Positions 1 through 41,013 of a stretch of 41,013 bases of DNA are shown piece by piece. Position 1 is the stretch's first letter; every line of letters begins with the position of its first letter. This DNA comes from Deltaproteobacteria bacterium (GTDB lineage Bacteria > Desulfobacterota > Desulfobulbia > Desulfobulbales > Desulfurivibrionaceae), in NCBI GenBank assembly GCA_021847425.1, contig JAJZRF010000026.1, positions 1-41,013 of the forward strand. Direction: 5' to 3'. The translations under genes were made by a program, and so were the position numbers. Below the pieces are notes generated by a model that worked only from the letters and a program-made list of their open reading frames with translations, did no database searches and was not told the DNA's origin.

Positions 1-544
1 CGACGCAGGGGCGGTAGCCCAGGACATTCTTGGGGTTCTTGGGTTCGATGCCGCAGATGACCCCGATGCCGCCGCAGTTGAACTCGGCAAAGGTGTCGCC
101 CACCGAGCCCAGCACCCACAGCTCCGGGCGCTGGTGTTCGGGGTTCCATTTGGTCATGGTCAGGCCCCGGGCGCCGATGGAGCCGCCGATATAAACCTTG
201 CCTTCGGCCATGGCGTTGCAGGCGCCGTTGGTGGCATCGCCCTTGACAGTGATCTCCGCCCCGATATTGAGGTAGCCCACGTCATCGGAAGCAGGCCCGT
301 CGCAGACGATGGTGGTGCCGGGCAGGCCCATGCAGCCCAAGCGCTGGCCGCAGGGGCCGCTGATCTCAATCTCCACCTTCTTGCCCGCGTTTTTCAACCG
401 GCCGCCCACATTGTGCTGGCCGTAGGTTTCCAATTTGAGCCGGGTGGATTTGGCAAAGGCCTTCTGGACCAGTTCTTCAAAATTCTTGGAGCTGATCCGC
501 TGGCCATTGGCATCAAGCCCTTTCACGACAATTGCTTTACTCAC
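1..544 (-). CDS. Glutamate synthase GXGXG-domain subunit (3' end outside window)
   Basis: This is the third piece of a split glutamate synthase, the beta-helix GXGXG domain that in one-piece GltB forms the C-terminus and helps channel ammonia between the active sites. The frame is open from a GTG at 544 to the window edge, so about 181 residues are visible. The start is preceded by GGAAGGAG about 7 nt upstream. The protein begins MSKAIVVKGLDANGQ and shows the repeating glycine pattern of the family, for example NIGAEITVKGDATNGA and GKVYIGGSIGARG. It lies 14 nt after the stop of the FMN-synthase gene and is the last visible gene of the operon. Homologues in tungsten-enzyme FwdC proteins share this fold, but the context fixes the role. 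The family call is firm; the C-terminus is not visible. Confidence 0.9.
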   Translation of the reverse strand, partial: MSKAIVVKGLDANGQRISSKNFEELVQKAFAKSTRLKLETYGQHNVGGRLKNAGKKVEIEISGPCGQRLGCMGLPGTTIVCDGPASDDVGYLNIGAEITVKGDATNGACNAMAEGKVYIGGSIGARGLTMTKWNPEHQRPELWVLGSVGDTFAEFNCGGIGVICGIEPKNPKNVLGYRPCV

Positions 545-558
545 AGCGTGCTCCTTCC

Positions 559-2199
559 TTAACAGACGTATCTGATATTTAAACGTTCGGCCACATCCTT
601 GTCGTCAATGCCAAGAGCATCGGACATACCGATGGGCAGGCTCTGAGAGCGGCCCAGGGGCGCCATGATCTTTTTGACCTCGGTGCGGATGGACATGAAG
701 GTCTCCGCCACGCGCTGGGCAACCTGGTCCGGGTCGAGGCGGCGGTAGAGCTTGGGATTCTGGCTGGTGATGCCCTTGGGACACAGGCCGATGTTGCAGA
801 CGTTGCAGCGATTGCTTTCGGTGCCGAGGCAGCCGGCGGCGGATTGCATGATGAACTTGCCCATGTGAACGCCGGAAGCACCGAGCATGATCAGGGCCAT
901 GCCGTTCTGGGTGACATTGCCGTTCTTGCCCACGCCGCCCGCGGCGAAGATGGGGATTTCATTCTGCTTGCCCTGGGCGCAGAGGTCGAGATAGCACTCG
1001 CGCACATTGGCAGCGATGGGATGGCCGGTGGCATCCATGCTGATGTTGTAGGCAGCACCCGTGCCGCCGTCGATGCCGTCGATCATCAGCGCCCCGGCAT
1101 AGGGGTTGCGCACCAGGTTGTTCAACACGGATTTGGCCGAGGTGGAGCCGGAGATCTTCGGATAGACCGGGACCCGGAAGTTCCAGGCCATGGACATGGT
1201 CTGGATCATCTTCATCACCGACTCCTCGATGGAATATAAGGTCTGGTGCACAGGCGGCGAGGGCAGATCCACGCCCTCGGGCACCCCGCGCAGACGGGCG
1301 ATGAGCTTCGATACCTTGAACCACATCAACAGGCCGCCATCGCCGGGCTTGGCGCCCTGGCCGTACTTGATCTCAATGGCCGCCGGATCGCACTGCATCT
1401 CGGGGATAGCCCGGATGATCTCGTCCCAGCCGAAATAGCCGGAGGCGATCTGGAGGATGATGTATTTGAGAAACGGGCTGCGCAGAACCCAGGGCGGGCA
1501 GCCGCCCTCGCCGGTGGCCATGACCACGGGAATGCCCAGGACCTCGTTGCAATAGGCCACGCCTTGCAGCAACCCCAGCCACATATTGGGCGAGAGCGCG
1601 CCAAAGGACATGGAGCCGATGACAAAGGGGAAGATCTCCCGCACCGGCGGAATCCATTCCCCGGCCAGCTTGCGGCGGACATATTCCTCCGGCGGCAGCA
1701 CCCGGCCAAGCAGGGTGTTGCAGGAAAATTCGTGGCGGCCTGCATCCAGAGCCGGGTCGGTGAGCATGGAGATCCGGTCGAAAATGATGCGGTCGAGCAG
1801 GCTCGCGCCCGGCACGTTGCGCCGGCCCCCGCGTTTGGCCGGTTCGCCCTGCTGAGTGTTGACGAAACGGAAGCGATCGCGGCTGGCGTTGGCCACCGGA
1901 TGGATGGCCTCGTTGGGGCAGACCATGGCGCAGGTGCCGCAGCCGATGCAGCGTTTGCTCACCTCGGTGGACTGGCGGATGCCGACAAAGGTTTTGTATG
2001 AGCTGCCCCGTTCCGCAGAGGAAAGCACCAGATGGGGCATGCGTTTGCGCATGTAGGCCAGCTTCAGGGTGCCCACCGGACAGACTGCGGCGCAGCGGCC
2101 GCACAGGGTGCAGCGGTCTTCGCGGTGCTCGATGATCCAGGGCAGATCGTTGGGGGTCAGGCTGCTTGGGGTATTGGCAATTGATCGAACTGAGACCAT
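559..2199 (-). CDS. gltB: Glutamate synthase, FMN-binding synthase subunit with N-terminal ferredoxin domain
   Basis: This 546-residue protein is the central synthase piece. It should condense 2-oxoglutarate with ammonia and reduce the imine on FMN to glutamate. Residues 30-40 (CTLCGRCAAVCP) and 84-95 (CIGCGTCAMVCP) are two [4Fe-4S] ferredoxin motifs absent from the classical enterobacterial large subunit. The middle is the TIM-barrel synthase domain (DGIDGGTGAA, AAGGVGKNGN). Near the C-terminus a cysteine group (CNVCNIGLCPKGI) fits the family's 3Fe-4S cluster. The ATG at 2199 has AGGAG 8 nt upstream, so the 43-nt overlap with the preceding amidotransferase gene looks real. The architecture is the archaeal and anaerobe type. 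The electron donor (ferredoxin or a separate NADPH subunit) cannot be told from this window. Confidence 0.95.
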   Translation of the reverse strand: MVSVRSIANTPSSLTPNDLPWIIEHREDRCTLCGRCAAVCPVGTLKLAYMRKRMPHLVLSSAERGSSYKTFVGIRQSTEVSKRCIGCGTCAMVCPNEAIHPVANASRDRFRFVNTQQGEPAKRGGRRNVPGASLLDRIIFDRISMLTDPALDAGRHEFSCNTLLGRVLPPEEYVRRKLAGEWIPPVREIFPFVIGSMSFGALSPNMWLGLLQGVAYCNEVLGIPVVMATGEGGCPPWVLRSPFLKYIILQIASGYFGWDEIIRAIPEMQCDPAAIEIKYGQGAKPGDGGLLMWFKVSKLIARLRGVPEGVDLPSPPVHQTLYSIEESVMKMIQTMSMAWNFRVPVYPKISGSTSAKSVLNNLVRNPYAGALMIDGIDGGTGAAYNISMDATGHPIAANVRECYLDLCAQGKQNEIPIFAAGGVGKNGNVTQNGMALIMLGASGVHMGKFIMQSAAGCLGTESNRCNVCNIGLCPKGITSQNPKLYRRLDPDQVAQRVAETFMSIRTEVKKIMAPLGRSQSLPIGMSDALGIDDKDVAERLNIRYVC

Positions 2200-3299
2200 A
2201 TCTGCAACTCCTGTCTGTCTGGAGGAATAATAACGGTGTGTTCCCGCATGGGCTGGAAATCCTTGGAGCGATCCCGGTCGGGGATCATCGCGTCAATGCC
2301 GCACATCTCCGAGGCAAAGGCCCACTCGCCGGGTTTGCCGCCCACCGTGGCCGGCCGCATCTTCTTGGCGTCCATGACCAGCATGGCTGTTTCGTCGGGC
2401 AGGGTGCCGATCACCGCATTGGGGCCATCGATGATCAACCGACGGCAGGCGTCCCGCAGGCCGCGGAGAAAATCGCCCTGGGGATGCTTGGCCAGCTCTT
2501 CGTTTTTGAGCGGGGTGATCACATGCTTGTAGGCCTCAAGCGGTAGCATGAGCTGTTTGGTCACATAATGGAGGATGTGGGCGAATACCTCGGAATCCGA
2601 CTGGTAGCCGATATAGCCGGGGTAGGCCCGGCCGGTGAGCCAATCCTTGATGGGGATGAATGCGGTGTTCTCGCCGTTGGTCATGGTGGCCACGCCCTGG
2701 ATAAAGAAGGGGTGGCAGGCATAGAGGTTGATGCCGTAGTTGGTGTTCTGGCGGCCCTGGGCCATGCAGATCCGGCTGGTGATCCGGCCGGAATCCAGTC
2801 CCAGCGCAAGGCCGATCTCCAGGGGCCAGCCCACTTCCTTGATCATGACCACGTCGGGCCACAGGGAAAAGGCGGTGAGGTCGTTGCCGTGCGCCTCGCC
2901 GTTGGCGCGCAGCGCCAAGCGGGTCAGCATCAGTTCGTGTTCGACCTGGTGGGCCGTGAGCTTGCTCCAGGATGCAGGCTTCTTGTACACCCGGAGGATG
3001 TACTTGTGCCGGTCCTGGGCCTCGATCATCGCCTTGTTTACGTCAAATTCGTGATCGTACTTGAGGGTGAATCCGCCCTTGTCCATTATATGGTCGAGAC
3101 GGGCCAGCGCCGCTTCGCTGTGGGCGATGCCCGAGAGAATCGGGTCCGCGGCGTTGTATTTGTAATCCGCGAAGGTAAGCCCCCTGAGCAGCAGGCCGAG
3201 GCCGCTGCCGTCATATCCTTCTTGCATGGCCTCCATGGCCTGCAGAACCGAAAAGGGAGAGAAAGGCTCACTTGCGGTTTTCATGGCTAACCGGCACAT
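2157..3299 (-). CDS. Glutamate synthase, class II glutamine amidotransferase subunit
   Basis: This 380-residue Ntn-type glutamine amidotransferase is the first gene of the split glutamate synthase operon. It should hydrolyse glutamine and supply ammonia to the synthase subunit. The protein starts MCRLAM, so Cys2 becomes the N-terminal nucleophile after Met removal, as the family requires. YDGSGLG and ANGEAHGNDL follow the class II pattern for the substrate pocket. AAGGAG lies 7 nt before the ATG. The 3' end overlaps the synthase gene by 43 nt in another frame, which suggests translational coupling. Its length matches stand-alone GATase subunits of split glutamate synthases rather than PurF or GlmS, which carry extra domains. 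Transcription probably begins at the promoter at 3414-3441. Confidence 0.93.
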   Translation of the reverse strand: MCRLAMKTASEPFSPFSVLQAMEAMQEGYDGSGLGLLLRGLTFADYKYNAADPILSGIAHSEAALARLDHIMDKGGFTLKYDHEFDVNKAMIEAQDRHKYILRVYKKPASWSKLTAHQVEHELMLTRLALRANGEAHGNDLTAFSLWPDVVMIKEVGWPLEIGLALGLDSGRITSRICMAQGRQNTNYGINLYACHPFFIQGVATMTNGENTAFIPIKDWLTGRAYPGYIGYQSDSEVFAHILHYVTKQLMLPLEAYKHVITPLKNEELAKHPQGDFLRGLRDACRRLIIDGPNAVIGTLPDETAMLVMDAKKMRPATVGGKPGEWAFASEMCGIDAMIPDRDRSKDFQPMREHTVIIPPDRQELQIWSQFDQLPIPQAA

Positions 3300-3337
3300 G
3301 TGTCACTCCTTGTTTGGTGCAATAAATTGGCTTCGTA

Positions 3338-3372
3338 ATAAGCGAAGGCGCAGTCAGCGTCCTTGCGCTTAT
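3338..3372 (-). promoter_or_regulatory. Leader hairpin upstream of the glutamate synthase operon
   Basis: The 5' leader of the operon contains an imperfect inverted repeat, ATAAGCGAAGGCGC against GCGTCCTTGCGCTTAT, separated by a short loop. It lies between the predicted -10 box and the start codon at 3299. No long T-tract follows it, so it is not a plain terminator. It could be an attenuator or a site that protects the mRNA. The pairing is visible; the role is inferred. Confidence 0.45.
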
Positions 3373-3399
3373 TGAAAATAATATGCGCCTGTGAATCAG

Positions 3400-3441
3400 G
3401 GTTGAAACTCATGATTATAGCGAGAAATTTCAACCGTACAA
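3400..3441 (-). promoter_or_regulatory. Sigma70-type promoter with overlapping inverted repeat (glutamate synthase operon)
   Basis: On the minus strand a -35 box TTGTAC (3436-3441), a 16-nt spacer and a perfect -10 box TATAAT (3414-3419) lie about 115 nt before the amidotransferase start. A perfect 8-bp inverted repeat, GGTTGAAA (3428-3435) and TTTCAACC (3400-3407), brackets the -10 box with a 20-nt gap. That is a good position for a repressor or nitrogen-responsive regulator. No sigma54 signature is seen. The regulator is unknown. Confidence 0.6.
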
Positions 3442-3531
3442 GGCGAATTTAGCGACTCACTGCATTACACTACAATAAATGGATTGTCAAGGGGATGCGA
3501 GGGGAAAAACCAGCGGGTTGTTTTTGGGAGG

Positions 3532-3840
3532 TCAAGCAAGCATTTCCAGTAGAATCGGATGCCAGAGGGCAGAGTCGATGATGCCCATTTTTCCGGCAAG
3601 GCGGGATTTGTCCACGGAGCGCAACTGGTCGAGCAGTATCCTGGCGCGTTTCCCATCAAAAAGCATCTCGGGGCGGCAGCCCAAGGGTTGCCCCTTGCTG
3701 GTGAGTGGCGCGACAATTACCGTGGGTAAGGCTGCGTTCATGTCGTCGGGCGAGACCACCAGCGCCGGGCGTGTTTTTTTGATTTCCGAACCCATGGTGG
3801 GGTCGAGGGCAACCCAATACACCTCCCCGCGCCTTACCAT
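3532..3840 (-). CDS. mazF: MazF/PemK family mRNA interferase toxin
   Basis: This 102-residue toxin of the MazF/PemK family cleaves RNA at short sequence sites when its antitoxin is lost. The start is set at the ATG at 3840 because MVRRGEVYWVALDPTMG is the normal family N-terminus. A longer open frame upstream reads through the antitoxin gene. Visible family features are the RP-A-LVVSPDD strand (Arg24), TVIVAPLTSK, and the DQLRSVDKSRL segment near residue 75. The start overlaps the mazE stop by 7 nt (ATGGTAA), as expected for a coupled antitoxin-toxin pair. The gene is full length with no obvious damage. Confidence 0.93.
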   Translation of the reverse strand: MVRRGEVYWVALDPTMGSEIKKTRPALVVSPDDMNAALPTVIVAPLTSKGQPLGCRPEMLFDGKRARILLDQLRSVDKSRLAGKMGIIDSALWHPILLEMLA

Positions 3841-4073
3841 TGCCAGTCCTCGTTTTCCTCTGTTGTTTCCACCAGCCCTGCCCATGCTTCCGTGTCGTTC
3901 GCCGCCTGGTAGCCCTTGAACCATCCGGCCCGCACCGTTTTGAGCGGTTCGATAATGATACGCTGGCCTTCCTGCCGCATCTCAATTTCAGTGTTGATTT
4001 CGCAGGCAGCCAAAAAAGCGGCTGGAATCAGTACCCCGCGTGAATTTCCGATCTTGCGCAATGTGGTTTTCAT
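3834..4073 (-). CDS. mazE: MazE/PemI-like AbrB-fold antitoxin
   Basis: This 79-residue antitoxin pairs with the MazF encoded directly downstream. Residues 1-50 form a SpoVT/AbrB swapped-hairpin DNA-binding domain (MKTTLRKIGNSRGVLIPAAFL, followed by EIEMRQEGQRIIIEPL). The acidic C-terminus (ETTEENEDW) is the usual toxin-binding tail. AAGGAG lies 6-7 nt before the ATG. The promoter region at 4087-4129 carries an inverted repeat over the -10 box, which fits autorepression by MazE or MazEF. The family call is firm; autorepression is inferred. Confidence 0.92.
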   Translation of the reverse strand: MKTTLRKIGNSRGVLIPAAFLAACEINTEIEMRQEGQRIIIEPLKTVRAGWFKGYQAANDTEAWAGLVETTEENEDWQW

Positions 4074-4086
4074 TAAAAATCTCCTT

Positions 4087-4129
4087 GGATGTTGTCACAT
4101 TATTATAACATCCGGCATCAAAGGTCAAA
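4087..4129 (-). promoter_or_regulatory. mazEF promoter with operator-like inverted repeat
   Basis: On the minus strand TTTGAC (4124-4129) and TATAAT (4102-4107) are 16 nt apart, about 30 nt before mazE. Arms GGATGTT and AACATCC (4087-4093 and 4107-4113) surround the -10 box. This layout suits autoregulation by the antitoxin. Confidence 0.6.
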
Positions 4130-4334
4130 TATCTGTTGCCCCTGCTTCCTTTCCGGCCGGTTTGGCATTGAGCCACTCATTATCCTCCTGGGTGAGGGCC
4201 ATGTTTTCCTCGCTGCATTGGGCAAGGAGTTTGGCGAGGGTATAATGGGGCGTGACCTTTGGCGCGACCACCATTCTGCCATTCTCCGTATTCAGGACTG
4301 CGGGGCAAGCACTTGTGTTTTGTATTTTTCCATC
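4125..4334 (-). pseudogene. Remnant of a second MazE-type antitoxin (C-terminal half)
   Basis: The minus-strand frame ending at 4125 encodes a segment ENGRMVVAPKVTPHYTLAK followed by LLAQCSEEN...LTQEDNEWLNAKPAGKE. This matches the characteristic C-terminal half of MazE/ChpS antitoxins (RYTLEELLAQC, then EDREWLDAPPVGRE). No AbrB-type N-terminal half, start codon or ribosome site is visible, because upstream the frame runs into relE. No matching MazF follows, since the next gene is the intact mazE of a different type. The fragment is read as a decayed antitoxin wedged between relBE and mazEF. The similarity is from memory of the family, so a profile search would be decisive. Confidence 0.72.
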
Positions 4335-4336
4335 CG

Positions 4337-4618
4337 TCAATTTGCCCCTCCTTTCCGGTAAACCTCCTTGCGGTTGCCAAGGCGAACCACAAGGACACGC
4401 AGTGCGCTGTCCTGAATATCGCAGATCACGCGGTAATCGCCAACCCGATAACACCAGAAAGTTCCAAGCGGCCCGGTCAGCGCCTTGCCTCTGCCGCGGA
4501 TGTTGTCAAGCGGCGCAACCCGCTCATCCATGAAGTCGAGAATTCGCACGGCTGTTTGTTTATCGAGCCCCCGGAGCTGTTGTTTGGCGGTGTCGGTGTA
4601 CTCAATCGTCCAGGCCAA
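4337..4618 (-). CDS. relE: RelE-family toxin
   Basis: This 93-residue RelE-type toxin probably cleaves mRNA on the ribosome. The sequence has the family layout: an N-terminal helix pair (YTDTAKQQLRGLDKQTAVRI), then the beta-sheet core GTFWCYRVGDYRVICDIQD and LRVLVVRLGNRKEVY. RVGDYRVI together with the late LGNRKEVY is the hallmark of the RelE/StbE branch, including basic residues that act in catalysis. The start overlaps the upstream antitoxin gene by 17 nt. The gene looks intact. Its stop lies two bases before the antitoxin remnant. Confidence 0.92.
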   Translation of the reverse strand: MAWTIEYTDTAKQQLRGLDKQTAVRILDFMDERVAPLDNIRGRGKALTGPLGTFWCYRVGDYRVICDIQDSALRVLVVRLGNRKEVYRKGGAN

Positions 4619-4829
4619 GGTCTTTCCTCACTTCTGCTGCGGAATGGATGGCCTCCTGGCCTTTGCGGACCCGTTCCAGGGCATCGGCGGCAAGATAATA
4701 GTCTTCCAGATTATCGAGGCCGCTCTCGATAATTTCGCGGAGATAAAAGGCCTTGGTGCGCCCGGTATGTGCGGCGAGAAAATCAAGCCGCTGTTCGGTT
4801 TCTGGAGAAAGTCGGATCGAGGTTGCCAT
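4602..4829 (-). CDS. relB: RelB/DinJ-type ribbon-helix-helix antitoxin
   Basis: This 75-residue antitoxin is the partner of the downstream RelE. Residues 1-45 form a ribbon-helix-helix DNA-binding domain (MATSIRLSPETEQRLDFLA, then GRTKAFYLREIIESGL). The rest is a charged helix that would wrap the toxin. AGGAGG lies 7 nt before the ATG. A perfect palindrome TGATATCA at 4860-4867, about 30 nt upstream of the start, is a candidate operator for the RHH domain. No clear -35/-10 pair was found. Confidence 0.9.
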   Translation of the reverse strand: MATSIRLSPETEQRLDFLAAHTGRTKAFYLREIIESGLDNLEDYYLAADALERVRKGQEAIHSAAEVRKDLGLDD

Positions 4830-4867
4830 GTGATGCCTCCTGTGGATTATTTGTATTCATGATATCA

Positions 4868-5246
4868 CAAGAAGGGCGCCAGGGCAAGCTGAATCGAAAG
4901 TTCGCCTTGCTTCTGTCGCCAGACACTCCCCAGCTCTGGAAAAGAAGCGGAGGTATTGCCGCATGTTTAATGTTGGGGGCGGTCATCATGTTCGAGTAAA
5001 TAAAAGAGTAAATAAAAGGGGACGTTGTTGATTAGTTGACTAACTCGCCCCGTTTGTTTGTTGAGCCCCCTTCGTTTATTGCCAAAGGAGTTGCGTCAAC
5101 CGGCGTAACCCCCTTTTTGTTCTGGCATGTGTCGGTGGAATCTCCTGGTCTGGAAAAATAAATTACCGATTTTGTTTTTTATCGGCTATATTAATTGCCA
5201 TGTTGGTCTATGGCACTGGGGGCACATCGAACCAGACAGGTGAAGT
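4868..5246. other. Intergenic region with RAYT-type repeat, upstream of the ATPase gene
   Basis: No convincing gene lies here. It holds a short tandem of AAATAAAAG-like units (about 4996-5017) leading into the 42-bp repeat at 5010-5051. A weak hairpin follows (AAAGGAGTTGCG near 5084 against CGTAACCCCCTTT near 5104). A possible promoter for the ATPase gene is TTACCG, an 18-nt spacer and TATATT near 5164-5193; it is weak. The AT-rich run just before the ATPase gene contrasts with the GC-rich coding regions. Confidence 0.5.
5010..5051 (+). repeat. 42-bp direct repeat, copy 1 (RAYT left-end sequence)
   Basis: This 42-bp stretch is identical to 6673-6714. It starts AAATAAAAGGGGACGTTG and contains GTTGATTAGTTGACTAAC. 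Copy 2 abuts the transposase gene and acts as its left end. Copy 1 sits alone 1.66 kb upstream, so the two copies bracket the ATPase gene. The core GGGGACGTTGTTGATT also occurs twice, inverted, at 7711-7753. Confidence 0.9.
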
Positions 5247-6563
5247 ATGATCGAGATCATCAAGGAAATACTCCTGGACTTCCAGGAAGCGCCGCTGGCC
5301 ACCGGGGTGCCGCGTCGCCTGGGGCTGACGCCGGTGGCGGGCAAGGCCTCGGTCTGCATCGGGGTGCGGCGCGGCGGGAAATCGACCTATATGTTCCAGG
5401 TCATGGAACGGTTGTTGGCGAGCGGTGTTGCCCGCCAAAACATCCTCTATCTGAATTTCTTTGACGACCGGTTGCACACCTTGCGGCGCGAGACCCTGGA
5501 TCGTATCCTTGAGGCGTTTTACTCCCTCTATCCGGAAAAGAAAAATACCGAAAAGGTCTACTGTTTTTTCGACGAAATCCAGGCCATAGCCGGGTGGGAA
5601 CCCTTTGTGGAACGGTTGCTGCGCACCGAGAAGTGCGAGGTCTATATCACCGGCTCGTCGGCGCATATGCTCTCGCGGGAGATTGCCACCCAGATGCGGG
5701 GCCGGGCGCTTTCCTGGGAGATGTTTCCCTTCTCGTTTCGGGAATTCCTCGATCACCAGGGGATTGAAGGCTCCCCTCCATTTTCCGCCAAGGGTCGGTT
5801 GCTGGTGCAAAAGGGGTTTGAGGATTTCTGGGAGCGGGGCGGCTTTCCCGAGGTGGCCGGGCTCGACCGCCGGTTGCGGATCAAGACCCATCAGGAATAT
5901 TTCAATGCGGTGCTGTTCCGCGATCTGGTCGAGCGCCACGACGTTTCCCACCCCAGGGCGATAACCGACCTGGCCCACCGGTTGGTGGACAACATCGCCT
6001 CGCTCTACACGGTCAACAGCCTTACCGGGTATCTGAAATCCTTGGGCCACAAGGCGCCCAAGGCGGCGGTCTCGGAGTATCTGGCCTGGTTCGAGGATGC
6101 CTACTTCCTCTTCACCGTGCGCATCTTCGACGCCTCCCTGGCCCGCGCCAACGCCAATCCCAAGAAGGTCTACTGCATCGACCATGCGCTGGTGACCTCG
6201 GTCTCCTCGGGCATCCTGGTCAATTCCGGCCACCTGCTGGAAAACCTGGTGTTCACCGCCTTGCGGCGGATCACCCCGGATATTTGCTATGTGAAGACCC
6301 GCTCCGGCCGGGAGGTGGATTTCATCGCCCTGTTGGAGGACCGCTCCCGGATGCTGGTCCAGGTGTGCGAATCCCTGGCCGACCCGCAGACCCGGAAACG
6401 GGAGATCGCAGCGCTGGCCGAGGCCATGGCTGAACTCAAACTGGCCTCGGGGATCATCGTGACGCGCGGCGAGGATGGGCTGGTCGAAGTCGAGGCGGGG
6501 AAGATCGCCATCGTTCCGGCATGGCGCTTTCTGCTCGATCTTGAAGGAAATGACAAGGCGTAG
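5247..6563 (+). CDS. AAA_14/DUF4143 family ATP-binding protein
   Basis: This 438-residue protein is of the mobile ATPase type with an AAA_14 N-terminus and a DUF4143 C-terminus. The Walker A-like loop is GVRRGGKST (residues 39-47), Walker B is YCFFDEIQAI (105-113, D109 E110), and YITGSSAHML (about 133-142) is the sensor region. The C-terminal part (LENLVFTALRR, then YVKTRSGREVDFI and VQVCES) has the pattern of a PD-(D/E)XK nuclease-like fold common to this family. AGGTG precedes the ATG by 4-5 nt. These proteins are abundant in bacterial genomes, often in variable islands, and their function is mostly unknown. It lies between two identical 42-bp repeats, which suggests mobilisation or rearrangement with the neighbouring RAYT. 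Confidence 0.88.
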   Translation: MIEIIKEILLDFQEAPLATGVPRRLGLTPVAGKASVCIGVRRGGKSTYMFQVMERLLASGVARQNILYLNFFDDRLHTLRRETLDRILEAFYSLYPEKKNTEKVYCFFDEIQAIAGWEPFVERLLRTEKCEVYITGSSAHMLSREIATQMRGRALSWEMFPFSFREFLDHQGIEGSPPFSAKGRLLVQKGFEDFWERGGFPEVAGLDRRLRIKTHQEYFNAVLFRDLVERHDVSHPRAITDLAHRLVDNIASLYTVNSLTGYLKSLGHKAPKAAVSEYLAWFEDAYFLFTVRIFDASLARANANPKKVYCIDHALVTSVSSGILVNSGHLLENLVFTALRRITPDICYVKTRSGREVDFIALLEDRSRMLVQVCESLADPQTRKREIAALAEAMAELKLASGIIVTRGEDGLVEVEAGKIAIVPAWRFLLDLEGNDKA

Positions 6564-6565
6564 CC

Positions 6566-6694
6566 ATGATTGATCCTTTGCAACAACTCAACGCCCTCAA
6601 CCACGAGCCGCGGGCAACAACGCGGTATCTCGAAGTCCTCGATTTTCTCCGCCGGATGTTTCAAATAAAAGCAAATAAAAGGGGACGTTGTTGA
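6566..6694 (+). pseudogene. Short ORF interrupted at the RAYT left end (42 aa)
   Basis: An ATG at 6566, two bases after the ATPase stop, opens a frame that reads MIDPLQQLNALNHEPRATTR and on to DFLRRMFQ. It then runs into the repeat, which supplies IKANKRGRC and a stop at 6692-6694. The first 33 codons have normal GC-rich codon use, so this looks like the 5' part of a gene coupled to the ATPase gene and cut off by element insertion. I do not recognise the product. Confidence 0.45.
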
Positions 6695-6714
6695 TTAGTT
6701 GACTAACTCGCCCC
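6673..6714 (+). repeat. 42-bp direct repeat, copy 2 (left end of the RAYT element)
   Basis: This is identical to 5010-5051. It ends 20 nt before the transposase start. Its GGGGACGTTGTTGATT core (6681-6696) is the inverted counterpart of AATCAACAACGTCCCC at 7711-7726 on the far side of the gene, giving the element terminal inverted repeats of at least 16 bp. Confidence 0.9.
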
Positions 6715-6734
6715 TGTCTGTTAAGTTCCTCCCT

Positions 6735-7730
6735 ATGCCACGCACCGCACGCATAGATATCCCGGGGTTGTTGCAGCACGTTATCGTTCGCGGTATCGAG
6801 CGGCGGGATATTTTTCTTGATGACGATGATCGCCACTTATTTCTGGAACGTCTCTCCAAACTCCTCTCCGAAACCCACACCGAATGCCTTGCCTGGGCGC
6901 TCACGTCCAATCACTTTCACCTGTTGCTCCGCCCACGGGAAACAAAGCTTTCCGTGTTCATGCGGCGGCTTTTGACCGGCTACGCGATTGTCTTTAACCT
7001 TCAGCACAAACGATCCGGCTATCTTTTTCAGAATCGCTACAAATCCATCGCCTGCCAGGAAGACAGCTATTTGCTTGAGCTGGTTCGCTACATCCATTTA
7101 AATCCATTGCGGGCGGGTCTGGTGAAAACGATTGACGAGCTGGATAGCTACCCGTGGTGTGGCCATGCGGTTCTCATGGGGCGCCGGGAATTGGACGGCC
7201 ACAAGGGTGATGAGGTCTTGCTGCTGTTTGATCGGAGCAAGAGAAGTGCCCGGCGGAAATACCGGGATTTCGTTATTGACGGCATCAAGAATGGACGACG
7301 GGATGATCTTGTCGGCGGCGGTTTGCGCCGGTCATTGGGCGTTTCTGGGGCAAGCGATCATGGAGCCTTTGATGAAAGGATCCTCGGCAGCGGTGAATTT
7401 GTGGAGAGCCTGTGGCGGAAGACGGAACCCAGCCAAATTTTCGGCCCCAGGATGACACTTACCGGGATAATACAAGGTGCGGCAGAGGTGTTTGGGGTAA
7501 GGGTGGAATTATTGCGCCAGAGGAACCGGGTAAAAGAACTTGCCGAGGCCCGGGCGGCGATATGTTACTTGGCCGTGAGGGAGTGCGGCATCAACGGGGT
7601 TGAGGTGGCCAGGGCGCTGAATTTGAGTCGTTCCGGGGTAAGTGTTGCGGCAAAGCGGGGCGGTGCAATTATAGCCGGGAACCCCGGGCTTAGGGGGAAG
7701 TTGGTCGACAAATCAACAACGTCCCCTTAA
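6735..7730 (+). CDS. REP-associated tyrosine transposase (Y1/HUH) with DnaA-like C-terminal domain
   Basis: This 331-residue Y1-type transposase is of the TnpA-REP family. The HUH motif is SNHFHLLLRP (H60, H62), preceded by the typical N-terminus MPRTARIDIPGLLQHVIVRG and followed by YLFQNRYKSI. LVRYIHLNPLRAGL (Y119) contains a candidate catalytic tyrosine. Residues from about 240 (LTGIIQGAAEVFGV to NGVEVARALNLSRSGVSVA) resemble the helix-turn-helix of the DnaA C-terminal domain, found in long RAYTs. The start at 6735 is chosen for the family N-terminus; an earlier start at 6699 would begin inside the repeat. The stop codon lies within the right-end repeat. It probably nicks single-stranded DNA at REP-like hairpins. 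Confidence 0.9.
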   Translation: MPRTARIDIPGLLQHVIVRGIERRDIFLDDDDRHLFLERLSKLLSETHTECLAWALTSNHFHLLLRPRETKLSVFMRRLLTGYAIVFNLQHKRSGYLFQNRYKSIACQEDSYLLELVRYIHLNPLRAGLVKTIDELDSYPWCGHAVLMGRRELDGHKGDEVLLLFDRSKRSARRKYRDFVIDGIKNGRRDDLVGGGLRRSLGVSGASDHGAFDERILGSGEFVESLWRKTEPSQIFGPRMTLTGIIQGAAEVFGVRVELLRQRNRVKELAEARAAICYLAVRECGINGVEVARALNLSRSGVSVAAKRGGAIIAGNPGLRGKLVDKSTTSP

Positions 7731-7763
7731 TGCTCCAAATCAACAACGTCCCCTTAATGCTCC
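7710..7763. repeat. Two tandem 27-bp repeats at the RAYT right end
   Basis: Two perfect copies (7710-7736 and 7737-7763) begin AAATCAACAACGTCCCCTTA. The first contains the transposase stop codon. Each carries the inverse of the left-end core. Tandem duplication of the end may reflect repeated strand transfer or replication slippage. Confidence 0.9.
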
Positions 7764-7952
7764 CGGCAAAAATTGAGCGGCAGGTTGGGATTTTTCCACT
7801 GGTATTACGCGAGCTATTGGGAAAAGATGGTGTGCGTTATTGTGCTGGCATCAGTTCTGTTGAGTCCCCTGGTGGCCATCTACGCCGCCGGGTTTACCGC
7901 CGCCTGCCTGTATACGAAAAGGGGATTGCCGGAACCGGTACGTAACGGTTGA
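7758..7952 (+). pseudogene. C-terminal fragment of an unknown membrane protein
   Basis: The frame is open from the edge of the RAYT right-end repeat to a TGA at 7950. It encodes GRLGFFHWYYASYWEK, then a hydrophobic helix (MVCVIVLASVLLSPLVAI and so on), and ends KRGLPEPVRNG. It has no start codon near its left boundary; the first ATG is at 7827. This looks like the 3' end of a membrane protein gene cut by the element. I do not recognise the family. It could also be a chance open frame. Confidence 0.4.
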
Positions 7953-8105
7953 AAAAGCACCTCCGCCGCTTCACAAGCGCAACCGCTCCCCGCCCTGCCC
8001 GCGATCAAAGCCCAAACACCATGACGAAGCGCCCACCCATTGGCTTATTTAAAATAACTTGCTATAATGGCCACATGTATACACTCAACCACAAAGAGGA
8101 ACGAC
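7953..8105 (+). promoter_or_regulatory. Promoter region of the RHH/ParE toxin-antitoxin operon
   Basis: A near-consensus sigma70 promoter is visible: TTGGCT (8040-8045), a 17-nt spacer and TATAAT (8063-8068), with the antitoxin ATG at 8106. TTATTTAAAATAA within the spacer and GTATAC at about 8077 are AT-rich near-palindromes that could be the RHH operator. The stretch 7953-8035 shows nothing else. Confidence 0.65.
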
Positions 8106-8375
8106 ATGAGCCAGACAGTATCCGTAAGACTGGATGATGACACGTTGAAACAGTTGGACATGATGGCAAAAACCGCCGACAGATCCAGGGCCTGGCTGAT
8201 GGCGCAGGCGGTAAAGCAATACGTGGCGCATGAGGCGTGGCAAATTGAGGCCATTCAGAAATCACTGGAAAAGCTGGAGAGCGGCGCCGCCAGGTTCGCT
8301 GACCACGACAAGGTAGCGCAGTGGCTTGCCTCTTGGGGGTCGGAGAATGAAAAGGAACAGCCAACATGCGGGTAA
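8106..8375 (+). CDS. Ribbon-helix-helix antitoxin (CopG/ParD-like)
   Basis: This 89-residue antitoxin has an N-terminal ribbon-helix-helix DNA-binding domain, MSQTVSVRLDDDTLKQLD followed by ADRSRAWLMAQAVKQYV. A helical linker and the toxin-binding C-terminal region (DHDKVAQWLASWGS) follow. The start at 8106 is preferred over an upstream in-frame ATG because AGAGGA lies 6 nt before it and MSQTVSVRLDD is the family N-terminus. The 3' end overlaps the toxin gene by 10 nt. It should neutralise the downstream ParE-like toxin and repress its own promoter. Confidence 0.9.
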   Translation: MSQTVSVRLDDDTLKQLDMMAKTADRSRAWLMAQAVKQYVAHEAWQIEAIQKSLEKLESGAARFADHDKVAQWLASWGSENEKEQPTCG

Positions 8376-8650
8376 GATGGGAGGAAGACGCGCTTTCCGA
8401 TCTGGTTGCCTTACGCAAATATATCGCCCAAGACAATCCTGCCGCCGCCCATAAGGTGGCCGAACGCATTTTAACATGCGTTGATCTCCTGGCCACGCAT
8501 CCATTGGCCGGGGAACCCGGTCGAATTCACAACACCAGAGAAATGGTGGTGAGCAAAACGCCGTATACCATTATTTATCACGCCACGGCGGAGCTGATAA
8601 CAATCTTGCGAGTATTCCACCAAGCCAGGAAATGGCCGGCAGAATCATAA
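8366..8650 (+). CDS. RelE/ParE-superfamily toxin
   Basis: This 94-residue toxin of the RelE/ParE superfamily has the ParE-like layout. It opens with MRVRWEEDALSDLVALRKYIAQ, continues with AAAHKVAERILTCVDLLATHP and the turn GEPGRIHNTREMVVSKTPY, and ends with TIIYHATAELITILRVFHQAR. The REMVVSKTPYTIIY to VFHQARKWP pattern is typical of the branch that targets gyrase or the ribosome; the exact target cannot be told. It overlaps its antitoxin by 10 nt and looks intact. Confidence 0.9.
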   Translation: MRVRWEEDALSDLVALRKYIAQDNPAAAHKVAERILTCVDLLATHPLAGEPGRIHNTREMVVSKTPYTIIYHATAELITILRVFHQARKWPAES

Positions 8651-8735
8651 CGGAACCGCGCGGATAGTGGTATCACGGGCTTCGTCGAGCCCACCTTCTT
8701 CGGGGCATGATACCGCCATGGAAATCTGCACCTAA

Positions 8736-8816
8736 GGCGCACCCCTTGCCTTTGCCGACATCATCGACCAAGCCAGGCGCATTGCCCAGGAATGGGAGGA
8801 GCGGAACCATGGCTGA
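8736..8816 (+). pseudogene. C-terminal remnant of a HigB-like toxin
   Basis: Just before the antitoxin at 8809 a short frame reads GAPLAFADIIDQARRIAQEW and then EERNHG-stop. Its TGA overlaps the antitoxin ATG (ATGGCTGA), exactly where the toxin of a toxin-first pair should end. The sequence resembles the C-terminal helix of small addiction-module killer proteins (AKRLAxEWKE type). An in-frame TAA at 8733 cuts it off, and no toxin body is recognisable further upstream. The toxin seems lost. Confidence 0.5.
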
Positions 8817-9099
8817 AAAATTTACCAAATACGACTCCGCGGAGTATCTGAAAACCGATGCGGACATGGCCGCCTACCTCGACGCCTGCCTTCAGGAGGC
8901 TGGCGACGACCCCGCTTTCATCGCCCATGCCTTGGGGGTGATTGCCCGCGCCCGTGGCATGTCCCAGCTTGCGCGGGACACCGGCCTGGCGCGGGAGAAC
9001 CTGTACAAAGCACTCTCCGCCGAAGGCAACCCGGAATTCGGCACCATCTTGAAGGTGGTCAAGGCGTTGGGCCTGAAGCTACACGCCGAGCCTGCCTGA
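8809..9099 (+). CDS. HigA-like addiction-module antidote protein (orphan)
   Basis: This 96-residue helix-turn-helix antidote is of the small XRE-like family that partners RelE-type killer proteins. It starts MAEKFTKYDSAEYLKTDADM and has the family middle AYLDACLQEAGDDPAFIAHA. A DNA-binding helix pair follows (ARARGMSQLARDTGLARENL), then GNPEFGTILKVVKALGLKL. GGAG lies 8-9 nt before the ATG. The expected upstream toxin gene is reduced to a remnant, so this is an orphan antitoxin. It may persist as a regulator or as an anti-addiction factor. Confidence 0.88.
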   Translation: MAEKFTKYDSAEYLKTDADMAAYLDACLQEAGDDPAFIAHALGVIARARGMSQLARDTGLARENLYKALSAEGNPEFGTILKVVKALGLKLHAEPA

Positions 9100-9173
9100 A
9101 CCAGCGCCACGGAGTGCGAAAGGGGTCTTTCTGTATCCTGCTATTCTCGGTCTCGAAACCGGGCCATTTTCCC

Positions 9174-9208
9174 TTGACAAAAAAAGACAAAAGGAATAAT
9201 CAAATTCC
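9174..9208 (+). promoter_or_regulatory. Candidate promoter and operator upstream of the rnf operon
   Basis: A perfect -35 box TTGACA (9174-9179), a 17-nt spacer and a weak -10 TAATCA (9197-9202) lie about 125 nt before rnfC. The inverted repeat GGAAT-N6-ATTCC (9193-9208) overlaps the -10 box. The rest of the 9100-9330 gap shows only a small CGGT/ACCG hairpin near 9149-9162. The promoter is plausible but the -10 is poor. Confidence 0.4.
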
Positions 9209-9330
9209 TCCCGGCGCGCGGCGCGGCAGGCCTCGCGTGCTGCCGCTGAAAACCTGTTGTCTGAAATTCGGATTAATTTCGGCAAGTTGTGTCTAGCACT
9301 GTGCGCCGATAACCCTGTGAAGAATGTGAC

Positions 9331-10650
9331 ATGGCATCCTTACTGACCTTCCCCAAAGGCGGTGTGCATCCGCCTGCATCAAAGGGCCTGACCGAGAACC
9401 TCGCCATCGAGGCAATGCCCGCGCCCGACGAGCTTGAGATTATTCTTGGCCAGCATATCGGCGCACCCTGCACCCCCACCGTCGCTCCCAAGGATGCAGT
9501 GCAGGAAGGCCAGGTCATCGGCGAGGTGACCAAGGGGCTCGGGGTTCCCCTCCATGCCCCGGTGGCCGGAACCGTCAAGAATCTCGGCATGTCCGGCCAC
9601 CCCATGCGCGTCAGCGCCCCATCCATTACCATCCAGACCAATAAGGAAGCAGCGCCGGTGCAGTATTCCCGCTGCGACTGGCAGAAGCTTGCCAAGGAAG
9701 AGCTCTTGGCCAAGGTGCATGCGGCCGGAATCATCGGTATTGGCGGCGCGGGCTTTCCCTCCCATGTGAAGCTTTCCCCTCCGCCGGACAACCCGGTGGA
9801 CACCCTGATCTTAAACGGCGCCGAATGCGAGCCGTACATCACCGCGGATCATCGCCAGATGCTGGAGCGCGCCCAGGAGATTGTCGAGGGCGCTCTGGTG
9901 ATCCTCAAGATCCTCGGGATCAAGAAGTGTTTCATCGGCATCGAGAACAACAAGCCCGACGCCATCAAGACCATGACTGCGGCGGTGGTGGCCGGTGCCA
10001 CCCCGGAACACACCATTATAGTGCAGCCCTTGCAGGTCAAGTATCCGCAGGGCTCGGAAAAACAGCTCATCCAAGCCATTACCGGGCGCAAGGTTCCCGG
10101 CTTCGCCCTGCCCTCGGCAGTGGGGGTGGTGGTTCATAATGTAAGCACCGCCAGGGCTATTTACGATGCGGTGGTGCTGTCCAAGCCCCTGTATGAGAAG
10201 GTGATGACCATCTCCGGCAAGGGGATCAAGCGGCCAGCCAATCTGCTGGTCAAGGTGGGCACCAGGGTAAGTGACATCGTGGAGTATCTTGGCGGGGTAA
10301 CGCCGGAGCTGTCCAAGATTGTCATGGGCGGGCCGATGATGGGCTTTGCCGTATCCTCCCTGGACATCCCGGTGACCAAGACCACCTCGTCGGTGCTTTT
10401 TCTCGCCGCAGATGAAATCGACATCACCCCGCACTCCCAGTGCATCCGCTGCGGCTGGTGCCTGGAGGCTTGTCCCATGGGGTTAGAGCCCAATGAGATC
10501 GCCATCCATGTGGAGGCGGGGAGGGCTCAGGATACCGGGCAGTTCGGGGTGTTCGAGTGCTTTGAGTGCGGCTGTTGCGCCTATGTCTGTCCGGCAAAAC
10601 GGCCCTTGGTCCAGTTCGTCCGGCTGGCCAAGATGAAGGCCAAGCGATAA
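9331..10650 (+). CDS. rnfC: Rnf complex subunit RnfC
   Basis: This 439-residue peripheral subunit of the Rnf ferredoxin:NAD+ oxidoreductase is related to the NADH-dehydrogenase flavoprotein NuoF. It is expected to carry the NAD(H) and FMN site. The glycine-rich loop GIGGAGFPSHVK (residues 136-147) and NGAECEPYITADHR (162-175) are the core nucleotide-site motifs. Two [4Fe-4S] ferredoxin motifs lie at C371/374/377/381 (CIRCGWCLEACP) and C410/413/416/420. The N-terminal FPKGGVHPP is the RnfC signature. It lacks the long alanine/lysine-rich C-terminal tail of enterobacterial RnfC. It is the first gene of rnfCDGEAB. The ATG has only a weak ribosome site. Confidence 0.96.
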   Translation: MASLLTFPKGGVHPPASKGLTENLAIEAMPAPDELEIILGQHIGAPCTPTVAPKDAVQEGQVIGEVTKGLGVPLHAPVAGTVKNLGMSGHPMRVSAPSITIQTNKEAAPVQYSRCDWQKLAKEELLAKVHAAGIIGIGGAGFPSHVKLSPPPDNPVDTLILNGAECEPYITADHRQMLERAQEIVEGALVILKILGIKKCFIGIENNKPDAIKTMTAAVVAGATPEHTIIVQPLQVKYPQGSEKQLIQAITGRKVPGFALPSAVGVVVHNVSTARAIYDAVVLSKPLYEKVMTISGKGIKRPANLLVKVGTRVSDIVEYLGGVTPELSKIVMGGPMMGFAVSSLDIPVTKTTSSVLFLAADEIDITPHSQCIRCGWCLEACPMGLEPNEIAIHVEAGRAQDTGQFGVFECFECGCCAYVCPAKRPLVQFVRLAKMKAKR

Positions 10651-10658
10651 AAGGGAGA

Positions 10659-10792
10659 AACGCAAAGACGCAGAGGCGCAGGTGACGGGAATAATAAAAC
10701 GAGGGAATCTCGGTTAAGGTTGCCGTTACGGTCTCACTGACTACTTTTAAGTTGTGTAAGGTTTTTTATTTGCGCCTCTGCGTCTTTGCGTT
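10659..10792. repeat. Inverted-repeat element in the rnfC-rnfD gap
   Basis: Perfect 22-bp arms lie at 10659-10680 and 10771-10792. The left arm begins AACGCAAAGACGCAGAGGC and the right arm is its exact reverse complement. They enclose about 90 bp with no gene. A degraded relative with the same CGCAAAG-CGCAGAG core lies at 14541-14632 between rnfA and rnfB, so this is a repeat family rather than a local hairpin. Transcribed as part of the operon it would form a long stem. Confidence 0.9.
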
Positions 10793-10844
10793 AAGCAGTT
10801 TAATCTGCAAAGTGCGGAAGGTTTTAGAACGAAGGAGACCGGCC

Positions 10845-11954
10845 ATTAACGAGCACGCTTCAGATAAAGCTGAGTTGAGCAGCTCGCCTGCTCAAACGAA
10901 ACTTATACCCTCTGGGTGTAACCAGTCACCCGTTACACCACAGGGGTTGTGGAAGGTTTCCGTTTCCCCCCATGTGAAGAGCGGCGAGTCGGTTGCAAAA
11001 ATCATGTGGACGGTGGTGGCCTGCCTGGTGCCGCCCCTGGTCCTTTCCGTATTCATCTTCGGCATTCAGACCCTGATTATCACCGCGGTCAGCGTGGCGA
11101 GCTGCGTGGCGGTTGAGGCCGCAACCCAGAAGGCCTTGGGCCGCAGGATTACCATCGGGGACGGCAGCGCGGTGATCACCGGCATGCTGATTGCCTTTGT
11201 CATCCCGCCCGGAGTGTCGCCGCTGCTGCCGGTGCTGGGCGCGGTTATGGCCATCGCCATCGGCAAGCATCTGCTGGGCGGGATCGGCTACAACATTTTC
11301 AACCCGGCGCTTCTGGGCCGGGCTTTTCTCATGGCCACCTTCCCGGTGGCCATGACCTCGGCCTGGCTGCCGCCCCTGCACGACATGGCGATTTTTAAGT
11401 ATCTGGGCACGCACATCGACGCCGTTGCCACGGCTACCCCCCTGGCAGTGCTGAAAACCCAAGGGATGGCCGCCTTCAGCGAACAGTTCGGCACCGCAGC
11501 CAACGTCTATACCCATTTCTTTCTCGGCTGGCGGCCCGGCTGCATCGGCGAGACCTCCGGGTTGCTGATCGTGTTGGGCGGGCTCTATCTGCTCTATCGC
11601 GGCTACATTACCTGGCATATTCCGTTTACGGTTATAGGGACCATCGGGTTGCTTTCCTGGTGTTTCGGCGGCGAGACCCTGTTTTCCGGCGACCCGTTGC
11701 TGGCTGTCCTTTCCGGCGGTGCCTTGCTTGGGGCCTTTTTCATGGCCAACGACTATGTCACCTGCCCCACCAACAAGACCTCCCAGCTTATTTACGGGGT
11801 CGGCGTGGGGGCGCTCACCGTGCTCATCCGGCTGAAAGGCGGCTATCCCGAGGGAGTTTGCTATGCCATCCTGCTCATGAATCCGCTGAGCCCGGTATTG
11901 GACGGATTTTTCAAGCCCAAGCGCTTTGCGCCTCTCCAGGGAGGGGCAAAATGA
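10845..11954 (+). CDS. rnfD: Rnf complex membrane subunit RnfD (start uncertain)
   Basis: RnfD is the integral membrane flavoprotein homologous to NqrB. It has about ten membrane segments and probably carries covalent FMN. The conserved body begins KVSVSPHVKSGESVAKIM, at about 10950. The covalent-FMN region is HIDAVATATPLAVLK (Thr codon at 11436), a loose version of the DxxSGAT signal read by ApbE. The start is unclear. AAGGAG at about 10832 is spaced for an ATT codon at 10845, adding a low-complexity 34-residue leader. TTG at 10947 directly before the conserved part has no good ribosome site. No in-frame ATG exists near either. The 3' end overlaps rnfG by 4 nt. The gene identity is firm; the N-terminus is not. 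Confidence 0.93.
   Translation: MNEHASDKAELSSSPAQTKLIPSGCNQSPVTPQGLWKVSVSPHVKSGESVAKIMWTVVACLVPPLVLSVFIFGIQTLIITAVSVASCVAVEAATQKALGRRITIGDGSAVITGMLIAFVIPPGVSPLLPVLGAVMAIAIGKHLLGGIGYNIFNPALLGRAFLMATFPVAMTSAWLPPLHDMAIFKYLGTHIDAVATATPLAVLKTQGMAAFSEQFGTAANVYTHFFLGWRPGCIGETSGLLIVLGGLYLLYRGYITWHIPFTVIGTIGLLSWCFGGETLFSGDPLLAVLSGGALLGAFFMANDYVTCPTNKTSQLIYGVGVGALTVLIRLKGGYPEGVCYAILLMNPLSPVLDGFFKPKRFAPLQGGAK
10876..10946 (+). promoter_or_regulatory. Two consecutive hairpins at the 5' end of rnfD
   Basis: TGAGCAG (10876-10882) pairs with CTGCTCA (10888-10894). A second stem joins CCCTCTGGGTGTAAC (10908-10922) to GTTACACCACAGGGG (10932-10946) with an 8-bp perfect core and one bulge. The second stem ends at the base before the TTG at 10947. 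If that TTG is the real start, the hairpin would mask the initiation region. If translation starts upstream, both stems lie inside coding sequence. No T-tract follows. Confidence 0.55.
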
Positions 11955-12850
11955 AAAATATCCTTACCATCATCTTCCGGCTGACGGTGGCCTGCCTGCT
12001 GGCCGGGCTGGTCATGGGCACCGCCTTTGTCTTCACCAACAAGGCGAAGAAGCACAATCTGCATGTCAATGAACAGAAGGTCATGCTCAGCCTCCTGGGA
12101 TATTCGGCAAAGAACCCCGCCCCGGCAAGCGTGGCCATGCACGAGGTCTACCGCTACATCGTCAGCCAGGGCGACGTTCTGACCACGGGCTATCTCCTGC
12201 CCCTGCGGGATGGCTCCTTTTCCTTTGTGACCATTGATCTGACGGGCGCGTTCGTGGCCCGCTATCCCGTGGCGATTTCCGCGGAAAAGGCGGTTGAGGC
12301 CGACGAGCGCAGTCAGGCGATTGCAGCCGCCATCGGCGCGGGCAAGACCATCCGTTACGCCGACCAGACCATCGTGGTCACCGACGGCGGCAAGAGAACG
12401 GCCTATCTGCTGCCTGGCAGGTTCCCCGGCTTCAAGACCTTCATCAGCGCGATGCTGGCCCTGGACAAGAACTGCACCATTCTGGGCCTGGAGATCATGG
12501 AAAACGAGGAAGATCCCGGTCTGGGAGGGGAGATAGTGCAGGACTATTTCAAAAACCAGTTCAAGGGCAAGCCGCTTGACACCGTCAAAAAACTTGAGGT
12601 TGTAAAAACGCCCCTGCCGGAGGAGTACCGCAAGGCATTGGAGGCAGGCAAGCGCGGGCAGATGGGGGCGGCGGAGGTGGCCAGCATCGAGGAGCAATAC
12701 AAGGACCACGATATCTATGCCCTCACCGGGGCAACCATCTCAAGCCGTTCCGTGACCAGCGGGGTCAAGGGGATGGTCAAAAAATTCGCCTACCGGTTGG
12801 CGATTCTTGACCGGGTTCTTGCCGAACAGCATATCGCGGTCCCTTTTTAG
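11951..12850 (+). CDS. rnfG: Rnf complex subunit RnfG (covalent FMN protein)
   Basis: This 299-residue periplasm-facing flavoprotein has one N-terminal membrane anchor (residues 6-29). The FMN-binding domain shows EDPGLGGEI (188-196) and the attachment motif LTGATISSRSV, with Thr262 as the expected phosphoester site. The residue three before the T-G-A-T is Tyr rather than the usual Asp. A segment around residues 110-155 makes the protein longer than common RnfG proteins. The ATG overlaps the rnfD stop (ATGA), so translation is coupled. The encoded ApbE downstream should flavinylate this protein and RnfD. Confidence 0.95.
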   Translation: MKNILTIIFRLTVACLLAGLVMGTAFVFTNKAKKHNLHVNEQKVMLSLLGYSAKNPAPASVAMHEVYRYIVSQGDVLTTGYLLPLRDGSFSFVTIDLTGAFVARYPVAISAEKAVEADERSQAIAAAIGAGKTIRYADQTIVVTDGGKRTAYLLPGRFPGFKTFISAMLALDKNCTILGLEIMENEEDPGLGGEIVQDYFKNQFKGKPLDTVKKLEVVKTPLPEEYRKALEAGKRGQMGAAEVASIEEQYKDHDIYALTGATISSRSVTSGVKGMVKKFAYRLAILDRVLAEQHIAVPF

Positions 12851-12857
12851 TAAGTTA

Positions 12858-12896
12858 GAGATCGTTTTCTGCGTTTTTTTGGCGGAAAACGATCTC
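12858..12896. repeat. 12-bp-stem hairpin between rnfG and rnfE
   Basis: GAGATCGTTTTC (12858-12869) and GAAAACGATCTC (12885-12896) are perfect inverted repeats around a 15-nt loop that contains T7. No T-tract follows the stem, so it is unlikely to be a strong terminator. It lies in one of the three gaps of the rnf operon that are not translationally coupled. Confidence 0.8.
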
Positions 12897-12955
12897 GTTA
12901 ACGCATTTATCCCGTTTATCGGGGTTAGGCGACGCTTTTCTCGGAGAATGTGACA

Positions 12956-13570
12956 GTGGCGACTGACAAAACAAACCTGCAACTGGTGGTCAACGGAATC
13001 CTGAACGAGAACCCCATTTTCCGGCTGGTGCTTTCCATGTGCCCGGCAGTGGGAATCAGCACCACGGTGATGAACGGCTTCATGCTGGGGATTGCCGTGC
13101 TCTTCGTTCAGGTCTGTTCGAGCTGCACCATTTCCCTGTTCAAGAACGTCATCCATCCCCGGATCCGGATTCCAACCTACACCCTGACCATCGCCACCTG
13201 GGTGACGGTCATCGACATGGTCCTGGCCGCCTACCTGCCCGAGGCCTACGCCAAGATGGGCATCTTCATCAAGCTCATCGTCGCCTTTGCCATCATCACC
13301 ATGCGCTTGGAGATGTTCGCCTGCAAGGAGAGCGTCAATGCCTCGTTCTGGGACGGCATCGGCATGGGCTTGGGTTTCATGTTCGGCATGATGGCCCTGG
13401 GCTTTGTCCGGGAGCTGCTGGGCATGGGCACCATCCTGGGCTACGACGTGCTGGGCTTCAAGCCGCTGCTCTTTTTCGTGCTCCCCTTTGCCGGGTTCTT
13501 CTGCGTCGGCCTGATGATGGCCTTTTTCAACTATATCGAGATCGTCTACAAACGAGCGAAACGGGCCTGA
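12956..13570 (+). CDS. rnfE: Rnf complex membrane subunit RnfE
   Basis: This integral membrane subunit of about 204 residues is homologous to NqrD, with six predicted membrane helices. With RnfA it forms the pseudo-symmetric core that holds a [2Fe-2S] cluster in the membrane. The conserved cysteines are visible as C29 (LSMCPAVG) and C123 (EMFACKES). The GTG at 12956 is preferred because GGAG lies 9 nt upstream; another GTG at 12950 has only 3 nt of spacing. It is followed by rnfA after 3 nt. It is full length and well conserved. Confidence 0.95.
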   Translation: MATDKTNLQLVVNGILNENPIFRLVLSMCPAVGISTTVMNGFMLGIAVLFVQVCSSCTISLFKNVIHPRIRIPTYTLTIATWVTVIDMVLAAYLPEAYAKMGIFIKLIVAFAIITMRLEMFACKESVNASFWDGIGMGLGFMFGMMALGFVRELLGMGTILGYDVLGFKPLLFFVLPFAGFFCVGLMMAFFNYIEIVYKRAKRA

Positions 13571-13573
13571 ACC

Positions 13574-14521
13574 ATGAAAACTTCCACCATGAAACGGATA
13601 GTGCTGTTGCTCGCTGTTGTCCTTGCCCTGCCGGTTCTGGCGCAGGCCCAGGAGCTGATTGCCGGAAAGTCCTTCGGCAAGGCCAAAAACGAGATCGTCG
13701 TGACCTTTGCCGGGGATGTGGACCGCGCCACGGTTGAGAACCCGGCAAACTACCGGGTCTACGAGGAGCAGGATCCGGACATCAAGCTGGATCTGGTGCG
13801 CGTGGCCCTTGCCCCTGATCAGAAAACCGCCACCCTGACCTTCAAGGAGCCGCTCAACACCCGGGTGCCGCATGTGGTCTCCATCAGCCACCTCAGCGAA
13901 AGCGGGGCTGCGGCAACCTTCAAGGTGATGAAGCCCTACCTCGGCTACCTGTTTTCCATTCTGGTCAGCGCGCTCTTGATCAACAACTTTGTCTTCACCA
14001 AGTATCTGGGGCTCTGTGTCTTTTTCGGCACCTCCAAGCGCAAGGACACGGCCAAGGGCATGGGGTTTACCTTCACCATGGTCATGGTGGTGAGCGCCAT
14101 CATGAGCTGGTTTTTCTACCAGTTCATCCTCAAGCCCTATGGTCTGAACTTCCTGCAGATCGTGGTCTTTATCGGCCTGGTTTCCCTTACCGTGCAGGCG
14201 GTGGACACGGTGCTGCGCAAGGTGAATCCTGCCTTGTTCAACGCCTTTGGCGTGTATCTGGTCCTGGTCATCGCCAACTGCGTGATCATCGCGGTGCCGC
14301 TGATCCTGGCGGACAACGAATACAATTTTCTGGAGTCCTTCATGCTTGCCCTGGGGGCAGGCGGCGGCTTCCTTCTGGCCCTGTATCTGATGAGCTCGGT
14401 GCGGGAGAGGATGGAGCTGGCCAATATCCCGGCGACCTTCAAGGGCGTGCCCATCGCCTTTATTGTCGCCGGACAGTTTGCCCTGGCGTTTCTTGGCTTC
14501 TCCGGGCTGACTCTTTTTTAG
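13574..14521 (+). CDS. rnfA: RnfA with N-terminal signal peptide and Ig-like domain
   Basis: This 315-residue protein is about 120 residues longer than ordinary RnfA (about 190). Residues 119-315 are canonical RnfA: MKPYLGYLFSILVSALLINN, C148 in LGLCVFFG and C236 in VIANCVII, the expected ligands of the [2Fe-2S] cluster shared with RnfE. Residues 1-26 form a signal peptide (MKRIVLLLAVVLALPVLAQA). Residues about 32-115 resemble an SbsA/CopC-type Ig-like beta domain: NEIVVTFAGDVDRATVENPA, NYRVYE, KTATLTF and HVVSISHLSESGA. The frame is unbroken and no ribosome site favours the inner ATG at 13928. The extension should face the periplasm. Its function is unknown; docking of a periplasmic redox or structural partner is a guess. 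Confidence 0.92.
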   Translation: MKTSTMKRIVLLLAVVLALPVLAQAQELIAGKSFGKAKNEIVVTFAGDVDRATVENPANYRVYEEQDPDIKLDLVRVALAPDQKTATLTFKEPLNTRVPHVVSISHLSESGAAATFKVMKPYLGYLFSILVSALLINNFVFTKYLGLCVFFGTSKRKDTAKGMGFTFTMVMVVSAIMSWFFYQFILKPYGLNFLQIVVFIGLVSLTVQAVDTVLRKVNPALFNAFGVYLVLVIANCVIIAVPLILADNEYNFLESFMLALGAGGGFLLALYLMSSVRERMELANIPATFKGVPIAFIVAGQFALAFLGFSGLTLF

Positions 14522-14540
14522 GGGCCGTTGGGCAAATTGT

Positions 14541-14632
14541 AACGCAACGGCGCAAAGTCGCAGAGTTGTAGCAGTGTTAAGGGCAAGCCCTTATTTTTGA
14601 AGGTTATCTTCGCGTCTCTGCGTCTTTGCGTT
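14541..14632. repeat. Degraded copy of the CGCAAAG inverted-repeat element, rnfA-rnfB gap
   Basis: CGCAAAGTCGCAGAG (14551-14565) faces CTCTGCGTCTTTGCG (14616-14630) with one mismatch. Between them lies AAGGGCAAGCCCTT (14579-14592), a small perfect hairpin. GCCGTTG and CAACGGC (14524-14530, 14545-14551) add a third pairing. The arms match those of 10659-10792, so it is a second copy of the same element in the operon. The 155-bp rnfA-rnfB gap holds no gene. Confidence 0.8.
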
Positions 14633-14676
14633 AGATTTTTTTTAGTTATTCCCTTGTATATGGGAAAGGTGTGGAA

Positions 14677-15549
14677 ATGGATCCAGCATTAGTCAAACTC
14701 GCCTTGGGCGGCATCGCCCTTTTGGGCTGCATCGGCCTCTTCTTCGGCATAGGCCTTGCCTTGGCGGCGCATCGGTTTGCGGTTGAGGCAAACCCTCTGA
14801 TTGAAGAGGTCTTGGAGTCCCTGGCCGGAGCTCAGTGCGGCGGTTGCGGTTATCCGGGTTGCGAGGGGTATGCCATTGCGGTGGTCACCAACCCCGAGGT
14901 GCCGCCCAATCTCTGTTTTCCCGGCAAGGAAAAGGTGGCCGAACGGGTGGCCCAGCTCACCGGCAAGAAGATGACCGCGGTTGAAGATATGATCGCCCTT
15001 GTCCGCTGCTCCCGCAAGGAAGGAAGGGTCAGCCACAAGCACGAGTACATCGGCTTTGCCTCCTGCACCGCGGCCAACCTCGGCTTCGGCGGCCCTTCGG
15101 CCTGCAATTACGCCTGCATCGGCCTCGGGGAATGCGCCGAGAGCTGCCCCTTTGACGCCATTGCCATGGTGGATGGCTTTCCGGTGGTGAATCCCGACAA
15201 GTGCGTGGCCTGCGGCACCTGCGTCCGGGCCTGCCCCAAACGGATCATCGAGCTCATGACCCTCAAGGCCAGGGTGCATGTGCCTTGCTCCACCAAGGAT
15301 CTGGGCAAGAATGTCAAAAAGGTGTGCGAGGTCGGCTGCATCTCCTGCCAGATGTGCGTGAAGAAATGTCCGGCTCAAGCCATTGCCTATGTGGACGGCC
15401 TGATCAAGATTGATCATCCGAAATGCATTGCCTATGGCCCGGAGTGCGGCGAGATCTGTGTGGAAAAATGCCCCCGCAATATCATGCGGAAATATAAGGG
15501 CAGGGCAGCCATTGCCCGGCAGGCGGAAGGGTTGAAGATGGCATCCTAG
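14677..15549 (+). CDS. rnfB: Rnf complex ferredoxin subunit RnfB
   Basis: This 290-residue polyferredoxin probably accepts electrons from ferredoxin. An N-terminal membrane helix (residues 8-30) is followed by the Fes-type cluster motif CGGCGYPGC with C54/57/62/80. Further cysteine groups lie at 143-157 (CIGLGECAESCP), 176-186 (CVACGTCVRACP), 221-231 (CISCQMCVKKCP) and 250-265. This gives about five potential clusters, more than the enterobacterial form. The ATG at 14677 is chosen over a GTG six bases upstream by family N-terminus. It is the last rnf gene and is followed by apbE after 75 nt. Confidence 0.95.
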   Translation: MDPALVKLALGGIALLGCIGLFFGIGLALAAHRFAVEANPLIEEVLESLAGAQCGGCGYPGCEGYAIAVVTNPEVPPNLCFPGKEKVAERVAQLTGKKMTAVEDMIALVRCSRKEGRVSHKHEYIGFASCTAANLGFGGPSACNYACIGLGECAESCPFDAIAMVDGFPVVNPDKCVACGTCVRACPKRIIELMTLKARVHVPCSTKDLGKNVKKVCEVGCISCQMCVKKCPAQAIAYVDGLIKIDHPKCIAYGPECGEICVEKCPRNIMRKYKGRAAIARQAEGLKMAS

Positions 15550-15624
15550 CGAACGAACAGCGGAAAATGAAAGGCAAAAGGGAGATGTCCCCGATCCTTT
15601 TTTATTGCGTAAGAGAGGGAGAAA

Positions 15625-16680
15625 ATGAAGATGAAGTCAACCATGCCGCACCCGTCCAGTCAGCAGAGAAGAAATTTTTTAAAGCTCTCCGGCCTTCTTG
15701 GTCTCGGTGCGGCCTCTGCCGCCCTGCTGCCCACGCCCCATGCGGAGGCGCTTCTCTTTGGCCCCAAGGAATACAAGGTTTCCGAGACCAGGCTGTCCAT
15801 GGGTTCTTTTTTGGCTATTACCGCCTTTCATCCCTCCAGGGACGAGGCGCAGCATGCCATCGGGCTTGCCTGGGAGGAGATCGCCCGGCTGTGCAAGCTG
15901 CTCAGCCGTCACGACCCCTCCACCCCGCTTTCCCAGCTTAACCGGACCGGCACCCTGCCCGAGGGCCAGATGGAAGTGGTGGAGGTGGTGGCCCGTTCGC
16001 TCTACCATCACAAGCAGACCGGCGGAGCCTTTGACATCACGGTCCAGCCCGTGCTCGACCTGTATGAGAAACGATTTGCCGCCGGGCGTCGGCCGACCGA
16101 CGCGGAGATCACCGCGCTCTTGCCCCGGGTTGGCTCGGAGCACATCCGTTTTGCCAAAGGCGGGGTTTCCTTTGCCAGGGAGGGGATGGGCATCACCCTT
16201 GATGCCCTTGCGCCTGGCTACATCGTTGACCGGGCTTCCGAACTCCTGACCCGCAACGGGGTGGTCAACCATCTCGTCAATTGCAGCGGCGATATCCGCA
16301 CCAGCGGGGCGGCGGCCAAGGGCACGCCCTGGACTGTGGCCATCCAGGACCCGGCCAAGAAAAAAGCCTATCCCGAGGTGGTCAGCATGGGCACCGGCGC
16401 CATCTGTACCTCCGGTGACTACGAAGCCTTCTATGACAAGGAAAAGATCTTCCACCACATTGTCAATGGCCGCACCGGCCATTCTCCGGCATATTCCACC
16501 AGCGTCACGGTCAAGGGACCGTTGTCGGTGATGGACGCCGACGCCATGTCCACCGCGCTTTTTGTCATGTCGCCGGCCGAGGGCCTCGCCTTTGTCAACC
16601 GCCGGCCCGATCTCGAATGCTTTCTGATCGACCATCAGGGCGATTTTGAGAAATCCGCGAACTGGAGCAAGCTCGCCTGA
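15625..16680 (+). CDS. apbE: FAD:protein FMN transferase ApbE
   Basis: This 351-residue ApbE should attach FMN covalently to threonines of RnfG and RnfD. A twin-arginine signal (QQRRNFLKLSGLLGLGAA, residues 13-30) indicates Tat export of a folded protein to the periplasm. The body carries family motifs: MGSFLAITAF, LSRHDPSTPLSQLNRTG, GGAFDITVQPVL, ITLDALAPGYIVDRA, NCSGDIRTSG, and the late HHIVNGRTGHSP and MDADAMSTALFV (metal and flavin sites). GAGGGAG lies 5-6 nt before the ATG. Its place at the end of the rnf operon matches other Rnf loci. A terminator follows at 16707. Confidence 0.95.
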   Translation: MKMKSTMPHPSSQQRRNFLKLSGLLGLGAASAALLPTPHAEALLFGPKEYKVSETRLSMGSFLAITAFHPSRDEAQHAIGLAWEEIARLCKLLSRHDPSTPLSQLNRTGTLPEGQMEVVEVVARSLYHHKQTGGAFDITVQPVLDLYEKRFAAGRRPTDAEITALLPRVGSEHIRFAKGGVSFAREGMGITLDALAPGYIVDRASELLTRNGVVNHLVNCSGDIRTSGAAAKGTPWTVAIQDPAKKKAYPEVVSMGTGAICTSGDYEAFYDKEKIFHHIVNGRTGHSPAYSTSVTVKGPLSVMDADAMSTALFVMSPAEGLAFVNRRPDLECFLIDHQGDFEKSANWSKLA

Positions 16681-16706
16681 TTGTTTTGGGCGGCGAAATG
16701 CAGGTG

Positions 16707-16735
16707 AAAAAAGGGGCCCGGCGGCCTCTTTTTTT
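16707..16735 (+). terminator. Rho-independent terminator after apbE
   Basis: AAAAAAGGGGCC (16707-16718) pairs with GGCCTCTTTTTTT (16723-16735) around a 4-nt loop, with one G-T pair. The T7 tract makes it a good terminator for the rnf-apbE operon. The A-tract on the other arm could also serve the opposite strand. Confidence 0.75.
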
Positions 16736-16792
16736 ATGGCCGGTGACCAGCGGACGGATCGCGGAAATGAGTTTTTTCAAGGAGCACAGGCA

Positions 16793-17611
16793 ATGCCCGG
16801 GATAAAAAACCCTTTGGAAATATATGCGGCCCTGGCGAAAACAAACTGCGGCCAATGCGGGGTTCCTTCGTGCATGGCCTTTGCCGCCGCAGTGCTTCAG
16901 GGGCAGAAAAAGGTGTCTGCCTGTCCGTATCTGGAACCGGCAGTCGCAGCGCAGCTGAGCCGGAGAATTGTCCAGCGGCGTACCTTGGAGGACGAGCAGC
17001 TGCAGGCCATCTCCCAGCTGCAACAGGAAGTGGCGGGGCTTGATTTTTCTTCGGTGGCCCTGCGGCTCGAGGCGCGGCTGGTGGAGGGAAATCTGGCGAT
17101 CAACTGCCTGGGCAAGGATTTTCTCATCACCCCGTCAGGAGAGATGATTTCCGACTGCCATCTCAACCACTGGATTTATATACCCCTGCTGCACTACGTG
17201 ATCCGTTGTCAGGGGAAAGAGCTGCAAGGCGAGTGGGTGCCCTATGCTACCTTGCCCGGAGCCACCGAATGGAGCCAGTATTTCAGCCACCGCTGCGAAG
17301 AACCCTTACGTCAGCTGGCCGACGCCCACCGCGACCTGATTTTTGAAATGCTCCATCTGTTTGGGGCAAAGCCGGTGGCCATGTCCGGCGGCGCGGACCA
17401 TTCCCTCCGGATCCTGCCCCTGCCCAAGGTGCCTTTTCTCATCAACTACTGGGAGCCGGAAGAGTCCTTTCCCTCGAAATTAAACATCCTGCTTGACCGC
17501 TCGGCCGGGGAGAACATCAACGCCCAGTCCATCAACCTGCTTGCCCGCGGCATTGTTGAGATGTTCCGCCAGCTCATTATCCGGCATAGCCGGGACGGCA
17601 AGCTTTTCTAA
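16793..17611 (+). CDS. DUF3786 protein with N-terminal Fe-S (Fes-type) domain
   Basis: This 272-residue protein is of unknown function. The N-terminus (residues about 5-40) has C-x2-C-x4-C-x16-C: NCGQCGVPSCMAFAAAV and later SACPYL. This is the four-cysteine cluster domain also found in RnfB and corrinoid Fe-S proteins. The remainder is a DUF3786-type domain (ITPSGEMISDCHLNHWIYIP, LLHYVIRCQG, VPFLINYWEPEESFPSKLNI). The ATG at 16793 has GGAG 8 nt upstream. It lies just after the rnf-apbE terminator, in the same direction. A role in cluster or cofactor-linked metabolism is possible, but none is proven. Such proteins are mainly known from anaerobes. Confidence 0.78.
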   Translation: MPGIKNPLEIYAALAKTNCGQCGVPSCMAFAAAVLQGQKKVSACPYLEPAVAAQLSRRIVQRRTLEDEQLQAISQLQQEVAGLDFSSVALRLEARLVEGNLAINCLGKDFLITPSGEMISDCHLNHWIYIPLLHYVIRCQGKELQGEWVPYATLPGATEWSQYFSHRCEEPLRQLADAHRDLIFEMLHLFGAKPVAMSGGADHSLRILPLPKVPFLINYWEPEESFPSKLNILLDRSAGENINAQSINLLARGIVEMFRQLIIRHSRDGKLF

Positions 17612-17612
17612 C

Positions 17613-17720
17613 GTAAACGGCCACATGGCGCCGCATCTGCCGTGTCATCGGCCTGCTCGTGTGCGATAGCACACTTCGCAGGCCTCTTCCTTGCATCTGC
17701 ACCACCCTGTGGCCGTTTAC
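17613..17720. repeat. 108-bp nested palindromic element
   Basis: The outer arms GTAAACGGCCACA (17613-17625) and TGTGGCCGTTTAC (17708-17720) are perfect. Inside is a second strong stem: GGCCTGC (17650-17656) with GCAGGCC (17678-17684), and GTGTGC (17659-17664) with GCACAC (17669-17674) around a GATA loop. GCATCTGC occurs twice in direct orientation (17633-17640 and 17693-17700). It begins two bases after the DUF3786 stop and ends 53 nt before gluQ. It could be a cruciform-forming repeat, a MITE-like element or a structured RNA. Confidence 0.85.
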
Positions 17721-17773
17721 TGTTTGGGGCCCCTTCGGTATCAGTTTGCTCTAACCTTCCTTCGGTCCGGAAA

Positions 17774-18634
17774 ATGAAGATGATCCGTTCCCGCATTGCT
17801 CCTACTCCCAGCGGCCTGCTCCATCTCGGCAACGCGGTAAATTTTATCCTCACTTGGCTCATGGTGCGCAAGGCAGGCGGCACGTTGCGGTTGCGCATCG
17901 ATGACGCTGATTGCCTTCGTGCCAAGCCAGAATATCTTGAGGATATCTTCCTCCAGCTCGATTGGCTCAAGATCACCTGGGATGAAGGCCCGGCGGGCCC
18001 GGACGACTTCCGTTGCCGGTTTTCCCAGCAGCTTCGGCAGGAGCGATACCGTGCATTTATGGACGAGTTGGGGCGGCGGGGGTATTTGTATCCCTGCGGT
18101 TGCTCGCGCAGCAAGATCAGGCAATTCGCGGTGGATGGCGTGTATCCAGGATTCTGCCGGGACCGCTCTGGCGCGCCTGTGCCAGGGGAAGCGCAACGGG
18201 TGCGGGTTCCAGAGGGGAGTGTGTTCCGGGTGGAAGGGCAGGAGGTGGCGCTCTGCCAGGCGATGGGGGATTTTGTTCTGTGGCGGAAGGAGGATTTGCC
18301 TGCCTACCAACTGGTCAGCCTGGTCGATGATCTGGATGACCGGATCAATCTCATTGTCCGCGGTCAGGACTTGTTGCCCTCCACCGCGGCCCAGCTTTTT
18401 CTTGCCGGATTGCATGGGGACAATCCCTTTGCGGAAACATCCTTTCTCCATCATCCCTTGGTGCTGGGCGAAGATGGCCGGAAGCTCTCCAAGTCGGACA
18501 ATGCCCTGTCCCTTGCCGCCCTGCGGGAGGGCGGAGGCTCCCGGGCGCTGGTGTATCAGGCAGTGGCACGGCAGGCGGGGCTTGATCCGGACGGGATCGG
18601 CACTCTCGACGAGCTGCTGCTCAAGTTTTGCTGA
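17774..18634 (+). CDS. gluQ: Glutamyl-Q tRNA(Asp) synthetase
   Basis: This 286-residue truncated glutamyl-tRNA synthetase paralogue lacks the anticodon-binding domain. It activates glutamate and transfers it to queuosine in tRNA(Asp). SRIAPTPSGLLHLGNAV holds the HIGH-like motif (HLGN) and RKLSKSDNALS the KMSKS-like motif. The zinc site is visible as YPCGCSRSKIRQF with a later YPGFC. Length and the absence of the C-terminal domain exclude full GltX. The ATG at 17774 is preceded by GGAAA; ATG at 17780 is an alternative. It converges on aat with a gap of 19 nt. Confidence 0.92.
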   Translation: MKMIRSRIAPTPSGLLHLGNAVNFILTWLMVRKAGGTLRLRIDDADCLRAKPEYLEDIFLQLDWLKITWDEGPAGPDDFRCRFSQQLRQERYRAFMDELGRRGYLYPCGCSRSKIRQFAVDGVYPGFCRDRSGAPVPGEAQRVRVPEGSVFRVEGQEVALCQAMGDFVLWRKEDLPAYQLVSLVDDLDDRINLIVRGQDLLPSTAAQLFLAGLHGDNPFAETSFLHHPLVLGEDGRKLSKSDNALSLAALREGGGSRALVYQAVARQAGLDPDGIGTLDELLLKFC

Positions 18635-18653
18635 CGTTCTAAGCGCTCATTTT

Positions 18654-19337
18654 TCAAGGGTTGCTCCATTTACCCTGGCGGGTCTGCTTGGCCACAGCCT
18701 GGGCCAGGCGGGTGGAAAATTCCTCGCCTGAAATCTCCCTGGCCCCCAGCCGCTGCAGATGGCCGGTGCCGACCTGGCAATCGATCAGCTCAAAAGCCCA
18801 ACCCTTCAGCCGGTCAACCAGTCCGGCCAGGGCCACCTTGGAGCTGTCGGGCGCCAGGCTGAACATGGATTCCCCGAAAAACACCGCACCCAGGGAGACG
18901 CCGTACAACCCGCCCACCAGTTTTCCCCCCTGCCAGCATTCCACCGAATGGGCATACCCCAGGTCATGCAGTCTCTGGTAGGCCTCGATCATCTCCTCGC
19001 TGAGCCAGGTGCCTTCTCCGGTGTCAAGCCGGATCTGGGCACACTGGCGGATGACCCCGGAAAAATCCGTATCAAAGGTTGTGCTGAAGACCTGCTGCCG
19101 GATGGTGCGTCCCAACCGCTTTGCCAGATGGAACTCTTCTGGAAACAGGACCAGGCGCGGATTGGGCGACCACCAGAGAATCGGGTCGCCGGGGGAGTAC
19201 CAGGGGAAGATCCCCTGTTGGTAGGCAAGCAGCAACCGCGGCACCGAGAGGTCGCCGCCCACCGCCAGCAGGCCGTCTTCCCTGGCCAGGGCTGGAGGCG
19301 GGAAAAGCAGGCTGCCGCTCAGTTGGAAAACAGGCAT
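18654..19337 (-). CDS. aat: Leucyl/phenylalanyl-tRNA--protein transferase
   Basis: This 227-residue Aat adds Leu or Phe from aminoacyl-tRNA to proteins with N-terminal Arg or Lys and so marks them for ClpAP degradation. The family signatures are clear: LLAVGGDLSVPRLLLAYQQG, then IFPWYSPGDPILWWSPNPR, followed by HSVECWQGGKLVGGLYGVSL, FFGESMFS and ELIDCQVGTGHLQRLGARE. The length is normal. It lies downstream of the carbonic anhydrase gene in the same direction with a 67-nt gap and may share its transcript. Confidence 0.96.
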   Translation of the reverse strand: MPVFQLSGSLLFPPPALAREDGLLAVGGDLSVPRLLLAYQQGIFPWYSPGDPILWWSPNPRLVLFPEEFHLAKRLGRTIRQQVFSTTFDTDFSGVIRQCAQIRLDTGEGTWLSEEMIEAYQRLHDLGYAHSVECWQGGKLVGGLYGVSLGAVFFGESMFSLAPDSSKVALAGLVDRLKGWAFELIDCQVGTGHLQRLGAREISGEEFSTRLAQAVAKQTRQGKWSNP

Positions 19338-19404
19338 GGGGTGGCGTAACAGTGAAAAGCGAAAAAGGAAGAATGAAGCGTGAAGAAGGGTTCGGCACGC
19401 ATAC

Positions 19405-20034
19405 TCAGGCGATCCGCTGCACCAGGGGAATATCCTGGATACCGGTGGTGCAGACGTTGAGATCCCTGAGGATGCCGTCGCTCACCCGGTAGATCCAGCC
19501 ATGCACCGCCAGTCCTTGCCCGGATTTCCAGGCGTTCTGCACCATGGTCGTATGGCAGACGTTGGCCACCTGTTCAATCACGTTCAGTTCGCAGAGCCGG
19601 TCGAGCCTTTTTTTTTCGCTGGGCTGCGCGTCGATCTCTTCTTGATGAAACCGGTACACATCCTTGATGTGCCTGAGCCAGTTGTCGATGAGGCCGTGTT
19701 CGCTGTTTTCCAGGGCCGCGGTGATGCCGCCGCAATCGTAGTGGCCGCAGACGATGATGTGCTTGACCTTGAGCACCTCCACCGCGTACTGGATCACCGA
19801 GAGGCAGTTGAGGTCGGTATGGACCACCACGTTGGCGATGTTGCGGTGCACGAAGATCTCGCCCGGCAGCATGTTGACGATCTCGTTGGCAGGCACCCGG
19901 CTGTCGGCGCAGCCGATCCAGAGGTACTCGGGCCGCTGCTGATTGGCGAGTTTGCTGAAGAAATCAGGGTCACTCTTTTTGATCGTGGCGGCCCAGTTCT
20001 TGTTGTTGTCGAAAAAGTGTTTGAGAACCTGCAT
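19405..20034 (-). CDS. can: Beta-class carbonic anhydrase
   Basis: This 209-residue zinc enzyme interconverts CO2 and bicarbonate in the cytoplasm. The zinc ligands are C42 and D44 (IGCADSRVPANE), H98 and C101 (VCGHYDCGG). R46 completes the Asp-Arg dyad. The length and order match the Can/CynT clade. It starts 34 nt after the HD-GYP gene on the same strand. In an anaerobe it may serve carboxylation reactions or bicarbonate exchange, but nothing local defines a pathway. Confidence 0.96.
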   Translation of the reverse strand: MQVLKHFFDNNKNWAATIKKSDPDFFSKLANQQRPEYLWIGCADSRVPANEIVNMLPGEIFVHRNIANVVVHTDLNCLSVIQYAVEVLKVKHIIVCGHYDCGGITAALENSEHGLIDNWLRHIKDVYRFHQEEIDAQPSEKKRLDRLCELNVIEQVANVCHTTMVQNAWKSGQGLAVHGWIYRVSDGILRDLNVCTTGIQDIPLVQRIA

Positions 20035-20068
20035 GGGTTTCCTTGATCCCAGGCCTGCCGGAAGGGAG

Positions 20069-21508
20069 TCACTCCCGTTTGGCAGACATGGCGAATTCCG
20101 TCAGTTCGATCAGGAATTGGTTTAAATTCTGGAGGTCGTCGTGTTTGAGCCCCATCTTGATGTCGCCCAGCACCTCCTTGCTCTGGTCCGAACGCAGGGC
20201 CGAGATGAAGGCGATGATCATCTCGCGGTCAAAGAGGGTGTCCATGCCGGCGCACAGCGTTCTGAGAGACTCTTCCACCGGCATGGCGTCCCGGTAAGGG
20301 CGTTTGGAGGTGAGCGCGTCAAAGACATCCGCCACCGCGATGATCCGGCCGAACTGGGAGATGTCTGTGCCTGCCAGACCGCCGGGATAGCCGGAGCCGT
20401 CCATCCGCTCGTGGTGCTGGATTGCGCCTTCGAGGATGCGGATCGGCAGCTTGATGGGCTGGAGGATCTTGTCGGTGAAAACCGGGTGTTTCTGAATAAG
20501 GCGGAACTCTTCGCAGGTAAGCCTGCCGGGTTTGCCCAGGATCAGTTCCGAGATGCCGATTTTGCCCAGGTCATGCATGTAGCCGGCAATTTCCAGGTCG
20601 TTGAGCTGCTGGCTGTCGAGTCGAAGCTGTTCGCCGATGGCCAGGGCATATTTGGCTACCCGGAAGGAGTGGCCGTGGGTGTACTCGTCCTTGGCGTCAA
20701 TGGCTGCGGCCAGAGCCTTGACCGTGTTCAGGTAGAGATCCTGAAGGCTGTCGTATAACCGCAGGGTTTCAAAGGTCGGCGAGATGATGTTTTCGATGAT
20801 GCCGACCAGCTGCTTTTCCGAGGCGGAAAAAGCCCGGTGGCCGGCGGCGCGGAGAAAGACCATCTGGCCGCTCTGGCTGTCCTTTTCCTTGATCGGCGAG
20901 TAGAGTAGCGAACCGCCGTCTTCGCGGGTGCAGATGATGGTGCTGCCTGCCGCCGGGAGCCGCAGGCAGATGCTCTTCTGGGCTGAGTCGACTTCCTCGT
21001 CGGTCATCCCATGGGTGACGCGGATATCCTCGTCCCATCGCCCCTTGGTGTGGATAAATCCCTGGTCAGCCTTGATCGCCTGGGAAATTTCATCCAGGAT
21101 GATCTGGTAGCATTTTTTCAGGTCATCGATGCCGATGATTTTCTTGGCCACCTTGAACAGGAAGTTCAGCTGGCTGGAGAGTTGCAGCATCTCCTCGCTG
21201 GTTTCCCTCAGTTCCGTTTCCCGCAGGAGCTGGCTGTTCAGGGAGGCCAGGCAATAGAGGATATGCGGTTCGGCCTGGGAAAGGAGATCCTGGTTTGGCG
21301 CCGCGCAGACAATGGAGCCGATGTCGGAGGAAAAACGGAAGGGGTAGACGCGGCTGGCCGGGGTGTCGCACCCCTCGTTGCCGCGGCCTGCCACGGGCGT
21401 TCCCTCGCTGTCGAGCAGGGTGATTGCGAGCTGGAGCGTCTCGGCCAGATAGTCGATTGACCGGTCGAGGAAAGCGGTGTCGAACAGGTAGTCCCGGATG
21501 GAGGCCAT
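20069..21508 (-). CDS. HD-GYP phosphodiesterase with N-terminal GAF-like sensor region
   Basis: This 479-residue signalling protein probably hydrolyses cyclic di-GMP. The C-terminal HD-GYP domain (about residues 270-440) has HGHSFRVAKYA, MHDLGKIGI, KHPVFTDKIL, AIQHHERMDGSGYPGGLAGT and VADVFDALTSKRPYR, so the metal and GYP residues are present. Residues about 115-260 look like a GAF domain (FKVAKKIIGIDDLKKCYQII, LLYSPIKEKDSQ). The first 100 residues may be another small sensor. No membrane segment is seen, so it is cytoplasmic. It starts 5 nt after the receiver-only regulator, which suggests one signalling pair. Confidence 0.92.
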   Translation of the reverse strand: MASIRDYLFDTAFLDRSIDYLAETLQLAITLLDSEGTPVAGRGNEGCDTPASRVYPFRFSSDIGSIVCAAPNQDLLSQAEPHILYCLASLNSQLLRETELRETSEEMLQLSSQLNFLFKVAKKIIGIDDLKKCYQIILDEISQAIKADQGFIHTKGRWDEDIRVTHGMTDEEVDSAQKSICLRLPAAGSTIICTREDGGSLLYSPIKEKDSQSGQMVFLRAAGHRAFSASEKQLVGIIENIISPTFETLRLYDSLQDLYLNTVKALAAAIDAKDEYTHGHSFRVAKYALAIGEQLRLDSQQLNDLEIAGYMHDLGKIGISELILGKPGRLTCEEFRLIQKHPVFTDKILQPIKLPIRILEGAIQHHERMDGSGYPGGLAGTDISQFGRIIAVADVFDALTSKRPYRDAMPVEESLRTLCAGMDTLFDREMIIAFISALRSDQSKEVLGDIKMGLKHDDLQNLNQFLIELTEFAMSAKRE

Positions 21509-21513
21509 GGCTG

Positions 21514-21885
21514 TCAGTCGGTCCCGAGAATGTCGCGGATGGCTTGCTCAAGTTCTTCCTTGCAGATCGGCTTGTTCAGGAAGCCGACGCCGCCCGCCTC
21601 CCTGGCCTGCTGGATACTTTCCTCGCTCCCCAGGGCGGTAAAAAACGCCACCGGGATATGGGCGGTGCGCTGGTCCGCCTTGATCCGCCAGGTTGCCTCG
21701 AAGCCATCCAGCACCGGCATTTCGATGTCCATGATAATCATGTCCGGCCGGATCTCAACGGCCAGCTCGTATCCCAGGAGGCCGTTTTCCGCGGAGATGG
21801 ACTGGTGCCCCAGTTGCTGGACAAGCTGGCTGACGATCCGCCGGATCATGGCGGAGTCATCGACTATGAGTATGGTCTTTAACAT
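21514..21885 (-). CDS. Single-domain response regulator
   Basis: This 123-residue receiver domain has no output domain. The acidic pocket D9/D10, the phosphorylation site D53 (MIIMDIEMPVLDGFE), T83 and K105 (FLNKPI) are all in place. The start at 21885 (MLKTILIVDDSAMIRR) is set by the family N-terminus and an AAGG about 6 nt upstream; a longer in-frame extension lacks conservation. It is CheY/PilG-like and co-transcribed with the HD-GYP protein, which may be its output or its partner. The kinase is not in the window. Confidence 0.92.
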   Translation of the reverse strand: MLKTILIVDDSAMIRRIVSQLVQQLGHQSISAENGLLGYELAVEIRPDMIIMDIEMPVLDGFEATWRIKADQRTAHIPVAFFTALGSEESIQQAREAGGVGFLNKPICKEELEQAIRDILGTD

Positions 21886-21968
21886 GGAGCCTTGTCGGTA
21901 AGGTGTAAGGTGGCCAAATGGCACAAAGCGTGCAAGGTGCAATATACTCGGAAAGCAGGGGGGAAGGC

Positions 21969-22006
21969 AAAAAAAATATCGGCCCTTGCCCACGGGCCTT
22001 TGATCC
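21969..22006 (-). terminator. Rho-independent terminator downstream of hisD
   Basis: On the minus strand GGCCC and GGGCC (21994-21998 and 21981-21985) form a stem that is extended by ATC/GAT pairing with a short bulge. T8 follows (21969-21976). It separates hisD from the response-regulator operon. Confidence 0.65.
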
Positions 22007-22042
22007 GTAAGGATTATTTGGCAATTGCGTGGGCCAAGCGGT

Positions 22043-23353
22043 CTATTTTCCCCCGGTCCGGATGGCCACGGAATTGGCATGGGCAGTGAGGCCCTCAAGC
22101 CGGGCGAGCAGCTGGATATGGCCGCTGTCCGCCTGGAGGGCTTCCCGGGAATAGGCGATCAGGCTGGATTTCTTGATGAAGGTCTCCACCCCGAGGGCGG
22201 AAGAGAAGCGGGCCGTGCCCATGGTCGGCAGCACATGGTTGGGGCCGGCCAGGTAATCCCCGGCGGATTCCGGGGTGTGACGGCCCAGAAAGATCGCTCC
22301 GGCATGGCGGATGCGGGTCAGCCAGAGAAAGGGCTCCCTGATCATCAGCTCCAGGTGCTCGGCGGCAATCCCGTTGGCCAGGGTTATGGCTTCCCCCAGA
22401 TCCTCGGCCACCAGGATCACCCCCCGTTCGCTCAGCGATTTCCGGGCAATGTCGGCGCGGGACAGGCTGGCCAGCTGTGTTTTGAGTTGCCCCACGATCT
22501 GTGCGGCCAGTTCCTCGGTGGTGGTAATGCACATGGCCAGGGCCTGCGGGTCGTGTTCGGCCTGGGCCAGCATGTCGGCGGCAATGTAGGAGGGCTCCCC
22601 GGTTTCATCGGCGATGATCAGCACCTCGCTGGGCCCGGCGATCATGTCGATGCGCACCCGGCCGGAAACCTGGCGCTTGGCCTCGGCCACATACTGGTTG
22701 CCTGGGCCGACGATTACATCCACCCTGGGAATGGTCTCGGTGCCGTAGGCCAGGGCCGCGATGGCCCAGGCGCTGCCCGCCTTGTAGATCTCGGTGATCC
22801 CGATTTCCTGGGCCGCCACCAGCAGGGCGGGATTGATCTTGCCGTTTGCATCGGGCGGGGTCATCATCACCCGTCTCTCCACTCCGGCGATGGCCGCCGG
22901 GATGCCGTTCATCAGCACCGACGAGACCAGGGGGGTCTTGCCGCCCTGGCCGCCCGGCACATAGAGCCCGGCCGAGTCCACCGGATGCACGATCCGGCCG
23001 GTGATGGCGCCGTCCTCCCGCGTCACCATCCAGGACTGTTCCTTTTCCCGCTCGTGAAAGGCGTAGATGCGCTCGATGGCGATCTCCAGGGTAGCGAGGA
23101 ACTCTTCGTCCACCGAGGCCATGGCCTCGTGCAGCTCCTCGTCGCTTACCCGGAGCTGGTTTGCAGTCATGCCCGGCGCATCGAACTTGCGGATGTATTC
23201 AACCAACGCCTCGTCGCCGCGCTGGCGAATCTCGGCGATGATGGAGGTCACGGTTTCCTGGCAACCGCTGTCGGCCGCTTGAAAACGGTCGCGCAAACCG
23301 GCCAGGATTTCTTTGCCTCTGGCAGAGGCTGTGGCAACGGGAGTGATGATCAT
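22043..23353 (-). CDS. hisD: Histidinol dehydrogenase
   Basis: This 436-residue zinc enzyme performs the last two oxidations of histidine synthesis with NAD+. Signature segments are [65 protein letters not shown] (zinc ligands Q and H), IAAEHLELM (catalytic Glu-His), [13 protein letters not shown] and the C-terminal [15 protein letters not shown] lies 7 nt before the ATG. It is a lone his gene here, bounded downstream by a terminator. Everything expected for activity is present. Confidence 0.97.
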
Positions 23354-23674
23354 GGTGTGCCTCTATTGTTTAGCAAAAGCCGCACTGTGGAAACGGCTGC
23401 CTGCAACTTTTTGTCGTATTTTTGAATGTAGATTGATTCCCCAGTGGTATTTCTCTCTATACCAGCGATTACAGGGGAAGAAAAGCCCTCTTCACGCAAT
23501 GGGCCAAGATTGACTGCCGTGGTTGATATGGGCTTTTGTTCGTTACTCGCTACCCTGGCTGGAGTTTCCAGGAGCGCCTTGGGGTTTGGGGAAAGAAGGA
23601 AAGGGGCTGCCGGAGAGGGGAAGTGCTAGAAAAGAGGGACGTGGCCCGAATTGTTTTGCGGTTTCCTCAAGAGG
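23354..23674. other. Intergenic region between hisD and the DUF167 gene
   Basis: I see no supported gene in these 321 bases. A small inverted repeat, GGTATTTCTCTCTATACC (23450-23467), lies about 100 nt upstream of hisD and could be regulatory. No convincing promoter was found. The last bases contain the end of a 27-bp sequence (23671-23697) that is repeated at 24783-24809. Confidence 0.4.
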
Positions 23675-23974
23675 CTAAAACAACTTCTGCTGCCCGATAA
23701 CCCCTGGCAGCCGCTTGGGAGACTGTATCCGCAGCACCTTGTTGACATTCATCCTGCCGGACACGACCTCAATATCACGCACCGAAACACCGAACTCCTC
23801 CGCCAGGAAGCGCACCATGTAGTCGGTCGCTTTTCCACCCTGCGGCACCGCCTTGACGCTGACGCAGAGTTGATGCCCCTTTACCTTGCCGATGGCATCT
23901 TTCCTGGCATTGGGAGTGCCGAGGATATTGAGCACCAGAACGTCACCGTCCCAAGTGTAAAACGATTTTTCCAC
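23675..23974 (-). CDS. DUF167 (YggU-like) protein
   Basis: This small protein of about 99 residues is of the DUF167/YggU family, conserved but with no established function. The body is typical: LNILGTPNARKDAIGKVKG, then QLCVSVKAVPQGGKAT, followed by MVRFLAEEFGVSVRDIEVVS and GRMNVNKVLRI. GTG at 23974 is chosen as start because AGGAG lies 5 nt upstream; no ATG has a ribosome site. The C-terminus ends QQKLF. The 3' end is duplicated at 24783-24809, behind an unrelated TA locus, and the region upstream of its start is also repeated at 25448-25539. Confidence 0.88.
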   Translation of the reverse strand: MEKSFYTWDGDVLVLNILGTPNARKDAIGKVKGHQLCVSVKAVPQGGKATDYMVRFLAEEFGVSVRDIEVVSGRMNVNKVLRIQSPKRLPGVIGQQKLF

Positions 23975-23997
23975 TATTACTCCTAAACTCTTCTGAC

Positions 23998-24087
23998 GGT
24001 AGTACATCAGTGCTACTGGGGCATCGTCTTTTTCTTGGCTGTTGAGGGTTGTGGTAATTGGGAAGAAAAAATGGATGCGGCGGGATG
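23998..24087. repeat. Dispersed ~90-bp repeat, copy A
   Basis: This stretch aligns with 25448-25539. Shared blocks include GTGCTACTG, TCTTGG, TTGGGAAGAAAA and GGATGCGGCGG-type endings, with scattered substitutions. Copy A lies directly upstream of the DUF167 gene. Copy B lies directly upstream of the RHH antitoxin gene at 25422. Confidence 0.65.
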
Positions 24088-24097
24088 GGCTTGTTGT

Positions 24098-24424
24098 TCA
24101 AGTTTCAAGAAGCCGGCGTTGCAATAGGGCCTGCATGTCGCGGCGGCCATCGGCAATCAGTAAAACGTAGACACCATTGTTCAGAACTCTGTAAATCATC
24201 CGGTATGGTTTGAAGAAAATTTCGCGGTACTCGCGAATCCCCAGGTGTAGCAGTTCCTGTGGGTAGGCCCCCCGTTCGGGAGACTCGGCCAGGCTGGCGA
24301 ACGCTTTTTCGAGTTGCTCCAGGACGTAATCCGCCTTTCCTGGCGTGTCGTGCCGGGAGATGTAGTCATGCAGCTCGCCCAGATCGTGGGTTGCGTCATC
24401 GGTTAAGAAAACCGGCTGCGGCAT
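24098..24424 (-). CDS. ParE/RelE-superfamily toxin
   Basis: This 108-residue toxin is of the ParE type. It opens PVFLTDDATHDLGELHDYIS, continues with the dimer helix DYVLEQLEKAFASLAESPER and GAYPQELLHLGIREYREIFF, then KPYRMIYRVLNNGVYVLLIA, and ends DGRRDMQALLQRRLL. The start overlaps the antitoxin stop by one base (TGATG). The Phd-type partner upstream makes a Phd/ParE mixed pair, which is common. The gene is intact. The cellular target cannot be read from the sequence. Confidence 0.92.
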   Translation of the reverse strand: MPQPVFLTDDATHDLGELHDYISRHDTPGKADYVLEQLEKAFASLAESPERGAYPQELLHLGIREYREIFFKPYRMIYRVLNNGVYVLLIADGRRDMQALLQRRLLET

Positions 24425-24699
24425 CAGCGGTTTTCTCGGTGTTCGCGCAGACGTTTGATCACCTCTGCGGCGGGCTGGACCTTGCCTGCTTCGATCTGGC
24501 GGTTGCCGAGAGCCAGGATTTTAAGAAGCGTCATGGCCTCCTGGGTTTGTTCGTAGCTGGCAATGTCCTGCACGACAACCTTGGCCTCGCCGTTTTGGGT
24601 GATGATCAGTGGCTGCCGTTGTTCGCCCAGGGTGCGGACAATTTCAGCGGCGTGGGCTTTGAGATAACTGATCGGCTTGATCTGGCTGGATAATTTCAT
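24424..24699 (-). CDS. Phd/YefM-family antitoxin
   Basis: This 91-residue antitoxin has a Phd/YefM N-terminal domain that binds DNA (MKLSSQIKPISYLKAHAAEI, then LGEQRQPLIITQNGEAKVVV and QDIASYEQT). Its C-terminal helix (AAEVIKRLREHRENR) should bind the toxin. AGGTGAAAC precedes the ATG. A good promoter lies at 24730-24759. It directly precedes the toxin gene with a one-base overlap, and it should repress the operon. Confidence 0.93.
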   Translation of the reverse strand: MKLSSQIKPISYLKAHAAEIVRTLGEQRQPLIITQNGEAKVVVQDIASYEQTQEAMTLLKILALGNRQIEAGKVQPAAEVIKRLREHRENR

Positions 24700-24729
24700 G
24701 TTTCACCTGTGCGGAGTTTGGTAAGGCTA

Positions 24730-24759
24730 AATATAGTCCTTAGACAGGTCGATCGTCAA
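24730..24759 (-). promoter_or_regulatory. Promoter of the Phd/ParE operon
   Basis: On the minus strand TTGACG (24754-24759), an 18-nt spacer and TATATT (24730-24735) lie about 30 nt before the antitoxin start. TAAGG and CCTTA flank the -10 box as an inverted repeat and are a candidate Phd operator. Confidence 0.65.
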
Positions 24760-24782
24760 GGGCGAAGGCACATGGTTCCTAG

Positions 24783-24809
24783 GAGGCTAAAATAACTTCT
24801 GCTGCCCGA
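24783..24809. repeat. Duplicate of the DUF167 gene 3' end
   Basis: These 27 bases match 23671-23697 with one difference. The shared sequence begins GAGGCTAAAA and ends TTCTGCTGCCCGA. In the first place it encodes the DUF167 C-terminus and stop. Here it is a free fragment behind the frameshifted toxin gene. Similarity extends weakly about 8 bases further left. Confidence 0.85.
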
Positions 24810-24822
24810 ATCCATTGGGTTC

Positions 24823-25135
24823 TCATGGTTTGCCTTCTTTCGGGCCAACCGCATAGCCAGCCTCCCGCTGGTTGCGCACGGCAAGGACAAAAACGGTGTC
24901 GATTTCGGCAACGTAGCGGTATGAGGCCACATAGCCGTGCGAACGACGCCCGATCACGAGTTCCCGCTTGTCATTCTTCGCGGGGCGGCCGATCAGGGGG
25001 CTGTGCGCCAGCACGTTGATCGCCTCGATGATCTCCCGGATGCGCGCCCCTGGGTCTTCAACCTGATATTGGGCAAGGGGATCGAGGATGCGATCAAAAT
25101 CCCCCCGCCTCCGCTGCCAATTCGATGCGCGACAT
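24823..25135 (-). pseudogene. ParE-like toxin gene with a frameshift
   Basis: The 5' part from ATG 25135 reads MSRIELAAEAGG and then stops. After the six-base G run (plus-strand C run at 25101-25106) another frame continues DFDRILDPLAQYQVEDPGAR, then IREIIEAINVLAHSPLIGRP, and ends at 24823. Removing one G joins the halves into a normal ParE toxin (EAGDFDRILD). The toxin ATG lies 2 nt after the antitoxin stop. The result is either an inactive toxin or a homopolymer sequencing error; slippage during expression is a third option. Confidence 0.82.
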
Positions 25136-25137
25136 TT

Positions 25138-25422
25138 TCAGCGCGTCAGGTTGCGAGCTGCCGGACGCTTTGCCACTTTACCGGCAAGACGCTCTTCCAG
25201 ATAGCCGCGCATTTCCTCCCACGGAATCGTCTTCCCGGAGGCAACGATGCGAGCATAGCGATCCTCGGCAACCGCATCGAAATCAGCGCGCAGATTCTCC
25301 TGCTCCGTCTTTTCCGCAATGGCCTCAAGGATGAAGCCGTGCGCGGTCATGCCGGAACGTTTCGCCGCCGCGGCAACGCGGGCTTTCAGGTCTTCCGGCA
25401 AGCGGATGGTAGTCGTGGGCAT
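25138..25422 (-). CDS. CopG/RHH-type antitoxin
   Basis: This 94-residue antitoxin has a ribbon-helix-helix domain (MPTTTIRLPEDLKARVAAAA, then KRSGMTAHGFILEAI) and a charged C-terminal half (EDRYARIVASGKTIPWEEMR, GYLEERLAGK). The ATG at 25422 is the family start; the open frame extends 42 codons upstream without conservation. A perfect 12-bp palindrome at 25448-25473, 26 nt upstream, is a likely operator. The cognate toxin gene is frameshifted. Confidence 0.88.
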   Translation of the reverse strand: MPTTTIRLPEDLKARVAAAAKRSGMTAHGFILEAIAEKTEQENLRADFDAVAEDRYARIVASGKTIPWEEMRGYLEERLAGKVAKRPAARNLTR

Positions 25423-25447
25423 GGCTGCCTCCAAGGGAAAATATACA

Positions 25448-25473
25448 GGCAGTAGCACATCTGTGCTACTGCC
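25448..25473. promoter_or_regulatory. Perfect 12-bp palindrome upstream of the RHH antitoxin
   Basis: GGCAGTAGCACA (25448-25459) and TGTGCTACTGCC (25462-25473) are exact inverted repeats with a 2-nt centre. The position just ahead of the antitoxin start suits an autoregulatory operator. It is also the first part of dispersed repeat copy B, whose sister copy A at 23998 has only a degraded version of the palindrome. Confidence 0.7.
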
Positions 25474-25539
25474 GCACCAATTCTTTCTCTTGGTGGTCTT
25501 GTGCCTGGTAGTTGGGAAGAAAATGGCTGCGGCGGTATG
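25448..25539. repeat. Dispersed ~90-bp repeat, copy B
   Basis: This aligns with copy A at 23998-24087. It lies directly upstream of the RHH antitoxin gene. Together with the duplicated DUF167 3' end, it indicates that TA genes occupy the place of DUF167 in a duplicated segment. Confidence 0.65.
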
Positions 25540-25565
25540 CGCCCTCAATCGCCGCGCCCGAACGC

Positions 25566-25630
25566 AAAATGGGGACGGAGGTCGATATTTTTATCAAGCC
25601 ATTCCGGAAAACGGGTCCCATCCCCATTTT
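25566..25630. repeat. REP-like element next to the aldo/keto reductase gene
   Basis: AAAATGGGGA (25566-25575) and TCCCCATTTT (25621-25630) form perfect 10-bp arms around 45 bp that include GGAGGTCGATATTTTT. The GGGGAC core recalls the end repeats of the RAYT at 6.7 kb but is otherwise different. It ends three bases beyond the stop of the reductase gene. Confidence 0.6.
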
Positions 25631-25633
25631 CTC

Positions 25634-26653
25634 TTATCCCATCGGGTAAAGAATCTCTTGATTGACGCTGTCGCACTCTTTCAGGAGTTCTTGTGAAAGG
25701 ACAGTTTCCGAGGCTCTGAGGGTATCGTCAAGCTGCGAAGGATGCGTTGCCCCGACGATGGTGCTTGGCACAAAATCAAAACTGAGCGTCCATGCCGCCG
25801 CCATGGTTGCCGGAGCAAGCCCGTGTTTCAGGGCGATGGCAGCATATTTTTGTGCCGCGGCTATCGATCGCTCCCCGGCAAATCGTCCAGCCTGCGCTCT
25901 CATCCTCGGATCAGGATTGGTCAGGTAATCCCCGAAGCGAAAGCCGTCCCAATGGTGGTCGGGCTTATATTTGCCGCTCAACACGCCGCCGGCCAACGGC
26001 GAAAAGGGGAGCAGACCGACCTGCTCTTTTTTGCAGACGATGGCGATTTCATCCAGGAAGCGCCTGTTGAGCATGGAAAAGTTGTTCTGGATGCTCTCAA
26101 ATCGCTTGAAGCCCCGATAACGGCTGGTCTCCAAGGCTTTGGTCAACCCGTAGGCGTTCTCGTTCGATGTTCCGATATAGCGCACCTTGCCGCTGCGGAC
26201 GAGCTGATCAAGCGCTTCAAGGCTCTCTTCAATGGGAACCACGGTGTCGGGCCAGTGGACCTGATAGAGATCGAGGTAATCGGTCTTGAGTCTTCGTAAG
26301 CTCCCTTCGACGGCGGTGGTGATATGAAACGCATCGATGGCCGTCAGACCGTGGCGCACCGGGGGAACGAACCAGCCATTGGCCGCGCCCGCGACTTTCG
26401 TGGCAAGGATAATTGAATCCCGTGGCTTGCCTGCCAGCCATTCGCCAAAGATCTCTTCCGTAATGCCATAGGTTTCTGCCGTTGGCGGAACGGGATAGAC
26501 TTCGGCGGTATCATAAAAGTTGACGCCATTGGCATAGGCTTTGTCCAGGATTTCAAACGATATTTTTTTATCGCATTTTTTCCCGAAGGTCATTGTCCCC
26601 ATGCAGATGCTGGAGACTCTCAGGCCGCTTTTTCCGATATAGTTGTATTTCAT
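25634..26653 (-). CDS. Aldo/keto reductase
   Basis: This 339-residue NADPH-dependent oxidoreductase has the aldo/keto reductase TIM-barrel. The catalytic tetrad is D48 and Y53 (NFYDTAEVYP), K86 (ILATKVAG) and H133 (YLDLYQVHWPD). The cofactor region shows GTSNENAYGL, then LPFSPLAGGVLSGKY and ending STIVGATHPSQL. It is of the Tas/YajO-like branch. The substrate cannot be inferred. It is the only ordinary metabolic gene inside accessory island 2 and lies beside a REP-like element. No operon partner is apparent. Confidence 0.93.
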   Translation of the reverse strand: MKYNYIGKSGLRVSSICMGTMTFGKKCDKKISFEILDKAYANGVNFYDTAEVYPVPPTAETYGITEEIFGEWLAGKPRDSIILATKVAGAANGWFVPPVRHGLTAIDAFHITTAVEGSLRRLKTDYLDLYQVHWPDTVVPIEESLEALDQLVRSGKVRYIGTSNENAYGLTKALETSRYRGFKRFESIQNNFSMLNRRFLDEIAIVCKKEQVGLLPFSPLAGGVLSGKYKPDHHWDGFRFGDYLTNPDPRMRAQAGRFAGERSIAAAQKYAAIALKHGLAPATMAAAWTLSFDFVPSTIVGATHPSQLDDTLRASETVLSQELLKECDSVNQEILYPMG

Positions 26654-26710
26654 ATGGGTGCTCGTAGGTTGTTGTATTTAAGGCTTAGGCAAGGGCTGGT
26701 GAATGAGAGG

Positions 26711-27541
26711 TTAGACCACAACGTCATGGTTTGCGGCCTGAGCGCTAACAGCGTTGGATTGCCGAAGTATCTCAGCAGCTAGTTCAATGCTGGCTTTATC
26801 TGCCTCGACACCAGAAAGCATCTGTTGAATTTCTTTTAGTAACTGGTCGTCGAGCGCTTCGAGCACATAGAAGTAGGCGGATGGTCCAAACTTGTCGATG
26901 TAGTCAGAGTAATGAGGTAGCGCGACTTTAATCAGTTTTGAGATCGCCTCATTGTCCATAAAGTCCTTAGCGCCAAGGCCGCCCTTTAAGATATGCCATC
27001 GCATTACTGCGTGCATCACTACTGCTTGAAGAGCAGAGAATGTGGCCCACACCATAGGTGAAAGAAATGGACGCGCCTTCGAAGCACCACTTAGATCAAG
27101 GCTTTTTATATCGAAGGCAGTACCCATCATCTCAAATGCTTGCCGAGCCTTGGGGTCTCGCTCAGTTATGGGGGCAGCCTTCTCAAATGAGATGGAGGAC
27201 ATGAGAGCTGCGATCCCACGTGCCGCCCCCAGTGCCGTTACTGAAGCCCAAAGTTGATCTATGGCTTCTAGTCGTCTCTTGTCTATGGCCATCTGACGGC
27301 TAGCCAGAGCCGTTAGTGCTCCGCTCCGCAACGCGGCAATCTCAGTTTCTTTGGCTCGGAGTTCTGCCTTTAGTCGTTCTTCACTTTCCCGCATTTGGGA
27401 CCGAACTGATTCAAGCTTTGTATTGAATTCGTGTTCGACGCTTTTCGTTAGTCGCGTAGAAATTACGTTGCGCCCAAGCCAAAGTGCCGCAGCGAACAAT
27501 GCGGTGGTAGTGAGCGAAGGAAACCATGCTGTGAGGTCCAT
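26711..27541 (-). CDS. Membrane-anchored coiled-coil protein of unknown function
   Basis: This 276-residue protein is not recognised. One N-terminal membrane helix (about residues 8-24, FPSLTTTALFAAALWLG) is followed by a long charged helix, probably a coiled coil (EHEFNTKLESVRSQMRESEE to about residue 75). The rest is a mainly alpha-helical domain (AIDQLWASVTALGAARGIAA, LPHYSDYIDKFGPSAYFYVL). The DNA is visibly AT-richer than its neighbours and the gene lies against a truncated higA, both signs of recent transfer. Membrane anchor plus helical cytoplasmic domain would suit an immunity or phage-defence effector or a stress protein, but nothing in the sequence proves this. Confidence 0.7.
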   Translation of the reverse strand: MDLTAWFPSLTTTALFAAALWLGRNVISTRLTKSVEHEFNTKLESVRSQMRESEERLKAELRAKETEIAALRSGALTALASRQMAIDKRRLEAIDQLWASVTALGAARGIAALMSSISFEKAAPITERDPKARQAFEMMGTAFDIKSLDLSGASKARPFLSPMVWATFSALQAVVMHAVMRWHILKGGLGAKDFMDNEAISKLIKVALPHYSDYIDKFGPSAYFYVLEALDDQLLKEIQQMLSGVEADKASIELAAEILRQSNAVSAQAANHDVVV

Positions 27542-27590
27542 TGAGAGAATCCGTAGTAGTCGATTGGGTTATGGTCTCTGGCTGTGTTCT

Positions 27591-27680
27591 TTAGGCCAAC
27601 CGGTATTGGCTGATCTCCATGGGTTTGAGGAATTTTTCCCGCAGTATCTCGCCGGGATGGATGTTGGGCAGTCTGTTCAT
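27591..27680 (-). pseudogene. Truncated HigA-type antitoxin (first 29 codons)
   Basis: ATG at 27680 with an excellent AGGAGG 6 nt upstream opens NRLPNIHPGEILREKFLKPM and EISQYRLA, then a TAA. This is the unmistakable N-terminus of HigA antitoxins (HPGEILxEEFLxPxGISQYRLA), which normally run to about 100 residues with an XRE helix-turn-helix. The break is exactly at the point where sequence becomes AT-richer and leads into the unknown gene at 27541. No higB toxin is seen. Confidence 0.82.
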
Positions 27681-27711
27681 GGTTGCCTCCTGTCCGGATG
27701 AAGAACTCCGG

Positions 27712-28116
27712 CTATTCACCCACCTGCATGGCACCCATGGCCGCCCGGGCAAGGAAGCCGGAGCGGGTTTCATGGTGCGCTCCGGCATAGGTGTCGATCC
27801 GGCGCAGGAGCCTGGCCGGCAGGGTGATGTTCACCCGTTCCGCCTTGTCGGAAAGCAGGGTAGGGTCCACCTCCACCAGCGCCCATATCCACCCGGCAAA
27901 CTCGGGGTTGGTACGGTGGGTCTCGATTTTTCCCGGCATGGGGATCGTGCCGCCATCGTCCAGCACGGTTTCGATCCACAGTCCGATGGCCTCCGCCGCG
28001 TTGGCAATGGCCTCGTCCAGGGTATCTCCGGCGGAGAAACAGCCGGGCAGGTCCGGCACCGCCACGCCGAAAGCGGTTTTTGCATCGCCAGGTTCAATGG
28101 CAATCGGGTATCTCAT
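27712..28116 (-). CDS. hicB: HicB-family antitoxin
   Basis: This 134-residue antitoxin has the HicB partial RNase H-like fold at its N-terminus: MRYPIAIEPGDAKTAFGVAV, followed by PDLPGCFSAGDTLDEAIANA. The C-terminal DNA-binding region is ribbon-helix-helix (VNITLPARLLRRIDTYAGAH). The start at 28116 overlaps the hicA stop (ATGA). The order hicA-hicB, toxin first, is normal for this family. It should bind HicA and repress the promoter at 28314-28342. It looks intact. Confidence 0.93.
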   Translation of the reverse strand: MRYPIAIEPGDAKTAFGVAVPDLPGCFSAGDTLDEAIANAAEAIGLWIETVLDDGGTIPMPGKIETHRTNPEFAGWIWALVEVDPTLLSDKAERVNITLPARLLRRIDTYAGAHHETRSGFLARAAMGAMQVGE

Positions 28117-28307
28117 GGCTTGTCTCCTTTCAGTCCGGCCTGTTTCATCAGTTTGTGGATAAGGCCGACGCCCAAATCCTTGCGCGGATGGGGTATGCAC
28201 ACATGGCCAGGAATGGTCGGGTGGGTGAAGATGTGATGCGAGCCTTTCACGCCGCGCAACACCCAGCCCGCCTTTTCCATTTGCTTGATGAGTTTTGCGC
28301 TCGTCAT
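28113..28307 (-). CDS. hicA: HicA-family mRNA interferase toxin
   Basis: This 64-residue toxin has the double-stranded RNA-binding-like fold of HicA: MTSAKLIKQMEKAGWVLRGV, then the catalytic-His segment KGSHHIFTHP, followed by VCIPHPRKDLGVGLIHKLMK. ATG at 28307 is chosen over an in-frame ATG eight codons upstream because it matches the usual family N-terminus. It precedes hicB with a 4-nt overlap. It should cleave mRNA or tmRNA when HicB is depleted. Confidence 0.93.
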   Translation of the reverse strand: MTSAKLIKQMEKAGWVLRGVKGSHHIFTHPTIPGHVCIPHPRKDLGVGLIHKLMKQAGLKGDKP

Positions 28308-28313
28308 ATGTGT

Positions 28314-28342
28314 ACTATACACACTGGGCAAGGTGGGCGCAA
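28314..28342 (-). promoter_or_regulatory. hicAB promoter with palindromic operator
   Basis: On the minus strand TTGCGC (28337-28342), a 17-nt spacer and TATAGT (28314-28319) precede hicA closely. TGTGTATAGTACACA, a 6-bp inverted repeat with a 3-nt centre, lies over the -10 box and is the likely HicB operator. The short distance to the start codon means a leader of only a few bases if 28307 is used. Confidence 0.65.
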
Positions 28343-28374
28343 GAGGCAGTTTTTGTTCCGGCCATGGTCAACCC

Positions 28375-30138
28375 TCATTTGTTCTCGTCAAACACAGGGC
28401 ATTTCCGCTCCGGGGTATAATCTCGATACACCTTGTCGCTGTAATCCTTATGGCAGGGCAGGCATTGTCCCACCCGCAGGATGCGGGCCAGCTCCCCCTT
28501 GTTGAAGGGGCGCAGGTCGGCTCGGCCGCTTTTCTGCAGCGGCTTGCCGTTGATGTCCACATAGCCGTCCAGGGGCGGGGTGGGGCCGGCCTGGGTGGCA
28601 AGGCCCTGGTCAACCCCGCTGAAACGCCATTGGCCCTTTTCCTTCCAGGCCGTGCCCTCGCCCAAGCCCATGGTTTTGGTGGAGGTGTGGCAGTCGACGC
28701 AGGTGCGGCCTGCTTTCTGGGTGGTGTGCGGGCTGAGGGCCGCCATGGTCAGCGAGTTGAAGGAGCCCGCCGGTTTGCCCTGTTTGTCGATCAGGGTAAC
28801 GATGTCCTGGCAGCCTGGGGTGACGGTGACGATTTTGTCCTTCCAGACCGCCAGCATGGGCCGCTCGTAACGGAGATAGGAGCGGCCTTCTTCCCACCAG
28901 CCCGGGGTTTCCTTGCCGGTCAGCTTGTCCAGGTGGGTCTCCCGCATATCCCGCTTGGCGTGGCAGCCGTAGCACTGGGGAATCCAGCTGGAATGGCAGG
29001 ATTCGCAGCCCATGCGCTTGTGGCCTTGGTAGTCGCAGATCCCGGATTTGGGCGGGTTTACGGGAAGTTTTTTGCCGGTGAGCTTTTCGGTGAGGAGATA
29101 GCGGCCGTCCGGTGCCTGTTCCAGGTTGTTCAGCATATTCTTCTTTCTGGTGAGTCCGGGCTTGCCGTCCTTGGGATTTATGTGGCAAACGGTGCAGGAG
29201 ATCTCCAGGGATTGCTCGTAATGGGCGTGGTTTTCGCCGTCGCCCATGATCTCGTTACGGGTGTGGCAGTCGATGCAGGCCATGCCCTTCTGGTGGTGGA
29301 TGTCCGGGGAGAGATCGAGGTAAAAGCGGTCGCCGGGCAGCTCTTTTTTGGACGGGCCGCCTTTTTCGTAGGGGGTGCCGTAGTTTTCGCCCTCGTAGAC
29401 GCCGATGAAGGAGGTCCCCACCCGGCCGCTCCGGTTATGGCAGCGGATGCAGTTTTCCATGGGCACCTTTTTGATGATGAGCGGATGCGGTTTTTTCTTG
29501 GCCTGGCCGAACCGGAGAAAGGTTTCCCAGGGTCTGGTCGCGGTGGGGGCCTGGGGCCTGATGTAATGGCAGGCGGTGCAGCCCCCGCCCTTCTCGCCGA
29601 AAAACCCCGGCATGTCGCCCTTTTGCTTCCAGAGATGGCAGGTGGCGCAGAGCTTGCGATAGTAGTCGATGGCCAGCGAGGTCTTGCCGGTTTTGTTCAG
29701 CTCCTCCACGGAGAAATTGCCGTACTGGTTCGGAGCCTCGCCCCAGTAGTAGAGCAGGGTGGAGAGTATCCCCCGGTTGGTGGCCATGAGCGAGTTTTTC
29801 ACCCTTTTGACATCCTGGGCGTGGCAACCCTCGACCCCGCAGGTTTTTTCCACCACCCGCAGGTCGCCGGGATTCTTGACGATGCCCTGGTGGGCTGTTT
29901 TTTTGTCGATGGCGAGCGGGTTGCCGAGATGGCAGGGCGAACAGCCCATCACCTCGCGGCCGTGGGCCGGGTCGAGTTTCTCGTCCTTATGGCAGGAGAG
30001 GCACATCTCCACCTGGCCATTGGTCAGCTGGTAGAGTTTGTCCGGTCTTTTGGTCAGGTTCTCGCGGATCACCAGGGCCAGCACCACCAGGAGCAGGCAG
30101 AGGATGGTGGCGCGCGGGGAAAATAAGGAACGTTTCAT
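28375..30138 (-). CDS. Membrane-anchored twelve-haem cytochrome c
   Basis: This 587-residue periplasmic multihaem protein is held by an N-terminal membrane helix (about residues 10-27) with no obvious cleavage site. Eleven CXXCH motifs are visible in order: CLSCH, CSPCH, CATCH, CTACH, CIRCH, CIDCH, CTVCH, CESCH, CYGCH, CVDCH and CLPCH. One further site, CGVEGCH, has the expanded CX4CH spacing, as in some cytochromes c3. Several single histidines could be distal ligands. The family resembles multihaem electron carriers of sulphate and metal reducers that connect the quinone pool or periplasmic carriers to other acceptors. The start overlaps the nadE stop by 4 nt (ATGA). The partner is unknown. 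Confidence 0.9.
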   Translation of the reverse strand: MKRSLFSPRATILCLLLVVLALVIRENLTKRPDKLYQLTNGQVEMCLSCHKDEKLDPAHGREVMGCSPCHLGNPLAIDKKTAHQGIVKNPGDLRVVEKTCGVEGCHAQDVKRVKNSLMATNRGILSTLLYYWGEAPNQYGNFSVEELNKTGKTSLAIDYYRKLCATCHLWKQKGDMPGFFGEKGGGCTACHYIRPQAPTATRPWETFLRFGQAKKKPHPLIIKKVPMENCIRCHNRSGRVGTSFIGVYEGENYGTPYEKGGPSKKELPGDRFYLDLSPDIHHQKGMACIDCHTRNEIMGDGENHAHYEQSLEISCTVCHINPKDGKPGLTRKKNMLNNLEQAPDGRYLLTEKLTGKKLPVNPPKSGICDYQGHKRMGCESCHSSWIPQCYGCHAKRDMRETHLDKLTGKETPGWWEEGRSYLRYERPMLAVWKDKIVTVTPGCQDIVTLIDKQGKPAGSFNSLTMAALSPHTTQKAGRTCVDCHTSTKTMGLGEGTAWKEKGQWRFSGVDQGLATQAGPTPPLDGYVDINGKPLQKSGRADLRPFNKGELARILRVGQCLPCHKDYSDKVYRDYTPERKCPVFDENK

Positions 30139-31802
30139 GGCAGGATACCTTCCCGGTAGCCTTCGGCGGTGGGGTAGCGGCGGCCCTGGCCAAAGGCCTT
30201 GGTCGTGACCTTGAGGCCGAGGGGAGCTTGTTTGCGTTTGTATTCGTTGATCCGGATGCGGCGGACCACATCCTCCACCACTGGCCGGTCAAAACCCATG
30301 GCTACGATTTCCTCGATGCTGCGGTGTTCTTCCAGGTAGGCGGCAAGGATTGCGTCCAGCACCGGGTAGGGGGGCAGGTCGTCTTCATCCCTCTGGTTGG
30401 GGGCCAGTTCGGCGCTGGGGGGTTTGTCGATGGTGCGCCAGGGGATGATCTCCGTGTCGCGGTTAATGTGGCGGCACAGGGCATAGACCAGCTGCTTGGG
30501 CACATCGGAGATAACGGCGAGTCCGCCGCTCATGTCGCCGTACAGGGTGCAGTAGCCCACGGCGTTTTCCGATTTGTTGCCGGTGGAGAGTAATAACCGT
30601 CCCTGCTTGTTGGCGATGGCCATGAGCAGGTTGCCCCGGATGCGAGCCTGGATGTTCTGCTCGGTGACATCCTTTGCCGCCCCGGCAAAGACAGGGGCCA
30701 GGGCGGAGAGAAAGGTTTCAAAAAGTCCGGTGATGGGCAGGACGGTAAAACCGATGGACAGATTTCTGGCCAGCTGCTGGGCGTCCTCCAGGCTTTCCGG
30801 CGAGGAATAGGGCGAGGGCAGGGCTATCCCCAGCACGTTTTTTGGTCCCAGAGCCTGGCTGGCGATGGCGGCGGTCAGGGCCGAATCCACCCCGCCGGAC
30901 AAGCCGATGACCACCTTGGAAAAGCCGCATTTGCGCACATAGTCGCGGGTGCCCAGCACCAGGGCCGCGCAGACCCCGGCGGTCTCCTGCTCCGCATCAC
31001 CGGGGGCACCGTGGCTCTCCCCCTGCCAGGTATCGGTGTCCACCACCACCAGGTCTTCGGCAAACCGGGCGGCCCGGGCCGCAATCTGGCCGTTTTTGTC
31101 AAGGGCGACACTGTCGCCGTCAAAGATCAGGGAATCCTGGCCGCCCACCTGGTTGACATAGAGGAAGGGCAGATGATGGCGCTGGCAGAGGTTGGTAAAG
31201 ATCTTTTGCCGGATACCGGTCTTGCCCAGGTTGAAAGGCGAGGCCGCCAGGTTGATCAGCAGGTCCACCGGGCTTTCGGCCTGGGCCAGCATGCCGGCCA
31301 CCGGATTGGTGGCATAGAGGGGGCGGGGGAACAGGCTTTTGTCGTTCCAGATATCCTCGCAGATGGTGAGACCCAGGTGCAATCCCTGGTAGCGGAAGGT
31401 TCCGTTGCCACGGCCCGGCTCGAAATAACGGGCCTCGTCAAAGACATCGTAGGTGGGGAGCAGTTGTTTGTGGGTGATGAACAATACGTTGCCGTCGCTG
31501 AAGAGCACCCCGCTGTTGTGCAGGGGCTTGCCCATGGCGCCGGGATTCCGGGTGACCAGGCCGCAGATTACCCCGATGCCGCGGGTTGTTGCCACCAGCC
31601 GGGCAAAGGCCCGGTCATGGTCGTCGAGAAAGGCCGGCCGCTCCAGCAGATCCTGGGGCGGATAGCCGCTGACGGCAAGCTCCGGCAAAACAGCCAGTTG
31701 GCAGCCCGCAGCCCTGGCCTTGTTCAGCCAGGCGGTAATGCGGGCGATATTTCCGGCAAAGTCGCCGATAACCGGATTGTATTGGATGAGGGCGATTTTC
31801 AT
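30135..31802 (-). CDS. nadE: Glutamine-dependent NAD+ synthetase
   Basis: This 555-residue two-domain enzyme makes NAD+ from deamido-NAD+, ATP and glutamine. The N-terminal nitrilase-like glutaminase has the triad E41 (LPELAVSGYPP), K112 (HKQLLPTYDVFDE) and C148 (LTICEDIWND). The C-terminal ATP-pyrophosphatase domain has the P-loop GLSGGVDSALTAAIA, then STGNKSENAVGYCTLYGDMS and LYGDMSGGLAVISDVPK. It ends at the 4-nt overlap with the cytochrome gene, an unusual pairing. The leader before the ATG is short with a weak ribosome site. Confidence 0.96.
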   Translation of the reverse strand: MKIALIQYNPVIGDFAGNIARITAWLNKARAAGCQLAVLPELAVSGYPPQDLLERPAFLDDHDRAFARLVATTRGIGVICGLVTRNPGAMGKPLHNSGVLFSDGNVLFITHKQLLPTYDVFDEARYFEPGRGNGTFRYQGLHLGLTICEDIWNDKSLFPRPLYATNPVAGMLAQAESPVDLLINLAASPFNLGKTGIRQKIFTNLCQRHHLPFLYVNQVGGQDSLIFDGDSVALDKNGQIAARAARFAEDLVVVDTDTWQGESHGAPGDAEQETAGVCAALVLGTRDYVRKCGFSKVVIGLSGGVDSALTAAIASQALGPKNVLGIALPSPYSSPESLEDAQQLARNLSIGFTVLPITGLFETFLSALAPVFAGAAKDVTEQNIQARIRGNLLMAIANKQGRLLLSTGNKSENAVGYCTLYGDMSGGLAVISDVPKQLVYALCRHINRDTEIIPWRTIDKPPSAELAPNQRDEDDLPPYPVLDAILAAYLEEHRSIEEIVAMGFDRPVVEDVVRRIRINEYKRKQAPLGLKVTTKAFGQGRRYPTAEGYREGILP

Positions 31803-31874
31803 AGGTGTGCATCATAGCACAGTCCCTGCCGGTTGGCATGGGAAAAGAGGGCGCGCCGGGTGGGTGGTGTTGCC

Positions 31875-32582
31875 TCACGGCTCCGCCCGCAGCCGGTACC
31901 CCACCCCGGATTCGGTGAGCAGCAGGCTGGGGCGGGACGGGTCGCGCTCGATCTTGCGCCGCAGGTTGCTGATGTTCACCCGCAGCACATGCGGCTGCTC
32001 CAGATGGGAGGCGCCCCAGATCCGGCTGAGCAGCTGGCGGTGGGTCAGCACCTTGCCTGCGTGCGTTACCAGCAGCCGGAGGATTTCGTATTCGGTGGGG
32101 GTGAGCTGTATTTCCTGGCCGGCCAGCGACACCAGCCGCCGGGCAAGATCCACTTCAAGTCCGCCGCTGCGGAAGACCGGCTCCGGGGCCTGGCCGACAA
32201 CCCGCCTGAGCGACCCCCGGATGCGGGCCAGCAACTCCGGCACGCCAAAGGGCTTGGTCAGGTAGTCGTCCGCGCCGGCGTCCAGGGCACCGACCTTGTC
32301 GTCTTCCCGTTCCCGCACCGACAATACGATGATCGGCGTCTGCGACCACTCGCGCAGCCGCCTTATCACCTCCACCCCGTCCAGGTCGGGCAGCCCCAGG
32401 TCGAGCAGGATCAGATCCGGCCGCACTGCCGCGGCGGCGGCCAGGCCGAGGCTCCCGTTTTCCGCCAGATGCACAACAAAGCCGGAGCTTTCGAGCACGG
32501 TGGACAGCAACCGCCGGATGGCGGCCTCGTCATCCACCACCAGGATACGGGGGGGATGGTCGCCGGGTCTTGTTTCATCCAT
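31875..32582 (-). CDS. kdpE: KdpE response regulator
   Basis: This 235-residue OmpR/PhoB-type regulator controls kdp expression with KdpD. The receiver has D17/D18 and the phosphorylation site D61 (LILLDLGLPDLDGV), with the KPFGVPEL loop near residue 110. The C-terminal winged helix shows IQLTPTEYEILRLLVTHAGK, VLTHRQLLSRIWG and VNISNLRRKIERDPSRP. ATG at 32582 is chosen because it overlaps the end of kdpD by 8 nt; an in-frame start 12 codons upstream lies inside kdpD. It is the last gene of kdpABCDE. Confidence 0.95.
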   Translation of the reverse strand: MDETRPGDHPPRILVVDDEAAIRRLLSTVLESSGFVVHLAENGSLGLAAAAAVRPDLILLDLGLPDLDGVEVIRRLREWSQTPIIVLSVREREDDKVGALDAGADDYLTKPFGVPELLARIRGSLRRVVGQAPEPVFRSGGLEVDLARRLVSLAGQEIQLTPTEYEILRLLVTHAGKVLTHRQLLSRIWGASHLEQPHVLRVNISNLRRKIERDPSRPSLLLTESGVGYRLRAEP

Positions 32583-35274
32583 GGGCGGAATCCTCGGTCT
32601 GGGCTGGCGGCGGGACAAGGGGCAACCTGATTGTAACGGTCAGCCCGCCGCCCGGGGTGATGGCGGCGTTGATTTTGCCGGCGTGGGCCTGGATAAACCC
32701 CTTGCAGATGGAAAGGCCGAGTCCGGTGCCGCGCGTGCCCTCCGGCGCCGGCACCCGGTGGAACTTGTCGAAGATCCGTTCCAGGTCTGCCTCGGCAACG
32801 CCGGGACCATGGTCGCTCACCTCCATGACCAGCCATTCCCGGTCGGTGCGGGCATTGATGCCGATGGGCTGATCCGGCGGCGAATATTTAAGGCTGTTGT
32901 CCAGCAGGTTGACCAGCACCTGGATCATGCAACCCATGTCCAGCATCACCAGCGGCAGATCCGGAGGGAGATTTACCGCGATCTCCCGTTTCCCCAGGCG
33001 CGGATCGAGCACCGACAGGGCGCAGCCGATCAGTTCCTCCACGTCGCAGGGCGTGTATTTCAGCCGCACCGCGCCGGCCTCCAACCGGGTCATGTCCAGC
33101 AGGTTGCCGACAAAACGGTTCAGCCGGGCCGCCTCCTCGCAGGCGGTGTCCAGCAGCTCGCCCCTGGCCGCCTCGTCCAGCCTCGCCTGATCCCGCAGGC
33201 TGCTCAGTGCCCCGGTGATGGAGGCCAGCGGGGTGCGCAGGTCGTGGGAGATGGAGTTCAGGAGCGCCCGCTCCAGGGTTTCCCTGGCCTGAAGAATCTG
33301 CGCCTGCTCCGCCTGTTGGGAGAAGCGGACCCGCTCCAGGGCCATGGCGGTCTGGCTGGCAAAGGCGTCGAGCAGGAGCCGATGCTGCTGGGAGTTGTAG
33401 TCGGCCATCTCTTCCAGCCTGACCCCGAGCACCCCGTGGATGGTGGTCGCGGTCTTGAGCGGCAGGTAGAGCAGGGTGGCCGAACCCAGGGTGGTGGTGC
33501 CGCACCCTGCGGCCTGGTGATTGCGGAAGGTCCAGTCCGCCACGGCCCGTTCCTTGAGGTCGAGATTCAGTTTTTCGCTGGCGGAGATGATCTTGAGCTG
33601 CTCGCCATCCGCAAGGAAGACCGCGACCTCGGCCTTCAGGCTTTCCTTGAGATTGCGGAGCACCGCGCCGGTAACGGCAACCAGGTCGGCGGCCTTGGCC
33701 AGATCGCGGCTCAGGTAGTAGAGGCTTGCGGTCTGCACCTCGCGCAGCCGCAACGATTCCGCCCGTTCGCGGCTTCTGGCCACCTGGGTGCTGATCACCA
33801 GCCCCACGGTGAGGAAGCCGGCAAAGGTCATCAGGTATTCAACATCGGACACGGCCAGGCTGAACCGGGGGGCGACAAAGAAGAAATCAAAAGAGAGCAC
33901 CCCGAGAAAAGCGGTGACCACGGCCGGTTGCAGCCCGAGCCGGACCGCGGCCGCCACCACGGCGAGCAGGTAGAACATCACCGTATTGGTGGGGGAAAAG
34001 AAGGGACGGACCAGACCGCAGAACAGGGTCGTTCCGGCCACCAGGGCCACGGCCGCAGCATGGCCGGCCCAGGGAATGTCCCGGATCGGTCGCCGTTGCC
34101 GCGCGGCCGTGCGCCGTTCGCCGAGGCTCATGCTGACCACGTAGACGTCGATCTCGCCGCTTGCCCGGATGATCTGATCCACGATGGGCGGCCGCAACAA
34201 CTCGCGCCAGCGCGGCCGGGTGGGCTTGCCCACCACGATTTTGGTGATATTGTGGCGGCCGGCATAGTCGGCCACCGCCTCGGCCACCGTGGCGGCGGTG
34301 ACCGAGGCCACCGTGGCGCCCATGCTCTCGGCCAGCCTGAGATCGCGCCAGATCCGTTCCCGGTTCTCGCGGCTGAACCGGCTGGTGTCCGGGGTTTCGA
34401 TGTAAAGCACGTGCCAGGGGGCTTTCATCTCGTCGGCCAGCCGCCGGGTGGTGCGCATCAATTTCTCGCCAAATGGGCTGCCGCTGATGCAGACCAAGAG
34501 CCGTTCCGCCACGGTGCGGGGGCCGGGAATGGCGCGGGTCTCCATGTAGGAGCGCATCTGGTCGTCCACCCGGGACGCGGCGCGGCGCAGGGAGAGCTCC
34601 CGCAGGGCGATGAGGTTGCCGGGCTGGAAGAACTTTTCCATGGCCCTGGCCGCCTGTTCGGGAATGTAGATCTTGCCCTCGCCGAGGCGCTCCAGCAGCT
34701 CATCCGGCGGGATGTCCACCAGCTGGATCTCTGCGGCCAGATCAAGCAGGAGGTCCGGTACGGTCTCCCGCACCATCACCCCGGTGATCTTTTTCACCAC
34801 GTCATTCAAGCTCTCGAAATGCTGGACATTGACCGTGGTGTAGACGTCGATACCGGCGGCTAGCAGCTCCTGCACGTCCTGCCAGCGTTTTTTATGCCGG
34901 GAGCCCGGGGCGTTGGTGTGGGCCAGTTCATCCACCAGGGCGATCTGGGGATGTCTTGTGAGCACCGCGTCGAGATCCAGCTCGAAGAGAGGCACCCCCT
35001 GGTATGCAAGGCGCAGCTTGGGCATGGTCTCCAAGCCTGCCAGCAGGGCGTCGGTCTCGTCCCGGCCATGGGATTCCACATAGGCCGCCACCACGTCGCG
35101 GCCCTCCCGCTTGCGCTGGCGGGCCGCGCTCAGCATGGAAAAGGTCTTGCCCACCCCGGCCGCGTAACCGAGGAAGATCTTGAGTTTGCCCCGGTCGGCT
35201 TGGGCTTCCTCGGCCTGGGCAAGCTTGAGCATGGCCTCCGGCGAAGGCCGGATGTTATCGGTGTCGTTGTTCAC
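32575..35274 (-). CDS. kdpD: KdpD sensor histidine kinase
   Basis: This 899-residue membrane sensor responds to low K+ or turgor loss. Residues about 25-235 are the KdpD domain with a P-loop (FLGYAAGVGKTFSML). A USP-type domain follows (LLVCISGSPFGEKLMRTTRR). Four membrane helices lie around residues 395-500. A GAF-like region is next, then the H-box NSISHDLRTPLASITGAL (His677) and the ATPase lobe (LLDNSLKYSPPDQPI, DHGPGV, GTGLGLSICKGF). The start is GTG overlapping the kdpC stop (GTGA). The length matches E. coli KdpD. Confidence 0.96.
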   Translation of the reverse strand: MNNDTDNIRPSPEAMLKLAQAEEAQADRGKLKIFLGYAAGVGKTFSMLSAARQRKREGRDVVAAYVESHGRDETDALLAGLETMPKLRLAYQGVPLFELDLDAVLTRHPQIALVDELAHTNAPGSRHKKRWQDVQELLAAGIDVYTTVNVQHFESLNDVVKKITGVMVRETVPDLLLDLAAEIQLVDIPPDELLERLGEGKIYIPEQAARAMEKFFQPGNLIALRELSLRRAASRVDDQMRSYMETRAIPGPRTVAERLLVCISGSPFGEKLMRTTRRLADEMKAPWHVLYIETPDTSRFSRENRERIWRDLRLAESMGATVASVTAATVAEAVADYAGRHNITKIVVGKPTRPRWRELLRPPIVDQIIRASGEIDVYVVSMSLGERRTAARQRRPIRDIPWAGHAAAVALVAGTTLFCGLVRPFFSPTNTVMFYLLAVVAAAVRLGLQPAVVTAFLGVLSFDFFFVAPRFSLAVSDVEYLMTFAGFLTVGLVISTQVARSRERAESLRLREVQTASLYYLSRDLAKAADLVAVTGAVLRNLKESLKAEVAVFLADGEQLKIISASEKLNLDLKERAVADWTFRNHQAAGCGTTTLGSATLLYLPLKTATTIHGVLGVRLEEMADYNSQQHRLLLDAFASQTAMALERVRFSQQAEQAQILQARETLERALLNSISHDLRTPLASITGALSSLRDQARLDEAARGELLDTACEEAARLNRFVGNLLDMTRLEAGAVRLKYTPCDVEELIGCALSVLDPRLGKREIAVNLPPDLPLVMLDMGCMIQVLVNLLDNSLKYSPPDQPIGINARTDREWLVMEVSDHGPGVAEADLERIFDKFHRVPAPEGTRGTGLGLSICKGFIQAHAGKINAAITPGGGLTVTIRLPLVPPPAQTEDSAHG

Positions 35275-35834
35275 GGATTATCCAGCGCCCGGTTGAGCAG
35301 CAGGACATTGACCCGTGGCTCTCCCAGCAGGCCCAACTGCCGGCCTTCGGTGTGGTTGGCCACGAAGCCGGCCACCGCCTCCTCGGAAAGATTGCGGGCT
35401 AAGGCGATGCGCGGGATTTGCAGCCGGGCCGCGTCGAGGGAGATGTGGGGATCAAGACCGCTGGCCGAGGCCAGCACCAGGTCGGCGGGGATGGGGGTGG
35501 TGACGCCGGTGGCCCGCAAGGCTCCGATCCGTTCCGCCACGGTGGCAAGGAAGGCCGGATTGGCGGGGCCGCTGTTGGAGCCGCCCGAGGCCATGGGATT
35601 GTAGGCAAACCCGGCGGTGGCCGAGGGCCGCGGCCAGAAGTAGCGCGGTCCGGAGAAGGGCTGACCGATGAGGGCCGAGCCGACTGTCCGGCCGTTGGCA
35701 TCGATGATCAGGCTGCCGTTCGCCTGTCTCGGGAAAATGGTCTGGGCAAGACCGGTGACCACGGCCGGGTAGAATCCGCCGCAGAGCAGGGTGAACAACA
35801 GGCACATCAGAATGGCTGGTTTCAGTTCTTTCAT
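35271..35834 (-). CDS. kdpC: K+-transporting ATPase subunit KdpC
   Basis: This 187-residue subunit has one N-terminal membrane helix (LKPAILMCLLFTLLCGGFYP). The signature RYFWPRPSATAGFAYNPMAS GGSN pattern and SASGLDPHISLDAARLQIPR, then IALARNLSEEAVAGFV, are typical of KdpC. It assists ATP binding by KdpB. The start at 35834 (MKELKPAIL) is chosen over a longer frame that runs into the spacer to kdpB. The stop overlaps kdpD by 4 nt. Confidence 0.95.
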   Translation of the reverse strand: MKELKPAILMCLLFTLLCGGFYPAVVTGLAQTIFPRQANGSLIIDANGRTVGSALIGQPFSGPRYFWPRPSATAGFAYNPMASGGSNSGPANPAFLATVAERIGALRATGVTTPIPADLVLASASGLDPHISLDAARLQIPRIALARNLSEEAVAGFVANHTEGRQLGLLGEPRVNVLLLNRALDNP

Positions 35835-35868
35835 GGTTTGGTTCTCCGAATGTCGCCGCAATGATTCA

Positions 35869-37941
35869 TTATACAAATAAACCGACCACCAGGTCGATGG
35901 CTTTGATGCCGGCAAAGGGCACGATGATGCCGCCCACTCCGTAGATCATCAGGTTCGAGATCAGCAGCTTTTCCGCCGGCATGGGCCGGAACTTGGTGCC
36001 TTTCAGGGCCAGGGGCACCAGAAAGGGGATGACCAGGGCGTTGAAGATCACCGCCGAGAGGATGGCGCTCTGCGGGCTGGCCAGACGCATGACGTTGAGC
36101 GCTCCCAGCTGGGGGTAGATGGAGAGCAGGGCCGCCGGGATGATGGCGAAGTACTTGGCGATGTCGTTACTGATGCTGAAGGTGGTGAGGTTGCCCCGGG
36201 TCATCAGGATCTGTTTGCCCACCTCCACGATATCCAGCAGCTTGGTGGGGTTGGAGTCCAGATCAATGATGTTGGCCGCTTCCCGGGCCGCCTGGGTGCC
36301 GGTGTTCATGGCCACGGCCACGTCGGCCTGGGCCAGGGCAGGGGCGTCGTTGGTCCCGTCGCCGGTCATGGCCACCATGAAGCCCGCCTCCTGGCTCTCC
36401 TTGATCAAGCGCAGCTTGTCCTCCGGCGTGGCTTGGGCCAGGAAGTCGTCCACCTGGGCCTCGGCGGCGATGGCTGCGGCAGTGAGCGGGTTATCGCCGG
36501 TGATCATCACCGTTTTTATTCCCATGGCCCGCAGCTGGCAAAAGCGCTCCTGGATGCCGGTCTTGACGATGTCCTTGAGATTGACCACCCCGAAGATCTC
36601 GGTGTCGCAACAAACCACCAGCGGGGTGGCGCCGGCCCGGGCGACGCGATCGACCACCTGATCCAGATCGGCGGCGGGGATGCACTCCCCTTTCAGCCCA
36701 CGGACAAAGGCGACCAGGGAATCGGTCGCCCCCTTGCGGTACTGCCTTCCCGCCGTGTTGAGGCCGGAGAGGCGGGTTCCGGCGCTGAACTCCACCGGTT
36801 CGGCGTCATCGGGCATGACCTGCTGGCCCAGTTGAAACCGTTGGTGGGCCAGGGTCACGATGCTGCGGCCCTCCGGGGTCTCGTCGGCCTGCGAGGCCAT
36901 CAAGGCCGCCTCGGCCACCTCGCGCTCTGTGTGATTCCCCACCGGGATGAATTCCACCGCCTCCCGGTTGCCGTGGGTGATGGTGCCGGTCTTGTCCAGC
37001 AGCAGCACGTTGACGTCGCCCGCCGCCTCGATGGCCCGGCCGGAGAGGGCGATGACGTTTTTCTGGAACAGCCGGTCCATGCCGGCGATGCCGATGGCCG
37101 GAAGGAGCGCGGCGATGGTGGTGGGCGCCAGGCAGACGAACAGGGCCACCAGCACGGTAAGCGAGACCGGGTGACCGAGACCGGTGGCCGCGACGCTGTA
37201 GATGGAAAGCGGGCTGATGTTGGCGCAGACCAGGAGGAAGACCAGGGTGAGCGCGATGAGCAACACCTCCAGGGCCACCTCGTTGGGGGTCTTGCGCCGC
37301 TTGGCCCCCTCGATCAGGGAGATCATCCGGTCCAGGAAGGTTTCGCCGGGGTCGGCGGTGATCCGCACCACCACGCTGCCGGAGACCACGGTGGTGCCGC
37401 CGGTCACCGCGCTGCGGTCGCCGCCGGATTCGCGCACCACCGGGGCGGATTCGCCGGTCACCGCCGATTCGTTGACCAGGGCGGCGCCATGGACGATCTC
37501 GCCGTCGCCGGCAATGGTCTCGCTGGTTTCCACCAGGATATGGTCCCCCTTGCGGAGCTGGGTGGCGCCGACCTCGGTGGTTTTAGCGGCAGGATCGGAA
37601 CCGGGCAACTGCCTGGCCATTACGTCGGTGCGCGACTTGCGCAAGCTTGCGGCTCTGGCCTTGCCCCGTCCTTCGGCCAGCGCCTCGGCAAAGGTGGCAA
37701 AAAGCACAGTCAGCCAGAGCCAGACCGAGACCTGGCCGGTGAACCAGGCCGGTTCGCGGCCAGTACCGGTAAGCGACATGATGAAGGTGATGACCGTGAT
37801 GACGCTGGCGATCTCCACGCAGAGCATTACCGGGTTGCGCCACAGCAGGCGCGGATCGAGCTTCTTGACGGATTCGATGAACGCGGCGCGCAGCAATGCC
37901 GGATCAAAGACCGATTTTTGTTCAGGGATATGTTTGGACAT
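35869..37941 (-). CDS. kdpB: K+-transporting P-type ATPase subunit KdpB
   Basis: This 690-residue P-type ATPase drives K+ uptake through KdpA. The phosphorylated aspartate is D316 in [13 protein letters not shown]. The actuator loop is [14 protein letters not shown], the nucleotide domain includes [11 protein letters not shown], and the hinge is [20 protein letters not shown]. About seven membrane helices are expected. The start is at the ATG 4 nt after the kdpA stop. All catalytic motifs are present and the length is normal for the family. Confidence 0.97.
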
Positions 37942-37945
37942 GGTT

Positions 37946-39733
37946 TTAGTTTACTCCCATCATGGAAAGATGTTCAACAATCGGTCCGAGGGCCAGGGCC
38001 GGGAAAAAGGTGAGCGCTCCCACGATGAGGATGACCAGGGTCAGCCAGAAGGCAAAGGGGAACTTATCGGTGGGCAGGGTGCCCAGGCTGGGAGGGACGT
38101 ACTTTTTCCCGGCCTGGCCGCCGGCCATGGCCAGCACCGCCACGGCCGGAACATAGCGGCCGATCAGCATGGCCAGACCGCCCAGCAGGTTGTAAAAGTT
38201 GGTGTTGCCGGTAAGGCCCGCGAAGGCGCTGCCGTTGTTGTTGGCCATGGAGGCGAAGGCGTAGAGCACCTCGGTGAGGCCGTGCGCTCCGGGGTTGGCC
38301 ATGGAAGCCGTGGCCGACGGGGTGATCATGGCCAGGCCGGAGAGGATCAGCACCACGATGCCGGCCACGAGGATGATGACGATGGACATCCACATCTCCC
38401 GCACCTCGATCTTCTTGCCCAGGTATTCGGGGGTGCGGCCGATCATCAGGCCGGAGACGAAGACGGCGATGATGGCAAAGGCCAGCATGGTGTAGAGACC
38501 GCAGCCTACCCCGCCGAAGACGATCTCGCCCAACAGAATCAGGGAGAGCGGTACCAGCCCGCCCAGCGGGGTGAGGGAGTCGTGCATGGCAGTCACTGCG
38601 CCGCAGGAGGTGGCGGTGGTGGCCACCGTGAATATGTCGGTGTCGGCCAGGCCGAAGCGGAGTTCCTTGCCCTCCAGATTGCCCCCCGCGACTCCGAGCT
38701 TGTGCAGCATGGGGGTGGAGGCCAATTCACTTGCGTGGAGTACGCCAAAGGCAACGATAAAGAGGAAGAGCATTACCCCCAGGAGCGCCCGCCCCTGTCT
38801 GGGGTTGCCCACCATTACCCCGAAGGTGCGGGTCAGCGCGGCCGGAATCAGCAGGATGAACAGCACCTCCATGAAGTTGGAGAGCGGGGTGGGGTTCTCA
38901 AAGGGATGGGCCGAGTTGGCGTTGAAAAAGCCGCCGCCGTTGGTGCCCAGCTCTTTGATCGCCTCCTGGGAGGCCACCGGGCCCATGGGGATGGAGACCT
39001 CTTTGGCGGTCACGTTTTCGGTGAGCGGTTTGCCTGCCCGGTCCAGCATGGGAGTGCCCAGTGCATCCAGCTTCGGCTTGTCGTAGCTGATCGGCTGGGT
39101 GAGCGCTGCCGTCTTATAGCCGCAGAAGTTCTGGATCACCCCCTGGGAGGTCAGGAAAACAGCGCCGACCAGCGACAGCGGCAGCAGGATGTAAAGGACG
39201 GAGCGGGTCAGGTCCACCCAGAAGTTGCCGATGAAGGCACTGGTGCGCCGGACAAAGCCGCGGATCAGCGCGATGACGATGGCCATGCCGCTGGCAGCGG
39301 AGACAAAGTTGTGCACAGTCAGTCCGGCCATCTGGGTGAAATAGCTAAGGGTGGACTCGCCGGAATAGTTTTGCCAGTTGGTGTTGGTGACAAAGCTGAT
39401 CGCGGTGTTGAGCGCCAGGGGCCAGGAAAGGCCCGGCAGCCCCTGGGGATTGAAGGGCAGGGCGGGTTGGGCCAGCAGCATGCCAAACAGGGTCAGGAAA
39501 AGCACCAGGTTGAAGAGCAGCATGGCATAAGCGTAACGCTGCCAGCCCATCTCGTCGTTCCGGTCCACCCCGCAGATGCGGTAAAACAGGCTTTCGCAGG
39601 GGGCGAGGATTGGGGAGAGGAAGGTGCGCTCACCGTTGTAAACCCGGGCCATGAAAGTACCCAGGGGATGGGCCAGCAGCAGCAAGGCTCCAAGCAGCCC
39701 CAGAAATTGGAGCAGGTCGTATGGAAGGGTCAT
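37946..39733 (-). CDS. kdpA: K+-transporting ATPase subunit KdpA
   Basis: This 595-residue K+-channel-like subunit binds and moves K+. The selectivity segments are visible as [56 protein letters not shown] and [14 protein letters not shown]. The ATG at 39733 matches the family N-terminus ([20 protein letters not shown]). An AGGAGG lies about 14 nt upstream, longer than usual, and an in-frame GTG at 39778 is a possible alternative. No KdpF-like small ORF is visible ahead of it. It is the first gene of the kdp operon. Confidence 0.96.
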
Positions 39734-39971
39734 GGCAGGTCTTTTTTCCTCCTGGGAATGTTCGGAAATGGTCCGCACGGGGCGGTGTGCCTCTTTTTGC
39801 GTTATTATAGCGGAGTCGGCATCAAGACGGGGTTAAAAGGTGGGCGAAAACCATCAAGAACGTATCAAGACAAAAGGCATCATTTCCCTTGCCAACAGGC
39901 CCTCGAACCGGCTACCCTGCTCGAAACCGCCGGTTGCCCGCAGGCCAGATCATTCACTTCAGGAGTCGCGC
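39734..39971. promoter_or_regulatory. Divergent region between kdpA and phoH
   Basis: On the minus strand TATAAT (39804-39809) is a good -10 box about 70 nt ahead of kdpA. TTGATG is near but too close for a normal -35, so activation by KdpE is plausible. No KdpE-type site could be defined by eye. Towards phoH the repeated ATCAAGA (39852-39858, 39863-39869) is the only visible motif. No gene is seen. Confidence 0.4.
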
Positions 39972-41013
39972 TTGAAAAAATACTTTGTTCTCGATACCAA
40001 CGTCCTCTTGCACAACGCCGATTCCATCACCTCCTTTGCCGACAATACCGTGGTTCTGCCCATGTCGGTCATCGAGGAGCTGGACAAGTTCAAGAGCCAT
40101 AACGACGAACTGGGCCGCAATGCCCGGCATGTGATCCGCCAGCTCGACGTTTTGCGGCAGAAGGGCAAGCTGGGCGAAGGGGTGCCCATGGACGGAGGCG
40201 GCGCCCTGATGATCTATATGGAAAAGGACAAATGCCTCGATACGGGGCTTGACATGCATGTGGCGGACAACCGGATTCTGGCCGTGGCCTTCACCCTGCT
40301 CAAGAACGGGGAAAAGGTCATCTTTGTCTCCAAGGACATCAATGCCCGGCTCAAGGCCGACGCCCTGGGCATCGAGGTGATGGATTTCGAAAAACAGAAG
40401 GTCAATATCGACGAGCTGTACCGGGGGCAGCGGGAGATTCTGGTGCCGGGCAGCGTGATCGATGAATTTTACCACAAGAAACAGGTGGCCACCGAAGAGC
40501 TCAATCTGATGCCCAACGAGTTTGTGCTTCTGCGCGACGAAGAGGACGAAAAGCATACCGCCCTGACCCGGGCTCAGGGCAGCGAAATGCTGGTGCCCCT
40601 GCGCGAGGAGTACGAGGCGGTCTGGAACATCCGTTCGCGCAGCAAGGAGCAGCGCATGGCCTTTGAGCTTTTGATGGACCCGGCCATTCAGCTGGTGACC
40701 CTGGTAGGGCAGGCCGGCACCGGCAAAACCCTGCTGGCCCTGGCTGCCGCCCTGGAATGCGTGATCAGCCTCAAGCGTTACGACCGGATTCTCGTCTCCC
40801 GGCCCATCATTCCCCTGGGCAAGGATCTGGGCTATATGCCCGGGGACAAGGATGAGAAGCTGGCCCACTGGATGCAGCCTATTTTTGACAACCTCACCTA
40901 CCTGATGGCCGACGGCAGCAAGCGCAAGGAGCATGAAACCGACGAACCGGCCAAGCAGAAGGTGGACAAACTTCTTCAGTCCCATGTGGTGGAGCTGGAG
41001 GCCTTGACCTATA
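39972..41013 (+). CDS. PhoH-family ATPase with N-terminal PIN domain (3' end outside window)
   Basis: This frame is open from a TTG at 39972 to the window edge, with 347 residues visible. AGGAG lies 6 nt before the TTG. The N-terminal PIN domain has the acidic residues of an RNase (FVLDTNVLLHN with D8, PMSVIEELDKFK, VSKDINARLKADALG). The C-terminal PhoH domain shows the P-loop LVGQAGTGKTLLALAAALEC and the RPIIPLGKDLGYMPGDKDEK segment. PIN-PhoH proteins act as RNA helicase-nucleases, in some bacteria as part of a TA-like pair. No antitoxin-like gene lies upstream. The C-terminus is cut off by the window. Confidence 0.92.
   Translation, partial: MKKYFVLDTNVLLHNADSITSFADNTVVLPMSVIEELDKFKSHNDELGRNARHVIRQLDVLRQKGKLGEGVPMDGGGALMIYMEKDKCLDTGLDMHVADNRILAVAFTLLKNGEKVIFVSKDINARLKADALGIEVMDFEKQKVNIDELYRGQREILVPGSVIDEFYHKKQVATEELNLMPNEFVLLRDEEDEKHTALTRAQGSEMLVPLREEYEAVWNIRSRSKEQRMAFELLMDPAIQLVTLVGQAGTGKTLLALAAALECVISLKRYDRILVSRPIIPLGKDLGYMPGDKDEKLAHWMQPIFDNLTYLMADGSKRKEHETDEPAKQKVDKLLQSHVVELEALTY

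Follow-up and report, generated by a model that had tools for sequence, protein, structure and literature searches.

The window, i.e., the whole 41,013-nucleotide stretch of DNA analyzed here, is contig C18 of a 2.7-Mb host assembly that is 81% complete, and it carries a full Rnf gene set on the forward strand in the order rnfC, D, G, E, A, B, apbE. The features of this operon, with RnfA divided into its three parts, are as follows:

9331..10650 (+): RnfC, 439 aa, with NADH/FMN and 4Fe-4S domains (TIGR01945, 513.4 bits; Complex1_51K)
10752..11954 (+): RnfD, start uncertain, family match from ~10965 (TIGR01946, 317.1 bits)
11951..12850 (+): RnfG, enlarged, 299 residues, with the FMN threonine motif TGAT (profiles, model, and spacing count)
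12950..13570 (+): RnfE, 206 aa (PF02508 and RnfE models)
13574..13651 (+): RnfA signal peptide, residues 1-26, SPase I type, with the cut between AQA and QE judged by eye
13652..13927 (+): RnfA Ig-like (Big_5/S-layer/CopC-type) putative periplasmic domain, residues 27-118 (profiles and predicted fold)
13928..14521 (+): RnfA core including the stop codon, an Rnf-Nqr membrane protein whose cluster cysteines are C148 and C236 (PF02508, TIGR01943)
14671..15549 (+): RnfB, 292 aa, of the small multi-4Fe-4S type (NF005503, 441.8 bits)
15625..16680 (+): ApbE, FAD:protein FMN transferase (PF02424, 4.9e-68)

The rnfA gene (13574-14521) is a single uninterrupted frame of 315 codons that starts three bases behind the stop of rnfE, and its translation comprises a signal peptide, a predicted Ig-like domain of ~90 residues, and then a complete RnfA core. 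The earlier note on this DNA had described an unbroken frame of this kind and pointed to the stretches NEIVVTFAGDVD, NPANYRVYEE, and KTATLTF, all of which were present in the translation; the signal peptide that it reported is plain in the sequence, with a basic start, a hydrophobic core, and an AQA site, and such a core was found in all 77 aligned homologues. PF02508 matched the window's RnfA from residue 126-127 onward (1.7e-45; 155.6 bits against a cut-off of 23.8), and TIGR01943 was the best subfamily model (1.3e-59), although its 201.8 bits lie below the curated cut-off of 229.3; the NqrE model gave 137.5 bits. C148 was conserved in 77 and C236 in 76 of the 77 aligned rows, so the ligands of the membrane cluster are present. 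The core fold is like that of the solved RnfA chains of Acetobacterium woodii (9eri), Clostridium tetanomorphum (7zc6), and Azotobacter vinelandii (8ahx), with Foldseek identities of 37-44%, and the paired cluster cysteines and the operon partners C, D, G, E, and B of the solved complexes likewise occur in the window. However, the solved chains are 189-191 residues long and have neither a signal peptide nor an extra domain, whereas the window's RnfA has 315 residues. Since PF02508 matched only two proteins in the host assembly (this RnfA and its RnfE), this is the sole Rnf/Nqr complex seen there. Membership in the Na+-NQR family was rejected because RnfC (513.4 bits) and RnfB (441.8 bits) are encoded instead of NqrA and NqrF. 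Judging from the domains of RnfB and RnfC, the chemistry should be the usual ferredoxin:NAD+ transfer with ion pumping, and ApbE likely flavinylates RnfG and RnfD.

We performed a whole-protein search of 97 near genomes (its own included). Matches were obtained in 54, and 38 of these carried the full fusion, with matches that start no later than residue 13 and extend through the C-terminus; the remaining matches were split over two contigs (G013), covered residues 150-315 only (G002), or comprised the membrane core only (14 genomes). In an independent named collection, the pattern EExDPDI[RK]L identified 64 relatives, and RnfA followed the Ig domain in frame at 63 of these 64 loci, the exception (L095) being one in which the contig end falls inside the Ig domain; loci of this collection and of the other genomes come partly from the same genome, so these are not species counts. 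Carriers in the collection included the complete genome of Desulfopila sp. IMCC35008 and the DSM strains of Desulfopila aestuarii, Desulfofustis glycolicus, Desulfoprunum benzoelyticum, and Desulfobulbus elongatus. With the same frame at 63 of 64 named loci, a closed genome and DSM isolates among them, an assembly or frame error was rejected. As for the possibility, raised earlier, that the domain is a separate protein in relatives, no stand-alone Ig domain was seen among relatives with this one peptide pattern, 64 of whose 85 stretches were confirmed relatives.

We also determined dN/dS between the window and 12 relatives. In all 12 pairs, values for the Ig part were 0.20-0.40, as compared to 0.03-0.09 for the core and 0.26-0.99 for the signal peptide, i.e., the Ig part behaves as a coding sequence under purifying selection. 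A start at the inner ATG (13928), with the upstream part not made, had been named as a possible refutation; this ATG does exist in the window and is closely preceded by AAGG, and a clear ribosome-binding site is likewise lacking at the outer start (13574), although rnfE ends three bases before it. However, the gap between the AAGG and the inner ATG is a mere two bases, the extension is under purifying selection, and the region that begins 12 codons ahead of the Ig/core junction and ends 6 codons beyond it contains no ATG in 61 of 77 aligned Ig-RnfA homologues and no ATG, GTG, or TTG in 21 of them, so that an inner start cannot be general and the chance that the extension is an artefact is negligible.

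A tree of 64 RnfA cores, obtained from 127 distinct cores by thinning at 90% identity, placed all 25 Ig rows in one clade (98/97) on a long stem, with a bare RnfA of the same order, L155, as its sister (100/100). L027 and L054 had dropped out of the set of RnfA proteins, as RnfE gave the higher score in the frame that holds both subunits, and L033 and L047 were left out as partial matches. Across the phylum, 148 of 395 genomes had a match to the RnfA model at E <= 1e-30, and 13 (its own included) had the Ig domain; five of these 13 (G196, G319, G359, G432, and G450) also had a bare RnfA above the model cut-off, and G070, from the nearer sample, had both Ig and bare rnf operons. When the same 395 genomes were searched with L155, the 13 matches at 55-64% identity, among the matches listed, were the 13 Ig genomes, with the matches standing in frames of 316-363 codons, and a break followed, the next matches listed being at <=49% identity. 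In a second order, that around G359, the Ig domain was found in 29 of 85 genomes (frames of 314-403 codons). Outside Desulfobacterota, the search covered 299 genomes of the phylum of G476 and gave two matches, G476 itself and a weak one in a 1647-residue frame. By these sequence comparisons, the Ig domain marks a distinct Rnf lineage ("Ig-Rnf") in Desulfobulbales and other Desulfobacterota groups, and Ig-RnfA occurs in many sulfur-cycling bacteria. Ig-type rnf operons were also seen in two MAGs labelled Gammaproteobacteria/Proteobacteria (L069 and L084), where they are nested in the desulfobacterial clade and represent either horizontal transfer or mislabelled bins.

The SbsA/CopC-type Ig-like fold that had been proposed for the extension is weakly indicated by the window's sequence alone, and became firmer with profiles of the homologues and with a predicted model. 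PF13205 (Big_5) matched the window at E = 0.0069 and 17.5 bits (range 13.9-17.6), below the Pfam cut-off of 23.6; it also matched 43 of 59 homologous domains at E <= 1, the best at 8.4e-6. A profile built from the homologous domains and searched against the PDB matched the S-layer proteins Sap (7.3e-5) and SbsC (0.003). An AlphaFold2 model of RnfA based on 77 sequences had a mean pLDDT of 77.7, with middling confidence in the membrane part and blocks of 82-92 forming eight strands for residues 31-120. Foldseek with this model returned RnfA and NqrE chains first, followed by SbsC (8.4e-6), Sap (1.7e-5), and CopC (2.3e-4). Residues 27-118 are therefore predicted to form an Ig-like beta-sandwich. 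The best-conserved stretch is E64-x-x-D67-P68-D69-I70, within Y-x-V-x-E-E-x-D-P-D-I-x-L, with P68, D69, and I70 invariant in 77 rows, E64 present in 76, and D67 in 74. Thus, the domain resembles the Big_5/S-layer Ig domains of SbsC and Sap, as well as CopC, in predicted fold and sequence profile, but it sits on a polytopic subunit of a redox pump and has its own conserved EExDPDI stretch.

The Foldseek matches also included 9c14, the CopC domain of YcnJ. YcnJ is a CopC-CopD fusion and, like Ig-RnfA, places an exported CopC-like Ig domain before a multi-helix membrane protein; however, CopD is not known to be an Rnf protein. CopC binds copper through an N-terminal His and a D-x-H pair. A metal site of the CopC kind, by which the domain would sense or load copper or another metal, could be argued from these structural matches and from the CopC model, which weakly matched 6 of 59 domains (best 0.023). 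However, the CopC ligands are missing from the RnfA domain, with D-x-H occurring in the corresponding stretch of only 1 of 77 homologues and any His near the mature N-terminus in 14 of 77; a CopC-type copper site was rejected, which also sets the domain apart from YcnJ, and a metal site of this kind is very improbable.

The periplasmic side that the earlier note had assigned to the extension agrees with the distribution of charge in the core. Loops after RnfA helices 1-5 contain 5, 1, 2, 0, and 3 basic residues, and the more basic loops after helices 1, 3, and 5 would, by the positive-inside rule, put the RnfA N-terminus outside. Furthermore, 8 of 77 homologues have a lipobox cysteine instead of an AxA site at the end of the signal (nine pattern hits, of which L071 was judged false by eye), which fits an N-terminus processed at the outer side of the membrane. 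These lipoprotein-type signals belong to L098, L099, L100, L101, L102, L104, L086, and L088; the window's own signal has no lipobox cysteine at its cleavage site. A signal peptide, in places with a lipobox, is unusual on a polytopic pump subunit. Taken together, the sequences argue strongly for an Ig domain lying in the periplasm, whether or not the signal is cut, and we regard it as nearly certain that the fusion is real and that its Ig domain is periplasmic. In the genome shared by L027 and L054, a single frame (L054:676-2289, forward strand) encodes RnfE, a linker, a signal segment, the Ig domain, and RnfA, amounting to 538 residues counted from the RnfE start. It may be an RnfE-RnfA fusion or a sequencing error, and it fits an N-in/C-in RnfE followed by one membrane crossing.

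A second difference, beyond what the earlier note had described, lies in RnfG. The spacing between its membrane helix and TGAT was 241-258 residues in 62 Ig loci versus 147-172 in 25 bare loci, ranges that do not overlap, so that RnfG of Ig operons is ~90 residues longer. The sister locus L155 gave 172, and four more bare RnfG read by hand gave 154-168 (L158, 159; L161, 162). Only complete RnfG proteins in which TGAT was found were counted; 47 rows were left out (L071, L086, L147, and L154 without the motif, L061 with a broken frame, and 42 cut by the locus edge), and in 36 loci, 30 of them the short loci L110-L139 and two others the hand-read L158 and L161, the count had located no RnfG. The window's RnfG, at 299 residues, has the features of the NqrC/RnfG shuttle, namely the covalent FMN motif TGAT, a single membrane helix, and an FMN_bind domain, but differs from the bare type by the ~90 additional residues between the helix and the FMN site. 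In its predicted model (mean pLDDT 90.0), extra beta strands lie between the membrane helix and the FMN domain; the best fold match was NqrC (2.3e-7), followed by RnfG (5.0e-6), and the protein scored below both NCBIfam cut-offs (RnfG, 57.6 bits versus 102; NqrC, 61.7 versus 144). The divergence is thus lineage-wide, with RnfA below its curated cut-off and RnfG ~90 residues longer. Since the Ig domain and the long RnfG may have arisen in one event on one stem branch, their co-occurrence counts once.

In Rnf and Nqr complexes described so far, RnfG makes a large movement to pass electrons between RnfD and the iron-sulfur cluster of RnfA/E (PMC12174285, PMC11889175), the RnfA N-terminal helix shows structural differences near RnfG (PMC9588780), and the movement of RnfG and its coupling to ion pumping are still debated, with several mechanisms compared (PMC12174285). 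By analogy with these complexes, RnfG is the nearest known moving partner on the periplasmic face, and an Ig domain at the RnfA N-terminus would flank the path of the shuttle. We propose the following. The Sec signal peptide would direct export, placing the Ig domain in the periplasm ahead of the six RnfA helices, the first of which would start at the outer face. Fixed at the RnfA N-terminus, the Ig domain would stand beside the path of the mobile RnfG head. As a scaffold, it would guide or limit the travel of that head between RnfD and the RnfA/E cluster, and it may do so by touching either RnfD or the extra portion of RnfG. We hold this role in the RnfG/RnfD shuttle step tentatively, at somewhat short of an even chance, and consider an Ig-Rnf lineage with an exported RnfA scaffold by RnfG the best overall explanation, with the balance about even. 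In a distance-covariation (mirror-tree) analysis of 40 operons (three of 43 were left out), the partial correlation between the Ig domain and the RnfG insert was 0.08, giving no specific support; each was most strongly correlated with RnfD (0.34 and 0.39, respectively), and the pairs are not independent. Since no specific Ig-RnfG link emerged from covariation, the contact with RnfG, and the mechanism as a whole, are what we infer.

A further possibility, which the earlier note had put forward, is that the Ig domain is a docking site for another periplasmic protein. Candidates would be a cytochrome or a different redox carrier. Ig-like folds frequently serve in contacts between proteins, and a multihaem c-type cytochrome with 11 CxxCH in frame is encoded elsewhere in the window (28375-30138, reverse strand). 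However, when cytochrome genes were mapped against the two operon types, as the earlier note had suggested, a multihaem cytochrome gene (at least three CxxCH motifs, on the strand of the operon, and no more than 1.5 kb before or 2.5 kb after it) adjoined only 1 of 50 Ig operons versus 9 of 25 bare operons, the bare operons being partly hand-picked and the nine mainly of one Rnf type. Cytochrome docking is therefore not favored, and since the other 16 bare operons also have no adjoining multihaem cytochrome, the comparison proves no alternative. The gene comparison covered the rnf subunits, apbE, and DUF3786, and the extra partners sought were cytochromes. The docking of a separate partner thus found no support in the gene neighborhoods searched for cytochromes, and we consider it decidedly unlikely.

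A role in biogenesis survives somewhat better. The signal and Ig domain might serve chiefly to send an N-out protein through Sec and stabilize the first helix or the RnfA/E dimer, with no part in catalysis. Consistent with this, the rate of evolution is several times higher in the Ig domain than in the core, as expected of a loosely bound domain, which also speaks against a scaffold; both SPase I and lipoprotein signal types occur among the homologues; and the single frame of L027/L054 would keep the topology. However, bare RnfA, including that of the sister L155, presumably inserts without a signal or an Ig domain, the EExDPDI stretch is conserved beyond the need of a mere spacer, and RnfG is enlarged in the same operons, all of which make an aid to biogenesis alone unlikely. 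Returning to the scaffold beside RnfG, a more far-reaching version is that Desulfobacterota have a third kind of Rnf in which the exported Ig domain of RnfA serves an enlarged, NqrC-like RnfG as a rail or a gate; we regard this as conceivable, albeit doubtful, and the same caution applies to the idea that the domain is lipid-anchored in some species. If true, a periplasmic electron-transfer step would be under a structural control not seen in solved Rnf/Nqr complexes. A natural Rnf with a fixed periplasmic RnfA domain beside a larger RnfG would also offer a handle on the RnfG shuttle step.

Genome G252, which we take to be Desulfococcus multivorans, has bare RnfA in both of its rnf operons, with short-type RnfG (spacing 168 and 154), and Ig-RnfA was not found in the published D. 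multivorans proteome. According to the excerpted description of that species, its Rnf1 is of the A. woodii type and its Rnf2 of the D. toluolica type, with an RnfB of ~700 residues and a cytochrome (PMC5109826). It belongs to the same phylum and has the same subunits, and the window's RnfB is small as in Rnf1; however, the Ig type matches neither Rnf type as described in that excerpt. Literature searches for RnfA with a signal peptide and N-terminal extension, and for NqrE with an N-terminal extension, found no description, nor did a search for RnfA with an Ig-like domain in the text that it covered. Excerpts of PMC4014512 and PMC11334425 make no mention of Ig-RnfA, and the wider Rnf literature, judged mostly by titles and abstract openings, describes none, which agrees, at that depth, with the earlier statement that no Rnf subunit with such a domain was known. 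In a survey, the legend of a supplementary figure, the part of the source used here, gives Rnf as absent from Desulfobulbales (PMC10553843). The Ig-RnfA loci of the Desulfobulbales isolates Desulfopila aestuarii, Desulfobulbus elongatus, and Desulfofustis glycolicus contradict this legend, and the Ig-type variant may have been overlooked. The Ig-type Rnf is a new variant of Rnf; the observation that led to it was confirmed, and its interpretation was partly supported.

Several minor observations were made in the course of this work. Six bare rnf operons (L141, L143, L145, L153, L174, and L175) have a gene for a cytochrome of 4-5 haems just ahead of rnfC, and the RnfB frames are 685-719 residues long in L141, L143, L145, and L153 and 715 in L175. 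Upstream of the window's operon are a REP-associated transposase-like gene (6699-7730, forward strand) and two small genes (8067-8650 and 8707-9099, forward strand) that resemble toxin-antitoxin genes, names that we presume to apply to this region (6699-9099). Within the operon, an inverted intergenic repeat (AACGCAAAGACGCAGAGGCGC) lies ahead of rnfD (10646-10680 / 10771-10805), and a related copy is found between rnfA and rnfB (14604-14633).
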